Part shown: positions 1 through 64,000 of the stretch, piece after piece
Layout: each line of letters begins with the position of its first letter
How positions within the stretch are numbered: position 1 is the first letter of the stretch
NCBI RefSeq assembly: GCF_024347435.1
Contig: NZ_AP025481.1
Span: 1,302,001 to 1,366,000 of the forward strand
DNA length: 64,000 nt
Direction: 5' to 3'
Source of the DNA: Vibrio cyclitrophicus
Lineage (GTDB): Bacteria; Pseudomonadota; Gammaproteobacteria; Enterobacterales; Vibrionaceae
Position numbers and translations under genes: made by a program
The notes under the pieces: generated by a model
Seen by the model: the letters and a program-made list of their open reading frames with translations, nothing else
Database searches by the model: none
Told to the model about the DNA's origin: nothing

Positions 1-252
1 TAACTCGCCACAAGAAAATAGAGGTAATGAATCACTTTGCGGTGTTGGTTCCGAGAATATGCCAATTCCTTTGGGAGTCAGCACCTCCTCAAGGTAATCA
101 AAAAGAGATTCAGCTAATAAACGGTGGTCGCGTGTTGCAGATATTTGTTTTGCAAAGGCTTTAACAGGCACAACTTCCGTCCATTGGCTAAAAAGAATAA
201 AGCAAAAATACAGAAGCCTTGATATGCAATCAATGTAAGTAAAAATGAGATG
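1..252 (-). other. Open frame running off the left edge, unrecognised
   Basis: On the minus strand a frame stays open from just after a stop at 253-255 to the window edge, about 84 codons. It has no ATG. The middle reads as plausible protein (for example RLLAESLFDYLEEVL), but I recognise no family and see no ribosome-binding site. It could be the interior of a gene that starts at a rare codon, a gene remnant, or chance. The rest of the stretch to the terminator at 362 shows nothing I can name. Confidence 0.2.
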
Positions 253-361
253 TTAAGCGAGTCGCAATTTCGCTTTTAACATTATCACAAGCATGAGAAG
301 GGCGACAAAAATGGGATTTCCTGCCCAATTTTCAATCGACGTTGGAGGTTTTTTAAAGGCA

Positions 362-387
362 TAAAAAAGCCCCACATAAAGTGGGGC
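362..387 (-). terminator. Rho-independent terminator of the pst operon
   Basis: Read on the minus strand this is a 7-bp GC-rich stem (GCCCCAC/GTGGGGC) with a 5-base loop, followed by six Ts. It lies about 130 bases past the pstB stop and closes the pstSCAB unit. No phoU gene lies between pstB and this terminator. Confidence 0.85.
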
Positions 388-517
388 AAAACTTCCATCG
401 CTTATAGTTATAGTGATAATTCTGTCGATCGATTCGATTATCTAACCTGGTTTCAGTTAGCGTGCTTTGGTATTTGACAGCGGAAACAAAAGGTCATAAC
501 AACACTTAAATAATCAA

Positions 518-1267
518 TTAACCAAAGTCACCGTTTACGTAACCTTTGGTACGATCATCTTTGGGTTCGCTGAAGATAACACTTGTTTCGTTGTGCTCTA
601 CAAGCTCTCCCATTAGGAAGAAAGCTGTGCGGTCTGAAATACGACGCGCTTGCTGCATAGAGTGCGTTACGATAACGATAGTGAAATTCTTCTTCAGGTC
701 TTCCATCAACTCTTCAATTTTATGAGTCGCAATTGGGTCGAGTGCTGATGTAGGTTCATCCATCAAAATCACATCAGGTTGCATCGCGATTGTACGAGCA
801 ATACACAAACGTTGTTGTTGACCACCCGATAGGCCGAATGCGTGTGCTTTCAAACGGTCTTTCACTTCATCCCACAGCGCAGCACCACGAAGTGAACTTT
901 CAACCACTTCATCAATATGCTTTTTGTCTTTAATACCCTGAGCACGTAAGCCGTAAGCGACATTTTCGTAAATGCTCATTGGGAATGGATTGGGCTTTTG
1001 GAAAACCATGCCCACTTTGATACGTAGGTCTGCAACATCGATATTGCCGTAGATGTTGGTACCGTCCATTTCAAGAAGGCCTGTGATTTTCACACCCTCG
1101 ATAAGGTCATTCATTCGGTTAAGGCAACGCAATAATGTTGATTTACCACAACCCGACGGACCGATCAAAGCCGTCACTTGACGCTCTGGCACTGGTAAAT
1201 TAATTGATTTAAGTGCTTGGTTGTCGCCGTAAAAAAGGTCTAAATCTTTAATATTAAATTTGTTCAT
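518..1267 (-). CDS. pstB: Phosphate ABC transporter ATPase PstB
   Basis: PstB is the cytoplasmic ATPase of the high-affinity phosphate importer PstSCAB and also takes part in PhoR/PhoB phosphate signalling. The protein has a Walker A motif ([11 protein letters not shown]), a Q-loop (VFQKPNPFP), the ABC signature LSGGQQQR, Walker B ([12 protein letters not shown]) and the switch histidine (VTHS), in the order and spacing typical of PstB. I chose the internal ATG at 1267, giving 249 residues; a TTG at 1291 would add eight residues that do not look conserved. It is the last gene of a leftward pstS-pstC-pstA-pstB unit. phoU, which often follows pstB, is not present here. Confidence 0.95.
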
Positions 1268-1342
1268 ATTCGTAATCTCGTAATTCGTCAAAGTCTGTAC
1301 TGCGTTTGTTTTATGAGCTCATTTGGCTCAAGAAAGCTCTGC

Positions 1343-2266
1343 TTAGTAAGTTGCAGTGTTAAAACGTCTTGCGATCAACTTAGTGAGTGTGTTGATCAGC
1401 AGTACAAGAACAATCAGTACTGTTGCTGTGCCGTATGCTTGATTCCATTCTTCAATGGTAAACAGTTCCGTCGTTAACTTATATAAGTGAACAGTTAGTG
1501 TACGGCCAGAGTCCATCAATGAATCTGGGATACGAGCAACCATACCAGCGGTCAAGAATACGGGTGCTGATTCACCAATAACACGACCAATACTCAGAAT
1601 AACTGAAGTGATGATACCTGGCATTGCACTTGGAAGAATCAAACGCCAGATTGTGTAGATTTTAGAAGCACCCAACCCATACGAACCTTCACGGTAAGTT
1701 TGAGAGACTGCCATCAACGCTTCTTCAGTGGTACGAATAATCACTGGAAGAATCAGGATACTCAATGTCAACGCACCCGATAGGATAGAGAAACCTAAAC
1801 CTAAAATAGCCACGAAGAATGTCATACCAAACAAGCCAAAGATAATCGACGGTATGCCCGCTAATGACTCGGTACAAAAACGAATGATTTTAACTAAACG
1901 GCTGCCTACTTTTGCGTATTCAGTCAGATAGATTGCTGTCATGATGCCAAGCGGCGCCGCAACCGCGATCGAAGCGATAACCATGTAAATCGTAGAGATG
2001 ATCATCGGGAAAATACCGTGCTCATCACCAGTACGAGTGTAATCGTCAGTAATGAACTTCCAATCAACGTGCTGTAGACCGTTAGAAAGGATGTACCACA
2101 TTATCCAAAATAAGAAGCCCACAGTAAGAGCAGCAGCAGCCCAGATAAAGCCACTCAATACCGCATCTTTACGTGCGCGAGCTTTCTTTAGCGCAACTTT
2201 ATTCATCGTTTTACCTTGCGACTTCGTAGGGTTAGCTTGAGGTGTTACGTTATTTTCTAAAGACAT
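1343..2266 (-). CDS. pstA: Phosphate ABC transporter permease PstA
   Basis: PstA is one of the two membrane permeases of the PstSCAB phosphate importer. The 307-residue protein has a charged cytoplasmic N-terminus of about 40 residues, then about six hydrophobic segments. The permease coupling region (EEALMAVSQTYREGSYGLGASK) has the EAA-type pattern that contacts PstB. The ATG at 2266 has a GAGG ribosome-binding site eight bases upstream. The pstC stop is only five bases before it, so the two permeases are probably translated together. The N-terminal extension is longer than in short PstA proteins. Confidence 0.94.
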   Translation of the reverse strand: MSLENNVTPQANPTKSQGKTMNKVALKKARARKDAVLSGFIWAAAALTVGFLFWIMWYILSNGLQHVDWKFITDDYTRTGDEHGIFPMIISTIYMVIASIAVAAPLGIMTAIYLTEYAKVGSRLVKIIRFCTESLAGIPSIIFGLFGMTFFVAILGLGFSILSGALTLSILILPVIIRTTEEALMAVSQTYREGSYGLGASKIYTIWRLILPSAMPGIITSVILSIGRVIGESAPVFLTAGMVARIPDSLMDSGRTLTVHLYKLTTELFTIEEWNQAYGTATVLIVLVLLINTLTKLIARRFNTATY

Positions 2267-2271
2267 GATGT

Positions 2272-3201
2272 TTACCTCGCCTTCTCACGGTTCAAGTAAA
2301 GTAGAATCGCGTTCAGAGACATGATGAACACAAGGAGAACAACACCCGTTGCGTACAACGCACTTGCGTGAATACCACTTGCGTAAGACATTTCAATCGC
2401 AATATTCGCCGTCAGTGTACGAGCTGAATCTAAAATACCTTCAGGCATCGCTGGTGCATTACCCATCACCATAATGATTGCCATCGTTTCACCTAATGCA
2501 CGACCAATACCAAGAATCACACCAGTCATGATGCCTGAACGAGCAGCAGGAACGAGAAGCTTGAAGATGGTAAAGATTTTTGAAGCACCTAACGCTAAAG
2601 AGCCTTCTTTATACGTTCTTGGCACCGCGCGAATTGATGTTTCAGAAACTGTGATTACCGTAGGAAGGATCATTACACCCAATACAATAATACCAGCCAA
2701 GATCGTGTTACCCGCAGGCACTTGAAACACATTTTGAATCAGGGGAACGATAATAACGAGGCCAAAGAAGCCATAAACTACCGAAGGGATGCCCGCTAGC
2801 AATTCAACAGCAGGACGAATGATGTCTGCTAGACGCTTTGGCGCGATTTCAGCAATGAAGATTGCCGTTAATACACCAATAGGCACCCCAACTACTACCG
2901 CACCCAATGTCGATACGACAGAAGCTACAATCATGGTAGCAACACCGTAAAGTGCTGGTGGTAGCCAGTTTTGCCCTAAAACGATACCTGATAGGCCCGC
3001 TTCACGGAATGCTGGGATACTTTCTCTAACGATGAAGTAAGCAATAACAGCAAGAGATACGATGCCGATAATTGCGCTTGTAAGAAATAAGCCGTGAAAA
3101 ATACGCTCTTTCCAATCTACACGCTTCTTTTGACGTAAGCTGCGTTTCAGTTGAGTCGCTTCGCTATTCATAAGCTGTTCACTATTCGTTGCGATGGTCA
3201 T
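2272..3201 (-). CDS. pstC: Phosphate ABC transporter permease PstC
   Basis: PstC is the second membrane permease of the phosphate importer and pairs with PstA. It has a basic cytoplasmic N-terminus (LKRSLRQKKRVDWKERIF) and about six transmembrane segments. The coupling loop (ETSIRAVPRTYKEGSLALGASK) is typical of PstC/PstA. I prefer the ATG at 3201 (309 residues); an in-frame GTG at 3213 would add four residues and cannot be excluded. It follows pstS after a gap that carries a hairpin, which fits lower expression of the permeases than of the binding protein. Confidence 0.93.
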   Translation of the reverse strand: MTIATNSEQLMNSEATQLKRSLRQKKRVDWKERIFHGLFLTSAIIGIVSLAVIAYFIVRESIPAFREAGLSGIVLGQNWLPPALYGVATMIVASVVSTLGAVVVGVPIGVLTAIFIAEIAPKRLADIIRPAVELLAGIPSVVYGFFGLVIIVPLIQNVFQVPAGNTILAGIIVLGVMILPTVITVSETSIRAVPRTYKEGSLALGASKIFTIFKLLVPAARSGIMTGVILGIGRALGETMAIIMVMGNAPAMPEGILDSARTLTANIAIEMSYASGIHASALYATGVVLLVFIMSLNAILLYLNREKAR

Positions 3202-3274
3202 AACAAGTCTCACATATCGATAATCCTCAACACGCTATGTAAGCGCAGGATTAACTCGAAGTGGGATAGAAAAG

Positions 3275-3300
3275 GCTCAGCCTGAAAAGGTAGGCTGAGC
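3275..3300 (-). terminator. Intercistronic hairpin between pstS and pstC
   Basis: On the minus strand a 9-bp perfect stem (GCTCAGCCT/AGGCTGAGC) with an 8-base loop is followed by CTTTTCT. It follows the pstS stop closely. The weak T-run suggests partial termination or 3'-end protection of the pstS message, which would give the usual excess of binding protein over permease. Confidence 0.6.
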
Positions 3301-3323
3301 AATATTATTAATTTGGGTTTAGA

Positions 3324-4145
3324 TTAGTTAACTGCGATGTAGCCTTTGCTCTCAACAAGAGACTGAGCTTCGTCAGTTAGCATCCAATCTAGGAACTTTT
3401 GAGTTTCAGCAGAAGGTTGACCTTCTTTGTAAAGCACTAGGAAAGGACGAGCCACTTTGTAAGAACCGTTCTTAACGTTGTCTACTGATGCTTCAGTACC
3501 GTCGATAGCAAGTGCGTTAACTGAGCTATCCACTGTACCTAGAGAGATATAGCCGATTGCGTAAGGGTTAGATGCAACCATTGTTTTTAGTGCGCCATTG
3601 CCGTTCGCAACTTGAGCACGTTGAGAGATTGCCGATACCTTTGTACCAGAAATTTCCATTTTAAGAGCCATGATGTCTTCGAATGCACCACGAGTACCAG
3701 ATGCCGTATCACGAGTGATTGCTACGATTGGCTTGTCTGCACCACCAACGTCTTTCCAGTTTGTTACTTCACCCTTGTAGATAGCCGTTACTTGCTCAGC
3801 TGTTAGTCCGTCAAGACCATTCTTAGGGTTAACAACAACTGCGATACCGTCACGAGCAACCACTTCTTCAACGAGTGTTGCTTCTTTCTCGCTATCTTTA
3901 AGATTACGAGAAGACATACCTAAATCTGCACTACCGTTCTTAGCTGCTTTTACACCAGCAGAAGAACCTGGGCCTTGTACTTCAACAAATACGTTTGAAT
4001 TCGTTTTCATGTATGTTTCAGAGAAAACTTCCATCAGTGGAGTCACGCTGCTTGAACCAACTGCTGAAATAGTTTCTTTAGCTGAAGCTGGAGTCACTGT
4101 TAGTGCACCTAAAAGAGCGATTGCACCGATAACTGTCTTTTTCAT
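3324..4145 (-). CDS. pstS: Periplasmic phosphate-binding protein PstS
   Basis: PstS captures phosphate in the periplasm and hands it to PstCA. The 273-residue protein begins with a clear signal peptide (MKKTVIGAIALLGALTVTPASA, cleaved before KETIS). The phosphate-binding signatures are present: GSSSVTPLME near the mature N-terminus, the GPGSSAGVKA loop and TRDTASGTRGAFE in the second lobe. The start is the ATG at 4145, preceded by AAAGGAAA; the adjacent upstream GTG at 4148 is less likely. It is the first gene of the pst unit and lies behind a PhoB-type region. It belongs to the shorter PstS-like group common in marine Gammaproteobacteria. Confidence 0.95.
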   Translation of the reverse strand: MKKTVIGAIALLGALTVTPASAKETISAVGSSSVTPLMEVFSETYMKTNSNVFVEVQGPGSSAGVKAAKNGSADLGMSSRNLKDSEKEATLVEEVVARDGIAVVVNPKNGLDGLTAEQVTAIYKGEVTNWKDVGGADKPIVAITRDTASGTRGAFEDIMALKMEISGTKVSAISQRAQVANGNGALKTMVASNPYAIGYISLGTVDSSVNALAIDGTEASVDNVKNGSYKVARPFLVLYKEGQPSAETQKFLDWMLTDEAQSLVESKGYIAVN

Positions 4146-4216
4146 CACAAATTTCCTTTAATGGCGTTATTGCCGTAATGTTGTGTTTTGCTTGAACGGT
4201 GCCCACTTTAGAATCC

Positions 4217-4260
4217 AAATATGACAGTTGTGTTTCACTTAATTGAAGCCTATATGACAA
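4217..4260 (-). promoter_or_regulatory. Probable PhoB-binding region upstream of pstS
   Basis: On the minus strand TTGTCATATAG and CTGTCATATTT both match the Pho-box half-site CTGTCAT plus its AT-rich tail. They lie exactly 33 bases apart, which is three 11-bp Pho-box periods, and the two units between them are weaker matches (GCTTCAA, GTGAAAC). The region ends about 70 bases before the pstS start. Four phased units would fit tandem PhoB dimers. Confidence 0.7.
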
Positions 4261-4628
4261 CTGCAAATTAATGGCTCATTTTTCCTCTTTTTAATGAATC
4301 GGTAGTTACACATCCATCAGGTTCGCTTATCTCCACACTTATTTGTGTAGAATTCAGACGCCAAACAACCAACCTCCCTTCTATTTATATCGAACGACAA
4401 CCAATATATTTCTATGTTTTTCAATCAAATAGGCGTAACACAATTGAGAGTAATGTGCAGCTAAATCGCAATTTTGAACAATAAACAATCATGTATATCA
4501 AATACCTATCGCATATAACAAAATGAATACCTTTACTGATTGAATTGTCAGTCTCATTAGTTAGAATCCCCAATCAATTTTAATAATAATAATTCTCATC
4601 TACTAAATTATTCAAAGAGGGACATTAA
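4261..4628. other. AT-rich intergenic region between pstS and the chemoreceptor
   Basis: This stretch separates the divergent pstS and chemoreceptor genes and is AT-rich. I see no convincing ORF. A good ribosome-binding site (AGAGGGA) sits just before the chemoreceptor ATG at 4629. Confidence 0.5.
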
Positions 4629-4997
4629 ATGCGCCAACTTCTCAGTGGCTTATCTATAAAAATACAGATCCTTATTCCGGTTCTATTTTCCGTCGTCTTA
4701 TTATTGGCTGGCGTCATTATCGGTGGGGATAAACTCGAAAGTGCTTTTAAAGATGTGTCAGTTTCAACCGATGAGTTGATCCTACATAAAGAAGAACTCA
4801 GTGAAATCGTCGACAACAGTTACGGTATGCGTATCAAAGCGATTTACAGCTTATTTAATGCAGACGATGTGAAAACCTTAGTTGAGACACTAAACCAAAA
4901 ACGTGACCAAAATGCGCGTCTATTAGATTCATTGAACACCGTTACAGGAATGCAGGAAGAAGTCACTGCAATGCGTAAAGCGATGAATCACTATGTC

Positions 4998-5005
4998 GAT
5001 TTTTC
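4998..5005 (+). repeat. Target-site duplication, left copy
   Basis: GATTTTTC occurs here immediately left of the insertion and again at 6587-6594 immediately right of it. Eight bases is the usual duplication length for IS66-family elements. Confidence 0.95.
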
Positions 5006-5058
5006 GTAATCGTTCACCAAGGTAACTTGACTTGATATTAACGGAGGGTGAGAGTCAC

Positions 5059-6485
5059 CTATAGATCAAAGACGTTGGGGTACGGTCTCTTCGCCACAAC
5101 AGCCGTGATGATTTCACTCAACACCGACATTGCTGATAGACCGCGCTTTTTGCAGGTTTCGATGAGTGTGTGGATACGACTACGGAATTTATCACCTGCA
5201 TCCGAGGTCGTTCCGAAGCTAATTTTCCTTTGAATGACAAAACCTCTAATACATCGCTCAGCTTCATTATTGGTTAAGGGGATTGATGTTTTCTTGAGGA
5301 AAACCCACAAGCTCTCTCTATGTTTAAGCAGTAACTTGCATCGCCCTCGATACCGCTTGACCATCACATCTGTCCCTTTTCTCAACCAATGATCGAACGA
5401 TTTTTGTAGCCTGTGCATTCGCCGCAAGTACAGTGAATAATCCAATTCACCTTGTTCATAACGATGCCGAGTATGGAAAATGGCGTTCGTCAGCAAACAA
5501 AGATGTTTGCCAATATAAGCGGTGTGGCCACCGCCACTATAATCCGCCATTTGCTGAAGATTGCGCTTCACATGTGCCCAACATAACTGATGACGGTCTT
5601 CGGCTATCCAGTTATAGCTTGGGCACTGGTCACTGACCACAATACCTGCATAGTCTTCATCGATGACCTTTTTTGCTGAGGAGGTAGAGCGTGAATAGAG
5701 TATTTGTTCATAGACAAGGTCATCACTGGCCACTAACCAACACCAACGAAGGCTTGTTTCATCATTTCGGTGATGAGAGGTTTCGTCAGCATGAATCAAA
5801 GGCGCTTTCTTTAACGCTTGTTTTATCGCTTGATGCAATGGCGTTAGCATTGAAGCGACCTTCGTTTGCGCTTCGCTAATCGCACCGACCGAAAAGGTTG
5901 TGCCAAGCTGTTCTTTGAGTAGAGATTGGATTTTCCGAACGCTGAGGTGATATTGCCCTGCAAGCACGCCAATGTAACTTAATAAGTTCGGCCCTATAAT
6001 CCCTTGCGATGCATCGTCAGGCTTTTGAGCCTTGACGGTTTCTTTGCAGTGCCTACATTGACCTGAAAATAAACGGTATTCGGTGATATCGACAGTGGGT
6101 TTTGGAATATCGAAGACCTGATGGCGATAGTATGGCCCACCTTGAACCTCAATGTCAGATTGAGCGCAACAAGGACAAGTTTCAGGGAAACAGTCAATGA
6201 TGACATCCGTTTTTTTTAACGGTGAGAGCTTTCGTTGATGCCCTGTGTGGCCTTGTTTAGCTCCTCTCGAATTGCGACCACCAGAGCTTTCAGCTTTTTT
6301 CGCTCATGGCGATCTTTAGGATTGTCTGAAGAGGGCGATTTTGAAGAGTTTTTGGAGCTAGTGGTTAGCTTGTCTTCATAATGTCGGAGCTGTTCCCACA
6401 GCTCATCAATAAGCACCTTAGCCTCATTCAAATCTGAGACTTCAGGTGGTGCTTCTTGGTATTTAGGTGATTTTTTTCTAGTCAT
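5059..6485 (-). CDS. tnpC: IS66-family transposase, read through a -1 frameshift
   Basis: This is the DDE transposase of the insertion sequence. The N-terminal frame (from ATG 6485) gives a coiled-coil-like region (EVSDLNEAKVLIDELWEQLRHYEDKL) and SSKNSSKSPSSD, then reaches CGA AAA AAG at 6302-6294 and later a stop at 6216. A -1 shift at that heptamer continues as AESSGGRNSRGAKQGHTGHQ, the normal IS66 sequence. Next come a zinc-binding motif (CPCC and CRHC) and the catalytic domain with Asp in HADETSHH, Asp in VVSDQCPSYNW, CWAH, and Glu in NNEAERCIRG. The full product would be 475 residues. Either programmed frameshifting or a one-base deletion in an A-run explains the split. An upstream ATG at 6515 is less likely. 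Confidence 0.85.
6294..6300 (-). promoter_or_regulatory. Slippery heptamer A AAA AAG
   Basis: On the minus strand the zero frame reads CGA AAA AAG, the arrangement of the efficient E. coli -1 slippery site. Five bases downstream a short stem can form between AGCTC and GAGCT around a loop of about 20 bases. The -1 product is exactly the conserved transposase continuation. Confidence 0.7.
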
Positions 6486-6586
6486 GAAACCATAATGGCT
6501 TCCCAGAATGATCACTCAAGACCCAAAGTGGGATCAATTGCGTAAGGTCACACTTTTTATGTCAATAGGGCTTGGTGAACACTTAC

Positions 6587-6594
6587 GATTTTTC
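6587..6594 (+). repeat. Target-site duplication, right copy
   Basis: GATTTTTC here is identical to 4998-5005. The chemoreceptor frame resumes directly after it. Confidence 0.95.
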
Positions 6595-7912
6595 TCGTAT
6601 CACCATGCTCCCTCTCTTGACCGCAAAACACGGCAATACAGCGCTTCCCTCTAATTTTGATGCCAGTTACCAAACCGCTATCGACCAATACCGTCACGCG
6701 GGAAATGAAATGGTACAAGCTATCAATACTCTTTCTAAAAAGCTGAATCACATTGCTACCCAAGAAGTCCACATCAACGGTCAACAACATACCAGCACGC
6801 TCAATACAGCGACGATCGCACTTTTAGTCATACTTTCTGCTGCTCTGCTTATTAGTTGGACACTGGCTGGTGTCATCGTTACACCAATCAGTAATATTCA
6901 GGAAACCATGCGTGAAGTGGCAAAGGGCAACCTGTTAGTTAAAGCAGATGAACAAGGTAACAATGAAATTTCACGTCTTGCACAAGACGTAAACCAATCT
7001 GTTGAACAACTGCGAGACACCGTAAGTTCACTATCTCGGATCAGTATCGAAGTGGCGTCAGCATCGACAGAGCTCGCGGCTGTAATGACACAATCAAGCG
7101 CAAACTCAGATCAAGAGAAGCAAGAAGTGGAGCAAGTTGCTTCTGCTGTAAACCAACTTGAGAGCACAGCATCGCACGTAAACGAGAATGCAGTACAAGC
7201 CGACTCAGCTTCCAAGCAAGCCGACGAAATGGCAACACACAGCATGAGCTTGTTTAATGAGAGCAACCAAGCTAATGAGCAAATGGCGACTCAGCTGAGC
7301 GAAGCGGCAAACGTTGTAGGCACGTTAAAAGAGCACTCCGAGCAGATTGGTAAGGTAATTGAAGTAATTCAAAGCATCTCTGAGCAAACTAACCTTCTTG
7401 CACTTAATGCAGCAATCGAAGCCGCACGAGCTGGTGAGAGTGGCCGTGGTTTCGCAGTGGTAGCCGATGAAGTTCGAATGCTGGCTGCTCGTACGCAAGA
7501 TTCAACCAAAGAGATCCAAGCAATTATCGAAGGCTTGCAGGTTCAATCGGGTAACGCCAATGAGAGCATGAGCAGTTCACTGTCTATGTTAGAGCACAAC
7601 CAAACGCTCTCAGGTGAGGTGAGTGCAGCCCTTTCTGGTATTGCTAACTCAGTAACCGACATGACAGAAATTAACACTCAGGTTGCCTCTGCCGCAGAAG
7701 AACAAAGCCAAGTGACTGCAGACATCAACCGTAATATCTCAAACATCTACAGCCTAGTAAGCCAAAACGTAACCGGTATTACTCAAGCCGCAGCAGCGAG
7801 CCACGAGCTATCTAACTTAGCCGAGCAGCAAAAGCAGCAGTTGGATTATTTTAAGGTATAGGGTTTAAAGTCTAAGCTTCAGATCTAAGTTAAGACCTAT
7901 ATGCCAGAACCT

Positions 7913-7942
7913 AAAAGGCCGTGGAAAACCACGGCCTTTTTA
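7913..7942. terminator. Bidirectional terminator after the chemoreceptor
   Basis: A stem of AAGGCCGTGG/CCACGGCCTT with an AAAA loop is flanked by As on the left and Ts on the right. It can end transcription of the chemoreceptor (rightward) and of the five-gene iron-regulated operon (leftward). Confidence 0.85.
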
Positions 7943-7962
7943 TTTACGCATTAAGAACTAAA

Positions 7963-8520
7963 TCATTCTGCAACTAACAAGACGCTAAATTTATATTGTG
8001 CGGCGTTGTACTGGTAAACCTCACCATTAATCGAATCAAACGTCATCACGCTCTGACCATCACTCGCAGGAGTTGAACTCCATATATAAACGGCTAAGTT
8101 TCCAGCTTCAACGTTAAACGTATCACCAAACACCTTGTGACTCATTGCTGGAGAGTGACAAGCCACTTCTTTTAATGACACTAATTCTTTGATGTTTGGC
8201 ATGCGCCACTCTTTTTCACCACCGAACTTATGCAACGCATGACTGCCACTCTGATCATTGATTGATTCAACCATAGAGAGCGCACTCTGCCAGTGATACG
8301 TTTCAGCAGGCCCACTACAAGCTAATGTCTTCGTATCCCAAGTTTTACCCAGTTGGCAACGCATCCAAGTTAACCCTGTCAGTTCATCGCTAAACGTCCC
8401 ATTATCATTCGCAACATAACGCGTGCTCGGAGCCGATTTTTCCATATCTAAACTGCACTCTTGTGCCATTGCACCCGCAGAAAACAGAGCCATTAAAGTG
8501 ATGGAGAGTAAATTTTTCAT
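7963..8520 (-). CDS. Secreted DUF1566 (Lcl) domain protein
   Basis: This 185-residue protein starts with a signal peptide (MKNLLSITLMALFSAGAMA, then QECSLD), so it is exported to the periplasm or beyond. The rest is one DUF1566 domain, shown by DELTGLTWMRC near the start, the central WRMPNIKELVSL and the late IWSSTPAS. The family's biochemical role is not established; members are extracytoplasmic and may bind or scaffold. It is the last of five tightly packed genes behind a Fur box, two bases after the larger DUF1566 lipoprotein. The two may form a pair. Confidence 0.8.
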   Translation of the reverse strand: MKNLLSITLMALFSAGAMAQECSLDMEKSAPSTRYVANDNGTFSDELTGLTWMRCQLGKTWDTKTLACSGPAETYHWQSALSMVESINDQSGSHALHKFGGEKEWRMPNIKELVSLKEVACHSPAMSHKVFGDTFNVEAGNLAVYIWSSTPASDGQSVMTFDSINGEVYQYNAAQYKFSVLLVAE

Positions 8521-8522
8521 AT

Positions 8523-10007
8523 CTATTGACCTTGTAGTGAAACTAAACGAATTGGGAATTGGAACGAGTCATAATTATCCGAAGAATCAACATCACCTGA
8601 ATAGATCTCTATAGAACCAACAACCCCTCTGTCTGAACCCTGGGTTCCAATCTCGTTGTAATAGAAGCCACCTTCAACAGCTGTGTTTGTATATTGGCTA
8701 TAAGTAATGGATTGAGTCCATACCGAACCAGTGTAAGCCGTATAGTCAATACCAAGGGTTTGATGTGGGAAGTACTTGTAAGTTAAACCATAAACTTCAC
8801 CATCCGAGTTGGTTTCTGTCTCACCGAAGTCGAGCACGTTGTAGAATTCATTGAATGTTGGCAAGCGCCAATCTGACTTGCCGCATAAGTTCATTGCATT
8901 GATATGTTCAACGTAATCTTGAGTGGTACATATCGCATCGCCTTTCGTTTTACACGTCGCTAAATCAACATCTTGATCGTAAGGCGTTACTAGTCCGGGT
9001 AGCTCAAGCGCTAATATGCGATCTTTATATTGAATAGAGCTTTCGTCATCCGTTTTCGATTCCCAAATCAAGCCACTGCGTTGATCCAAAACACAAGACC
9101 ACTCCGCAGCATCATCAGCAAGCACCTGACCACTTGAATCTAACTTTGCGAACTGGAAACCATTGCCGGTATTGTCATTCAGCTCTGTTTTATCAAAGCC
9201 GTATTCTGCATCTTGACCTGGGAATGAACTCTGTGGTTCAACGACATTTTGTGTGTCATCGATGTCTGAGAAATAGCGTAAAACACCCGTATCATTCAAT
9301 GCTGTCGCAGCTTTTAGCTCTCCTTCGAGGAAATTTGCAAAAGCAGTAACTTGGTCATTAGTGAGTACTCCACCTACATAATCGGCCGCACTCTTATCAA
9401 ATTTCGCACTCAATTGAGCCAGCATGAACGCACGATTAGAGTGCTTAAACGCCTTAATTGTTGATACGATATTTTGTTCCAGACTCGCGAGTTCAGATGC
9501 AGATAAATCGTCTTGAATATCGCCAGATATAGTGATGCCACTTTTCGCCAACTGCGCTTTTAATTTGTTGTTAGCCTCAGCAACTGTCAATCCGTCCGCG
9601 ACATAACCCGCCAATAGTGAACTGATACCATTAATCTCATTTCCCGTATTTTTTTGAAGACCGGGAGCGGCAATATAAGCGTAAGAAGATGCAGAAGCGC
9701 TCGTGCTATTGGCTGCAATCCCCGTATCCACCTGAGCTAACAAAGGAACCGATAAAATCGACTTCTTAGTACTAGTAATACTAAATTCGCCATTCGCGTT
9801 AGCCGCCGAGCTTGGTTCTCCACTATCACACATGTAGTTTTGATTTATGTCTGCACAGACCTTACTTTGTAAATCTACATTCTGTGCTGTCACTGTACCT
9901 GACACTGTATAGGTTGGTGCTGCTGATGCAGAGGTATCGGAACCGCCCGAACCACCGCAGCCAGCAAGAGCCAAAGAGATGGCCAAAATTGTCAATTGAG
10001 GTTTCAT
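8523..10007 (-). CDS. DUF1566-domain lipoprotein
   Basis: This 494-residue protein begins with a lipoprotein signal (ISLALAGCGG, lipidated at the Cys) and a short Ser/Gly-rich linker. Residues of about 30-110 resemble a carboxypeptidase-regulatory-like beta domain (TYTVSGTVTAQNVDLQSKVCADINQNYMCD). A helical middle region follows, then a C-terminal DUF1566 domain (RSGLIWESK, WRLPTFNEFYNVLDF). It is probably an outer-membrane or periplasm-anchored partner in the iron-regulated operon, sitting between the metalloprotease and the smaller DUF1566 protein. No catalytic motif is visible, and I infer no enzymatic role. Confidence 0.8.
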   Translation of the reverse strand: MKPQLTILAISLALAGCGGSGGSDTSASAAPTYTVSGTVTAQNVDLQSKVCADINQNYMCDSGEPSSAANANGEFSITSTKKSILSVPLLAQVDTGIAANSTSASASSYAYIAAPGLQKNTGNEINGISSLLAGYVADGLTVAEANNKLKAQLAKSGITISGDIQDDLSASELASLEQNIVSTIKAFKHSNRAFMLAQLSAKFDKSAADYVGGVLTNDQVTAFANFLEGELKAATALNDTGVLRYFSDIDDTQNVVEPQSSFPGQDAEYGFDKTELNDNTGNGFQFAKLDSSGQVLADDAAEWSCVLDQRSGLIWESKTDDESSIQYKDRILALELPGLVTPYDQDVDLATCKTKGDAICTTQDYVEHINAMNLCGKSDWRLPTFNEFYNVLDFGETETNSDGEVYGLTYKYFPHQTLGIDYTAYTGSVWTQSITYSQYTNTAVEGGFYYNEIGTQGSDRGVVGSIEIYSGDVDSSDNYDSFQFPIRLVSLQGQ

Positions 10008-10011
10008 AGAG

Positions 10012-12339
10012 TTATCTTCTTGTTTTGTTTTTAAAGAGCCTTGCCATTAGAGACAAGTAACGCGTACCAAATGACCTGCCGAACGAGAGCAAGGACATGA
10101 ATAGAATTGATATGAGTGAAGCTGAACCACCAGAAGAGCCACTGGTAACTGTTGGTTCTTCTGGTGAAGTCGTTGTTTCTCCACATTCGTATTTCGAAAT
10201 CGTGCCAAGCCCCCACCGTTTTAAGTGCCCAGTTTCACCATTTACGTAATCGGCAATTTCTAAACGCCAAGACCCGTTAGTAGGCTCACCCTTAAACGAA
10301 TCAAGAACCGAGTCATGCTTAAGTGTGAAGTAACCATCAAAGCCAGAAAATCGCGTCGATTTATGGTTAAGTAAATCGACTCGTGTTCCCTTCGGGGAAA
10401 TAAGGGTCACCACTAAATCACTCAACCGAGGGTGATCGATATCTAAATACAGACCGAAATTTTCGTCTGCGGTCTGAGCCGTGCCATTTAGAGTGAAATT
10501 GAATGTTTTAAAGCCAACGATCGGCTGATTAGTTGAGCTAAACCGGCTATCAGGAAGGTAACTGTTCACTTCTTTGATATCGGATTCGAGTACAGGTAAG
10601 CCATATACAAGAGACAAATCATGCTGCCAATTGTGTAATTTGAGGGCGTCGTTGTATCGGTAGTCGACACTCGTATTCATGGCGACTGAAGAACCACACA
10701 TCTCGCCGGTCGGAAGTGTCGCCTCTATCGACAACTGATCAACCGGATCGCTAACGAACGACTTCACCAATTCTGAAATATTGATTTGGCCATCCACTTG
10801 AGCCTGTCTTAATGTTGGGTACAACTCAATCGTCAACGGCTTCTTTGGATCAACATAACGGTCAGGAGCCTCTACTTTAAATGGCTCGATGATCAATCCA
10901 TGCACATCAAACTTTTGCTTCAATATTTCAGCATAATCTCGATTTGGATATAGTTGTTGAGCCACAAACAGAGTGCTCTCAGCTAGGTCATGCATTTTCA
11001 ATCCACGACCTAGCCCATACATAGACTCGAGTACGATTGAATCGAACTCGTTAAAAGCGATCTCACCATACTGCTCAACTGAGGCTTTCAGAGCCTGGAA
11101 TAAAGGCGTTGACCAAAGCTCATCACCTAGTTCACCAGCAACACTTTCATGAGGGCGATATTCTGCTTGTCTAAAGTAACGTGCCCTTTGGTTCCACAGG
11201 CTACGCGTGGTATTCCTTACCCCGAAGTAACCATCCCAGTTAAAGACAGTATCTATCTCGAACTCTTGCCCGCGAGTCTGTGCATTTTCATATTGAATAC
11301 GAAAGCTAAAACTACCCGCCCAGTAATCTCCAAACCCTTCACCGATGGCACCTGTATGGCCGTAAGCCCAATCTTTTACGATGTGATAATGAATCCCATG
11401 GCCAAGCTCATGCAGAATCACATCACCATCTAATGCATCAGGTGAGCCACCGCCAATACCAAATAAAGCCGCTTTGGGGCCATAATAGTACGTCGAGTTA
11501 TCTGCAGATAAGCCTCTGCCATCGAACTCAAGAGGGGCATCAAACAGATCAAAGCCCAAGCTGCTGATATAACGTAAAGACTGATCTAGATGAGCAAATA
11601 CCATCAATTGTAGGAATCGCACATCTTGCCAATCCACATTTTGCAGCTCGTTCAGATCCGCAAACTTTGTGAGCCCCTCAGCTGCGAGAAAACTTGAAGT
11701 GTCACGGTTCGTTACAGCACCTGAGTCTGGGTCAAGTGAATACAAGGCTGTTGCATCAACCTGAGATATACGAGCATTGGTAAGGTAGATACCATCGCTG
11801 TGGTTCAATACCTCCACATCCGCTTGCACGTAGTGTGGGAGGCTTGGATATTGACTCACATCGGTGAGCAAACTTTCTGGTGGCGCAGCTCTATCCATGG
11901 TTCTTAAATCAGGACTGAACACATTCACATGCGTCGCAACCACTTGGCCACTGCTTAAGCTCGGCGCACGCTCTGCTTCTAATAAGCGAGGAACTTCTAG
12001 CTCAGCAGCCGTTGTCGGATTTCCGTTGAGTAACACGGTATTTTCTAAGCTTCTGAAAACGCGTGAAACCTGCTCGTCAGAGTTAGTGGATAGAACCACA
12101 GATTTCTGTTGTTGGTACTCACCTTTGATCAATAAGTCGAAGTTATAGTGGTGTCCCAACTTAGACTGTGTTTCATAGCGAAACCTCAGCGTACCAACGT
12201 CAGGATAAGCTTCTTCTAAATACGCTTTGGCTTCCTGCTGCGTTGTTACAACAATATTACCGAGAGGGTAATCCCATTCGGCAGCACTGCTTGTTGCTGA
12301 AACCAACAACAAAGCAATGTATAGAAGACTCTTTTTCAT
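10012..12339 (-). CDS. Secreted zinc metalloprotease with P-domain and anchor-like tail
   Basis: The 775-residue protein has a signal peptide (residues 1-20, ending SSAAEWDY). A gluzincin active site is present: HELGH at 310-314 with the third ligand Glu near 334 in GAIGEGFGDYW, as in M4/M36-like peptidases. Around 610-730 is a proprotein-convertase P-domain (LYLDIDHPRLSDLVVTLISP and SWRLEIADYVNGETG). The end carries SGSSGGS, a hydrophobic stretch (LISILFMSLLSF) and basic residues, resembling a GlyGly-CTERM sorting signal but with about 20 extra residues. It is probably exported and surface-held. It follows the TonB receptor gene by nine bases, suggesting it supplies that receptor's substrate. 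The natural substrate is unknown. Confidence 0.82.
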   Translation of the reverse strand: MKKSLLYIALLLVSATSSAAEWDYPLGNIVVTTQQEAKAYLEEAYPDVGTLRFRYETQSKLGHHYNFDLLIKGEYQQQKSVVLSTNSDEQVSRVFRSLENTVLLNGNPTTAAELEVPRLLEAERAPSLSSGQVVATHVNVFSPDLRTMDRAAPPESLLTDVSQYPSLPHYVQADVEVLNHSDGIYLTNARISQVDATALYSLDPDSGAVTNRDTSSFLAAEGLTKFADLNELQNVDWQDVRFLQLMVFAHLDQSLRYISSLGFDLFDAPLEFDGRGLSADNSTYYYGPKAALFGIGGGSPDALDGDVILHELGHGIHYHIVKDWAYGHTGAIGEGFGDYWAGSFSFRIQYENAQTRGQEFEIDTVFNWDGYFGVRNTTRSLWNQRARYFRQAEYRPHESVAGELGDELWSTPLFQALKASVEQYGEIAFNEFDSIVLESMYGLGRGLKMHDLAESTLFVAQQLYPNRDYAEILKQKFDVHGLIIEPFKVEAPDRYVDPKKPLTIELYPTLRQAQVDGQINISELVKSFVSDPVDQLSIEATLPTGEMCGSSVAMNTSVDYRYNDALKLHNWQHDLSLVYGLPVLESDIKEVNSYLPDSRFSSTNQPIVGFKTFNFTLNGTAQTADENFGLYLDIDHPRLSDLVVTLISPKGTRVDLLNHKSTRFSGFDGYFTLKHDSVLDSFKGEPTNGSWRLEIADYVNGETGHLKRWGLGTISKYECGETTTSPEEPTVTSGSSGGSASLISILFMSLLSFGRSFGTRYLSLMARLFKNKTRR

Positions 12340-12348
12340 ATGTCCTCC

Positions 12349-14490
12349 TTAAAACGCATACTTGGCGTTAACGGTGAAGTAACGACCAGGCTCTGTAGAG
12401 TAAACTTTATTACTATCAGCTATGCCCGCGACATCTTGGTAACGGATGTATTCTTTGTCGAAAAGGTTGATAACATTAGCGCTGACATCCAAACCGAAGG
12501 TCCAAGAGTAACTTACGCCAAGGTCAACACTCGCCCAGCCAGAAGTAGTCGCACAGTCAGTAACGATACCTAAATCATCTTCACATTGAGGGACGTTATC
12601 CATCGCTTGCGCCCAATTAACCTGCGCATAAGCGGAGAAGGCGTTATCGTCATAAGTCACCTCGGCATTACCTTCCCAAGGTGTTAGCGTACGAACTTTT
12701 TCTCCGTCCTCATCTTCTCCATCAACGTAGCCGACTTTAGTACTCACACTCCAAAAATCGCTTAAACGGTGTGCAAGAGAAGCTTCAATGCCATATGTCT
12801 CGACTCCATTTACGTTTTGATACTGCTTGTAGTAGTTACCTGTATTTGGATCCGGCACAAATGAGATCTGTTTAACGTCGATAAAATTATCGAACTTTTG
12901 ATAGAAAACGGCCGCATATAGCTGTGTTTGTCCATTATCAAACTTACTGCCTAATTCAAACGAATCACTGGTTTCGGCCTCTAGGTCCATATTAGGCACA
13001 ATGACAAATGGGGTAATTGGGACAAAATCATGGTTCTGATAACCATAAATTTTGTCATAACCCGGTGCTCTAAAGCCGTGGTTGTACGAAAGGTATGTAT
13101 TTAGCGAGTCTGTTAACTGATAACTCACCGATAAGCTAGGAGAAAACTCACTCGAATTTTGTTCCTTCACTTCATAGTCATTGATTGTGCTCTGTGATTC
13201 AGGTTTCAACTGGTGTAAATCAACACGGGCTCCTGCCGTCACAGTCCAATGGTCAATTTCAATCGCGTCACGAATAAAAGCAGCAAAATTGTACGAGCGG
13301 GCTGGAGCAAAAGGGACATCCGCGTTAAGTGACACTCCGTTCCAATCTAAAACAGAAGATTGACTTGGACGCTCATGGAGGTTGGTTTCCATATTCACAC
13401 CATAAGACAAGGTATGGTTCATGTTTTGATGTTGGAATGCGCTAATAAAATCGGCGTTTACACCGAGAAGCTGATCCGTAAAACCACGAATATCAATCGT
13501 TCTACGTAACTCAGAAACGTTATTGTTGTTTCGAGACATCAAACGATTAGTGGTATCTTCATTAGTCATATCACGCCAATAAATCTTGGCATCTAATTCC
13601 TCAAACCAAGTATTGGCAGGTAGATACTCAAACCCCGCATACGCAGAGAACGTCTCGGTATAAGACTGTTGGTCAAAATCTTCAGTGTCCCATTTACCGT
13701 CCTTTTGGATCTTAGAAGACCCTTCTTTACGACTTGAATTCTCTTTGTAATACTCGACATTGCCTTTGAGCATCAGAGCGTCACTTGACCAGTAGTTCAG
13801 GGTGTAACCACCACCGACGCCATCGATACTTCGGTTATATAGGTCTTCATCAAAATTACGGGTTTCTTCACCTTCCCAATAAGAAAGATTAACCAAGCTT
13901 TCGAATTTCCCCGAACGGAAAGCAAGGTTTGTCGCACCTTTGTATTTATTACTGATACCGGTATAGGTTGCAGAGACGTCGCTATAGAAATCTTTATCGT
14001 CGAGGTAGTCTCCCGGCTTTTTAGATCTCACAACCACAACACCACCAATCGCACCGGACCCATACACAGACGAGCTCGCACCTTTGATGACTTCAATACT
14101 GTCGAGGTTCGACATATCGAATGAGTTGCGCCCTATTTTGTCGTTGATGTCATTAGCCCCAAAACCATCAGCAGATTTTATCCCGTCTTTAACAATCAAA
14201 ATCCGGTTACCTGTCATACCGCGAATAGTAATGTTTTGCGGTCGGCCTGCCCCCCCAGAAACACTGACTCCAGGTTCACTTTTTATTGCGTCGTAGAGTT
14301 CTGTTGCGCCTTTTTTTTCTAGGTCTTCACCCGTGATCACAGCAACTGAACCTGCTACTTCAGATAACGGTTGCTCTATTTTGTTCGCCGTTACGAGCAC
14401 CTCTTCAAAGTGGTAAACCTCAGATTCGGCGTGCACGACGTTGGCAGCAAGTACACTCAGTACTGCCGCTGATAGGGGGGAAAGCTTCAT
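12349..14490 (-). CDS. TonB-dependent outer-membrane receptor, haem/haemoglobin type
   Basis: This 713-residue protein is an outer-membrane active transporter. After a signal peptide (cleaved after VVHA) comes a TonB box (EEVLVTANK), a plug domain (about 40-170, with VVVRSKKPGDYL at its end) and a 22-strand barrel ending in the required Phe (NAKYAF). GFRAP at 472-476 and PNMDLEAE near 500, with a His between them (YGYQNH), match the FRAP/NPxL boxes of haem receptors of the HemR/HutA type. The Fur box in front of the operon supports iron or haem as cargo. Its start directly abuts the stop of the oligopeptidase gene, so the two are co-translated. Haem specificity is an inference. Confidence 0.85.
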   Translation of the reverse strand: MKLSPLSAAVLSVLAANVVHAESEVYHFEEVLVTANKIEQPLSEVAGSVAVITGEDLEKKGATELYDAIKSEPGVSVSGGAGRPQNITIRGMTGNRILIVKDGIKSADGFGANDINDKIGRNSFDMSNLDSIEVIKGASSSVYGSGAIGGVVVVRSKKPGDYLDDKDFYSDVSATYTGISNKYKGATNLAFRSGKFESLVNLSYWEGEETRNFDEDLYNRSIDGVGGGYTLNYWSSDALMLKGNVEYYKENSSRKEGSSKIQKDGKWDTEDFDQQSYTETFSAYAGFEYLPANTWFEELDAKIYWRDMTNEDTTNRLMSRNNNNVSELRRTIDIRGFTDQLLGVNADFISAFQHQNMNHTLSYGVNMETNLHERPSQSSVLDWNGVSLNADVPFAPARSYNFAAFIRDAIEIDHWTVTAGARVDLHQLKPESQSTINDYEVKEQNSSEFSPSLSVSYQLTDSLNTYLSYNHGFRAPGYDKIYGYQNHDFVPITPFVIVPNMDLEAETSDSFELGSKFDNGQTQLYAAVFYQKFDNFIDVKQISFVPDPNTGNYYKQYQNVNGVETYGIEASLAHRLSDFWSVSTKVGYVDGEDEDGEKVRTLTPWEGNAEVTYDDNAFSAYAQVNWAQAMDNVPQCEDDLGIVTDCATTSGWASVDLGVSYSWTFGLDVSANVINLFDKEYIRYQDVAGIADSNKVYSTEPGRYFTVNAKYAF

Positions 14491-16512
14491 TTACTGCTCC
14501 GCTTTAATGTCTTTCAGGGTAAGTGATAAAAGGAATGCGTATTCAAACGCTTGTTGCGCTAAGGATTTTCGTCTATCTGTCGAATGTCCTTGAGTAAAGT
14601 TTGTCGACAATAAATAGGGCCCACTTCCAGTCGTTAGCTCGCTTAATTTTGCGTAATACTTAGCCCCTTCCCAATAGGGAACGCGGCGATCGTTGAGGCC
14701 AACTTGAATCAATATCGGTGGGTAATTTTGTTCGCTAAGATTCAGATAAGGGTCATATTGCTGCATGACCTTCAATTCATCGGCAATGTTTGGATTGCCC
14801 CACTCACCGTACTGCTGAGCTGTTAGAGGTAATGCAGAATCAGACATGCTATTAACAACATCAACAAATGGCGCTTTAAGGACAGCACCATCAAACAAGT
14901 CAGGAGCTTGATTTAAAGCTGCAGCAACAAGAGTGCCACCAGCACTTCCACCCATCGCATAAATAGGGCGCTTACCAAGATTGTATGCTGTCAAATCACG
15001 AGCAACTGCGATGAAATCCAAGATGGCATTTTCTTTTTTAATCCCCTTACCGGCTTGATACCAAGACTCACCATAAAACCCGCCCCCACGAACATGTGCA
15101 ATTGCATAAATAACACCTTCATCAAGTAAGCTAATAATTTGTGGCATGAAATAGGGCTTCATCGCCATGCCATAAGCTCCGTATCCATACAAAAACACTG
15201 GTGTGGTCTTAGTCAATTTGTCTTTGCGATAAGCCAGTGTGACTGGAATTGTTACCCCACCAGAATTCACCATAACTTGCTCGGTTTGATACGCTGATTG
15301 TTGGTATTGAGGGTAATGGTCTTGAGAGAAGCGTTCTCGTTGTAAAGTATCAGTATTTAACCGGTCCCACTTTGCTGGCTGAGTCAAAGACATGCTGCGA
15401 ATATGCAATTTGTTACTTTGGTAGTCGCCCACTTGGCTTACCCAAGCAACTTGGCCTGCGTCAGCCAATAACTGGCTTGAACGATAGCGGTTATCTTTGT
15501 CGAGAAAATTTAGAGACTGAGACGCACCACTTTGGCTAACAACCACAGCGCCGGATTCAAACAAATAGAAGTTACTGATTCTAGACTCGTCCGTTGGTTC
15601 AAAAACCGCTCGCCAGAGGTTGATATGTGGAGCCTGAGTAAGTGGTGCAGAGTAAAAAGCAAAATCATTGCGGTCGTGATTGCTGTTTGCAAACAACATA
15701 GAATCCGAAACATCAACGTAGTATTCCACCCCAGTTTTTCGTGGTAATAGTGGTTTGGAGATTTCACCGTTATCGAGGTTTAACAAACGTTGCTCGCTGG
15801 AGTTTTCACTGTTTGCCTGAACGACAGCAAATTGCTTATCACTTGAAAGGTAATACGAAAGCAACCAAGCGGAATCCAACTCTTCCGTTAATTGAATCGG
15901 CTTTGACTCATTTAAGAAGTATTTCGTTAGCGCATAAGGTCTCGAAGTTTGTTGTTCAAGTTGAATCAAATACAGAGATTGACCGTCTTTCGACCACGCA
16001 AGCGAACTGTCTACATTTTGAGCTACTAGTGTGACTTGCTGAGTTTTAAGATCAACAACACTCACTCGATACTGTTCAGTACCCGTAATATCTTCTGCTA
16101 TTGCGAGCTTGGTTTTCGTTGAGTCGAGTGCCCAATCACCTAACTGATAGTAATTGTGCTCCGTAGAACGAGCATCAATGTTAAGCAACTCGGTCAAATC
16201 CTTACTCCCAACTAATCGGGACAATAAGGTTCTTTTGCCCTTGTGATTTAGGATCGCATACTCGTAGCCACCGATTTCCTGCCATGGTCTATCGGCTCGT
16301 TCAGGACGATTGTCTTGCCATTTCTTTTGTAGGGATTCGCTCAGAGATCGAATACGTTCTTGATGCAACTGAGTTTTATCATTCTGTTGATTGAGATAAT
16401 TAAGTACTTTATTCGCACTACGGGAATCATCTCTGAGCCAAGAGAACTGATCCGAAGCACCAACTCCTGCCGACAAGACCAAAACAAAAGCTAACAACAC
16501 AAATGCTTTCAT
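14491..16512 (-). CDS. Exported prolyl oligopeptidase-family serine peptidase
   Basis: This is a family S9A peptidase, which cleaves short peptides with a beta-propeller plus alpha/beta-hydrolase fold. From ATG 16512 it has 673 residues and begins with a signal peptide (MKAFVLLAFVLVLSAGVGA), unusual because most S9A enzymes are cytoplasmic. The triad is visible: Ser 523 in GGSAGG, Asp 608 in GLNDRR and His 643 in TQGHSTD. DPYLNL and the late catalytic region resemble oligopeptidase B more than prolyl oligopeptidase. An upstream ATG at 16566 would place the start next to the Fur box and spoil the signal peptide, so I rejected it. It is the first gene of the five-gene operon and probably trims peptides in the periplasm. 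Confidence 0.85.
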   Translation of the reverse strand: MKAFVLLAFVLVLSAGVGASDQFSWLRDDSRSANKVLNYLNQQNDKTQLHQERIRSLSESLQKKWQDNRPERADRPWQEIGGYEYAILNHKGKRTLLSRLVGSKDLTELLNIDARSTEHNYYQLGDWALDSTKTKLAIAEDITGTEQYRVSVVDLKTQQVTLVAQNVDSSLAWSKDGQSLYLIQLEQQTSRPYALTKYFLNESKPIQLTEELDSAWLLSYYLSSDKQFAVVQANSENSSEQRLLNLDNGEISKPLLPRKTGVEYYVDVSDSMLFANSNHDRNDFAFYSAPLTQAPHINLWRAVFEPTDESRISNFYLFESGAVVVSQSGASQSLNFLDKDNRYRSSQLLADAGQVAWVSQVGDYQSNKLHIRSMSLTQPAKWDRLNTDTLQRERFSQDHYPQYQQSAYQTEQVMVNSGGVTIPVTLAYRKDKLTKTTPVFLYGYGAYGMAMKPYFMPQIISLLDEGVIYAIAHVRGGGFYGESWYQAGKGIKKENAILDFIAVARDLTAYNLGKRPIYAMGGSAGGTLVAAALNQAPDLFDGAVLKAPFVDVVNSMSDSALPLTAQQYGEWGNPNIADELKVMQQYDPYLNLSEQNYPPILIQVGLNDRRVPYWEGAKYYAKLSELTTGSGPYLLSTNFTQGHSTDRRKSLAQQAFEYAFLLSLTLKDIKAEQ

Positions 16513-16568
16513 AAACAAAACAAATCCATACGCTAAATCAATAAATTTCGCGCATGATGCACCCAAAC

Positions 16569-16587
16569 GATAATGAGATCAATTATC
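16569..16587. promoter_or_regulatory. Fur box of the five-gene operon
   Basis: GATAATGAGATCAATTATC matches the 19-bp Fur consensus (GATAATGATAATCATTATC) at 15 positions by my count. It lies 57 bases upstream of the oligopeptidase start, where promoter elements are expected. It predicts repression of the whole leftward operon when iron is plentiful. Confidence 0.8.
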
Positions 16588-16853
16588 ATTTACATAGATA
16601 TGTGATGCCAGTCACGAGAAGAACGCTAATTTATGATGCGTTACCATTGCAATATCAGGTGTTATTTAAATTTGCATATGAATAACAAATCAGTCAATAA
16701 TATTGATTATATTGGATTTGTCAGCATTAATTAAAGAAAGCAATCGTTTTCTTATCTTTGATAAAATGACTTAAATCTAGAGCTTTTGAGTTAGTAGGAA
16801 TCATCGACTTAACTAGTGTGGCCGGTTCGCATGGTTGATTTTGCGAACTAAAT

Positions 16854-17741
16854 TCACAGTCCCAGACTCGCAGCTCTGATTCGTTCAATTGCTTGAACCC
16901 TTCGAACCTGTTCTGGCGCGAAGCGCGCCGCCCTAAGTTGAGCAATTGTTTCTTGTAGTTCGCTTTCTGAGAGGGCGGAGTCGTTCAAAATGTCATTTCG
17001 CTCGGCAAAGTAAACCTTCAAATTTTCTTCAAATTCGGCTCTTTGCTGATCCAGAGATTCAAGCCTTTGGGTTGCTTCTTCACCGACCAGTTCGTTTCTC
17101 TTCAAATATTTCGCTTGTTCATCTAGACCTTCAGAGCTAGAAAGCTGTTGGAGTAACACCTGGTTCTGATAACTCGACTGAACGTAATTGGGCTGTTCAG
17201 ACAAATACGATTCGAACCTTTGTTGGTAATCTTGCTCGGCTAAACCTTCCTGTCTCAGAAGCAATTTCTCTAAGGCTATTTCCCTCATTTTATTGTCATG
17301 GGTAAACAGAATACTTATCTCACTCTGACTAAAAAATTGAGCCTGGAGATCGAGTAACGTTTGATTGAGCAAACGCAAATCTTCTGCTGAGATCGTATCG
17401 AATTGAACATCTATAGATGTCAACGCTGATTTGTATTCAAGATACTTGGTAAACAGTGCCTCATCGACAATGACTGTTGGTGATTGTTCGTGGTGCCTTG
17501 CGACATTGTCACGAATATCTTCAAGGGTTAATTCTGTATTGCCTGACACGAAATATTCCATCATGTCTTTGGCTGATGCGTTATCGATGTCGGTATCTTG
17601 TTGAGAGGCGACCTTTAATGAAGAAGCGCTTCGTTTTTCGTCATTGTGTAAATCTGGGTCTTCCTTTTTTAGATATAAAAAGACCGCCGCTGTGCTCATC
17701 AGGGCTATCGTGGTTATCGACAAAATGGCGGTCTTTTTCAT
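16854..17741 (-). CDS. lifO: Lipase-specific foldase (lipase chaperone)
   Basis: The foldase helps fold the partner lipase in the periplasm while anchored to the inner membrane. The 295-residue protein has one N-terminal membrane helix (ILSITTIALMSTAAVFLYL), a variable linker and a long, highly helical, charged domain (such as EENLKVYFAERNDIL), as in Lif proteins. The family motif RxxFDY(F/C)LS is diverged here to KDMMEYFVS around residue 60. The gene lies 38 bases downstream of the lipase gene in the same direction, the usual lipase-foldase order. A second, out-of-frame ORF across its end is a shadow. Confidence 0.87.
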   Translation of the reverse strand: MKKTAILSITTIALMSTAAVFLYLKKEDPDLHNDEKRSASSLKVASQQDTDIDNASAKDMMEYFVSGNTELTLEDIRDNVARHHEQSPTVIVDEALFTKYLEYKSALTSIDVQFDTISAEDLRLLNQTLLDLQAQFFSQSEISILFTHDNKMREIALEKLLLRQEGLAEQDYQQRFESYLSEQPNYVQSSYQNQVLLQQLSSSEGLDEQAKYLKRNELVGEEATQRLESLDQQRAEFEENLKVYFAERNDILNDSALSESELQETIAQLRAARFAPEQVRRVQAIERIRAASLGL

Positions 17742-17779
17742 TATGTGTTCCTTAAGGTCTTAATAAATGGGTAAGCAAC

Positions 17780-18721
17780 CTAAAGGCCAGCCAGCTTCAA
17801 TCGATTGGCGTGTTGACGATAGAGCGTCACAGGGTCGGTCTCAAAGAGATGGTGAATCCCCAGCAAACCATTAATTTCGTCTAGGTGATTCATTTTATAA
17901 TCGTCGCCAATCACTTTGCCTAAGTGCGCGCTGCATGCCCCCACTAGTCCGTCATTCGGTTCATTGAAGGCTAAGCCAAGGATTGTCATCGCTCCGTCGG
18001 TAGGATCAAGAAGGTTGGTAAAAGTGGATGACCCTGTCCATGAATAGTAATAAACACCGTTATTGGCTTGCCATTCACCATCACCGCACTCAGACGTCGG
18101 AACGCCTTCAGGGTAAAACTGATTGAATGCAAGTGAGCCTTCCGTCGTTAAAGCTTCAAGAGATGCGAGACCGTCTTGGTCAAGATCCGTTCCACCAGAT
18201 AACAGGTTAATGAGCGTAGTTAATCCACCAGCCAACTTAACCGCGATACCTTCTGCGGGAGAACCTTCTGACACGCTTCCACGCACGAGATCGGCAACTT
18301 TAGATCCTTTATGGACGCCACCAATACTTGTCACAGAGGCAACCAGATCAGGACGAACTGATGCGACATAACGCGCTGTCGGTCCCCCGTGGCTGTGACC
18401 GACAAGGTTCACCTTACTTGCCCCTGTCGCGGCTAACAGTGTCTCAACTTGAGCCAACAACTGCTCGCCACGGACTTCAGAGCTGTTGGTCGCTGATACT
18501 TGCGCTACATAGACGCTCGCACCATCTTTGGTTAGAGATTCAGGTACGCCATAGAAGTAATCCACACCCGCTAATGTATCGAAGCCAAACAGACCATGTA
18601 CTAACATAATGGGATATTTCGTTTCTGTGTATCCACTGGCTTCTAATGCCGATGCGCTTGTGCCTGCGTAGGCTCCAAAACTGGATAGACAGGCGATCGT
18701 CCAAATTAATATCTTTTTCAA
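17780..18721 (-). CDS. lipA: Secreted triacylglycerol lipase (family I)
   Basis: This 313-residue enzyme hydrolyses triglycerides outside the cell. It has a signal peptide (cleaved after GAYA), the oxyanion-hole region YPIMLVHGLFGFD (about 36-48) and the nucleophile elbow GHSHGG with Ser 110. TDGAMTILG and NEPNDGLVGACSAHLG carry the likely catalytic Asp and calcium-site region, and the catalytic His is probably in MNHLDEINGLLG. Length and motifs match Pseudomonas/Vibrio family I lipases, which need a foldase. The foldase gene is directly downstream. Export is probably by Sec and then type II secretion, whose genes are not in this window. Confidence 0.92.
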   Translation of the reverse strand: MKKILIWTIACLSSFGAYAGTSASALEASGYTETKYPIMLVHGLFGFDTLAGVDYFYGVPESLTKDGASVYVAQVSATNSSEVRGEQLLAQVETLLAATGASKVNLVGHSHGGPTARYVASVRPDLVASVTSIGGVHKGSKVADLVRGSVSEGSPAEGIAVKLAGGLTTLINLLSGGTDLDQDGLASLEALTTEGSLAFNQFYPEGVPTSECGDGEWQANNGVYYYSWTGSSTFTNLLDPTDGAMTILGLAFNEPNDGLVGACSAHLGKVIGDDYKMNHLDEINGLLGIHHLFETDPVTLYRQHANRLKLAGL

Positions 18722-19244
18722 TGCTCTTTCCTTAAACAGATTAGACCTCTGATGAGTAAAGGAACCCTAGGTTAGAATTTTATAAAAAAGAAAATTGGAG
18801 ATTGATATTTGTGATGATGAACTTGAATTAAACAGCGGTGATTAACATTCAACCTATGTCTCCTAACAACATGCCCAACAGTAAATAACTGATTTAAATG
18901 CATTATTACATGACTTAGAAAAATCGAATTCGATTCCACAATAGTGGCTCACGTCCAGGTTACTCGTGAGTACTCACCAATGAAAGCCTACTAAGGAACA
19001 AATACTAACCAAAATCCAATGGCAAACTTCGTCTTATATTTGATTGTTCGAACAATAGAAAAGCCGTTGAAAATTTGATGCTTATGCCAGTTAGAGGACA
19101 ACCAGAGGTTGAATATGTTGACGAGAATTATTGACATTAGATATAGGTCGTACCAGTTATTCGCTATTCAGTTATTAAGAATAACAAGCAACACAAAACA
19201 ACGTCTTTATTTGGCTTACCTAAATACAATAAGAGATTGCAGTG
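18722..19244. other. Intergenic region between lipase and haemolysin genes
   Basis: About 520 bases separate the divergent lipase and tlh genes. It is AT-rich and should hold both promoters. I found no clear operator, ORF or RNA structure. A short reading frame from 19109 has no ribosome-binding site and runs into tlh. Confidence 0.4.
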
Positions 19245-20495
19245 ATGAAAAATACGGCTTTGATGCTCGCGTTAACCATCCCTTTTGGTGCTTATGCATC
19301 TGAAGAAAATTCTATACCCACTCCTGAATCGATTACGTCTGCACAGGTTCTAAAAACACAAGGAGAACAAACCTATTCCTATGTTCGATGTTGGTATCGA
19401 ACCGACGCATCACATGATTCTCCAGCCACAGATTGGCAATGGGCAAAGAAGGAAAATGGAGATTATTACACGATAAATGGATACTGGTGGTCTTCAGTCT
19501 CATTCAAGAATATGTTTTACAGTGACGCCCCACAATCTGAAATCAAACAGCGTTGTGAACAGACTCTCGGCCTCCAACATGATGTCGGAGACATCACCTA
19601 TTTTGCCGCAGACAATCGCTTCTCTTACAATCACTCAATCTGGACCAACGATAACGCTGTGCAAGCCAATAGTATCAATCGTATTGTTACCTTTGGTGAT
19701 AGCCTTTCTGATACTGGCAACCTATTTAATGGCTCTCAATGGGTTTTCCCAAATGCAAACTCATGGTTTCTAGGGCACTTTTCAAACGGTTTGGTTTGGA
19801 CCGAATATTTAGCTAAAGCCAAAGACGTTCCTCTTTATAACTGGGCCGTGGGTGGCGCAGCAGGTACCAATCAATACGTCGCACTGACTGGTGTTTATGA
19901 CCAAGTTACGTCTTACTTGACCTACATGAAAGTTGCGAAAAACTACCGCCCGGAAAATTCGTTATTTACGTTAGAATTTGGCCTCAATGATTTCATGAAT
20001 TACGGCAGAGAGGTCGCCGATGTAAAAGCCGACTTCAGTAGCGCTTTGATCCGCTTAACAGAATCTGGAGCGAACAATATCTTACTCTTCACATTGCCCG
20101 ATGCGACCAAGGCTCCGCAATTTAAATATTCGACCGAGCAAGAGATCATTAAAGTTCGTGGCAAGATTTTAGAGTTCAACCAATTCATCAAAGCTCAAGC
20201 CGAATATTATCAAGGCATGGGGAAAAACGTGGTGTTGTTCGATGCAAACGCACTCTTTGCCAGTATCACTAATAATCCTGAGCAGCATGGCTTTAGGAAT
20301 GCGAGTGATGCCTGCCTAAATATCAACAGAAGCTCATCGACCGACTATTTACGAAGCCACAGTTTAACCAGCGACTGCGCGACATATGGCTCGGATAGTT
20401 ATGTATTTTGGGGCGTGACACACCCAACGACAGCAACTCATAAATACATCGCAGACCATATCTTGGCGTACTCGTTCTCAACGTTCAATTTCTAG
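19245..20495 (+). CDS. tlh: Thermolabile haemolysin / lecithin-dependent phospholipase
   Basis: This secreted phospholipase/lysophospholipase of the GDSL family releases fatty acids from lecithin and is haemolytic in the presence of lecithin. The protein has a signal peptide (ending GAYASEEN) and an N-terminal region rich in Trp and Tyr typical of Vibrio Tlh (TYSYVRCWYRT, YWWSSVSFKNMFY). The GDSL block is FGDSLSDTGN with Ser near 153. The later blocks GGAAG and TLEFGLNDF (Gly and Asn) are present, and the catalytic Asp/His is in WGVTHPTTATH. I start at ATG 19245 rather than the adjoining GTG, giving 416 residues, almost the length of V. parahaemolyticus TLH. Confidence 0.95.
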   Translation: MKNTALMLALTIPFGAYASEENSIPTPESITSAQVLKTQGEQTYSYVRCWYRTDASHDSPATDWQWAKKENGDYYTINGYWWSSVSFKNMFYSDAPQSEIKQRCEQTLGLQHDVGDITYFAADNRFSYNHSIWTNDNAVQANSINRIVTFGDSLSDTGNLFNGSQWVFPNANSWFLGHFSNGLVWTEYLAKAKDVPLYNWAVGGAAGTNQYVALTGVYDQVTSYLTYMKVAKNYRPENSLFTLEFGLNDFMNYGREVADVKADFSSALIRLTESGANNILLFTLPDATKAPQFKYSTEQEIIKVRGKILEFNQFIKAQAEYYQGMGKNVVLFDANALFASITNNPEQHGFRNASDACLNINRSSSTDYLRSHSLTSDCATYGSDSYVFWGVTHPTTATHKYIADHILAYSFSTFNF

Positions 20496-20572
20496 CGAGG
20501 AAGAGCTCATCGAGCCTCATGAGTTGCCGCCTGTAAGTACCGAAAGTTAAGGCTTACACAAGGTACAGATAC

Positions 20573-20602
20573 AAAAAAACCGCCATCATCGGCGGTTTTT
20601 TA
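20573..20602. terminator. Bidirectional terminator between tlh and the helicase gene
   Basis: The stem ACCGCC/GGCGGT with a 6-base loop has seven As before it and six Ts after it, so it can serve tlh from the left and the leftward helicase gene from the right. Confidence 0.85.
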
Positions 20603-20648
20603 TTTGCATCAACCTTTCAAAGCTAAGCTTTTAGGTCACGCAAGTTGA

Positions 20649-21980
20649 TTACTCGTCGTCCGCTTTTGGAGCAACTTTCTTCTTAGGGATAAACACGGTA
20701 TCACCCACTGCCACATTCTTGTGGAAGCTCTTATCGCGCTTAACCGGTTTCTTAGGCGTTTTCTTAGCTTGAGTATTGGTTTTCTTCTTCGCTGGACCGC
20801 CTTTAGCAACAGCGGGTTTACGCGGCTTAATGCCCTTAAACTTACCTTTCAAACCTTCTAAAATAGAGAAAGTAAGATCTTGCTGAAGGTAAAGTTCAAC
20901 GCGCTTGAAGCTGTCCCAGTCTTTTGGACCAACCAATGAAATCGCATCACCTTTATTACCAGCACGGCCAGTACGACCAACACGGTGAACGTACTCTTCC
21001 GTGTGCTTAGGCATATCAAAGTTGATAACGTGGCTTACGTTTGGAATATCAATACCACGAGAAGCAACGTCTGTTGTTACCAAGATCTTGTATACCGCGC
21101 GCTCAAATTGGCTCATGATCGCGTTACGTTGCGTTTGGTTTAGGTTACCACTTAGTGCAACCGCTTTAAGCTTCTTCTCGTTCAGCTTTTCCGTTAGACG
21201 GTCGGTATCTGCGCGAGTTGCCGTGAAGATCATAACCTGACGGTATTCAGCTTCTTCTAATACACGGTCAAGAATCGCCTCTTTGTGGTCTAGATGATCA
21301 CACAAGTAGAACTTTTGTGTGATATCTAAGTGTTGCTCGTTAGAAACACCCACCGAGATACGCTTCGGCGCGTCTAACATCTCATTTGCAATACCATTCA
21401 CTTCCGCGTGATCGAGCGTTGCAGAGAACATTAGAGTCTGACGTCGACGGTGTTTAGCGGCATTCGCAATACGACGTAGTTCAGGAGCAAAGCCTAAATC
21501 AAGCATACGGTCAGCTTCATCAAGGATTAGCGTCTCAACACCATCTAAAAATAGGGAGCGGTGCTCAAGGTGATCCGCAAGACGGCCTGGAGTCGCTACA
21601 ATAAAGCGAGGGTACTTACGCAGAGCTTTAACTTGGTCGTTAAAGTTTTCACCACCTAAGATAAGTGCGGCTTCGTAAGACAAACCACCAAGCATACTAC
21701 GGAGTTCGCCATAAACTTGCTTAGCTAGCTCACGAGTAGGAGCCAAAATTACACCACGAGGATCTTTAGCAGAAAACGCTTTGGTTTTTAATGCTTTGTG
21801 TATCATTGGCAACACAAACGCCAACGTTTTTCCTGATCCCGTTTTTGATGAAGCCAATAGATCCTTACCGGCAATAGCAACAGGGATCGCTTTTGATTGG
21901 ATCTCTGTCGCTTTCTTGAAGTCGTAATGTTTTAAGTTCTTCAGTAAGCGGTTGTCTAAGCCTAAATCTTTAAAGTGCAA
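20649..21980 (-). CDS. DEAD-box ATP-dependent RNA helicase
   Basis: This 443-residue helicase unwinds RNA duplexes, probably in ribosome assembly, RNA decay or cold adaptation. All core motifs are present: the Q motif (FKKATEIQSKAIP), motif I (SSKTGSGKT), Ia (PTRELAKQ), Ib (TPGR), II (DEAD), III (SAT), V (ATDVASRGIDIP-like TTDVASRGIDIP) and VI (HRVGRTGRAG). The C-terminal 80 residues are Lys-rich and likely bind RNA non-specifically. The general layout resembles the RhlE/SrmB branch, but I cannot place it further. It is a single gene with a 360-base gap before the divergent lpp. Confidence 0.93.
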   Translation of the reverse strand: MHFKDLGLDNRLLKNLKHYDFKKATEIQSKAIPVAIAGKDLLASSKTGSGKTLAFVLPMIHKALKTKAFSAKDPRGVILAPTRELAKQVYGELRSMLGGLSYEAALILGGENFNDQVKALRKYPRFIVATPGRLADHLEHRSLFLDGVETLILDEADRMLDLGFAPELRRIANAAKHRRRQTLMFSATLDHAEVNGIANEMLDAPKRISVGVSNEQHLDITQKFYLCDHLDHKEAILDRVLEEAEYRQVMIFTATRADTDRLTEKLNEKKLKAVALSGNLNQTQRNAIMSQFERAVYKILVTTDVASRGIDIPNVSHVINFDMPKHTEEYVHRVGRTGRAGNKGDAISLVGPKDWDSFKRVELYLQQDLTFSILEGLKGKFKGIKPRKPAVAKGGPAKKKTNTQAKKTPKKPVKRDKSFHKNVAVGDTVFIPKKKVAPKADDE

Positions 21981-22341
21981 AGGACTCTCCAGTCTTGATG
22001 GTATTGAATAAAATTAATTTAACGTGACATGATACCGCGAAAGTACTTTATAAGGATAGAGATCACAGTAAATTTATCCTTATATCTCAAGTTGCCTAGT
22101 ATATTGTATGCATTGACACTAAAGGGATAGTCCTTCCAAATAAGACAAAAATCGATTCTAATCTCTCCATCTCATAAATGAGACAGAACGTGATGCTTAG
22201 CTAATTACCTCAAAAATTTAGCAATTTCTTTAGTTATTGTTTTTGCAGTTAAAAAATTAGTCGCTACAATCATTAATGAAGCGACTATATGATAAAGAAT
22301 GTATAGCGCATCTTTTGATGATAAATAAGCAAGGAGTTCTT
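21981..22341. other. Intergenic region between helicase and lpp
   Basis: The region is AT-rich and contains the divergent promoters. I see no ORF or stable RNA structure. A strong AAGGAG ribosome-binding site ends it, just before the lpp start. Confidence 0.4.
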
Positions 22342-22608
22342 ATGAATAAGACGTTAATCGCAGCTGCAGCCTCAGTTTTCATTTTAGCTGGTTGTTCTTC
22401 TGAGCCAGAAGAAGCTGCAATGTCAGAAATGGATCAATTGACTAACCAAGTTGCTGAACTAAGCAGCGAAGTTGAAGCGCTTAAGAGTGACAAAGCTGCC
22501 GCTGAAATGAAGGCTCAAGAAGCATCTGCAGCCGCTATGGCAGCAAAAGAAGAAGCGGATCGTGCTAACGACCGTATCGACAACATTGCAGAGTCTTACA
22601 CTAAGTAA
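22342..22608 (+). CDS. lpp: Lpp-like major outer-membrane lipoprotein
   Basis: This 88-residue lipoprotein resembles murein lipoprotein Lpp. The signal peptide ends in the lipobox ILAGC, and the mature protein is a heptad-patterned coiled coil (MDQLTNQVAELSSEVEALKSD) followed by an Ala-rich helix and a final Lys (SYTK). In Lpp the C-terminal Lys is joined to peptidoglycan. The start is the ATG after AAGGAG; upstream in-frame codons give an implausible extension. The neighbouring convergent gene is an L,D-transpeptidase, the enzyme class that makes such links. Two Lpp-type proteins are common in Vibrio; which paralogue this is cannot be told. Confidence 0.88.
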   Translation: MNKTLIAAAASVFILAGCSSEPEEAAMSEMDQLTNQVAELSSEVEALKSDKAAAEMKAQEASAAAMAAKEEADRANDRIDNIAESYTK

Positions 22609-22668
22609 TAAAGACATACGCAATTAAGCTGTAGATTATATCAGTCGCAAAATGCAGTAAATTGATAG

Positions 22669-22698
22669 CACCACCTCCGAATAGAGGTGGTGTTTTTT
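22669..22698 (+). terminator. Terminator of lpp
   Basis: A 9-bp stem (CACCACCTC/GAGGTGGTG) with a 6-base loop is followed by six Ts. It lies 60 bases after the lpp stop. Confidence 0.9.
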
Positions 22699-22790
22699 AT
22701 TTGGAATAAAGAAAAAAGAAAGGGTAAAAAGAGTGAGAGAAAGTGAACAGCAGTGATGCTTTTCAAAGAACCTTTCGAACTAAAACTTAG

Positions 22791-23762
22791 TCACAAATGG
22801 TGCGGTGGTGCTATCTCAACCGGCACACCATTTTGAGCAAAAATAACCGCTTTAGCCTTTGAATTTGGCAAATCAGCATCTTCAAGCCACCATTTTAGTT
22901 CAACCGGAATCTGCAACGCCTTCTTAGAACCATCACTTCGCGTCAATGGTTCATGCGCTTCAACAAACACGCTTCTATCGGGTTCTAAAGAGACTTTGAT
23001 CGGCTCATCGATGATTGTGACTTGCTCACCGCGGTTAACCTGTTCAAAAAGCCATTCGATATCTTTCGGTTCCATGCGAATACATCCGGAGCTGACTCGC
23101 AAGCCTATACCAAAATCTTTATTAGTGCCGTGTATAAGATAATCACCCGCACCATAAGCAAGTCGCAATGCATACTCACCTAGAGGATTCTCAGGACCCG
23201 CAGGGACCACTCGTGGTAACTCAATACCTTTCTCTAAATACTCTTTACGAATTGAATTGGGAGGAGTCCAAGTTGGATTAGGTCTTTTCTGACTTATCTT
23301 GGTGATCATCTCGGGTGTATCACGCCCTACTCGACCAATGCCTACAGGAAAAACATGAACCTGGTTCTTATCCGGCTCAAAAAAGTACAACCTTAACTCA
23401 GCAAGATTGATGACAATCCCTTCTCTTGGGGTGTCAGGCAAAATGAAACGGCTAGGAATACTTAACACGTAGCCTTCTGCAGGAAGAAAAGGATCCACCC
23501 CTTTGTTTGCTGCCATTAAAGAGAGAAAGCCAATATCGTATTGTTTCGCAATGTTGGCTAACGTTTCGCCAGCAGCCACTTCGTGTTGTTGTATCCTGCC
23601 GACGATGCGGCTTTCCGCCGGAGGTAGTTCAAAGGTCGCCGCAGACACACACGACGAAGCCATCGCCGCCACAAGCAAGGTGACCCTCACTAGAGGCAAA
23701 GCTACCTTACGTATCTGTGTTCTCATAGAGTGCAAAGGCGTAGTGTTAGCGCAATACGACAT
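22791..23762 (-). CDS. L,D-transpeptidase of the ErfK/YbiS family with LysM
   Basis: The enzyme acts in the periplasm on peptidoglycan stem peptides, making cross-links or attaching Lpp. The 323-residue protein (ATG 23762, preceded by AAGGA at five bases) has an export signal (VALPLVRVTLLVAAMASSCVSA), a LysM-like segment (HEVAAGETLANIAKQYDIG) and a YkuD catalytic domain. Its active site is HGTNKDFGIGLRVSSGCIRM, with the catalytic Cys in SGCIR. The location next to lpp fits the ErfK/YbiS/YcfS group that anchors Lpp. A TTG at 23789 would lengthen it but lacks a binding site. It is read towards lpp. Confidence 0.88.
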   Translation of the reverse strand: MSYCANTTPLHSMRTQIRKVALPLVRVTLLVAAMASSCVSAATFELPPAESRIVGRIQQHEVAAGETLANIAKQYDIGFLSLMAANKGVDPFLPAEGYVLSIPSRFILPDTPREGIVINLAELRLYFFEPDKNQVHVFPVGIGRVGRDTPEMITKISQKRPNPTWTPPNSIRKEYLEKGIELPRVVPAGPENPLGEYALRLAYGAGDYLIHGTNKDFGIGLRVSSGCIRMEPKDIEWLFEQVNRGEQVTIIDEPIKVSLEPDRSVFVEAHEPLTRSDGSKKALQIPVELKWWLEDADLPNSKAKAVIFAQNGVPVEIAPPHHL

Positions 23763-23977
23763 ACAATTCCTTGGTTTGTCTTTTATCAAAGTTTAGATTA
23801 TCGCTGATCAAATGTCTCTACAACGGTTAGTTACAACTAAAAAGCCAATCTGTTTTGAGCCAATCAGCGCGTTCTTCTCTTTATATACAACGATCTTACC
23901 AAACAAAATCGATTGCCTTTAAGCTTTCAACAGATTTGGTTATCAATATTAATAAAACTATAATGGTAGACCTGTTT

Positions 23978-23993
23978 TGTGACTAAAGTCTCA
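23978..23993. promoter_or_regulatory. CRP-like site upstream of deoD
   Basis: TGTGACTAAAGTCTCA matches TGTGA-N6-TCACA at nine of ten positions. It lies about 117 bases before the deoD start. deo genes in enterobacteria are under CRP and CytR control, which makes the match plausible. Nothing else stands out in the 23763-24109 gap. Confidence 0.5.
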
Positions 23994-24109
23994 TGGAGCC
24001 TCGTTCCAACTCGCTAATATTGCCTCAACAAAACGAATTCAATTCAACAGAATCGGTAATTGATTAAATCCTGTTCCTATCATTACCGCATAAACTTTGG
24101 AGAACGACC

Positions 24110-24820
24110 ATGGCTACACCTCATATTAATGCTCAAGCTGGTGATTTCGCAGAAACAGTACTTATGCCGGGCGACCCGCTTCGCGCAAAATACATTGCGG
24201 AAACATTCCTTGATGACGTGAAGCAAGTTTGTGACGTTCGCAACATGTTTGGTTACACAGGCACTTACAAAGGCAAGAAAGTTTCTGTAATGGGCCACGG
24301 TATGGGTATCCCATCATGCTGCATCTACGTACATGAGCTTATCGCTGAGTACGGTGTGAAAAACGTTATTCGTGTAGGTAGCTGTGGCGCGGTACGTGAC
24401 GACGTTAAACTAATGGACGTTGTTATCGGTATGGGTGCTTCAACTGACTCAAAAGTAAACCGTATTCGTTTCAACAACCACGACTTCGCTGCTATCGCTG
24501 ATTTCGGTCTGCTAGAAGAAGCAGTAAAACAAGCGCGTTCACAAGAAGTTCCAGTTAAAGTTGGTAACGTATTCTCTGCTGACCTTTTCTACACTCCAGA
24601 AGCTGACCTTTTCGAAAAAATGGAAAAACTAGGCATCCTTGGTGTTGATATGGAAGCGGCTGGTATCTACGGTGTTGCTGCAGACTTAGGAGCTAAAGCC
24701 CTAACAATTCTTACAGTATCTGATCACATCATCCGTGGTGAGAAACTAAGTTCAGAAGATCGTCAAAAATCATTCAACGACATGATGACCGTTGCTCTTG
24801 AAACAGCAATCAACATCTAA
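24110..24820 (+). CDS. deoD: Purine nucleoside phosphorylase DeoD
   Basis: DeoD splits purine (deoxy)nucleosides with phosphate into free base and (deoxy)ribose-1-phosphate in nucleoside salvage. The 236-residue protein has the standard length and the hexameric-type signatures: [13 protein letters not shown] near the start, [46 protein letters not shown] motif and the catalytic Asp in [15 protein letters not shown] binding site precedes the ATG. It stands alone here; other deo genes are not adjacent, and Vibrio genomes often have a second deoD on chromosome 1. Confidence 0.96.
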
Positions 24821-24891
24821 TTAAAAGAAAATAGCTATCTCTTTTACACTAGCTAGTTTTTGACAATACATAGATTGAAACGCAATACCTC

Positions 24892-24913
24892 GCAGCCAAG
24901 TTCGCTTGGCTGC
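24892..24913 (+). other. UUCG-capped hairpin downstream of deoD
   Basis: GCAGCCAAG and CTTGGCTGC form a perfect 9-bp stem around a TTCG loop, one of the most stable RNA hairpins. No T-run follows, so it is not a simple terminator. It lies 71 bases after deoD and 25 bases before the start of the next gene, so it may mark an RNA end or influence that gene's translation. Confidence 0.6.
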
Positions 24914-24937
24914 CTAAATAACCCCGAGGGGGCGATC

Positions 24938-26407
24938 GTGTCCAACGACAAGCTGCCAAAAGATGCGGATGGATTACAACTCAACTTTTGTAAAACATTG
25001 GCGTGTGACAACTTTGGCTTGAGCGATGCAAAACGATATGTTTTGCAACATGCGAATCCTAAGCGTCCAGCGATGGTTTGTCGTGAGTGTGGAGCTTTCC
25101 CCCCCTTACTTAACAATCGTGAAGTGTTAAGCGAACTTCATCGCCTAAGACAACTTCACAGCGATGGCCTTCCTGCTTGTCGTAATGATGATTGCGAGAA
25201 CTTTGGCCTATCGGTTCATACCCATAAACATCTTTACCATGCCTTTGGCTATAGTGGTGACAGGCAACGCTATCGATGCAAAGACTGCCAATCAACCTTC
25301 GTTGATAAGTGGTCTGGATCCAATAAAAAACTTCAGTTTCAAGAGAACCTCATGGGCTTATTGTTCATGGGTTATTCCGTACGTGAGATCTGCAGAAAAT
25401 TAGAGATCAACCCAAAGACTTTCTATGATCATGTTGACCATATCGCGAGTCGTTGTCGTCGTAAGTTGGCAATGATCGATGCACGATGGGTTAATCATGC
25501 AAAAAATTACCAATTTGCTTCGCATTATCAGCGACTACAGCCGCAAAGTAATAATGGTGTCCTTTGGATAGCAACGGGCGAGGCACATTCTGGTTATATC
25601 CTTTGTCAGCACGTCAATTACTCTCAGAACGAAGAACCGTCTGGGAATGTCGATCATAACCCTTACGACGACGTTGCACGCTTTGTATCAAAGGAGCATT
25701 CGTCAGAAGCGAATCTAGAGCTTCCCCAGCCATCAGATAAGCTAAAAGAGCGTATTGAACAAAAGTACCAAGTGATTCTTGCCAGAGGTAACGTTGAAGA
25801 CCCAATGGGGAACCTCACCGCATTCAGCTACCCTTCTAAAGGCGCGCTAGTTCGACCACCCTATACCTCTTATGCTCATTTCTTGCATGTGCTTGATATG
25901 TGTGACGAAAACAAACACGTCGCTATTTATATGCCACAAGATCCATTACTAAGATCTGCCGCTCTCAGCGTTTGTTTGCCGCGCATTCAGAGTCAAAATA
26001 TTGACCTGATGTATGTTGAAGAAGATTCAGGCTGGCAAGACGATCAAAGTTTTGAAAAAATCGATATCGTCCATATGAGTTGGTGGCGTGATCGCTGGGC
26101 TATCGCAAATCAAGGTGACAACCAGAAAGGCATATGCTACCTAACAGGTAATAATCCAGAGCCAAAACAGTGGTTTAACACTGCTTCAATTCAGCAAACT
26201 AAGTTTTATCAGCAGCGGTTTCAACTGCTATTTGATAGCTTTATCAATGAACCTAGACGTAAGCTTCGTCCTGGGGGCATCCTTCCATTGCTCGATATAT
26301 TCAGAGCTTGGCACAATCTGTGCTACCAAGATAAGCAGGGCCTTACAGCCGCACAGCGCTTAGGTGTCGCGGAGCAGCCATTAACCCTAAAGCAACTACT
26401 TTCATAG
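24938..26407 (+). CDS. Transposase-like zinc-finger protein, probably domesticated
   Basis: From GTG 24938, which has GAGGGGG five bases upstream, the protein is 489 residues. It has two N-terminal Cys-rich finger-like parts (CRECGAFPPLL; CKDCQSTFVDKW after CRNDDC), as in IS1-type transposases. A helix-turn-helix follows (MGYSVREICRKLEINPKTFYDHV), then a region laid out like a DDE domain and an end (IFRAWHNLCYQDKQGLTAAQRLGV) typical of transposase C-termini. Aspartates are missing where they are expected (VLWIATGEAHSGYIL). There are no terminal inverted repeats or target duplications nearby, so it looks like a fixed host gene. A DNA-binding role is likely; its function is unknown. Confidence 0.65.
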   Translation: MSNDKLPKDADGLQLNFCKTLACDNFGLSDAKRYVLQHANPKRPAMVCRECGAFPPLLNNREVLSELHRLRQLHSDGLPACRNDDCENFGLSVHTHKHLYHAFGYSGDRQRYRCKDCQSTFVDKWSGSNKKLQFQENLMGLLFMGYSVREICRKLEINPKTFYDHVDHIASRCRRKLAMIDARWVNHAKNYQFASHYQRLQPQSNNGVLWIATGEAHSGYILCQHVNYSQNEEPSGNVDHNPYDDVARFVSKEHSSEANLELPQPSDKLKERIEQKYQVILARGNVEDPMGNLTAFSYPSKGALVRPPYTSYAHFLHVLDMCDENKHVAIYMPQDPLLRSAALSVCLPRIQSQNIDLMYVEEDSGWQDDQSFEKIDIVHMSWWRDRWAIANQGDNQKGICYLTGNNPEPKQWFNTASIQQTKFYQQRFQLLFDSFINEPRRKLRPGGILPLLDIFRAWHNLCYQDKQGLTAAQRLGVAEQPLTLKQLLS

Positions 26408-26593
26408 CAGCGAAGCATATAGATATTTATTCGGGAACTCATTGATTTTAAAGCAACAACATGAGGTAACACCCATAATTGGAAAAGATAGATGTTTCTT
26501 TGACGCTCTAGGAAAGATAATTGGTGCTTATCCTAAATCACACTCTTATAATGATTGTGTTATCAATATGCTCGATAATTATGGATCTAAGCC

Positions 26594-28063
26594 TTGGACA
26601 AAAATCAGTACCTTCTTGAAACAGAATTAGAACAACTCAAAACTCGCGTCGATTCTGAACCGTTAGTGATCCTTGAGATTACTCAACAATGTCTCGTCAG
26701 GTCAGAACAAGTTTTGTTTGAAGAGGGGGCGATCCAGTCATTAATGTTGATGGCCAGATGTTGCTGGAACCTAATGGACTACCAAAAAGGTTTAAAATAC
26801 ATCAAGGAAGCCTACAAGCGACAAAGCCGATTAGACACCGATCTTTTTCTCCCTGAAATTCTCCACCTGCACGCACTCCAATTCTGGGGGCAAGCCAAGT
26901 ATTACTCTGCCCAACAATTCTGGATCAACGCCTTAGAACAATCTGCGCTAGTTGATGAGGTAGAGATACAAATCGAATGCCTCATTGGTCTTGGCAACAT
27001 TTGGCGAATGACCCACGAATACAAGCTAGCGCGCTCTACACACCAACTTGCCGTAAAAGTTGCAAACAACAGTCGTATCGGTTGGTTAGAAGGCAAAGCA
27101 AGAATATTGCTCGCGTGGGATTACTACTTACTCAATAACTATGTTGAAATGCTGTCGGTACTCGATGGTGCGGAAGAAGCCTTAAAAGATCATAAAGATA
27201 ATACCTGGCATGCCGAGGTGTGGGATTTCAGAGGTCTTGCGCTTCTTGGTTTAGAGCGTTTAGATGATGCAGAAAAGGCAACAGCCAAAGCGCACAGCCT
27301 AGCTGTTGAGCATAACCTCGTATGGATGAAAGCGCATTCCTATATCAGTCGAGCTCGATTAGAGCTTCTGAGAAAAAGGCCCGAACATGCCGCTGAATTG
27401 CTTAAACTCGCTGAACAATCTGCAAACGAATTCGATAACGGTGAACTACTCAGTCAAATTTGTTATCAACAATCGTTAGTCGCTGAAGAAAACCAAGATT
27501 TTAACGCAGCTTTAATCGCCTTTAAAAAATACCGCCAATATTCTATCGGTATGCTTCGAGAGCAAACCAACCGCGTTGGCCTAGATAAAGCACGCAATTC
27601 AAAGCGCCAACTTGAACAGCGAGCAAGAAAATTGATTAACCGTATCCGTGGCCAACATGAATACGACCCTGAAAAGCACCTCTCTCATGTCGTTTCCGAA
27701 ACCTTTTGGTGGGAACAACTGGTGCTCTTTAAAACAGAGCTCAAACGTTCAAACCACAGCATTATTATGTTTCAGCACATCGATACCGATTACTTAGATG
27801 TCTGCACCGAGATTGCTCATACCTTGTGTAATCAGAATGACTTCATTTCAAGACTGAGTTCAGAGCGAGTCGCTCTTATGCTTTCTGAAAAAGGGGAAGC
27901 TGCAGAGAAAACTTTCCAAACTCTCAGCACCATGCTTGAAATTTATCCGTGGCATAGAAAAGGACTAAAAGGTTCGAAGCCAACCGTCAGCCTCAATGAC
28001 ATATTGACGTTCCCGTTCACTCTTGAACAACTAGAAGAAGACGATGCCGAGGTGCTAAATTGA
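26594..28063 (+). CDS. TPR-repeat protein with decayed GGDEF-like C-terminus
   Basis: This 489-residue cytoplasmic protein is mostly helical TPR-like repeats (about residues 25-340, for example DDAEKATAKAHSLAVEHNLVWMKAHSYISRARLEL). After a basic coiled linker, the last 140 residues have the order of a GGDEF domain but lack its signature: SIIMFQHIDTDYLDV sits where the metal-binding segment should be, and SRLSSERVALML replaces R(F)GGEEF. It would not make cyclic di-GMP. The start is uncertain: TTG 26594 has no good binding site and there is no nearby ATG. It overlaps the next gene, a TPR-GGDEF protein, by one base (TGATG), so the two are co-translated and probably act together. Confidence 0.7.
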   Translation: MDKNQYLLETELEQLKTRVDSEPLVILEITQQCLVRSEQVLFEEGAIQSLMLMARCCWNLMDYQKGLKYIKEAYKRQSRLDTDLFLPEILHLHALQFWGQAKYYSAQQFWINALEQSALVDEVEIQIECLIGLGNIWRMTHEYKLARSTHQLAVKVANNSRIGWLEGKARILLAWDYYLLNNYVEMLSVLDGAEEALKDHKDNTWHAEVWDFRGLALLGLERLDDAEKATAKAHSLAVEHNLVWMKAHSYISRARLELLRKRPEHAAELLKLAEQSANEFDNGELLSQICYQQSLVAEENQDFNAALIAFKKYRQYSIGMLREQTNRVGLDKARNSKRQLEQRARKLINRIRGQHEYDPEKHLSHVVSETFWWEQLVLFKTELKRSNHSIIMFQHIDTDYLDVCTEIAHTLCNQNDFISRLSSERVALMLSEKGEAAEKTFQTLSTMLEIYPWHRKGLKGSKPTVSLNDILTFPFTLEQLEEDDAEVLN

Positions 28064-29643
28064 TGGAAACTCTATTAAGCAAGATCACCGATGCCGGTTT
28101 AGATCCTTCATCGGTCTCAGGTGAAGAAGCGATCATCTTCTGGAACCATATTCGCCAACACGTTTCGACAACCAAAACGGAGCAAGCGCACTGTTATATC
28201 ATCAGTTCTGAATATCGCGCTGAATTACAACAAAATCAAACCAGTATCGAAGAATTAAGGCATGCACTAAACCTTCTGCACTTGCCTGTTGATATCGAAG
28301 ACATTCTTACGGTAAAAACCAGCTTAAGTGACCGCTTGGTTGAAATTGGCGATTATACCTCAGCATTGAATGAATTCGTGAGCTCATCGTCAATCGCCGT
28401 TGAACACGGTTACATTGATGAATACGTCATGGCTATTTTGGGTATGGGCAACCTCTGTGATGCCTACGGAGATCACAGTAGAGCCCTTCGCTACTACCAG
28501 AAAATCAACAGTATTGACCATGCCATAAGTAGTCGCTCACTTCGACTCAAGTTTAAGCTTCATATGGTGGCAAGTTTGCTGTTGCTTAATCGTATTACTG
28601 CGGCCAGTGATTTGCTTAACGAGTGTGATGAACTCAGTATTCTCGTCAGCGACAAACAACTCACAGCTCAAATACTGCTTTACCAAGCAAAAGTGCTTCG
28701 CGCTAAGAAGAAACATCACGACGCACTGCGTTGTCTGACTAAGATTCAGTATCCAGTCAATAATACTCAAGCAAATTGGCTTGCTACGATGACTCGCTTA
28801 GAGACGGCATATTGTTTAAGTGCTATTGGTAAACAAGAATACGCAAGCATGATCTTATCGAGCACAGACAAACGTGTGAATGAATACTCATCCCCCGTTC
28901 TCGCAAAGCGCTTCTACGACTCCTTGAGTGATGTGTGTATGAACCAAGGCCGCTTTCAAGAAGCATTGAACTATGAGAAAAAGGGCTACCGCATTGAAAC
29001 GGATCTCATGAAACAGATCCCTATCAGCGAACTGGGCTCGAGCCAACTACGTCGTCTTTCGCGATTTGAACTACAACTGAAGCTAATTCTCTCTGAACAA
29101 GAAAATCGTGAGTTGAAAGAAACCACCGAACAGCACAAAAACGCAGTGGCTCAACTACAACAAGATGTTTTCACCGACCCACTGACAGGTTTACACAACC
29201 GTCGTTGGCTAGACGTAAAACTCAAAGACTTGCTCCTACACGAGACACCTTTCGCATTGATGGTTGTCGATATTGACCACTTTAAATCAATCAATGACGA
29301 ACTCAGTCACTTAGTGGGTGATAAAGCGATTGTTAGCGTTTCTCAAGAGCTGCGTTCTTACTTTAAATTTAGAGGAGCTTCATGTGTTAGGTTTGGTGGA
29401 GAAGAATTCTTAGTTATCCTTGAAAACACTAACCTTGATAAAGCGGAAATGCACTCTGAGAATTATCGAGAACGTATTTTCCAATTCGGCTGGCATGAGA
29501 TCTTAGGAGAGCGCGGTCTAACCGTAAGTATTGGTATCACAATACACCGCGAGGGAGAGAATACTCAACGTACCTTCTACCGAGCAGACAAAGCCTTGTA
29601 CCGAGCTAAAGCTAACGGTCGTAATCAAACTTGTACCGAATAA
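28063..29643 (+). CDS. TPR-repeat diguanylate cyclase
   Basis: This 526-residue protein probably makes the second messenger cyclic di-GMP. The first 330 residues are TPR-like helical repeats, followed by a coiled linker (ELKLILSEQENRELKETTEQHK) and a GGDEF domain. The domain has DPLTGLHNRRWLD, the metal-binding Asp in VVDIDHFKSIND, the active-site loop RFGGEEF and the closing ALYRAKANGRN, so it looks catalytically intact. There is no transmembrane segment, so TPR-mediated protein binding is the likely input. I use ATG 28063, overlapping the previous stop, rather than the TTG just before. The inhibitory I-site RxxD is not evident. Confidence 0.9.
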   Translation: METLLSKITDAGLDPSSVSGEEAIIFWNHIRQHVSTTKTEQAHCYIISSEYRAELQQNQTSIEELRHALNLLHLPVDIEDILTVKTSLSDRLVEIGDYTSALNEFVSSSSIAVEHGYIDEYVMAILGMGNLCDAYGDHSRALRYYQKINSIDHAISSRSLRLKFKLHMVASLLLLNRITAASDLLNECDELSILVSDKQLTAQILLYQAKVLRAKKKHHDALRCLTKIQYPVNNTQANWLATMTRLETAYCLSAIGKQEYASMILSSTDKRVNEYSSPVLAKRFYDSLSDVCMNQGRFQEALNYEKKGYRIETDLMKQIPISELGSSQLRRLSRFELQLKLILSEQENRELKETTEQHKNAVAQLQQDVFTDPLTGLHNRRWLDVKLKDLLLHETPFALMVVDIDHFKSINDELSHLVGDKAIVSVSQELRSYFKFRGASCVRFGGEEFLVILENTNLDKAEMHSENYRERIFQFGWHEILGERGLTVSIGITIHREGENTQRTFYRADKALYRAKANGRNQTCTE

Positions 29644-29654
29644 TTTAAGCCAAA

Positions 29655-30563
29655 CTACTGATAGAAAAAAAGAGAGATTCCACCTAACGCAGCAAGTGTC
29701 CCGATGACACTTTGCTTCGAGATCTTTTCCCCTTTGAGCACATAGATCACCAAAATAAAGACAGGGCTGGTCGCTATTAATGTTTGTGCAATTGCTGGGT
29801 TGGCATTTTTCAACGCAACCTGCTGAAGCCACAGCGCCAAAAATGTTCCGACAAATATTGCCCCTAAAAGCCACAGCTTGTCGAATTTGGTCATCTCCCA
29901 TAAATCTTTTTTCATAGACGAGTAAGGCTTACTCTCAACAAAAGGGATAATCAGCATCACGACAAACACACCTATCGTGAGGCGAATCAGCGCTCCTAAC
30001 AATGGGGGAATATCACCAGCCACCAAAGCATAATGGGAAATCACTACTCCAGAAGCCTGACAAACACTCGCCACAAGCCCAAATCCAATACCACTCCATT
30101 GTGCTTTGTTTTTAGAATCGGCCTCCCCATTCACAGACTGAGACGGCTGAAAAACGACAAATGTCACGGCTAAAGTCGTGATAACAACACCGAGCCAACT
30201 TTGCAACGTCAATGCAGCACCTAAAAACATTAATGCCAATACACCAGAAAGAGGTGGAGCCAAAGATTCAAGCAACAAGGTTTTATTCGCGCCAATTCTT
30301 TTTAATGCCGCAAAATACGCGCTATCTCCAATCGCGATGCCAATGACACCAGAAATGGCCAGTATCCAAAAGTGATTCGCACTCATTTCAAACTCTGGCA
30401 TTGGAATAAGGGGCATCACAAGTAACATCATGCCAGAAGCCACGACGCCTTTAACAATATTCAACTGCATCGCAGAGAAGCGATGACCGAACTGTCCGTA
30501 AATCCATGTCGCACACGCCCACACAATAGCCGCACCTATCGCGGCAAGTTCACCTATATACAT
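29655..30563 (-). CDS. EamA/DMT-family membrane transporter
   Basis: The 302-residue protein has about ten hydrophobic helices in two repeated EamA halves (first half ends near 145, second begins around WSGIGFGLVASVCQ). The family exports metabolites such as amino acids or their relatives, or takes up small solutes; the substrate cannot be told from sequence. The N-terminal helix begins directly (MYIGELAAIGAAIVWACATW), as is usual. It converges on the diguanylate cyclase gene with only 11 bases between their stops, and no clear terminator is visible there. Confidence 0.88.
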   Translation of the reverse strand: MYIGELAAIGAAIVWACATWIYGQFGHRFSAMQLNIVKGVVASGMMLLVMPLIPMPEFEMSANHFWILAISGVIGIAIGDSAYFAALKRIGANKTLLLESLAPPLSGVLALMFLGAALTLQSWLGVVITTLAVTFVVFQPSQSVNGEADSKNKAQWSGIGFGLVASVCQASGVVISHYALVAGDIPPLLGALIRLTIGVFVVMLIIPFVESKPYSSMKKDLWEMTKFDKLWLLGAIFVGTFLALWLQQVALKNANPAIAQTLIATSPVFILVIYVLKGEKISKQSVIGTLAALGGISLFFYQ

Positions 30564-30876
30564 CCGTATTTATCCTCAGTGATATGTATGCCATTTCAAC
30601 CTAGCCTGCATGATTTCTGTTACGATGATTCGGCTAATTACGGTTTGTCATTCTGAAAATTTCATATTAACACCCACTTTTTGGCGTTAATCGAACCTAA
30701 AATTAGCCACCGACTCACCTTGCCTCTAACTGGATTTTATAAAAACCAATAACTATTATGCTCACATTAGAAGCGAACACACATTATTTTCAACTCGATA
30801 AATCATTTTTATAACAATTACTTGGATGATAGCGTAGTATATTTATAACTAATATCTAACATTACAAGGATCTGTT
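30564..30876. other. Intergenic region before the yiaW-like gene
   Basis: AT-rich sequence of about 310 bases between divergent genes. It holds a possible -10 region (TATATT near 30838) and an AAGGA binding site before the next ATG. No other structure is clear. Confidence 0.4.
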
Positions 30877-31272
30877 ATGTTTTTAGACTACTTTGCGCTC
30901 GGCCTACTTATTTTCGTAGCATTAGTAATCTTTTACGGCATCATCGTTATTCACGATATTCCCTACGAAATAGCAAAAGAACGCAATCACCCTCATCAAG
31001 ATGCTATTCACGTCTCAGGCTGGGTTAGCCTATTCACCTTACATGCTATTTGGCCCTTCCTTTGGATCTGGGCAACGCTATGGCGTAAAGATCGTGGCTG
31101 GGGCTTCGCTAAATTAGAAGAAGAACAACACGACATTCATCATCGTGTTGATATTTTGATCGACCAGGTTAGCACGCTTCAGGAAGAAATTGCTCAACTC
31201 AAACAGGCAAATTCCGTAGAAGTGAATACAGACAAAGTTCAAAACAACGATCAAGATCAGGAGGTTAAGTAA
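30877..31272 (+). CDS. yiaW: DUF3302 inner-membrane protein (YiaW-like)
   Basis: This 131-residue protein has two transmembrane helices (LGLLIFVALVIFYGIIVIHDI and SLFTLHAIWPFLWIWATLW) and a cytoplasmic coiled-coil tail (HHRVDILIDQVSTLQEEIAQL). It matches the DUF3302 family, of which E. coli YiaW is a member. An AAGGA binding site precedes the ATG. Its stop overlaps the start of the next gene (TAATG), an HlyD-type YiaV-like protein, the same pairing as in E. coli. The pair is thought to form a membrane export or envelope unit, but no transport substrate is known. Confidence 0.85.
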   Translation: MFLDYFALGLLIFVALVIFYGIIVIHDIPYEIAKERNHPHQDAIHVSGWVSLFTLHAIWPFLWIWATLWRKDRGWGFAKLEEEQHDIHHRVDILIDQVSTLQEEIAQLKQANSVEVNTDKVQNNDQDQEVK

Positions 31273-32402
31273 TGGATTTACTGCTGATAATGACCTACGC
31301 GGCACTTTGTATCACTATTTTCAAAGTGTTTAATATCCCGCTAAACAAATGGACTGTACCTACCGCCGTTCTTGGTGGTGTTATCATCATAGGTACATTG
31401 ATCCTATTGATGAACTACAACCACCCTTTTACTCAAATTGGTAACCAAGTTTACTCAACAACGCCGGTTGTTTCTGGTGTAAGAGGTAAAGTTATAGAAG
31501 TGCCTGTAGAGGCAAATAAACCTCTTAAGCAAGGGGATATTCTTTTCAAGATCGACCCTATTCCATTTGAAGCTGAAGTCGCACGATTAGAGGCGAAAGT
31601 AAAAGAGGCGAGCCAAGGCGCTCTCGGTATGGAATCGGAAGTAACCGAAGCCGAAGCCGCAAGAATCAAAGCCATCGCAGAGCGAGATAAAGCCCAACGT
31701 GAATTCTCTCGTTATAAACGTGGTTATGACAGTGGCGCCTTTACTGAGCAACAATTAGACACTCGCAGACAAGCTTACAAAGCATCGGAAGCCGCCGTGA
31801 AAGTGGCAGATGCAAATCTAGAACAAGCAAAAATCGCCTTGGACTCTGAAATTGGTGGCGAGAATACCGCGGTTTTGAGTTTATTGGCCGAATTGCGTAA
31901 AGCTCAGTTCGATCTAGAGCAAACCGTGGTACGAGCACCGACCGATGGTTACGTAACTCAACTTGCTCTGCGCCCTGGTGTAATGGCTGTGCCACTTCCA
32001 CTAGCACCCGTTATGACTTTTGTTCACACCGAAGAACAGTTCTATACTGCAGCATTCAGACAAAACTCCTTACAACGCCTACAACCTGGTTACGAAGCAG
32101 AATTTTTGTTTAGAGCGCTACCAGGGGAAGTATTCAAAGGGCGCATTGATGAGGTGATTCCAGCTATCGGTGAGAGCCAATTCCAAGCTAGAGGCGCGCT
32201 TCTAGGTACTGATGCATTGCGTACCAGTGGTCGTGTGTTTGTTAAATTAAGCATCACCGATGATCTATCGGAATACCATTTACCTATGGGTACCGCGGTT
32301 GAAGTTGCCGTTTATTCTGACAGTTTCACTCATGTATCTATTATGCGTAAAGTGCTTATTCGTATGAAAAGTTGGCAAAATTATCTATACCTTGACCACT
32401 AA
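31272..32402 (+). CDS. yiaV: HlyD-family membrane fusion protein (YiaV-like)
   Basis: This 376-residue periplasmic adaptor has an N-terminal region with two hydrophobic segments (about 5-20 and WTVPTAVLGGVIIIGTLILL), a lipoyl-like half (VSGVRGKVIEVPVEANKPLKQGDILFKIDP) and a long alpha-helical hairpin (EAEVARLEAKVKEASQG onwards). The second lipoyl half is VRAPTDGYVTQLALRPGV, and a beta-barrel domain follows. Such proteins bridge an inner-membrane pump to the outside, but no pump gene is adjacent; the YiaW-like partner is the only companion. A terminator follows 50 bases after the stop. Confidence 0.88.
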   Translation: MDLLLIMTYAALCITIFKVFNIPLNKWTVPTAVLGGVIIIGTLILLMNYNHPFTQIGNQVYSTTPVVSGVRGKVIEVPVEANKPLKQGDILFKIDPIPFEAEVARLEAKVKEASQGALGMESEVTEAEAARIKAIAERDKAQREFSRYKRGYDSGAFTEQQLDTRRQAYKASEAAVKVADANLEQAKIALDSEIGGENTAVLSLLAELRKAQFDLEQTVVRAPTDGYVTQLALRPGVMAVPLPLAPVMTFVHTEEQFYTAAFRQNSLQRLQPGYEAEFLFRALPGEVFKGRIDEVIPAIGESQFQARGALLGTDALRTSGRVFVKLSITDDLSEYHLPMGTAVEVAVYSDSFTHVSIMRKVLIRMKSWQNYLYLDH

Positions 32403-32452
32403 ACTGTAGTGGAACAAAGAGAAAACTACTTAACACATTGTTAATATGAATG

Positions 32453-32480
32453 AAAAAGCCAGATCTGTTCTGGCTTTTTT
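32453..32480 (+). terminator. Terminator of the yiaWV-like pair
   Basis: AAAAAGCCAGA/TCTGGCTTTTT forms an 11-bp stem with a 5-base loop ending in a T-run. The remaining 220 bases to the next gene hold a TATAAT-like -10 (around 32586) but no riboswitch I can recognise. Confidence 0.9.
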
Positions 32481-32704
32481 GTTGCTTGATTAACCATAAA
32501 GTTGTGCTTTTTACGCCACATTAGCCTACTAAGGTGGAATTTTAGACATCTAGACACTTATCTTCCCTTATGGAAGGGTTCTACTGTATAATGCGCGCCT
32601 TATTTTTTATATTTGCCCAAAAAATGTTCTCATTGAGACGCATATTACTAATGGCGAATATTCGTTCTTTATCATGCTTTATCTTTCTGTATTCGAGGTT
32701 ATCT

Positions 32705-33253
32705 ATGAACTTTTCAGCTAAAACAGTCGTCGTTATTGCCATTGGCGCGGCGCTGTACGGCATTGGTGGTTTACCTATGTTTGGTGTCCCAGTGTTTGCG
32801 AACACGACATTGAAACCAGCAATGGCCGTCCTTGCACTGTTTTCGGTTCTATTTGGCCCTATTGTTGGCTTCTTGGTTGGTTTTATTGGCCACTGGGTTA
32901 CCGACTTATTTGCAGGTTGGGGCGTATGGCTAACTTGGGTATTAGGCTCAGGTATCGTAGGTATGGTTATCGGTCTTTTCCCAATAATAACCAAAAATCG
33001 CCTTCAGCAAGGCGAGCTTCCAATGAAAGATTTTGTATTGTTCGTGATACTTGCCCTTGCAGGTAACGTTGTAGGCTATGGCTGCTCTGCGTTCCTAGAC
33101 ACCATCCTATACGCTGAACCGTTTACTAAAGTCTTCACTCAACTGTCTATCATCGCAGCGGGTAACACAGTTCTGATCGCTGTTGTGGGCTTCCTGATCC
33201 TAAAATCAGTCGCTAAACGCAACAAACAAAGCCGCAACCTGACTGAGGCATAA
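32705..33253 (+). CDS. ECF transporter S component (UPF0397-type)
   Basis: This membrane protein is the substrate-binding subunit of an energy-coupling-factor importer. The 182-residue form from ATG 32705 has about six helices and starts [22 protein letters not shown], the usual UPF0397 start and length; upstream in-frame ATGs are probably leader sequence. The family has been linked to uptake of vitamins or vitamin precursors, but the Vibrio substrate is not known. It is followed within six bases by the ATPase gene and then the T component, so a complete ECF importer is encoded in one unit. Confidence 0.88.
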
Positions 33254-33259
33254 GCGATA

Positions 33260-34954
33260 ATGACTATAGCATTTTCGAACTTCTCTTTTAGATATGAGTC
33301 GCTGGACAAACCGACGCTAAAAAATATCAATCTAAGGATAGAGAAAGGAGAGAAAATCGTCATTATTGGGCCAAGTGGTAGTGGTAAATCTACCCTAGGT
33401 CAGTGTCTCAATGGCTTGATACCTCATGCAATCAAAGGTGAGGTAACCGGCTCTTTAGAGATAAACGGCAAGAATATCTCTGAGTTTTCGATGCACGATT
33501 ATACCGAGCAAGTCGGCACGGTATTACAAGATACTGACAGCCAGTTTGTAGGTTTGAGTATCGGTGAAGACATCGCTTTCGCACTCGAAAACCAGTTGAT
33601 GTCGAACATTGACATGTACCCGTTAGTTAAGTCGACTGCAAAAATGGTCGATCTAGCGGACATGCTTGAACGTTCACCTCATGACCTTTCAGGTGGTCAA
33701 AAACAGCGAGTGTCCTTAGCGGGCATCTTAGTTGATGACGTTGATATATTGCTGTTCGATGAACCTCTAGCAAGCCTTGACCCGAAAACAGGTAAGGCAA
33801 CGATTGAGATCATTGATCAGCTGCATAAAGAAACCAACAAGACCATCGTGATTATCGAGCACCGCCTTGAGGATGTCCTGCATCGCGATATCGATCGCGT
33901 GATCTTAATGGAACGTGGTGAAATCGTCGCTGACACGACACCCGATGAAATCTTAGCTTCTGAATTACTTGATACACACGGTATTCGTGAACCGCTTTAC
34001 TTGTCGGCGCTTAAGGCGGCGAAAGCCCCACTAACCTGCGAAGATAAGCTGTCAAACCTCAAAGCTTTAGACTACAAAAGGTTCCGCCCTGCTGTTCAAG
34101 CTTGGTTTGCTGAGCGCCCTGCCCCAGTAGCAGATAAGCAATATCCACCTTTACTTGAAGTTCATGGTCTGACTTATTCTTACGACGGCGAGAAAAACGC
34201 ACTCGAAGATGTGAGCTTCAAGATTGGCAAAGGTGAGTTTGTTTCGATTCTAGGCAAAAACGGTTCGGGTAAATCTACCATAACCAAACTCATCATGGGT
34301 GTGATCGATGCCGATTCAGGCTCTTCCTATCTAAATGGTGAAGACCTATCTGAACTTTCTATCTTTGAAAGAAGCCAGAAAGTCGGTGTCGTGATGCAGA
34401 ACCCAAATCATATGATCTCGCATCATATGATTTTTGATGAGATTGCTTTTGGTCTTCGTAACCGCAACATTGCAGAAGAACTGATCACAGAAAAAGTAGA
34501 GCATGTTCTTGAGTTGTGTGGGCTGAGTAAGTTCCGCCATTGGCCGATCGAAGCACTAAGCTACGGCCAGAAAAAACGTGTAACCATCGCTTCTATCTTA
34601 GTGTTGGAACCTGAACTTCTCATCTTGGATGAACCAACAGCTGGCCAAGATTACCGAAACTACACGTCAATGTTAGCGTTCATCCAAAAACTCAACCGCG
34701 ACCTAGGTATCACCGTTGTGATCATTTCACACGACATGCACCTCGTTTTAGAATACACCACGCGTTCAATTGTGATTGCAGACAGCAGACTCATCGCTAA
34801 TGCGGCGATGACAGAAGTATTTAGCCAACCATCACTTCTAGAACGCGCAAATCTTTGTACCACCAGCATTTATGAACTCGCGACCATGATGAAAATCGAC
34901 GATACTAATGCGTTCATGCAATACTTCATCGACTACGAGAGAAGTGCTCAATGA
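33260..34954 (+). CDS. ECF transporter ATPase with two fused ABC domains
   Basis: This 564-residue protein contains both ATPase subunits of an ECF importer in one chain. The first half has Walker A (GPSGSGKST), signature LSGGQKQR and Walker B (ILLFDEPLASLD). The second half, after residue 290, has GKNGSGKST, the variant signature LSYGQKKR and LLILDEPTAGQD. In other ECF systems these are separate EcfA and EcfA' proteins; fused versions occur in YkoD-like systems. Both halves look catalytically intact. Its last four bases overlap the start of the T component, so they are co-translated. Confidence 0.93.
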   Translation: MTIAFSNFSFRYESLDKPTLKNINLRIEKGEKIVIIGPSGSGKSTLGQCLNGLIPHAIKGEVTGSLEINGKNISEFSMHDYTEQVGTVLQDTDSQFVGLSIGEDIAFALENQLMSNIDMYPLVKSTAKMVDLADMLERSPHDLSGGQKQRVSLAGILVDDVDILLFDEPLASLDPKTGKATIEIIDQLHKETNKTIVIIEHRLEDVLHRDIDRVILMERGEIVADTTPDEILASELLDTHGIREPLYLSALKAAKAPLTCEDKLSNLKALDYKRFRPAVQAWFAERPAPVADKQYPPLLEVHGLTYSYDGEKNALEDVSFKIGKGEFVSILGKNGSGKSTITKLIMGVIDADSGSSYLNGEDLSELSIFERSQKVGVVMQNPNHMISHHMIFDEIAFGLRNRNIAEELITEKVEHVLELCGLSKFRHWPIEALSYGQKKRVTIASILVLEPELLILDEPTAGQDYRNYTSMLAFIQKLNRDLGITVVIISHDMHLVLEYTTRSIVIADSRLIANAAMTEVFSQPSLLERANLCTTSIYELATMMKIDDTNAFMQYFIDYERSAQ

Positions 34955-35790
34955 ACGCATCAAAAGTAAAATTCGGCATCAATTACATTGATACAAAATC
35001 ACCGCTTCACGCACTCAACGGCATCACCAAATTTGCACTCTTCTTGGCTTGGGTAACCGTGGTGTTAACTACGTTTGACCTAAGATTGATTACGCTGCTT
35101 ATTGTGACTGGTTTATACCTGTTGAAGCTTACCAATGTCCCTGTACGCGTGTATAAGCCTTTGTTATTGGGTACGGCGAGTGTATTAAGCCTAAATGCTT
35201 TATTCATGTACCTCCTTGCGCCACAGCAAGGTACTGAGCTTATCGGTAGCGAGAACATATTGTTAACGCTACCTGGCAACTACTCGTTAAGCCAAGAGAC
35301 CCTGTTTTACTTAGTCACGGTAACGCTTAAATACATGAGCATGTTCCCGGTTGCGTTGATATTCGTATTTACTACGCATCCAACTGAATTTGCTGCCAGC
35401 CTCAACCGTATCGGTGTTCCTTACAAAATAGCTTATGCGGTGAGCTTAACGCTACGTTACTTGCCAGAAGTTAAGAAAGATTTCGTCAATATCATGCACG
35501 CCCAACAGGCTCGTGGTGTAGAGCTTTCGAAGAAAGCGCCCCTAATTACTCGAATCAAAAATGTAGCTAAGGTCCTAGGCCCGCTTATTTTCTCTAGCTT
35601 GGACCGCGCAGACGAGATATCTAATGCAATGACGTTGCGAGGTTTTGGTCGACACAAAGCGCGTACTTGGTATAGCTATGCACCTTTGAAACGTGTCGAT
35701 TTTGTTTGTTTAGCCGTTATCGCATTAGTCGTAATACTCGCCATCACAAAGCGAGTACTTGAAGAGCAGCTGTTCTGGTACCCTTTCTAG
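34951..35790 (+). CDS. ECF transporter T component (transmembrane coupling protein)
   Basis: The 279-residue protein links the ATPase to the S component. It has about five transmembrane helices and the two coupling motifs with the conserved Ala-Arg-Gly type (QQARGVEL near 186 and LRGFGRH near 230) used by EcfT to contact the ATPase. It overlaps the ATPase gene by four bases (ATGA). A terminator follows 35 bases after the stop, closing the S-A-T operon. Confidence 0.92.
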   Translation: MNASKVKFGINYIDTKSPLHALNGITKFALFLAWVTVVLTTFDLRLITLLIVTGLYLLKLTNVPVRVYKPLLLGTASVLSLNALFMYLLAPQQGTELIGSENILLTLPGNYSLSQETLFYLVTVTLKYMSMFPVALIFVFTTHPTEFAASLNRIGVPYKIAYAVSLTLRYLPEVKKDFVNIMHAQQARGVELSKKAPLITRIKNVAKVLGPLIFSSLDRADEISNAMTLRGFGRHKARTWYSYAPLKRVDFVCLAVIALVVILAITKRVLEEQLFWYPF

Positions 35791-35826
35791 CCTTGCAAAG
35801 TCATAAGATAACACTGTTAAAAAATC

Positions 35827-35855
35827 AAAGGCCACTTAGTTAAGTGGCCTTTTTT
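35827..35855 (+). terminator. Terminator of the ECF operon
   Basis: AAGGCCACTTA/TAAGTGGCCTT with a 2-base loop is followed by Ts, giving a strong rho-independent signal. Confidence 0.88.
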
Positions 35856-35933
35856 CACACTAAACAGTAGTTTATGTATAAATTATCGATTAATTATATC
35901 TTTTTATGCGTAATTTTTTGTTTTTTAAGGTCT

Positions 35934-35970
35934 ATTACGGAATATTTTGTTAACATCCTCAATCCGTAAT
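35934..35970. promoter_or_regulatory. Inverted repeat before the TetR-like gene
   Basis: ATTACGGA (35934-35941) and TCCGTAAT (35963-35970) are perfect 8-bp inverted repeats separated by 21 bases, 37 bases before the regulator's ATG. The position fits an autoregulatory operator overlapping the promoter. The binding protein is not shown by sequence. Confidence 0.5.
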
Positions 35971-36007
35971 TTCTATACAGAATGTCACACCTAATGTGGG
36001 ATTTATA

Positions 36008-36484
36008 ATGGCTCGAATAACTCAATTACAGAAACTAGAAAATCAAAAAAACTACGATGAAATCGTATTGAACCTTTTTCTGGCTGAAGGACATGAAGCT
36101 CTAACTTATGCAAGGATTGCTCAGGAAATTGGCATTAGTTTAACAACGCTTCAGGGCTATTATCCATCGACACGTGCTATCCGAACAGTGCTTCACAAGC
36201 ACATGTTATCGATTGTTATAGAAAACCTAGACTTCGCTTCGGAAGAGGTCTTTCTTCAATCATGGCAAAATGCTTTAGACAATGAACAATTCCGATACGT
36301 TATCAAACTGATGTTTTTTCATGCCTCACAGGTCAAAAGTCCCGAAGCATTCAATGTCAGTTCAGATGGTCTGTTTCGCGAAAAAATGCTGAATAGCTTC
36401 GGGACCGACTCTGCTCGCATCCTTGAAACGGTAATAGGACGTTCAATGTTCTACCTAACTAACCTTGGAACACCATCAAATTAG
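36008..36484 (+). CDS. TetR-like transcriptional regulator
   Basis: This 158-residue protein has an N-terminal helix-turn-helix of TetR type (ALTYARIAQEIGISLTTLQGYYPSTRAIRTVL, about residues 30-65) and a short helical domain that should bind a ligand or form the dimer. It is shorter than classical TetR proteins of about 200 residues. I start at ATG 36008 rather than an upstream GTG. An inverted repeat lies just before it and may be its operator. Its target and signal are unknown; the ECF operon upstream and glgB downstream are candidates only by position. Confidence 0.72.
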   Translation: MARITQLQKLENQKNYDEIVLNLFLAEGHEALTYARIAQEIGISLTTLQGYYPSTRAIRTVLHKHMLSIVIENLDFASEEVFLQSWQNALDNEQFRYVIKLMFFHASQVKSPEAFNVSSDGLFREKMLNSFGTDSARILETVIGRSMFYLTNLGTPSN

Positions 36485-36496
36485 TTTCGAAGCAAT

Positions 36497-36527
36497 AAAA
36501 ATGGGAGCTTAAAGCTCCCATTTTTTT
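36497..36527. terminator. Bidirectional terminator between the regulator and glgB
   Basis: AAAATGGGAGCTT/AAGCTCCCATTTT is an almost perfect palindrome followed by seven Ts, with As on the other side. It serves the TetR-like gene and the leftward mal/glg operon. Confidence 0.88.
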
Positions 36528-36541
36528 ATTTTAACAATCGG

Positions 36542-38722
36542 TTAATTCAGTTTATAAAAAACCGTCGATAACGGTGGTAGGCGTAGCTCAATCGATGTGT
36601 CTAGCCCTTCGCTTTCTACTGATTCAATCTCAGCGACTTTCTTCACTTCAAAACCGCTACCTGCGTAATCAACCGAGTCTGTATTCAACAATAGTGAATA
36701 CTTCCCTTTTGCTGGAACACCTAATCGGAAATGCTCGTGAGGGACTGGTGTAAAGTTAGAAACTACCAATACACGCTCACCTGACTCACTGATACGCTCA
36801 TGCGCAAGAATGCTCGCTTCTGCAGAATCTTGTAGACGCCATTCAAAGCCTTTCGGGTCAAAATCAAGGTCATGCATTGCAGCTTCAGAGCGGTATAGGT
36901 TATTCAGGTCTCTGGTTAAGCGCTGAACACCTTGATGACGATCGTAATCCAGCAAGAACCATTGCAGTTGATCATCGTGGTTCCATTCAGCCGTCTGACC
37001 AAATTCAGCACCCATGAAATTCAACTTCTTACCTGGCTGTGCATACATGTAACCCATATAAGCACGTAAGTTGGCTGTTTGTTGCCATTCATCACCAGGC
37101 ATCTTGTTGTGGATAGACCCCTTACCGTAAACCACCTCATCGTGTGACAAAGATAATACATAATTTTCACTGTGTGCGTAGACCAGCGGGAAAGTAATCG
37201 TATCGTGGTGATATTTACGGTTAATCGGGTCCTCTTGGATGTAAGATAAACTGTCGTGCATCCAGCCCATATTCCACTTAAAGCCGAAGCCTAAGCCGCC
37301 CATAAAGGTCGGTGCCGAAACACCAGGGAAAGCAGTCGATTCTTCAGCAATCGTCATCGCATTCGGGAAGTGTTTATAAACTTCTTCGTTCATCCACTTA
37401 AGGGTAGCAATGGCGTCATAGTTTTCGTTGCCGCCATCTGCGTTCGGAATCCATTGGTCATGGCTACGCGAATAATCGAGATACAGCATCGAAGCAACCG
37501 CATCAACACGGATGCCATCGATATGGAATTGTTCGAACCAGTACAAAGCGTTTGCTACCAAGAAACGACGAACATGCTCTTTGCCTAAATCATAAATGTA
37601 CGAGTTCCAGTCTTGATGCCAACCACGACGTGGATCTGGATCGTGGAACAATGGCGTACCATCGAAGTTTGCTAGGCCGTGATCATCACTTGGGAAGTGA
37701 GCAGGAACCCAATCTAGTACCACACCTAAGCCAGCTTGGTGACATTGGTCGACAAAGTATTTGAAATCATCAGGAGATCCAAAACGACTAGTCGGTGCAA
37801 ATAGACCAACAGGTTGATAACCCCAAGAACCGTAGAATGGGTGCTCTGAAACTGGCATTAGCTCAACGTGTGTGTAGCCAAGATCCGTCAAGTATGGAAT
37901 TAGCTCTGCCGCAAGCTCGCGATAATTTAAGAACTCTCCTTCGGCGTTACGCTTCCAAGAACCTGCATGCAGTTCATAGAACGAAAGTGCTTCTTTGCGC
38001 TTTTGCGTAACAGGGCGATTCTGCCATTGACTATCTTGCCACTCGTAACGAGCGTGGTCGTAAGTCACTGATGAGAACGATGGGTATTGCTCTGAGTAGA
38101 AGCCCCATGGGTCAGCTTTATGTGGTAAGCCTTCACCATTTGGCCCTTTTAATTCAAACTTGTATTGAGCGCCTTCTTCCAGTTCAGGAATGAATAGGCC
38201 CCACATACCGTAATCTAGGCGTTGCATTGGGTGGCGACGACCATCCCAAGCGTTGAAGTTACCCACCAAACTTGCCGCCGTTGCATGCGGTGCATACACC
38301 AAGAAACGCGTACCTGAAATCGTCTGTTCATCACGCTCTAGCGTAATAAACTGAGCCCCCATGTGATGATACATATCTTTAGGTGTATGAAGATCTTCAT
38401 AACTCGCGTACAGATCGTGGTACTGGTATGGATCATCGATGATCTGCTCTACCCCAGCCCAATCAACCGCAAGTTTATAGTGAGTGAAACGTAGGTCTCT
38501 TTTTTGCTTAAGGATGAAGCCACTTTCACCCTCTCGCGCTAACTCAATACGAGGTTCCTTTCCAACGATCAACTCTACTTTATCTGCCCCTGGAATCCAT
38601 ACTCTTAATGCACCTTGATCTGAAGGTAAGTACGGCCCTAAAAACGCAAACGGGTCAGTGAAACAAGCCTGTGATAGTTGGGTATATATTTGTTTTTGCT
38701 TTGAAATCGAACTTAGTTCCAA
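36542..38722 (-). CDS. glgB: 1,4-alpha-glucan branching enzyme GlgB
   Basis: GlgB makes alpha-1,6 branches in glycogen. The protein has an N-terminal carbohydrate-binding region (about 20-130, PFAFLGPYL), a CBM48 domain ([29 protein letters not shown]) and a GH13 catalytic barrel. The catalytic residues are Asp in [12 protein letters not shown], Glu in [11 protein letters not shown] and Asp in [11 protein letters not shown] choose the TTG at 38722, which has AGGGAG seven bases before it and yields 726 residues, close to E. coli GlgB (728). A further upstream ATG would add 22 hydrophobic residues not seen in the family. It is the third gene of malP-malQ-glgB. Confidence 0.95.
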
Positions 38723-38761
38723 AACGTTTCTCCCTAACCAAACATCCAAAAAATATAATAC

Positions 38762-38786
38762 AAAAATGCCCGCTATTAGTGCGGGC
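38762..38786 (-). terminator. Hairpin between malQ and glgB
   Basis: On the minus strand the stem GCCCGC/GCGGGC with a 7-base loop is followed by ATTTTTG. It probably ends or reduces transcription between malQ and glgB. Confidence 0.65.
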
Positions 38787-38897
38787 AATATAACGACAAT
38801 TTATTCTACCAGATGAGCATTCATTATTGAGTGACCGAGGTTGTAGTTTCGTACGCCGTAAGCAAAAAACCACTTATTTTCAAGTCACTCAACGTCA

Positions 38898-41078
38898 TTA
38901 CTTACCTGCTTTTTCTCGAACGTCTGTCAGCTTAGAAGCGATACGATTGACGCCTTCATGAGCGAAAATTTCGTCCAAGTTCATGGATAGTTTACGACGC
39001 CAGTTCGGGTATTCATCTACAGTGCCAGGGATGTTTACTGGCTTGTCCATCTCTAACCAATCTTCCAACTGAACACTCAATAATGTTGAACCACCAGCTG
39101 CAACGTGTAGTTGAAGTGCTTCAGCAAGATAAGAGTCCATCGGTACTTGGCTTGCATCACGACCAACACCTTCAGGTAAGAAGCCATGCCATGCCACTGA
39201 ATCTAAGATACCTTGTTTGCACTCCAGACGGTCATCGAACAAGGTTTCTAGCTGTTCTGCATCTGGGTATAAACCAATCTCTTGACCCATTTTCAAGTCA
39301 TCACAGTGCCAGAAGCCGCGAAGCGTTGGCATATCGTGAGTACACAATGCTGCCATCGATTGTGGTGCGTAGTGTTTCGGTGAAATGAAACCACCATCGT
39401 CTTCCGATGTTTCGAAGAAGAACACTTTGTAAGAATGTACGCCCGCATCCGCTAGGATATCAACGATTTCGTCTGGCACGGTGCCTAAATCTTCACCGAT
39501 AACGCTGCATTGGTAACGGTGAGATTCAAGCGCCAGAATCGAAAGCATATCTTGCACTGGGTAGTAGATGTACGCGCCTTGGGTTGCGTTCTCACCTTTT
39601 GGAATCCACCATAAACGCAGCAGACCTAAAACGTGATCAATACGAAGTGCACCACAATGTTTCATGTTGGCACGAAGCAATTTAATGTACGCGTCGTAGC
39701 TGGTTTCTTGAAGTACTTCAGGGTTCAGCGGTGGTAAACCCCAGTTTTGACCTAAAGGACCAAGAACATCCGGTGGAGCACCGATACTCGCATCCATCAC
39801 TAGGTTGCCTTCATCTGCCCACGTTTCGCTACCTGAATCCGCAACGCCTACCGCTAAGTCACGGTACAGGCCAACAGCCATCCCCTTCTCTTCTGCAAGA
39901 GACTGGGCATCGTTGATTTGGCAATCCGCTAACCATTGCAGGTACATGTACAGATGAACGTTTTCTAGGTTCTCTTTGATGTATTTCTGTGTTGCTGGGC
40001 TTTCGAATGTGCGGTATTTCTCAGGGAATACAGGCCAGCCCCACATACCTGAATCTTCAGCATGTAACTCACCATGCAGAGCATCAAACGCCGCTTGATG
40101 CATCAGGCTTTCACCGCCTTCTTCAACAAACGCTAAGAACGCTTGTGCACGATCGCTGTTTTTATCTAAATGACGAGTCTTAAATTCTGCGAATAACAGA
40201 GGCAAGATGCTCATCTTAAGCTCGGACACTTCAGTGTAATTCACCCAGTGTGCTTCACGAGCTTTCTGTAGGCGCTGTTGGAATTCAGCACTGCCTACCG
40301 TTTGTTGTGCTTCAGCACTTAACGCGAATTCAGGTACTGAGCTCACATCAATGTATAATATGTTCAACCAACGACGTGAGGACGGGCTGTATGGGCTCGC
40401 GCCTTCTGGGTTCGCTGGGAATAATGAGTGGATTGGGTTTAGACCAACAAAATCACCACCGCGAGACGCGATATCGGCAACAAGTTGTTTTAGATCGCCA
40501 AAATCACCAATGCCCCAGTTGTGCTGAGTTCTGAGAGTGTAGAGTTGAACGCTTGGTCCCCAAAGCTTTTTGCCTTGCTCGATTAGTGATTGCTTGAAAC
40601 ACGCTTTTGGCGTAATGATTAATGTCATCTCGTAAGGCTTCTTACGGCGCTTACGGCTCACAATTAGCTTGTGGTAACCCCATGCCAAATCACTTGGCAA
40701 TGCAAACACTAAAGGGCCACCCTCTGCACGCTCATCACGAACGACTTGAGATTGAAGATAGCCTTCAAGTACCTCTCCTTGCTCGGTTTCTAAGCGCCAG
40801 CTGAACTCACTTTCACGAGCACTTACACCTAGATTAAGCGCCACTTCTACTGGCTCACCGTCACGCAAGACAAGAACTGGGTCTAGTACATCTTTTTTGT
40901 GTTTTCTTTCTGCTGATTTTAGCAGTGCATCATCGCTGCTTGTATCGTAGCCCAATGAAGCCAATAGAGACGTAATCGTCTCGTCTGATACTTGTGCTTC
41001 ATCGCCCCACGCACTAACGTAACTGTCGGCAATATTTGCCATTTCTGCGACTTGTTTTAATACGGTCTGTTCTTTCAT
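38898..41078 (-). CDS. malQ: 4-alpha-glucanotransferase (amylomaltase) MalQ
   Basis: MalQ transfers glucan segments between maltodextrins, making longer chains for phosphorylase. The 726-residue protein belongs to family GH77. Motifs include the nucleophile region LRIDHVLGLLRLWWIP, the acid/base region VIGEDLGTVPDEI and CTHDMPTLRGFW, in the normal order. An N-terminal extension of about 150 residues precedes the barrel, as in MalQ of enteric bacteria. It follows malP with a 174-base gap that contains a strong hairpin, and its product works on the same substrates as MalP. Confidence 0.95.
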   Translation of the reverse strand: MKEQTVLKQVAEMANIADSYVSAWGDEAQVSDETITSLLASLGYDTSSDDALLKSAERKHKKDVLDPVLVLRDGEPVEVALNLGVSARESEFSWRLETEQGEVLEGYLQSQVVRDERAEGGPLVFALPSDLAWGYHKLIVSRKRRKKPYEMTLIITPKACFKQSLIEQGKKLWGPSVQLYTLRTQHNWGIGDFGDLKQLVADIASRGGDFVGLNPIHSLFPANPEGASPYSPSSRRWLNILYIDVSSVPEFALSAEAQQTVGSAEFQQRLQKAREAHWVNYTEVSELKMSILPLLFAEFKTRHLDKNSDRAQAFLAFVEEGGESLMHQAAFDALHGELHAEDSGMWGWPVFPEKYRTFESPATQKYIKENLENVHLYMYLQWLADCQINDAQSLAEEKGMAVGLYRDLAVGVADSGSETWADEGNLVMDASIGAPPDVLGPLGQNWGLPPLNPEVLQETSYDAYIKLLRANMKHCGALRIDHVLGLLRLWWIPKGENATQGAYIYYPVQDMLSILALESHRYQCSVIGEDLGTVPDEIVDILADAGVHSYKVFFFETSEDDGGFISPKHYAPQSMAALCTHDMPTLRGFWHCDDLKMGQEIGLYPDAEQLETLFDDRLECKQGILDSVAWHGFLPEGVGRDASQVPMDSYLAEALQLHVAAGGSTLLSVQLEDWLEMDKPVNIPGTVDEYPNWRRKLSMNLDEIFAHEGVNRIASKLTDVREKAGK

Positions 41079-41214
41079 CGCTCTCTCCGAAAACGTTCTA
41101 ACGCTTTCAATTTTGTAGGGTTGTTATTTAATCTGTTGTTCATCAATCAGCTTGTGAACGATTCAGTTTATAAGCCGTTAATTTGAAACTACTGGCTTGT
41201 GCACAAGTCAATTG

Positions 41215-41239
41215 AGCCAAGGCAGAAACTGCCTTGGCT
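41215..41239 (-). other. Strong intercistronic hairpin between malP and malQ
   Basis: AGCCAAGGCAG/CTGCCTTGGCT is a perfect 11-bp stem with a 3-base loop. On the minus strand no T-run follows, so it is more likely to protect the malP 3' end after processing than to terminate transcription. Confidence 0.6.
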
Positions 41240-41252
41240 GCTTTTGGGTTTA

Positions 41253-43706
41253 TTAACGGTTAACCGCTTCAAGTTTCCAAATATTATTCACGTAGTCGCG
41301 GATTGAGCGGTCTGATGTGAACTTACCAACCAATGCTGTGTTAAGAATTGCTTTCTTAGCCCAACCGGCTTGGTCTTTGTACTGCTTGCCCATGTCTTCA
41401 TGTGCTTTCACATAAGATGCGAAGTCAGCAAGACATAGGTATGGGTCACCACCGTCTAGCAGGCTATCAAACGTTGCACGCAGGAGGCCTGGTTGACCTG
41501 GAGAGAACTCATCGCCTGTCAGTAGGTCTAGAGAAGCTTTCAGTAGTGGGTCAGCATTGTAGTAGTCGTAAGGGTTATAACCTTGAGCTTGCAACGCCAC
41601 AACACCATCAACGTCTAGGCCGAAGATGTAGATATTTTCATCGCCAACTTCTTCACGAATCTCAACGTTTGCACCATCCATCGTACCGATAGTTAGAGCA
41701 CCGTTTAGAGCCATCTTCATGTTGCCCGTACCTGATGCTTCTTTACCAGCTAATGAAATTTGCTGAGAAACGTCTGCTGCTGGAATGATGATTTCAGCCA
41801 TGCTCACTCGGTAGTCAGGGATGAATACCACTTTCAACTTGTTGCCGATACGAGGATCGTTGTTAATCTTCTCTGCAATCTTGTTAACCGCAAAGATGAT
41901 TTCTTTGGCTAGGTGATAACCTGGAGCTGCTTTCGCTGCGAAGAAACATACACGTGGCTCACACTCGAAACCAGGTTCGTTTAGAATACGGTGGTACAGA
42001 GATAGAATGTGTAGCAAGTCTAGGTGCTGACGCTTGTATTCGTGTAGACGCTTGATTTGCACGTCGAAGATAGCGTTAGTATCTAGCTCGATACCCATGT
42101 TTTCTTGAACCCAATCAGCAAGACGCTGTTTGTTTTCTTTCTTAACAGCCATGAATTCTTTTTGGAATTTCGCGTCTGTTGCAAACTTAGCGATGCCTTC
42201 TAGCTGCTCAAGTTTTGCAGGCCACTCAGTACCGATCTTACCTGTGATTAACGTAGATAGACCTGGGTTACAGAACTTCAACCAACGACGTGGCGTGATG
42301 CCGTTCGTTACGTTAGTCAATTTGCCAGGGAAGATTTCGTTGAACTCAGGGAACAAGTCTTTCTTAACCAGTTGTGAGTGAAGTGCAGCTACACCGTTTA
42401 CTTTGTAAGAACCAATCACACATAGGTTTGCCATGCGAACCATACGGTGGAAACCTTCTTGAATGATAGAAAGCTTCGCTTGTTTCTCACCATCACCAGG
42501 CCACATCTTGCGAACTTCTTGCATGAAGCGGTGGTTAATTTCAAAAATAATTTCCATGTGACGTGGAAGAAGACGATTGATCAAAGATTCAGACCAAGTC
42601 TCTAGTGCTTCTGGAAGCAGTGTGTGGTTCGTGTACGCGAACGTGTGAGCACTGATTTCCCAAGCTTGGTCCCAAGTTAAACCTTTCTCATCGATCAGGA
42701 TGCGCATCAATTCAGGGATAGCGATAGTTGGGTGCGTATCGTTCAGTTGAATCGTTTCTTGTTTAGGAAGGTCTTCTAGAGAGAAACCTGCTGCTTCGTG
42801 ACGACGTAGAATATCGCGAACAGACGCTGCTGAGTGGAAGTACTGCTGCATTAGACGCAGAGTCTTACCTTTCTCGTGGTTGTCATTCGGGTAAAGTACT
42901 TTAGTGATGTTACCTGCATCGATTAGCGAGTGTTGCGCTTCGAAGTAGTCACCGTTGTTAAAGCTTGCTAGTGAGAATGGTGCAATTGCCTGACATTCCC
43001 AAAGACGCAGCGGGTAAACCGTGTTTGACTCGTAACCTACGATAGGTAGATCCCAAGGCATTGCTTTTACTTCCATACCCGGAACCCAAGTACGAACTTC
43101 TTTACCGTCGATGTATTCAACTTCTACATGACCGTAAAAACCAATGTGTTGTGCTAGTTCTGGACGAGCCACTTCCCATGGGTAACCTTCAACACCACGC
43201 CATGCGTCAGGTGCTTCTTGTTGACGACCGTCTTGGAAAGACTGTTTGAATAGACCATATTCGTAGTGAAGACCGTAGCCTACTGTTGGGTATTCTTGAG
43301 CGGCACAAGAATCCATGAAACAAGCAGCTAGACGACCAAGGCCACCATTACCTAGTGATGGATCGCGTTCTTCTTCTAGAAGATCCGTTAGGTTTTGACC
43401 TAGCTCTTCCATTGCATGAGTGATCTGTTCGTACAGACCCATGCTGATCAGGTTATTACCGGTTAAACGACCAATCAAAAACTCTAGTGAAAGGTAGTTA
43501 ACGCTCTTCGCGTTCTTAATTTTTTCGTCATTTTCAGTTTCTAACAGATCAAATGTTGTGAGTTCTGCTAGCGCACGCCCCATTGCTAGGTACCATGCGC
43601 GGCTATCTGCGTTTTCAATCGTTGTTGCGTAGGTTGCAGATAAATGCTTCTTAACGCTTTCTTGGAACGACACTTTATCGAAAGTTTTTTGCTGAGTTGG
43701 TTTCAT
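41253..43706 (-). CDS. malP: Maltodextrin/glycogen phosphorylase MalP
   Basis: MalP releases glucose-1-phosphate from alpha-1,4-glucans using phosphate and pyridoxal phosphate. The 817-residue length and sequence match GH/GT35 phosphorylases: GNGGLGRLAACFMDS near residue 115 and YEYGLFKQ, then near the end EASGTGNMKMALNGALTIGTMDGANVEI, whose Lys carries the cofactor. It is the first gene of the leftward malP-malQ-glgB unit and divergent from malT, the activator gene. The position and a CRP-like site in the shared region support MalT/CRP control. Confidence 0.96.
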   Translation of the reverse strand: MKPTQQKTFDKVSFQESVKKHLSATYATTIENADSRAWYLAMGRALAELTTFDLLETENDEKIKNAKSVNYLSLEFLIGRLTGNNLISMGLYEQITHAMEELGQNLTDLLEEERDPSLGNGGLGRLAACFMDSCAAQEYPTVGYGLHYEYGLFKQSFQDGRQQEAPDAWRGVEGYPWEVARPELAQHIGFYGHVEVEYIDGKEVRTWVPGMEVKAMPWDLPIVGYESNTVYPLRLWECQAIAPFSLASFNNGDYFEAQHSLIDAGNITKVLYPNDNHEKGKTLRLMQQYFHSAASVRDILRRHEAAGFSLEDLPKQETIQLNDTHPTIAIPELMRILIDEKGLTWDQAWEISAHTFAYTNHTLLPEALETWSESLINRLLPRHMEIIFEINHRFMQEVRKMWPGDGEKQAKLSIIQEGFHRMVRMANLCVIGSYKVNGVAALHSQLVKKDLFPEFNEIFPGKLTNVTNGITPRRWLKFCNPGLSTLITGKIGTEWPAKLEQLEGIAKFATDAKFQKEFMAVKKENKQRLADWVQENMGIELDTNAIFDVQIKRLHEYKRQHLDLLHILSLYHRILNEPGFECEPRVCFFAAKAAPGYHLAKEIIFAVNKIAEKINNDPRIGNKLKVVFIPDYRVSMAEIIIPAADVSQQISLAGKEASGTGNMKMALNGALTIGTMDGANVEIREEVGDENIYIFGLDVDGVVALQAQGYNPYDYYNADPLLKASLDLLTGDEFSPGQPGLLRATFDSLLDGGDPYLCLADFASYVKAHEDMGKQYKDQAGWAKKAILNTALVGKFTSDRSIRDYVNNIWKLEAVNR

Positions 43707-43885
43707 TTCAGAAATCTCGCTTTTAATAGTTCTAATTCATCTGTGACATATCGTGCATGGTCACCATTAACTAAACATCCTCCCGCCCGTACGACTAACT
43801 AGGAGTAGATGAGAGGGCGTAGGGGGCGTACCGACATGGGGTTAGTGATCTGACTCTCATGTTCTGACTTAGAACAAAAACTTGG

Positions 43886-43901
43886 AGTGACTGAGATCAC
43901 A
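43886..43901. promoter_or_regulatory. CRP-like site, malP side
   Basis: AGTGACTGAGATCACA matches the TGTGA-N6-TCACA consensus in nine of ten positions. It lies about 180 bases from the malP start. Confidence 0.55.
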
Positions 43902-44068
43902 AGGTCCCGTTCGATAACTTAACTTCAATTGATGTGACTTTTATTTAACCCATTTGAAGTTATTGCCAAATCTGATATTTAGATCACGAAAAAATTTCTC
44001 TCGTCTCATCTTTTACATAAAATCTTGTACAGGGGAGGACAAGGTCACATTAAAAAAACGCCCCACTA

Positions 44069-44084
44069 AGTGAGATATGTCACA
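44069..44084. promoter_or_regulatory. CRP-like site, malT side
   Basis: AGTGAGATATGTCACA matches TGTGA-N6-TCACA in nine of ten positions. It lies about 190 bases upstream of the malT ATG, and malT is CRP-activated in E. coli. Confidence 0.6.
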
Positions 44085-44275
44085 AATAAAGGGCGTAGAA
44101 CATCAAAAACCTGCAGGAGTGCAAGGTTTCTGAGGAGGATCATAGTCGGTATCGTTTGGCATCACGTACTATGACTGAAGACTTAAGTAATCAGGCGAAT
44201 GTCATTGGACATGTACTCAACGATAGATTGAGATAATCCATAGCATAAGCCACGGAATAGGTGAAAAACTTAAAC

Positions 44276-46984
44276 ATGTGGATCCCTTCGAAACTGACTC
44301 GTCCCGGCCGCCTACATAACGCAATCTTGCGACCGAGAGTTCTCGATCTGCTACAACATGCAGATTGCTATAAGCTAGTATTGTTTCGCTCTCCAGCGGG
44401 ATACGGCAAAACCACCATGGCTGCGCAGTGGCTGGTAGATAAACCCAATGTAGGTTGGTACAGCATCGATGATAGTGACAACGATGCATTCCGGTTCATC
44501 AACTACCTCCTACAATCACTCAATAAAGCGACTCAAAATGCCTGTCCTAACGCCCAAAAATTGGCAGAAAAACGACAGTTTTCATCACTGCATTCTTTAT
44601 TAAGTGAAGTGTTTGCTGAGATGTCTGAATTCCATCACGAATGTTTCCTGGTGCTGGATGACTATCACTTGGTTAATAATGATGACATTCATGAAGCGAT
44701 GCGCTTTTTCCTCAAACACATGCCCGACAATTTAACGCTTGTGGTAACCAGTCGTGGTACACCACCACTTGGCACAGCAAACCTGCGCGTTCGTGACTTA
44801 ATGATCGAATTAGGTAATGACTCGCTGGCGTTTGATACCGAAGAAACCACACGCTTTTTCAATCAACGTGTTGCCGATGGCATTGATGACACAACGGCAG
44901 ACAGTATTTGTAGCTATGTAGAAGGTTGGCCTTCTGCACTGCAACTTATCGCGCTTCAAGCACAACACCAAAAACGCACACTTGCCCAATCAGCCGAGTC
45001 GTTCTCTCACTTTAACCATGCCCACCTTTGGGACTATTTGGTTGAAGAAGTGTTCGATCTATTAGACAAAGAAACTCGACACTTCTTAATGCAATGTTCT
45101 GTGCTTGATCACTTCAATGACGAATTAGTCTGCGCACTGACACAACGTGAAGACGCACTCGGAATGATTGAATCACTCAACCGTTTTGGCTTATTCATCT
45201 ACCCGCTTGAGGGCGAAAAAAACTGGTACCGCTTCCATAATCTGTTTGGTGAATTTCTAGCACACGAACGTCAGGCGCGAATTCCTCAGCAAGAAGCTGA
45301 ATTGCATCGAAGTGCCGCTAAAGCGTGGATCAAACAGAAAACGCCTCACCAAGCACTACGACATGCACAACGTGCTGAAGACCCGGACCTGATCATTCAA
45401 ATTCTTACAGAGCACGGCTGGCCGATGTTCAACCAAGGTGAGTTGTCTTCGTTAGAAATGGCGATCAAGCAACTGACCACCGATCAGCTTTACAGCGAGC
45501 CTAAGCTATCAATGCTGCGCGCGTGGCTTGCACAAAGCCAGCACCGCTATGATCAAGTGGGTACTTTGTTGGAAGAGGCTGAAACTCAATATCAAGATCG
45601 AAACATCGAGCTCGATACTCAACAACAAGGCCAATACAATGCCTTGCGCGCCCAAGTCGCCATCAACAGTAATGAACCTGAAAAAGCATTAGAACTTGCT
45701 GAACTTTCGTTGAGTCAGTTAAACACAACAGTTTATCGTAGCCGCATTGTAGCAACCTCGGTTGTTGGTGAAGTGAATCACGTAATGGGCAACCTCAGTC
45801 GTGCGTTACCAATGATGCAACAAACAGAGAAACTCGCGCGCCAATATCAGGTTTACCATCAAGCCTTGTGGGCCATTCTGCAACAGAGTGAAATTTTGAT
45901 TGCTCAAGGCTACGTTCAAGCGGCGTTCGAACTGCAAGACAGTGCGTTCAAATTGATCGAAGAGCATCAATTACAATACGTACCTCTACATGAGTTTCTA
46001 TTGCGTGTACGTGCCCAGATATTCTGGTGTTGGAACCGATTAGATGAAGCAGAAGAGTGTTGCTACAAAGGTTTAGATATTCTTGGTCACCATTCACCAA
46101 GTAAGCACCTGCACAGCTATTCAATGCTGGCTCGTATTTCACTGAGCCGTGGAGAGATTGATAAAGCATCAAAGTTTATCGACCAAATTCAACACCTATT
46201 ACGCCAATCCACCTACCATGTAGACTGGACGGCGAACGCTTCTCTTTCTCTGATCCTATTTTGGCAAGTAAAAGGCGATAAAGAAGCCATTCGTGATTGG
46301 TTAAATGTGGCGGTTCGACCTGAATCAGCGAGTAACCACTTCTGTCAGCTTCAATGGAGAAACATTGTTCGCGCTCATATCATCCTTGAGCAATACGAAG
46401 ACGCAGAAGAAGCATTGGCATTCTTGAAGAGTGAAGCTCAACGCTCTCACCTTGTGACGGATACCAACCGAAACTTAATCGTGGAAGCGGTACTGCGCAC
46501 CCAAATTAACGACGAAGACAGTGCTCGCGTACTTCTTGAAGAAGCCTTACACATGACTAACCAAACCGGTATGGTTGGTAACTTCTTAGTAGACGGTGGC
46601 ACAATTGGTCATATCTTAGATAAGTTGAGCAACAAGCCGGGCTTAGGTGATTTAGAACGTCATCGTGCGCAGCAGATTATGAAAGATATCTCGACGACTC
46701 AGCGTAGCCGATCGGTTCACTTCGATGAAGACTTTGTTGAGAATTTGGTTAATCACCCTAATATCCCGGAGCTTGTGCGTACTAGCCCACTCACTCAACG
46801 TGAATGGCAGGTGCTTGGCCTGATCTATTCTGGATTCAGTAATGAACAGATCGCTCAAGAGCTCGATGTAGCAGGGACCACCATCAAAACACACATTCGA
46901 AATCTTTATCAAAAGCTCAATATTGCCAACCGTAAAGAAGCAATCAGTACTGCCGAGAACTTGCTGCAGTTAATGGGGTATTAA
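44276..46984 (+). CDS. malT: Maltose regulon activator MalT
   Basis: MalT is the ATP- and maltotriose-dependent activator of maltose genes. The 902-residue protein (ATG 44276, matching the MxIPSKLxRP start of the family) has a STAND-type ATPase domain with Walker A (SPAGYGKTT), a Walker B-like [10 protein letters not shown] and a winged-helix region. TPR-like helical repeats bind the inducer, and the C-terminal LuxR-type helix-turn-helix reads [20 protein letters not shown]. An upstream GTG would add five residues. It is divergent from malP-malQ-glgB, which it should activate. Confidence 0.96.
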
Positions 46985-46988
46985 AGCG

Positions 46989-47026
46989 GATTCGAGATTC
47001 GAGATTCGAGATTCGAGATTCGAGAT
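46989..47026. repeat. 7-bp tandem repeat GATTCGA downstream of malT
   Basis: Five perfect copies of GATTCGA and a partial sixth start five bases after the malT stop. Unit and placement resemble the second heptamer repeat at 52086. It should be prone to copy-number change. Confidence 0.95.
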
Positions 47027-47034
47027 AAAGCATA

Positions 47035-47068
47035 AGCTAGTCACCCATAGTGGCTGGCTTTTTTTTCT
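47035..47068 (+). terminator. Terminator of malT
   Basis: AGCTAGTCAC and GTGGCTGGCT pair over ten positions with G-U wobbles around a 5-base loop, followed by eight Ts. Confidence 0.75.
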
Positions 47069-47558
47069 TTGCATGAAGGAAATAGCAGGAAGAAATCACA
47101 GATAACCAAACGACAGATAAAAAAATAGCCAACCGCAATAATCGCGATTGGCTCTATATATTTGTGAACAAATCAATAGGTTCACTAACAACGTCAGTTG
47201 GCTAGGTGACCCTCGGCTTAAGAAGGGTCAAGTACTACAATGCAGTTAGCGTGCCAACTTTAAAAAGACGTTTTATAAGCCCTGCATCGCATAAAAACTG
47301 CTAATTCATCATGCGAATTGCAAAGTGCACTTGCATAATGCAACTAAGATGCAATATTGATAAGAGATCAGTTTCATCATTAAGCACTAGTGATAAAACA
47401 CTAAGTGGTTGTATTCTAAATATTAGGCACATGTTCACTTCAACTTATTGCCTTACAATTTAAAAGGGGATAAAAGCCCTTTCATTGATGGCATATTCAT
47501 ACTTTTTTTACACTAAAGTTTGTATACTGCACAAAATCATCCTCAACTCTATGAAGCA
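47069..47558. other. Region upstream of popT with clustered TGCA motifs
   Basis: About 490 bases without a convincing ORF. Five TGCA tetramers occur in 36 bases at 47319-47356 with spacings of 7, 6, 7 and 11, next to related GCAT/TGCG sequence from 47283. They may be operator elements. The rest shows nothing clear. Confidence 0.4.
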
Positions 47559-48479
47559 ATGAATTACTTAAGTACTTTTTTCAAAGGCATGGCAATGGGC
47601 GCAGCCGACGTTGTTCCTGGTGTGTCTGGCGGAACCATCGCATTCATCACAGGTATCTACGATACCTTGCTAGAAAGCATTCGAAGAATTAACCCTAGCG
47701 TGCTTGGCTTATGGAAACGTGAAGGCTTCAAGGCTGCGTTTAGCCATATCAATGGGTTTTTCCTAATTTCACTGTTCGCGGGCGTGTTCACCAGCATTGC
47801 AACATTCGCGAAACTCATCTCTTGGTTATTGGTTACACATCCAATCCCTTTATGGTCTTTCTTCTTTGGCCTTATCTTGGTATCTGTTTTCCATATTCTT
47901 AAACAAGTAGAGAAACGCGATGTAATTCGCTTCGTATTTTTACTGCTCGGTATTGCCTTCGCTTATAGTATTACCGTGCTTAAGCCACTGCAGATGGAAC
48001 CTACTAGTATCAATGTTCTCATTGCGGGTGCGATTGCGATCTGTGCGATGATCCTACCAGGTATCTCAGGTAGCTTTATCCTGCTATTGATTGGGATGTA
48101 TGGCCCAGTACTTGGCGCGGTCAAAGAGTTTCAAATTGATGTGCTTGCCCTATTTTTAGGTGGCTGTGTGATCGGTCTACTGACTTTCTCACACATTCTC
48201 TCTTGGTTATTGCGCTCATTCCGCGATTTCACGTTAGTATTCTTAACTGGCTTGATGATTGGTACGCTACCAAAGATCTGGCCTTGGAAAGAGACCATCA
48301 GCTGGCGTACAAACTCCAAAGGTGAGCAAGTTCCTTTGATTCAGGAAAATCTATCGCCTTTCGATTTCGAAGCGGTCACTTCTCAACCATCTCAACTGGT
48401 TATGGCGATTGTGATGATGCTTGTTGCCATTGCATTGGTTCTCGGGTTGGAAAAGTTTGCAGAGTGCAATGCTGACTAA
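47559..48479 (+). CDS. popT: DUF368 membrane protein, undecaprenyl-phosphate translocase type
   Basis: The DUF368 (PopT) family recycles undecaprenyl phosphate, the lipid carrier for wall and surface sugars, across the inner membrane; a V. cholerae member has been studied. The 306-residue protein from ATG 47559 has about eight to nine helices and the family signature MGAADVVPGVSGGTIAFITGIYDT, repeated more loosely later as CAMILPGISGSFILLLIGMY. An upstream start would add 13 residues without helices. It is monocistronic with its own terminator. Identification is by family; flippase activity is taken from the literature. Confidence 0.9.
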   Translation: MNYLSTFFKGMAMGAADVVPGVSGGTIAFITGIYDTLLESIRRINPSVLGLWKREGFKAAFSHINGFFLISLFAGVFTSIATFAKLISWLLVTHPIPLWSFFFGLILVSVFHILKQVEKRDVIRFVFLLLGIAFAYSITVLKPLQMEPTSINVLIAGAIAICAMILPGISGSFILLLIGMYGPVLGAVKEFQIDVLALFLGGCVIGLLTFSHILSWLLRSFRDFTLVFLTGLMIGTLPKIWPWKETISWRTNSKGEQVPLIQENLSPFDFEAVTSQPSQLVMAIVMMLVAIALVLGLEKFAECNAD

Positions 48480-48558
48480 TCATTCAGCGAACCTTTGTTT
48501 AGCATGACAAACCGATGAGTGTAAGAAATACTAAACTCAACGACCCTCTTATATAGAC

Positions 48559-48587
48559 AAAAGCGAAGCCTGTGGCTTCGCTTTTTT
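48559..48587 (+). terminator. Terminator of popT
   Basis: AAAGCGAAGCC/GGCTTCGCTTT with a 3-base loop is followed by Ts; it lies about 80 bases after the popT stop. Confidence 0.9.
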
Positions 48588-48683
48588 ACTTCTACCATAC
48601 GCACAAAATTGCTTTTTGATACAAGCACGTATTGACGGGTATGATAACATCGCCGCTCTTATAAAATTAAATGAGAACACGAC

Positions 48684-49124
48684 ATGCACCCGGCATTAAA
48701 GGTGGCAGCTATTGGAGTCGCTCTCGTGGCAGGCTTTTATGGACCACAAGCGATCCAGCAATTTAAAACAACCATGGAACACACCTCAGCTGACGTTAAC
48801 TTAGACGACTATTGCATGCTTTCAACAGCGTCGTGTAAGCAACAGGAGATTTCTATGTCTCTTGATAGCGAGACCGCCCAACCACTGGTTCCTACTAAAA
48901 TGAAAGTAGTTTGGGAAGGAGCGGCATCTGAAACATTAATGTTGTCACTCACGGGCTTAGAAATGGACATGGGTTCAGCACGTTTTCAGTTAAAAAATAT
49001 TGGTAATAATATCTACGAAGGGGATGTGATTTTACCTGTGTGCACCATGGATAAAATGACTTGGCTTGGCGAACTCACCGATGGTGTTGAAACCGTAAAC
49101 CCTGCAATAAGGATGGCAAGATGA
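48684..49124 (+). CDS. Membrane-anchored periplasmic protein of unknown function
   Basis: The 146-residue protein has a single N-terminal hydrophobic helix (VAAIGVALVAGFYGPQAI) and a periplasmic domain of beta character (KMKVVWEG, LSLTGLEMDMGSARFQL, YEGDVILPVCTMDKMTW). Two Cys in DYCMLSTASCKQ and one near the end could form disulfides or bind metal. Residues LEMDMG and the domain size are reminiscent of small copper-associated domains such as FixH/YtkA, but I cannot assign it. It overlaps the next gene (sco) by four bases and stands before SCO1 and PCuAC genes, so a role in copper delivery is likely. Confidence 0.7.
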   Translation: MHPALKVAAIGVALVAGFYGPQAIQQFKTTMEHTSADVNLDDYCMLSTASCKQQEISMSLDSETAQPLVPTKMKVVWEGAASETLMLSLTGLEMDMGSARFQLKNIGNNIYEGDVILPVCTMDKMTWLGELTDGVETVNPAIRMAR

Positions 49125-49717
49125 GTAAGAATTGGTCGTTAGCATTAGTGGTAGCGTTTGTACTTGGTTTTGGTGTCAAAAGCTATCTTGATGGGCAAAA
49201 CGAAGCTCAAGAACAACACGCAGCAAAGCAAGAGTTTTCAATGACCACGCTTTTCGGTAAAGATAACCAGCCAACGGAAATCTTTGACCAAACCGATGAC
49301 AGAATTCGCATCGTTTACTTCGGTTTCACTCGTTGCCCAGATGTCTGCCCGACTTCTTTAGCGATGCTAGCCGGTGCACTTAACCAAGTCTCTGACGAAG
49401 CAAAAGCCAAAATTCGGCCGATGTTTGTTTCACTTGATCCTGAACGTGATGCTGCAGAAGCATCGTACGAATACGCACAATACTTCCACCCAATGATGGA
49501 AGGGCTAAGTGGTCCATTGGATGTGACAACAACGCTTGCACACAATTACGGTGTTATTTTTAGAAAAACAAAGCTGGAAGGTTCAGAGTTGGAATACACC
49601 CTAGACCACAGCTCATATTTTTATTTTTTAAAGCCCGATGGCACACTGATTACCAAAGTGCCGCATACGTTAACGCCAGCGCCAATTGTTGAGGCCATCA
49701 ACAAATTGACGCAATAA
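49121..49717 (+). CDS. SCO1/SenC-family copper chaperone
   Basis: SCO proteins deliver copper to cytochrome c oxidase and have a thioredoxin fold. The 198-residue protein has an N-terminal signal anchor (WSLALVVAFVLGFGVKSYL) and the metal-binding CxxxC in FTRCPDVCPTSLAM. The distal His is in TLDHSSYFYFLKPDG. These are the three residues needed for copper binding. It sits between a conserved membrane protein and a PCuAC chaperone gene, a common copper-delivery grouping. Confidence 0.93.
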   Translation: MSKNWSLALVVAFVLGFGVKSYLDGQNEAQEQHAAKQEFSMTTLFGKDNQPTEIFDQTDDRIRIVYFGFTRCPDVCPTSLAMLAGALNQVSDEAKAKIRPMFVSLDPERDAAEASYEYAQYFHPMMEGLSGPLDVTTTLAHNYGVIFRKTKLEGSELEYTLDHSSYFYFLKPDGTLITKVPHTLTPAPIVEAINKLTQ

Positions 49718-49804
49718 AACGTAAAAACAAAGAACTTAATGAATAAAGTTCGATCAAAAAAGTCAGGTCCCAGACCAAAGAACATAAAAAATAAGGACAA
49801 CAAC

Positions 49805-50263
49805 ATGAAGTTAAAAGCACTCGCTCTAGCAGGCTTATTGCTCACTCCTCTTGCTCACGCTAATAGCGATATTATGGTTCATGATGCGTACGCTCGTGCA
49901 ACACCGCCTTCAGCAGTGAACAGCGCGGTATTCACGACTCTGATGAACCACAGCGATAAAGATCGCGCTATTGTTTCTGCAGCAACACCAGCAGCAGGAA
50001 AGGTAGAGCTTCATGATGTTATCGTTGATGGCGACGTAATGAAGATGCGCCAAGTTCAAGAGATCACAATCCCTGCGAATGGGGAAGCGATACTGAAACC
50101 AGGTAGCCTACACATCATGTTGTTCGACCTAAAAAGCAGCTTAAAAGAAGGTGATCAAATCGAGATGACATTAACCTTCGCCAACGGTGAAACACAAACC
50201 TTCGATGCACCAGTGAAGAAAGTGATGAGCGGCATGAAAAAGATGAACCACGACCATCATTAA
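49805..50263 (+). CDS. Periplasmic copper chaperone PCuAC
   Basis: PCuAC proteins carry copper to cytochrome oxidase together with SCO. The 152-residue protein from ATG 49805 (AAGGA upstream) has a signal peptide (LALAGLLLTPLAHA) and the copper-binding pattern with HDV...MKMRQV...HIMLFDL, matching H(M)-x10-M-x21-HxM of the family. The C-terminal GMKKMNHDHH adds more Met and His residues that could bind copper. An earlier in-frame start at 49739 would spoil the signal peptide. Confidence 0.92.
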   Translation: MKLKALALAGLLLTPLAHANSDIMVHDAYARATPPSAVNSAVFTTLMNHSDKDRAIVSAATPAAGKVELHDVIVDGDVMKMRQVQEITIPANGEAILKPGSLHIMLFDLKSSLKEGDQIEMTLTFANGETQTFDAPVKKVMSGMKKMNHDHH

Positions 50264-50290
50264 TCGCATTCACAATTGATGGAATAATTT

Positions 50291-50325
50291 AAGCCACGAT
50301 GACTTTTTGCCATCGTGGCTTTTTT
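50291..50325 (+). terminator. Terminator of the copper-delivery unit
   Basis: AAGCCACGATG/CATCGTGGCTT with a 9-base loop is followed by Ts. Confidence 0.9.
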
Positions 50326-50344
50326 AAACTGAGCTCGCTTTTTG

Positions 50345-50553
50345 ATCTCGCCAAAAATCAATAGTTGTTGAAGGAACAAGCTAGAAATGGCGCTTCGTTA
50401 GCCGAACAACGCGCTAATAGAAATCCGCTTTCTAAGATATATAAACTGTACAATCAGAGAGCCGCAACCTTAAGAAAGCCTCCGATTAAGCCTTTTAGGT
50501 TAACGACTATAAGACGACTTAGCCCTACCCTGTTAATCAGGTGGGGCTTTTTT
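50345..50553 (+). ncRNA. Possible small RNA ending at an orphan terminator
   Basis: A good terminator (AGCCCTACC/GGTGGGGCT, then seven Ts, 50521-50553) has no convincing gene in front of it. The only ORF (50365-50586) runs through it and has no family resemblance. The stretch between the preceding terminator and this one could be a small RNA of up to about 200 nt. I see no promoter I trust. A leader of sstT ended by attenuation is less likely because sstT starts 317 bases further on. Confidence 0.35.
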
Positions 50554-50870
50554 ATTTCAATTTGGTATCTGTATAACTATTTCTGAATACAATGATTTTG
50601 CCAATAACAGTTTACATACCCCAACAACCAGAATATTGCCCCTTACAAACATAAACATGTAGACTTATAGACCAACATTAACACTTTTATTTAACATTTA
50701 GCTCCAAAAACGCCACTGGACGCAAACAATCACCCTAAAAGTAAACTATTCCTAGACACTCTCTTAGATCTCGCTAATATTACCGCCCATTCCACTAGTG
50801 TATAGTTGGATTTGGTACAACTTTATAAAAAGATACATCACTATAATAATTTAACAATTGCAGGTATTTT
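50554..50870. other. Intergenic region upstream of sstT
   Basis: AT-rich sequence with no ORF. A possible -10-like TATAAT-type segment occurs close to sstT, with no clear ribosome-binding site pattern beyond GCAGGT. Nothing else is clear. Confidence 0.35.
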
Positions 50871-52085
50871 ATGCAAAACAACAACATACTCGCCCGCATC
50901 GCTCGTGGGAATCTAGTCCTACAGATCCTTGCTGGTATTGTTTTCGGTGTCGTTCTCGCCATGGTTTCTCCTTCAGCAGCTCAAGACGCAGGCCTACTCG
51001 GTAGTCTGTTTGTTGGTGCTCTGAAAGCTGTTGCCCCAATTTTAGTATTCATTCTTGTTGCAGCTTCTATCGCAAACCAAAAGAAAGGTCAGCATACTCA
51101 TATGCGTCCAATCATTGTGCTTTACCTGATTGGTACTTTCTCTGCAGCCTTAACGGCAGTCGTTCTAAGCTTCATGTTCCCAACCACTTTGACACTGGTT
51201 GCTGGCGCTGAAGGTGCGAACCCTCCACAAGGTATTGCTGAAGTTCTTCATACTCTTCTATTCAAGCTTGTAGATAACCCAGTAAGCGCGCTAATGAACG
51301 CAAACTACATTGGTATTCTAGCTTGGGCAATCGGCCTTGGTCTTGCTCTGCACCACGCATCTGCAACAACTAAAGCGGTTTTCGAAGACCTAAGCCACAG
51401 TGTTTCGCACATTGTTCGCTTCATTATCCGTCTTGCACCATTCGGTATCTTTGGCCTTGTTTCGACTACTTTCGCAACAACGGGTTTCGATGCTCTAGCA
51501 AGCTACGGTCAATTGCTAGCTGTTCTACTAAGCTCAATGCTGATTATTGCGCTTGTGGTTAACCCACTACTTGTATTTATCAAGACAAAGCAGAACCCAT
51601 ACCCACTTGTACTTCAATGTATCCGTGAATCAGGCGTAACAGCATTCTTCACTCGTTCAAGTGCTGCAAACATTCCAGTTAACATGAACCTTTGTAAGAA
51701 GCTAAACCTAGATGAAGATACTTACTCTGTATCTATCCCTCTAGGCGCAACGATCAACATGGCAGGTGCTGCAATCACTATCACTGTGTTAACACTTGCA
51801 GCTGTGCACACTATGGGTATCGAGATTGATATCTTCACAGCAATCCTACTAAGCCTAGTTGCTGCGATTTCAGCGTGTGGTGCATCGGGTGTTGCTGGCG
51901 GTTCACTACTGCTTATCCCGCTAGCATGTGGCCTATTCGGTATTTCGAACGATGTAGCGATGCAGGTTGTAGCGGTTGGTTTCATTATTGGTGTGATTCA
52001 AGATTCTGCTGAAACAGCACTTAACAGCTCAACAGACGTTGTGTTCACTGCTGCTGTATGTAAAGCAGAGCAAAACAAAGCGTAA
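50871..52085 (+). CDS. sstT: Sodium/serine-threonine symporter SstT
   Basis: SstT imports L-serine and L-threonine with sodium ions and belongs to the dicarboxylate/amino acid:cation symporter family. The 404-residue length matches the family. There are eight or more hydrophobic segments and the conserved sections [24 protein letters not shown] and [15 protein letters not shown] that form the substrate and sodium site. It starts [20 protein letters not shown], as in other SstT proteins. It stands alone, followed by a 7-bp tandem repeat and a terminator. Confidence 0.95.
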
Positions 52086-52130
52086 TAAGCTCTAAGCTCT
52101 AAGCTCTAAGCTCTAAGCTCTAAGCTCTAA
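52086..52130. repeat. 7-bp tandem repeat TAAGCTC downstream of sstT
   Basis: Six perfect copies of TAAGCTC and a partial seventh begin immediately after the sstT stop codon. Sequence differs from the malT-side repeat, but unit length and position relative to a stop are the same. Confidence 0.95.
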
Positions 52131-52148
52131 AGTAAATAGCACATAAAC

Positions 52149-52178
52149 AAAAAGGGAAGCAGATGCTTCCCTTTTTTT
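52149..52178 (+). terminator. Terminator of sstT
   Basis: AAAAAGGGAAGC/GCTTCCCTTTTT with a 4-base loop, followed by Ts. Confidence 0.9.
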
Positions 52179-52290
52179 GTTGTTCTTATCTTCCAGATTA
52201 TCGTTAAAGCTTTAGCTAGTTGACCATTTTTATCACTCAATCTACACCTATCTTGTCGATGACTTCTTGAACAGATGCACTAGAGCTTGC

Positions 52291-53550
52291 TTAGTGGTTA
52301 TTCTTCCAACTAGGCTCGACTGCAGACTGACTAAAGTCCAAAGAACCACTGTTAACGCTTGATGGCTTATCTGATGATGGCTGATTCACGTTAAGTTCTT
52401 GTTCTGTCATCGCACCATTATGGTTGGCTGTCGCCTGTTGTCCGTAATCCATATTAGAAACATGCTCACTCGAAGCCTCTGTCTTTGGGTGACCACTCTC
52501 TACACCTAACTCATCAATATCTTCATCTGAAGCTTCTTTTACTTTCTTAGGGATAGGCACATTACGCTTGTAGAGCTTATTGAGCGCTTTGACGATTGAA
52601 TGCTTAGTTATCGCCTCTTGCGTTAGCTTGGTCATTATCGGCTTAGTCAGAGCCTGTAGACCCACGACCGCATCCACACCAAGATCGCCCCCAACTTTGT
52701 CTCGTAATTGTTTCGCATCTGAGTAGCCAAAGTGTGCTGATAAAAACAGCCAGATATAAGCAATTGCACTGCCATGTTCACCATGGTCTATCCAAGCTTC
52801 GCCGGCTCTAAACATGGCTTCTGCGCTGTTTTTTTCAGCTGCGGTTTCAAACCAGTACACAGCCTCACCATGATTAGGTTCTATACCAACGCCGTTCAAA
52901 TAACATGTACCCAGTTTGATCTTGCCATCTAAACTGTTTTTTTCTGCTGCCTTGCGATACCACTCAACGGCACTTTCTGCTGAATAGTCTGAATTTTCTT
53001 TATCCAAACACCAGTCGCCCATAAACAGCATTGCTTCGGTATTTCCACCTGCAGCTGACTCTTCGATGTAAGTGTAACCTTTAGGGATATTCTTATCCGT
53101 ACCGCGACCAAACACGAGCGCTTTACCCATCTCAAATTTCGCAACCAAATCATTATCCAGTGCGGATATCGCAAGCTGCCAAAAATTGGCTTTTTCTCTT
53201 AAAATCAGGTCTTCTTTGCGCTTCATACTGAGTCGCACAACGCCATACATACCGTTGATATTATCTAAATGAGCCGCTTTGTCATACCAATACAAAGCTT
53301 CTTTAATATTGTTACGTTCAGCCTCTTTCGCTAAATACAGAATCGATGGCGTATGGCCTGTTTCAGCCTTAAAGTGGCGTTCTTTTTGTTCTTGTATTCG
53401 AGCCTTTTCAATCGCCTTTCGGTAAGCAACTGCTCGCGCTTTTCGTTCTTGCTCTAACCGTTGCTTTCTTAGCGATAAAGAAATCAGCCAAACGGCCACA
53501 AGTATTAACGAAAGAGCCGTCGCACCAATTGCGATTCCCATTGTACTCAT
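52291..53550 (-). CDS. Sel1-like repeat membrane protein
   Basis: This 419-residue protein has one N-terminal membrane helix (GIAIGATALSLILVAVWLISLSL), a charged coiled region (RKQRLEQERKARAVAYRKAIEKARIQEQ) and several Sel1-type repeats (for example AVEWYRKAAEKNSLDGKIKLGTCYLNGVGIEPNHGEAVYWFETAAEKN, described here by its repeat pattern A-x-x-W-Y/F-x-x-A-A). Such repeats mediate protein-protein contacts. The last 100 residues are Ser-rich and low in structure. It is a single gene; no partner can be named. Confidence 0.82.
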   Translation of the reverse strand: MSTMGIAIGATALSLILVAVWLISLSLRKQRLEQERKARAVAYRKAIEKARIQEQKERHFKAETGHTPSILYLAKEAERNNIKEALYWYDKAAHLDNINGMYGVVRLSMKRKEDLILREKANFWQLAISALDNDLVAKFEMGKALVFGRGTDKNIPKGYTYIEESAAGGNTEAMLFMGDWCLDKENSDYSAESAVEWYRKAAEKNSLDGKIKLGTCYLNGVGIEPNHGEAVYWFETAAEKNSAEAMFRAGEAWIDHGEHGSAIAYIWLFLSAHFGYSDAKQLRDKVGGDLGVDAVVGLQALTKPIMTKLTQEAITKHSIVKALNKLYKRNVPIPKKVKEASDEDIDELGVESGHPKTEASSEHVSNMDYGQQATANHNGAMTEQELNVNQPSSDKPSSVNSGSLDFSQSAVEPSWKNNH

Positions 53551-53860
53551 AAAATATATTAACCTAACTCGGCTGATACAAATCTCTATATCGAGGTATC
53601 ATCAACCATAGTGAATGTTTCGAATTATAGGGAAAAGCGTCGTTATTGACACGTTCCGCCCCAAAATGAACTTAGTTCAGTATCTCAGGAATACATAGCG
53701 ATAAAAAGCCTGCAGAGACCTATCGTTATGCGCTCCCCAAATGGTGTGATCTTGCTTCAATATAGAGTGATATTGAAGAACCGAGTATCAGAAAAATCTG
53801 TAAAACGGTAGCAAGCTTGGTGTATTTCTCTTCGTAGCTTCACATACTGTCGTCACATCG
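53551..53860. other. Intergenic region between the Sel1 protein and ttrR
   Basis: About 310 bases without an ORF or a clear terminator. I see nothing specific in it. Confidence 0.35.
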
Positions 53861-54463
53861 TTAGTTCAGCTTTCCATAAACGTAAGCAAGCTCGGCAACT
53901 GTTTTCGCAGAGAATTTCTTCATCAAACTCGCTCGATGTACTTCCACCGTTCTCACTGCAATACAAAGTTCATCGGCAATTTTCTGGTTGCGCTTGCCAT
54001 CAATGATCTGCTTGAGGATGTCTACTTCGCGCTCGGTTAACGAAGCATAAGCTTGGCGGTACACATTCATATGTAAGTGCTTTTCAGAAGCCTCCAAACC
54101 TTGTTTGATTGCCTCAGCTAACTCATTGCCTTTCACTGGCTTTTGGAAGAAATTCACCGCGCCGGCTTGTAAAGCTTCTACCGCCATTGGCACGTCGCCA
54201 TGCCCTGTCAAATAGATCACCGACAGTGGGCTCTGCGCTTTCATCATTAATTCGTGAACTTGTTGTCCTCTCATTTCAGGCATTCGACTGTCTAACACCA
54301 CGCACCCCGGCGCACTCAAATCCACTGAATCCAGAAAATTCAGACCATCTTCATAAGCTAACACCGTAAAATCATGCTCTTCCAATAGGAACACCAATGA
54401 GTCTCTCATCGATTCATCGTCATCAACCACATAAACCGGCAACATTTGATGAAGTTCAGACAT
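53861..54463 (-). CDS. ttrR: Tetrathionate response regulator TtrR
   Basis: TtrR is the response regulator that activates tetrathionate reductase genes. The 200-residue protein has a receiver domain with the phospho-acceptor Asp in CVVLDSRMPEM, an acidic pocket (VVDDDESMRD) and the Lys in FFQKPVKG, plus a FixJ/LuxR-type helix-turn-helix (LTEREVDILKQIIDGKRNQKIADEL, then TVEVHRASLMKK). It follows ttrS by 11 bases on the same strand. The binding site is probably the 18-bp palindromic element found before ttrB and tsdB. Confidence 0.9.
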   Translation of the reverse strand: MSELHQMLPVYVVDDDESMRDSLVFLLEEHDFTVLAYEDGLNFLDSVDLSAPGCVVLDSRMPEMRGQQVHELMMKAQSPLSVIYLTGHGDVPMAVEALQAGAVNFFQKPVKGNELAEAIKQGLEASEKHLHMNVYRQAYASLTEREVDILKQIIDGKRNQKIADELCIAVRTVEVHRASLMKKFSAKTVAELAYVYGKLN

Positions 54464-54474
54464 AACAAGATTCC

Positions 54475-56364
54475 TTATGAATCATTTGAAAGAGAAAAAG
54501 GTAACGTCACTGAGACGTGACAGCCATGAGGAGTCAATGATTTGATGGCCATTTGGCCGCTGTGGTCTTCAATCACGTCTTGGCAAATCGCAAGCCCTAA
54601 ACCCAAGCCGTTTTCTTTGCTACTCACAAAGGCTTGAGTGACTTGTTGTTCGGTGAAATCTAAACCCGTGCCGTTATCGATAACCGACAGCATCATTTTA
54701 TCCGGTTGATACTCGGTAATCACTTTAATTGTTGGTGGCTCGCTGTTTTTGTTATCAATATCAGACGTAGCGCTTTGTTCACGATGCATCTGTGCATTAC
54801 ATGCGTCGGTCGCATTGTTGATCAGGTTTACAATCACTTGTTGTAGCCCCACCGAATCAACATACAGCTCAATAGGCTTACCTACGGCATGACGTTCAAC
54901 GGTTATCTTGTGTTTCTGTAATCGAAATTGCAGCAATTCGATGGTGTCGGTGAGTAACTGTTCGATGTCAGTCTGGGACTTCTCAGACGAGCGTTTCTTT
55001 ATCATGTTTCTTAGACGTTGAATGATCGCATCAGCCCTATCCACTTGCGACTGAATCTTCTCGAACACAGGTTCAATATCGGTCAATGGTTTGTTCTTCG
55101 AAATCCGTAACAAACCGCCTTCGCTGTAGTTACGAATGGCCGCCAAAGGTTGGTTGATCTCATGTGCGAGGCTGCTCCCCAACTCGCCCACGACTGCAAT
55201 GCGTTGAGAGTGCTCGAGTTGCTCACTCTTACTTTTTAGCTTGTGCAACATGGCTTCCAACTGCTTTTTACTTCGACTGAATTTGTACTCCAACCAGAAG
55301 TGGTAAGCATTCAGTAACACCACAAGAATGAAGAACGCCCATGCCCATTGCTGATTGTACTTAAGCCAGATTAACGCCTCTTTCCACCAAGGTTGTTGTA
55401 GTGGGTGCATATCGAGTTGTTGATAAAGCTTGTCTATCGAAAGCAGACTTGTCGGTGATGTCCAACCCGATGCATTCGCTGCAATCGCGGGCGCACTGCT
55501 TTTGGGCATCGCAAATAGTACCTGACTCATCTGTTTGGCCAGAGTCGAAGAAGCCCGCTCTGTTTTGGCAAACGACCAGTTGGGGTACAACGGCGTAGAC
55601 ACTTGGCATCGGAATCCTTCTGGAGCTTGATTCTCGATAATTCGATATTGTCCCGCCACCAGCAAACCTTCACTGATCATGTTCTCAACTAAACAGCTTG
55701 GTACGACAGCCGCTTCAATGTGCCCTTCACGCAGTTGATACAAACTGGCGTCAATCGGAAAACCTAAAAATTGGGTGTTAGAGAAAAAATGGTTGGGATT
55801 AAGCCCTTGTTGCATCACTTGGTAACGCATTGTTAAATAGCCACCGAATGCATTTTCAGATACCGCCGCAATCGGCTTACCGCTCAATTGTTCTAGCGAG
55901 ATATAAGGTGACATTCTTCTCACCACCAAGGCCGAACCAATACTTTGCGTATTGCTGGCTCCCGACTGTTCAAAGTTATGACTGGTCATGGTGGCCATCC
56001 AAGAGAGCGCATACTGGCGTCCTAAGCGAACCGCCTGACCGGGGTTGGTGATAACAAAGTCGACCTCAACACCTTTTACCGCGTCGGCCATCTCTTCCAA
56101 GTTGAAAGGCTTGAGAACAAAGTGTTTTCCGGGAATGCGCTCCGACAACCAATCCATTGTCGGCTGCCAACGCTGTTGAGCGGAAAGCTTGCCTCGAATA
56201 GCCAATACACCGACCTCAATAACCTGTTCCGACTCAACAGTGCCTGTCGTTGTAATCTCTTGCTCCGTTTGAGCGGCTAAACACATTCCTGCGGTTAAGC
56301 TCAACCAACAAAGGCTAACGATTGATATTAGGTTTCGGACTGTCACTAAAATCTCTTTCTCCAC
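54475..56364 (-). CDS. ttrS: Tetrathionate sensor histidine kinase TtrS
   Basis: TtrS senses tetrathionate in the periplasm. The 629-residue protein has an export signal, a PhnD-type binding-protein sensor domain (about 45-320, LAIRGKLSAQQRWQPTMDWL through NASGWTSP), one transmembrane helix (WAWAFFILVVLLNAYHFWL) and a kinase core. The phospho-acceptor is in GELGSSLAHEINQPLAAIR. The ATP-binding N box (NLINNATDA), the G1 box (VIDNGTGLD) and G2 (GLGLGLAICQDVIEDH) are intact. It is divergent from ttrBCA and upstream of ttrR, as in other ttr loci. Confidence 0.92.
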   Translation of the reverse strand: MEKEILVTVRNLISIVSLCWLSLTAGMCLAAQTEQEITTTGTVESEQVIEVGVLAIRGKLSAQQRWQPTMDWLSERIPGKHFVLKPFNLEEMADAVKGVEVDFVITNPGQAVRLGRQYALSWMATMTSHNFEQSGASNTQSIGSALVVRRMSPYISLEQLSGKPIAAVSENAFGGYLTMRYQVMQQGLNPNHFFSNTQFLGFPIDASLYQLREGHIEAAVVPSCLVENMISEGLLVAGQYRIIENQAPEGFRCQVSTPLYPNWSFAKTERASSTLAKQMSQVLFAMPKSSAPAIAANASGWTSPTSLLSIDKLYQQLDMHPLQQPWWKEALIWLKYNQQWAWAFFILVVLLNAYHFWLEYKFSRSKKQLEAMLHKLKSKSEQLEHSQRIAVVGELGSSLAHEINQPLAAIRNYSEGGLLRISKNKPLTDIEPVFEKIQSQVDRADAIIQRLRNMIKKRSSEKSQTDIEQLLTDTIELLQFRLQKHKITVERHAVGKPIELYVDSVGLQQVIVNLINNATDACNAQMHREQSATSDIDNKNSEPPTIKVITEYQPDKMMLSVIDNGTGLDFTEQQVTQAFVSSKENGLGLGLAICQDVIEDHSGQMAIKSLTPHGCHVSVTLPFSLSNDS

Positions 56365-56457
56365 ACTGACGGCATATCCACACTCAAATAACGCATTGAT
56401 GACACGTTAAATAGAGCCTTGATACAAAGCATAACAGCTAGATTAGTAAAACCACAT

Positions 56458-56471
56458 TTGTTCTAGATCAA
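56458..56471. promoter_or_regulatory. FNR-like site upstream of ttrB
   Basis: TTGTTCTAGATCAA matches the FNR consensus TTGAT-N4-ATCAA at nine of ten positions. It lies about 97 bases before the ttrB start and just upstream of the TtrR-type palindrome. Anaerobic FNR control of ttrBCA is known in Salmonella. Confidence 0.6.
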
Positions 56472-56484
56472 TTTTGATCTGGGT

Positions 56485-56502
56485 ATGTGGAAATCCACAA
56501 TA
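56485..56502. promoter_or_regulatory. Probable TtrR-binding palindrome before ttrB
   Basis: ATGTGGAAATCCACAATA contains the perfect inverted repeat TGTGGA-AA-TCCACA and occurs again, identically over 18 bases, at 61996-62013 before tsdB. It lies 65 bases upstream of the ttrB start. The pairing with the ttrRS genes makes TtrR the likely binder. Confidence 0.65.
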
Positions 56503-56567
56503 CCCCGTGTACGGTCAAAAACTGACAATGAGCTCAACAGAAAGAATACCCATTTATAGGTACCACT

Positions 56568-57404
56568 ATGGACTCATTGAAAAGACGGTTTCTCAGCCAA
56601 TTCGGTAAAGTTTCCGCCGGTGCTGCGCTCATTCCCATTGCCGGAATCAACACCGCAGTCGCGAGCACAGCCATTCGCAATAACAACCAACCTGACCGCA
56701 AAGGCGAAATAGGTAAACGCTACGCGATGGCGATTGATTTACGTAAATGTGTTGGTTGTCAGGCATGTACTGTTGGCTGTAGCGTTGAAAACCAAGCGCC
56801 GATTGGCCAGTTCAGAACCACTGTAAAACAGTATGAAGTCTCCCTTGATGATGGTTCGACAGCTCAACAAAACGTGAAATCTTTCATGTTGCCTCGCCTT
56901 TGTAATCACTGTGACAACGCTCCCTGCATCAAGGTTTGTCCTGTTCAAGCGACCTTCCAACGTGAAGACGGCATTGTAATGGTCGACAACGAACGTTGTG
57001 TAGCTTGTGCTTACTGTGTTCAAGCTTGTCCTTACGACGCTCGATTCATCAATAACGACACCCTTACCGCAGACAAATGTACCTTCTGTGCGCACCGCCT
57101 TGAAGACGGCTTGCTGCCCGCTTGTGTCGAAACCTGTGTTGGTGGGGCGCGTGTCATTGGTGACCTCAAAGACCCAAACAGCGAGATCAACCGCCTGCTT
57201 AATGAAAATCGAGACGACATCAAGGTGCTCAAGCCAGAGCAGAATACCAACCCCCATGTTTTCTATATCGGCATGAACGAGCGTTTCGTTAGCCACATTG
57301 AAGGCCAACCTGCGATTTATGATCCAGCCGCCATCGATAACTCATCCTTTAGCAAACAAGACTCGGCAATCGCAGCACTAGGAAAACAAGGAGAGACAGC
57401 ATGA
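56568..57404 (+). CDS. ttrB: Tetrathionate reductase iron-sulfur subunit TtrB
   Basis: TtrB passes electrons from TtrC to the catalytic subunit. The 278-residue protein has a Tat-like N-terminus (KRRFLSQFGK then a hydrophobic stretch) and four cysteine clusters for [4Fe-4S] centres: CVGCQACTVGC, CNHCDNAPCIKVCP, CVACAYCVQACP and CTFCAHR...PACVETC. This is the DmsB/PsrB type of ferredoxin-like subunit. It is the first gene of ttrBCA, with a four-base overlap with ttrC. An antisense ORF across it is a shadow. Confidence 0.95.
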   Translation: MDSLKRRFLSQFGKVSAGAALIPIAGINTAVASTAIRNNNQPDRKGEIGKRYAMAIDLRKCVGCQACTVGCSVENQAPIGQFRTTVKQYEVSLDDGSTAQQNVKSFMLPRLCNHCDNAPCIKVCPVQATFQREDGIVMVDNERCVACAYCVQACPYDARFINNDTLTADKCTFCAHRLEDGLLPACVETCVGGARVIGDLKDPNSEINRLLNENRDDIKVLKPEQNTNPHVFYIGMNERFVSHIEGQPAIYDPAAIDNSSFSKQDSAIAALGKQGETA

Positions 57405-58549
57405 ATATCACTGAGGTGTTAGTTCCCGCTCAAGAGATCGCTTGGCTACCGTGGGCGGTTCAATATTTCTTCTACATTGGTTCAGCTTACGCGGCAGCTA
57501 TTCTGTTTTTGATTGCACTGATCTTCAAAAACTCGACCAGTCATCAATTTCGTTCTGCCCTTGTGCTTGTGATGGCCATCGGCGCAATTGTTGGCCCACT
57601 GGCACTAACCGGTGACTTACACCAACCTGGCCGTGCGTGGCACTTCTACGCTCACATCACACCTTGGTCATGGATGTCATTAGGCTCTCTGTTTCTTCCT
57701 CTGTTCTCTGGTCTGGCTGTCGCGACAGCTTGGGTTTACCTGCGTGATGACATCGCACAGCTTAAAGAGAGTGAAAACCCGCTTCTAAAGCGTTTGTCTT
57801 GGCTAACACTAGGGCAATGGCAGGTTTCAGCAAAACTGATGATTGCACTCGCTGCTGCGACCGCTATTTCTGGCTTAAGCATCGCGCTTTACACAGGCGC
57901 CGAGATTGCAATTTTGGCGAGCCGCCCGCTTTGGCATCAACCGGCTTCACCGCTGCTTTGGTTCACGACCGCATTCTTTGCTGCAACGGGTTTAACGCTG
58001 TTGATTTGGGCTCTGCTGCCTTCAAACAAGCCAAGCTTAAAACCGACAGACCTCGCTCTAGTACAAAGAACCATTACCTTAACAGGTGGCCTTGCCATCA
58101 TTCTTACCTCGATTTGGGCATCTAACCATGGTCACTTCAACCTGTATGAGAACGACGCTTGGGGCATCAATTTAGGCATCATGACTACCAGCATTTTGCT
58201 ATGCATGATCTTAGTTTTGCCACTGCAACGTCTATCTCAAAGCAAGCTAGGAATTGTCTGCATAGCGCTAGCGACCATCGTTTCAGCATGGGCGGTGCGT
58301 TGGGTCACCATGATGGAAGTTCAAACCATTCCACGTTTTGATGTAGGCCCATTCCCTTATGAACTGCCTATGGGTAGCGCTGGGTTACTTGGCATTATTG
58401 GTATGTGTGGCCTTTGGTTAGCGCTTGCGCTGTTCGCTTCTGAAATCGTGTCTACTGGATCGACAAGAACAACTGGCTCTTCACAAAAGACAAAATCTAA
58501 GTCAAACCAAAACACACCGTCACCACTTAACCGCTCACATAGCTTGTAG
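57401..58549 (+). CDS. ttrC: Tetrathionate reductase membrane subunit TtrC
   Basis: TtrC is the NrfD/PsrC-type membrane protein that anchors TtrAB and oxidises quinol. The 382-residue protein has about nine transmembrane helices (for example WAVQYFFYIGSAYAAAILFLIALIF) and the NrfD-type segment GDLHQPGRAWHFYAHITPWSWMSLGS near the quinol site. The C-terminus is a Ser/Thr-rich tail. It overlaps ttrB by four bases and precedes ttrA by 14. Confidence 0.93.
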   Translation: MNITEVLVPAQEIAWLPWAVQYFFYIGSAYAAAILFLIALIFKNSTSHQFRSALVLVMAIGAIVGPLALTGDLHQPGRAWHFYAHITPWSWMSLGSLFLPLFSGLAVATAWVYLRDDIAQLKESENPLLKRLSWLTLGQWQVSAKLMIALAAATAISGLSIALYTGAEIAILASRPLWHQPASPLLWFTTAFFAATGLTLLIWALLPSNKPSLKPTDLALVQRTITLTGGLAIILTSIWASNHGHFNLYENDAWGINLGIMTTSILLCMILVLPLQRLSQSKLGIVCIALATIVSAWAVRWVTMMEVQTIPRFDVGPFPYELPMGSAGLLGIIGMCGLWLALALFASEIVSTGSTRTTGSSQKTKSKSNQNTPSPLNRSHSL

Positions 58550-58563
58550 TCTGAGGAATCATC

Positions 58564-61500
58564 ATGGATAACAAACGTCGTCAATTTTTGAAAACAGGCC
58601 TTGCTGCCGGTGGTGTTGGAGCTTTTGCTGCAGGTTATGCGACAACCACAAAACACATGGTTCACGGTGCTATTGATGGCACCGCAGGTAAGAAAACCAA
58701 TCACATCCATCACGGTAATTCGTTAGAGACAGAATACCGTGTCGATGAACAAGGTAAAATCACACCGAATCCAAACCAACGCGTTGCACCATCAATGTGT
58801 TTTGGCTGCTGGACATTGTGTGGCTTGCGTGTACGTATCGATAATCGCAATGACGAGATCTTGCGTATCTCAGGCAATCCGTACCATCCGCTATCAAGCG
58901 ACCAACAGATCCCATTCAAAACACCGGTAAAAGACGCCTACATTGGCTTGTCTGGTGAGTCAGGCATCAATAACCGCTCGACAGCCTGCGCCCGTGGTAA
59001 TGGCATGTTAGAGATTCAAAATAGCCCTTACCGAATCACTCAACCGCTCAAACGTGTCGGTAAACGTGGTGAAGGCAAGTGGGAACCGATCAGCTACGAA
59101 CAACTCATCTCTGAGATCACCGAGGGTGGTGACTTATTCGGTGAAGGTGAAGTTGAGGGCTTGCGATCGATTCGCGACATCGAAACACCACTTGATCCGA
59201 ACAACCCTGAATACGGTCCTAAAGCCAACCAGTTACTAGTGACTAATGCCGGTAATGAAGGTCGTGATGACATCTTGAAGCGCTTTGCGTTTAACAGCTA
59301 CGGAACACGCAACTTTGGTCACCACGGCTCTTACTGTGGTTACGCATTCCGCGCAGGTTCTGGCGCGATCATGAATGATTTAGACAAGTTCTCGCACTTA
59401 AAACCCGACTTCAACAACGCAGAGTTCATTCTTTTCATCGGTATGTCTCCAGCTCAAGCGGGTAACCCGTTCAAGCGTCAAGCAAGACAACTGGCTGAAG
59501 CTCGTACTAATGGAAAACTGAGCTACACCATTGTGACTCCAAGCCTTCCAGCAGGATCATCAAGCCTTGCGGCGGGCGATCGTAACAACTGGCTACCGAT
59601 CAAACCTGGCACTGATTCAGCATTAGTCCTGGGCATGATCCAATGGATCATCGAAAACCAGCGCTACAATCACGATTTCTTGTCTCGCCCAAGCGCAAAA
59701 GCGATGCAAAAAGCAGGCACCACGCATTGGTGTAATGCTTCACACCTTGTGATCAGTGACGAAACACACCCACAAAATGGACGTATGCTTCGCGCATCGG
59801 ATGTGGGTTTGCTAGAAACAGGCGAACCAATGTCTGATGATGATGGATTTATCGCACTAGATGTGACAACGTCACTGATGTCATCGCATATTCAGGTGAA
59901 TGAAGCGACTCTGTTCGTCGATCAAGACGTCGAAATCGATGGTCAAACCGTTCGTGTTAAGTCTTCTCTACAAAGATTGAAGGAAGAAGCCTTCAAATAC
60001 GACCTTGCTTATTACAGTGAGCAGTGTGAAATCCCGCAAAACCAAATTATTGCGCTGGCGAAACGCTTTACCAGCTACGGAACAAAAGCAGTCGTCGATA
60101 CCCACGGTGGCAACATGCACACCAATGGCTTCTACAACTCGTTCTCTATTCTGATGCTGAACGCGCTGATCGGTAACATCAATGCTAAAGGCGGGGCGAT
60201 GGCGAAAGCGGGTGGCTACCCAACTTCTGTTGCAGGCCCACGTTACGATTTTACTAAGTTCAAAGGTAAGACTAAGCCTCAAGGTGTGTTCTTATCTCGC
60301 AGCAAATTCCCGTACCACAAGACCAGCGAATACAAACGTCGTGTTGCCGCAGGTGAATCACCTTACCCAACACGCGCGCCGTGGTACCCAATCTCAGCGC
60401 CGCTTTTAACCGAGCATTTATCAGCTGCCATTGATGGCTACCCCTACCGCGCAAAAGCGTGGATTAACCACATGGCGAATCCACTTTATGGCGTTCCAGG
60501 CTTAGATAACTTACTAGGCGAAAAGCTTAAAGATCCTAAACAGCTTGGCTTGATCGTGTCTATCGATGCCTTCATCAATGAGACCACAGCGTTATCGGAT
60601 TACCTCGTGCCAGACACAGTGACCTACGAAAGTTGGGGCATGGCAACTCCATGGCATGGCGTTGCGACCAAAGCGATCACCGCTCGTTGGCCGATAGTTG
60701 AGCCTAAAACCTCACGCACTCAAGACGGACGCGCCATCAACTTAGAGAACTTCTTTATTGATCTGGCAAAAACGCTTGATCTCGGTGGCTTCGGTGAAAA
60801 TGCAATCAAAGACAGCCAAGGCAACTGGCACGGTATCCACAGTGCGGAAGACTTCTACCTGCGCTCTGCGGCTAACTTAGCATTTGCCAAAGGCGGCGTG
60901 CCGAATGTGGATGCAGAAGACATTGTTTGGTCTGGCCTTGAGCGCCTTGTACCTGTGATGAACAAAACGCTTAAGCCTGAAGAGATGCTAAAAGTGGCGT
61001 ATATCTTTGCGCGTGGCGGTCGTTTTGAAGACGCAACCAATGCCTACACCAATGAAACCATGAAGTACAAATGGACCAAACCATTGGCTATTTGGAATGA
61101 AAAGCTTGGTACCTCTCGCAACACCATCAGTGGCGAGCAGTACATGGGTTGCCCGACATGGTATCCACAAAAGCTGGCAGATGGCACGCCATTAGCAGAG
61201 CAGTTCCCAGCAAAAGAGTGGCCATTTACTCTGACCAACTTTAAATCCAATATTCACAGTGCGGTATCTAACCTATCACCACGCTTAGAGTCGATCAAAG
61301 GCGTGAACCCGGTTTACATTCACCCACAAGACGCCTCTTCTGTAGGCATCAAAACCGGTGACGTATTTGCTATTGAAACACCGAGCTCAACCACACATGC
61401 GTTGGCGATGGTGATTGATGGCATCAAACCGGGCACATTAGGCTTTGAACATGGCTTTGGCCATAAAGAGCTCGGTGAACGTGCACACTGGATTGGAGAC

Positions 61501-61656
61501 ACACAACAACCAGTAAAAATGAAGTCAAACGATGGCGTTAACATCAATGATATTGGTTTAATTGATCCGACGAGAGAAGGCAAAGGTGTGATGCTGGATT
61601 GGGTTGTAGGCGCAGCAGCAAGACAAGCACTTCCGGCTAAGATCTACAAAGTCTAA
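58564..61656 (+). CDS. ttrA: Tetrathionate reductase catalytic subunit TtrA
   Basis: TtrA is the molybdopterin enzyme that reduces tetrathionate to thiosulfate in the periplasm. The 1030-residue protein starts with a twin-arginine signal (DNKRRQFLKTGLAAGGVGAF). A [4Fe-4S] motif follows (CFGCWTLCGLRV...C near 78-120), then the large molybdopterin-binding domains (GHHGSYCGYAFRAGSGAIM; DTHGGNMHTNGFYNSFSI) and the C-terminal dinucleotide-binding domain (NPVYIHPQDASSVGIKTGDV). The DMSO-reductase superfamily placement and ttrBC neighbours make the call firm. The Mo ligand residue cannot be stated with certainty. Confidence 0.95.
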   Translation: MDNKRRQFLKTGLAAGGVGAFAAGYATTTKHMVHGAIDGTAGKKTNHIHHGNSLETEYRVDEQGKITPNPNQRVAPSMCFGCWTLCGLRVRIDNRNDEILRISGNPYHPLSSDQQIPFKTPVKDAYIGLSGESGINNRSTACARGNGMLEIQNSPYRITQPLKRVGKRGEGKWEPISYEQLISEITEGGDLFGEGEVEGLRSIRDIETPLDPNNPEYGPKANQLLVTNAGNEGRDDILKRFAFNSYGTRNFGHHGSYCGYAFRAGSGAIMNDLDKFSHLKPDFNNAEFILFIGMSPAQAGNPFKRQARQLAEARTNGKLSYTIVTPSLPAGSSSLAAGDRNNWLPIKPGTDSALVLGMIQWIIENQRYNHDFLSRPSAKAMQKAGTTHWCNASHLVISDETHPQNGRMLRASDVGLLETGEPMSDDDGFIALDVTTSLMSSHIQVNEATLFVDQDVEIDGQTVRVKSSLQRLKEEAFKYDLAYYSEQCEIPQNQIIALAKRFTSYGTKAVVDTHGGNMHTNGFYNSFSILMLNALIGNINAKGGAMAKAGGYPTSVAGPRYDFTKFKGKTKPQGVFLSRSKFPYHKTSEYKRRVAAGESPYPTRAPWYPISAPLLTEHLSAAIDGYPYRAKAWINHMANPLYGVPGLDNLLGEKLKDPKQLGLIVSIDAFINETTALSDYLVPDTVTYESWGMATPWHGVATKAITARWPIVEPKTSRTQDGRAINLENFFIDLAKTLDLGGFGENAIKDSQGNWHGIHSAEDFYLRSAANLAFAKGGVPNVDAEDIVWSGLERLVPVMNKTLKPEEMLKVAYIFARGGRFEDATNAYTNETMKYKWTKPLAIWNEKLGTSRNTISGEQYMGCPTWYPQKLADGTPLAEQFPAKEWPFTLTNFKSNIHSAVSNLSPRLESIKGVNPVYIHPQDASSVGIKTGDVFAIETPSSTTHALAMVIDGIKPGTLGFEHGFGHKELGERAHWIGDTQQPVKMKSNDGVNINDIGLIDPTREGKGVMLDWVVGAAARQALPAKIYKV

Positions 61657-61995
61657 TCAGTGATCCAATACCTATCCCTATTCATTCCTGAATAGCAACG
61701 CAGCAGAGCAACTTCGTCATTTGAGGTTGCTCTTCTTTTCTAACCTATTCAACGCCAAACCATCAACCCTTCACATCACTTCCCTACATGTTTCTTACCT
61801 AGCCCCTTCAAGCGTCTATGCTTATACAATCGGTACCATAAAAGAGCCTTAACAAGCAGTTACACCGAGGCGAACATGGCAGTTCCCTTGCACTTCGTTA
61901 ACGGCAGTTGGATTCGCCTATCGAAATTCACACCAATACCATTATGGTGATTAAGGTTATTAATGTGAGACTTACCTCAAGTTCCAAGTGAATTA
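61657..61995. other. Intergenic region between ttrA and tsdB
   Basis: About 340 bases that contain the ttrA terminator (61705-61742) and then sequence with no ORF. The TtrR-type palindrome begins at 61996. Confidence 0.5.
61705..61742 (+). terminator. Terminator of ttrBCA
   Basis: AGAGCAAC and GTTGCTCT form an 8-bp stem around a loop of 13 bases and are followed by TCTTTTC, about 48 bases after the ttrA stop. Confidence 0.65.
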
Positions 61996-62013
61996 ATGTG
62001 GAAATCCACAATA
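61996..62013. promoter_or_regulatory. Probable TtrR-binding palindrome before tsdB
   Basis: ATGTGGAAATCCACAATA is identical to 56485-56502 before ttrB and lies 56 bases upstream of the tsdB start, almost the same distance as at ttrB. It predicts that tsdBA is in the TtrR regulon. Confidence 0.65.
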
Positions 62014-62069
62014 GCGCGAACATCCAATTATGTCGAAAATGCGTGCATTACAACCAATAGCGACGCCTC

Positions 62070-62711
62070 ATGATTAAGCTGAACATAAAAACTCAAACTC
62101 TAACGCTTTGCATCGCTGCTCTGGGAAGCCTTTCTTTATCCGGTTTTGCACAAGCAGCGCCTAATCCAATGCCAGAAGCCGCAGAAACCTGTAGCGGTTG
62201 CCACCAAGCCGACGGGAAAGGCATGCCTAACATCGCCCCTATGCTTGCAGGGCTCAATGCCGACTACCTCGAACATCAACTGGTCTTATTCTCAAGTGGC
62301 GAGCGTCAAAGCGCGATCATGAAAGGGATGGCGGATGGTGTATCTGATCCTGCGATTCGTCGTGAAGTTGCCGAGTACTTCGCTTCGCTTCCTTCTTATG
62401 AATTCAGCGATTTAGAACAGCGCGGCTCACAAGCTGATATTGATAACCCTTATCGTAAACTGGTATTCCAAGGCGATTGGGACCGCAACATTCCAGCTTG
62501 TGCAACCTGTCATGGGCCAAGTGGTATGGGCGTAGACAAATTCCCACGCTTAGCCAGTCAACACGCCGACTACATTCAAACTCAGCTCAACGCTTGGAAA
62601 AACGGCACTCGCAAGGGTGATGATTTGAACATGATGGGCAATATCGCGGACAAGTTGACCGACGATGAGATCAAAAACCTGTCTTACTACTTCGCATCTT
62701 TCCGATACTAA
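62070..62711 (+). CDS. tsdB: Dihaem cytochrome c, TsdB-like
   Basis: This periplasmic cytochrome probably carries electrons to or from TsdA. The 213-residue protein has a signal peptide (LGSLSLSGFAQA) and two class I cytochrome c domains, each with CxxCH: CSGCH at 41-45 and CATCH at 144-148. The matching Met ligands are probably in MPNIAPMLAG/KGMADGV and NMMGNIADKL. It is cytochrome c4-like in form. It is nine bases before tsdA in the same direction and behind the TtrR-type palindrome. The tsdB name rests on this pairing. Confidence 0.82.
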   Translation: MIKLNIKTQTLTLCIAALGSLSLSGFAQAAPNPMPEAAETCSGCHQADGKGMPNIAPMLAGLNADYLEHQLVLFSSGERQSAIMKGMADGVSDPAIRREVAEYFASLPSYEFSDLEQRGSQADIDNPYRKLVFQGDWDRNIPACATCHGPSGMGVDKFPRLASQHADYIQTQLNAWKNGTRKGDDLNMMGNIADKLTDDEIKNLSYYFASFRY

Positions 62712-62720
62712 AGGGCTCGC

Positions 62721-63782
62721 ATGAAAACATTACTCTTAATTACCGCAACCCTTGCTTCTGGAATCGCTTACGCCGAAGGTGAGTTACCCGATCGCCAAAC
62801 CGAACTGCCAGCTGTTGAGAAACCACAAGATAACAAGTATCTGGTGCCACGAGACTTGGTCGATATTCCTGCAGGGGAGTTTGGCGACAAAGTTAAACTG
62901 GGTTATTCACTGTTTGTCGATTCACAACAGATGCGCGGTACGTTCGTCGGCAATGAACAAAACTGTGTCAACTGCCACATGCAAGCGGGCATGAAGGCGA
63001 ATGCAGCACCTCTATGGGGAGCGTATATGGCCTACCCTGCTTACCGTAAGAAAAACGACAAGGTAAACAGCTACGCAGAACGTATCCAAGGCTGTTTCAC
63101 TTATTCAATGAATGGCCTGCCACCAGCAGTAGACTCAAAAGAGATGGTCGCGCTCACGGCTTATTCATACTGGCTAGCGATGGGCGGCATCTTAGACAAG
63201 AACGGCATGCAAGACACGCCGGTTCCTGAGATCAGCGATGCCGATTTACAAGTCGGAGGAAAAGCAGATAGCTTCCCTCTTCCTGAAGAACTGCTAAGCA
63301 AATACCCAATCGATGACCGCAGCAAGTTGGCAGGTCGTGGCTACCCTAAGATTGATAACCCTGAACAAGAACCGTCGATAGCGCGTGGTGAAAAGGTTTA
63401 CCAAACCAGCTGCCAAACCTGTCATGGTCAAAATGGCGAAGGCATTAAAGGGGCGGATGGCCGATCATACCTACCACCTCTTTGGGGCGAGAATTCGTTC
63501 AACTGGGGCGCAGGTATGCACCGAGTGAACACCGCCGCGTACTTCATCTACGAAAACATGCCGCTTGGAAAAAGCCAACAGCTCTCAATTCAGGATGCAT
63601 GGGATGTGGCAGCGTTTGTAAACAGCCATGAACGCCCACAAGACCCACGATACAAGGGTGATGTTGCAGGCAATGCTAAGCGTTACCACAACCACCAAGG
63701 TTACTACGGTAAAGAAGTCGACGGTCATGTTCTGGGTTCAAAAGCGTACCCAAGTGGCAAGGAAGCGATTCACGAGCACTAA
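62721..63782 (+). CDS. tsdA: Thiosulfate dehydrogenase / tetrathionate reductase TsdA
   Basis: TsdA is a dihaem cytochrome c that interconverts thiosulfate and tetrathionate. The 353-residue protein has a signal peptide (TLASGIAYA) and two haem sites, CVNCH at 82-86 and CQTCH at 231-235. QNCVNCHMQAGMKANAAPLW, the Cys at 125 in ERIQGCFTYSMNG (the likely axial Cys ligand of the active-site haem), PPLWGENSFNWGAGMH, NTAAYFIYENMPLG and FVNSHERPQDPR match the TsdA family. Whether it works mainly as dehydrogenase or reductase cannot be told from sequence. It is the last gene before a terminator. Confidence 0.9.
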   Translation: MKTLLLITATLASGIAYAEGELPDRQTELPAVEKPQDNKYLVPRDLVDIPAGEFGDKVKLGYSLFVDSQQMRGTFVGNEQNCVNCHMQAGMKANAAPLWGAYMAYPAYRKKNDKVNSYAERIQGCFTYSMNGLPPAVDSKEMVALTAYSYWLAMGGILDKNGMQDTPVPEISDADLQVGGKADSFPLPEELLSKYPIDDRSKLAGRGYPKIDNPEQEPSIARGEKVYQTSCQTCHGQNGEGIKGADGRSYLPPLWGENSFNWGAGMHRVNTAAYFIYENMPLGKSQQLSIQDAWDVAAFVNSHERPQDPRYKGDVAGNAKRYHNHQGYYGKEVDGHVLGSKAYPSGKEAIHEH

Positions 63783-63897
63783 TCTCGAATCAAGTGACAC
63801 TCTTTTCGAGAGCAAGAGACAGTTTTTCGATAACAAGAACCGCTCACGCCTGCTATGGCTAAGCTTTACATTGTAAATCAGTTGTAGTTGGAAGAAT

Positions 63898-63937
63898 AAA
63901 AAGGAGCCAGATCGTGTGACGACCTGGCTCCTTTTTT
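63898..63937. terminator. Bidirectional terminator after tsdA
   Basis: AAAAGGAGCCAG/CTGGCTCCTTTT with an inner loop is followed by Ts and preceded by As. It ends tsdBA and the leftward gene entering from the right edge. Confidence 0.9.
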
Positions 63938-63960
63938 AGTTTGTACTATTAGATAAACAA

Positions 63961-64000
63961 CTAACCTTGCTGCATCTTCTCCCAAATGGTCGGAGAGCCA
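63961..64000 (-). CDS. C-terminal end of a gene truncated by the window edge
   Basis: On the minus strand a frame enters from the right edge and ends at a TAG (63961-63963), coding for ...GSPTIWEKMQQG. A terminator shared with tsdA lies just after it, which supports a real gene end. Too little is visible to name a family. Confidence 0.5.
   Translation of the reverse strand, partial: GSPTIWEKMQQG

Follow-up and report, generated by a model that had tools for sequence, protein, structure and literature searches.

Organization of the operon

The DNA analyzed here (hereafter, the window) is a 64,000-nucleotide stretch of Vibrio cyclitrophicus, part of a 1.73-Mb contig in a 5.28-Mb genome. Its ORF list contains five minus-strand genes at 7963-16512. 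The ATG at 16512 precedes a clear signal peptide; a TTG upstream is also possible as the start, in which case the genes extend to 16566. In the order of transcription they encode a PtrB-like peptidase, a receptor, a metalloprotease and two proteins that we call LclA and LclB; the successive gaps measure 0, 9, 4 and 2 bp. The features are as follows.

16572..16590, minus strand: Fur-type box AATGATAATTGATCTCATT (sequence match and conservation upstream of ptrB)
14491..16512, minus strand: ptrB-like gene for an exported relative of oligopeptidase B (S9A), 673 aa from the ATG at 16512 (ORF, domains, alignment)
12349..14490, minus strand: TonB-dependent haem receptor of the HutR/HvtA type, 713 aa (ORF, haem receptor models, tree)
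10012..12339, minus strand: secreted M36-like gluzincin metalloprotease (predicted) with HELGH, a P-domain and a GlyGly-CTERM-type tail, 775 aa
8523..10007, minus strand: LclA, lipoprotein with a C-terminal Lcl_C domain, 494 aa (ORF, Pfam, lipobox)
7963..8520, minus strand: LclB, small exported Lcl_C protein, 185 aa (ORF, Pfam)
7913..7936, minus strand: likely intrinsic terminator GGCCGTGG-TTTT-CCACGGCC-TTTT (read by eye; missed by the terminator scan)

The terminator candidate is a G+C-rich hairpin followed by TTTT, 3' of the last gene. A Pfam scan of the five proteins found peptidase S9 domains, a Plug and beta-barrel, a P-domain, and Lcl_C (PF07603) twice. An earlier note on this DNA had described five leftward genes with gaps of 0-9 bp behind one Fur-type box, and the ORF list bears out that arrangement. 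The exported S9 peptidase that it had proposed has both the S9 domain and the signal peptide, and can be refined to a relative of oligopeptidase B. The HELGH metalloprotease with a P-domain also stands, with a C-terminal anchor-type tail in addition, and the two proteins named as DUF1566 both score above the PF07603 cut-off.

Beyond the 3' end of the operon, at 4629-7861 of the window, ORFs of 126 and 429 aa lie around leftward transposase-type ORFs (5059-6515), which we take to resemble IS66. The two split ORFs presumably belong to one methyl-accepting chemotaxis protein gene, and in related loci an unsplit version of this chemotaxis-type gene (about 540-570 aa) adjoins the operon.

The earlier note knew of no described system with this combination of genes. 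That part does not hold: a five-gene hvtA/hutR operon has already been published, with its last three genes termed hypothetical. The V. cholerae ptrB-hutR genes were reportedly described by Mey and Payne in 2001 (cited in PMC6813434). The locus in the window is orthologous to the hvtA operon of V. vulnificus and the hutR operon of V. cholerae, in a marine-Vibrio version, with the same five-gene order, the same type of receptor and a nearly identical promoter box (gtaaatgataattgatgt as published for V. vulnificus, GTAAATGATAATTGATCT in the window). Gene order, haem receptor and Fur box all agree with those of PMC6813434 and of locus L174, in which the five genes are complete, the published 18-mer recurs unchanged and the receptor has the 711 aa given in PMC6813434. 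The window and L174 are 47% identical in ptrB, 54% in the receptor, 48% in the protease, 38% in LclA and 45% in LclB. The excerpted text of PMC6813434 calls the V. vulnificus hvtA operon very similar to the hutR operon of V. cholerae.

Among the matches listed in the open-licence PMC literature, the V. vulnificus operon gene numbers occurred in PMC6813434 only, VCA0064 and VCA0065 never occurred in one paper (five papers mention one of VCA0063-0065), and no role in haem use and no co-inheritance was reported for the last three genes of the operon. 

Regulation by iron and Fur

As a match to a loose Fur consensus the box is uninformative, with 45 such sites found against 51 expected (15-mer, at most 3 mismatches). 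Scored against a Vibrio-type Fur consensus of 17 positions, composed by hand, the operon box matches at 15 of 17. On the same consensus, four of the nine other TonB receptor genes reach 15 and one 14; the rest score 12, 11 (btuB), 11 and 9. Of 400 random 310-bp segments of the window, 393 scored at most 12, three scored 13 and four scored 15, and those four may overlap the operon box itself. Of 34 sequences upstream of ptrB, 32 keep at least 16 of the 19 bases of the box and 16 are identical over all 19; in a wider set that includes near-copies, the box is kept in 51 of 53 regions. Because of this high consensus score and the conservation upstream of ptrB, we consider the Fur box credible.

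The centre of the box, TTGATC, hardly varies, suggesting a promoter core or a second regulator, and its constancy may exceed what Fur alone requires. In the 34 upstream regions a conserved TGCAnnAT begins 15 bp after TTGATC, and CAnnAT is hence 17 bp away. TTGATC may thus double as a -35 element, with the Fur site overlying it. TGCAnnAT and a CGCG downstream of the box (window 16549-16582) are conserved across genera. A scan for promoter-like sequences, a weak one (7 matches found, 16 expected), gave none on the minus strand within the operon, where promoters may nevertheless exist.

RT-PCR demonstrated that ptrB, hvtA and the three hypothetical genes of the V. vulnificus operon form one transcript, and qRT-PCR that hvtA is regulated by iron and Fur (both PMC6813434, as excerpted). 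The conserved box and this experiment on V. vulnificus hvtA together support the control by Fur and iron that the earlier note had proposed.

The haem receptor and the PtrB-like peptidase

The receptor scores 430 bits against NCBIfam TIGR01785 (curated cut-off 316.85) and 421.4 bits against TIGR01786 (cut-off 323.75). In a tree of the TonB receptors of this genome, which has several long branches, it clusters with the other haem receptor, apart from the remaining eight, with support of 100/100. The earlier note had called it a haem-type receptor and had named a grouping with non-iron receptors as the outcome that would count against this; model scores and tree both support the haem type. The receptor contains FRAPGYDKIYGYQNHDFVPITPFVIVPNMDL with a conserved histidine, His487, which is invariant in 33 receptors. 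FRAP and the His are present, and the NPNL box takes the form PNMDL. At least 37 of the 46 delimited receptors carry the receptor motif. A review concerning strain M2799 lists HvtA among the haem receptors, as a minor one that Fur controls (PMC8706444, as excerpted).

The S9 domains of the PtrB-like protein contain the catalytic Ser, Asp and His in an alignment of 30 rows. The protein scores far under the NCBIfam equivalog cut-off for oligopeptidase B (381.5 against 1313 bits). In the Serratia oligopeptidase B, E576 is the Glu that determines P1 specificity (PMC9917282). This position is a Gln in the window protein, and a Gln in 24 and a Glu in 9 of 33 orthologues. With the specificity Glu replaced, a preference for basic residues is therefore not to be assumed.

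In Vibrionaceae, Moritella, Psychromonas and Ferrimonas, 42 of 45 loci contain a ptrB gene; for L066, L075 and L089 the sequence upstream is missing. The counts over 33 loci comprise 31 of the 42 named loci, as delimited by an ORF script, together with L173 and L174. The 11 loci left out (L068, L074, L076, L077, L082, L086, L087, L093, L099, L100 and L101) have boxes that keep 16-19 of the 19 bases. At one of these, from V. metoecus (L086:3843-5842), ptrB consists of three ORF pieces and the other four genes remain, with a receptor ORF of 693 aa; an error in the draft sequence is possible.

The metalloprotease and the Lcl proteins

Residues H310, E311, H314 and E334 of the metalloprotease are invariant in 48 sequences, Glu334 being the likely third ligand, and HExxH is found in all 52 operon proteases (44 by pattern, 8 by eye). 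This combination of HExxH and a downstream Glu marks the protein as a predicted gluzincin. It falls below the Pfam cut-off for M36 (PF02128; 18.5 against 23.3 bits), PF02128 matches 8 of 12 members of the family at E<=0.01, and a profile of the protease matches the extracellular metalloproteinase 7qfy (E 0.0029). We accordingly describe the putative enzyme as M36-like and do not class it as M36. Among the named loci (from the best 80 of 317 relatives), the nearest is in Vibrio lentus, at 96%.

The C-terminus has SSGGSAS, a hydrophobic stretch and a basic tail, as in a GlyGly-CTERM signal. By a home-made rule such a tail is present in 47 of the 52 operon proteases, a set made up of 50 of 51 named proteases plus L173 and L174 (the absent one, L092, has its protease in two ORFs). 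Five fail the rule: L080 and L082, which both have an SGAS variant; L089, whose ORF is broken; L131, interrupted by N; and L103. A search of NCBIfam up to E 10, with speed filters that can miss such short motifs, gave no model for the tail. The genome also encodes a rhombosortase (165.4 bits, cut-off 84). The tail, its presence in the orthologues and the rhombosortase support the surface location that the earlier note had suggested. The same Gly-Gly, hydrophobic stretch and basic tail occur in VesB and VCA0065, substrates of rhombosortase.

VCA0065 follows hutR (VCA0064; PMC6855506, as excerpted) by gene number, and in V. metoecus (L086) a receptor is followed by a tailed protease. We liken VCA0065 to the operon protease by gene number and description: the available parts of PMC13393428 and PMC6219818 call it a putative (Zn-)metalloprotease and make no link to haem. 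It is a GlyGly-CTERM protein whose amount in the supernatant was shown to fall significantly, 5.4-fold, without rhombosortase (PMC6219818, in part); a second study found a drop of 2.5-fold, which was not significant, and detected the protein in the supernatant and in no membrane fraction (PMC13393428, in part). VCA0065 is made in LB and is called RpoH-regulated (PMC6219818, in part), and because of this Fur is perhaps not its sole control.

LclA and LclB, with 88.1 and 47.9 bits against a cut-off of 34.9, are the sole matches to Lcl_C in the genome. LclA has a lipobox (LAGC), an N-terminal beta domain, a helical middle and the C-terminal Lcl_C domain, and the lipobox is found in 53 of 53 orthologues. 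LclB has four invariant Cys and no lipobox. The domain is that of the C-terminus of Legionella Lcl (8q4e), although the collagen-like repeats of Lcl are absent here and LclA, a lipoprotein, differs from it in the N-terminal part.

Co-inheritance of the operon genes

Among 150 genomes of the family, the 39 with a strong match to the receptor are also those with strong matches to the protease and to LclA, and no genome has a subset (thresholds E<1e-80, <1e-90 and <1e-40, respectively, the next matches being far weaker). The three genes are adjacent by coordinates in 39 of 39, the receptor of G048 being split over two contigs. All 30 of the protease loci examined have the other two genes adjoining, and longer stretches from 20 of the 39 genomes contain all five genes. 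A search with the protease alignment found 79 named loci among the best 80 of 317 relatives, near-copies included. In 51 of the 79, protease, LclA and LclB follow in order, and the receptor is in front in 50 (the contig of the 51st begins at the protease). The other 28 are distant relatives, in whose available flanking sequence such neighbours are absent. The block is constant while the flanking genes vary between genera. We regard both the identity of the haem receptor and the joint inheritance of receptor, protease and LclA as firm. Co-inheritance shows joint selection, not a reaction.

Between loci, the distances for protease, LclA and LclB show the best correlations, 0.89-0.93 against 0.79-0.86 (31 loci, excluding L173, a near-copy of L174; species relatedness is uncontrolled). 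In L078, ptrB and the receptor are nearest to V. fortis (81 and 77%) and the last three genes to V. jasicida/owensii (68-73%). Because the nearest relatives of the two gene sets differ, the last three genes look as if they had been exchanged as a block. In this mosaic operon, recombination probably took place between the receptor and protease genes. The protease-LclA-LclB block also occurs on a 4.6-kb contig from a metagenome-assembled genome labelled Campylobacteraceae (L103), by transfer or by mis-binning.

The receptor-protease-LclA-LclB block stands without ptrB in the available stretch of three loci, two from Shewanella and one from Pseudoalteromonas, and Fur-like sites matching 14, 14 and 16 of 17 positions lie in front of the receptor. 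Genes for a CobN/HmuS-type chelatase, a DUF2149 protein and a MotA/ExbB protein flank the block in all three loci with sufficient upstream sequence (families scanned in the Pseudoalteromonas locus, L131; the Shewanella copies assigned by BLAST grouping). We take HmuU and HmuV to be of the MotA/ExbB and DUF2149 type. HmuS is described as a dechelatase in a haem operon in which HmuU and HmuV power import (PMC12583661, as excerpted). In the PDB the chelatase matches 9d26 ("HmuS heme dechelatase") best, at 450.8 bits, with CobN at 394.1, and this match and the neighbours are the basis on which we read it as a possible haem enzyme. That reading is tentative, because the Pseudoalteromonas protein also passes the curated NCBIfam CobN cut-off (1288.4 against 1248 bits). 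The Vibrio genome encodes HutZ, and no CobN-type gene was found in it.

Discussion

We favor, at about an even chance of being right, a model in which this is a hutR/hvtA haem operon whose anchored protease and Lcl proteins capture and digest haem proteins for the receptor. Iron shortage would lift Fur from the single promoter, and all five genes would be made together. The metalloprotease would be exported, its tail cut by rhombosortase, and would stay on or near the outer surface. LclA and LclB, whose domains are like those of Lcl and C-type lectins, could bind a protein that carries haem, or material rich in glycans, and keep or offer it near the protease and the receptor. Proteolysis would free haem, HutR would import it with TonB, and PtrB in the periplasm would clear the accompanying peptides. 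In Shewanella and Pseudoalteromonas, where the block lacks ptrB, the adjoining CobN/HmuS-type chelatase might act as a haem dechelatase.

We infer that the protease and the Lcl proteins act on haem proteins. V. vulnificus lacking HupA, with the hvtA operon present, could use hemin for growth but not haemoglobin (18 h at 37°C), and induction of hvtA was stronger at 25°C than at 37°C (PMC6813434, as excerpted). Because of this lack of growth on haemoglobin, the location and expression of VCA0065, and a protease with no substrate assigned, release of haem by proteolysis is a step that we can only infer, and we judge the arguments for and against it to be evenly balanced.

The operon might import haem while its protease and Lcl proteins help the cell, more generally, to attach to tissues or particles and digest their proteins. 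The Fur promoter would then be shared because a cell short of iron is likely to be on a host or a particle rich in protein. Co-occurrence with one type of receptor in 39 of 39 genomes, and the CobN/HmuS-type neighbour, both tie the genes to the cargo of the receptor and argue against so general a role, and we think it rather unlikely. We are more doubtful still that LclA, LclB or both are haemophores, binding haem or a haem protein and passing it to the receptor as HmuY does to HmuR. Such a function would suit a lipoprotein or a small exported protein whose gene adjoins that of the receptor and is inherited with it, as would the distances of protease, LclA and LclB, which correlate best. However, the alignments of LclA and LclB contain no invariant His, and no invariant Met except the start of LclA, that could ligate haem, and both proteins carry Lcl_C domains; a fold comparison of LclA did not decide the matter.

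Fixed gene order, joint inheritance and, in L078, the apparent exchange of the last three genes together would also be expected if the protease matured its own partners at the surface (LclA, LclB or the receptor) and had no scavenging role; a P-domain and an anchor tail are common on secreted degradative proteases, however, and this explanation seems to us very improbable. That the receptor carries something other than haem (a peptide, a siderophore or a sugar) is hardly credible given the haem model scores, the tree, the conserved His and the demonstrated uptake of hemin by the orthologue HvtA, even though the NPNL box is only partly retained.

Capture and digestion of haem proteins for the receptor, the model that we prefer, has a parallel in logic elsewhere. 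The gingipains of P. gingivalis are surface proteases that function in haem acquisition, and with HmuY-HmuR-HmuS in P. gingivalis and Bacteroides they join a surface protease, a lipoprotein and a TonB haem receptor. The CobN/HmuS-type chelatases that adjoin the block in Shewanella and Pseudoalteromonas may correspond to HmuS of those haem systems. The likeness is one of logic, and in contrast to those systems the operon described here unites protease and receptor.

We speculate, more tentatively than for the model above, that the block is a widespread, jointly inherited gammaproteobacterial surface machine, in which lectin-like Lcl proteins capture a haem protein or glycoprotein, a lipid-anchored M36-like protease opens it next to a TonB receptor of its own, and a swappable periplasmic enzyme follows. 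If so, the imported cargo would be handled by an altered oligopeptidase in Vibrionaceae and by an HmuS-type dechelatase in Shewanella and Pseudoalteromonas. Our reading provides predicted functions for the three genes still called "hypothetical" in a published haem operon that pathogens and many marine bacteria possess, and links VCA0065, a rhombosortase-dependent protein of no known role, to haem uptake. That a Vibrio might reach protein-bound haem by means of anchored proteolysis is now directly testable.
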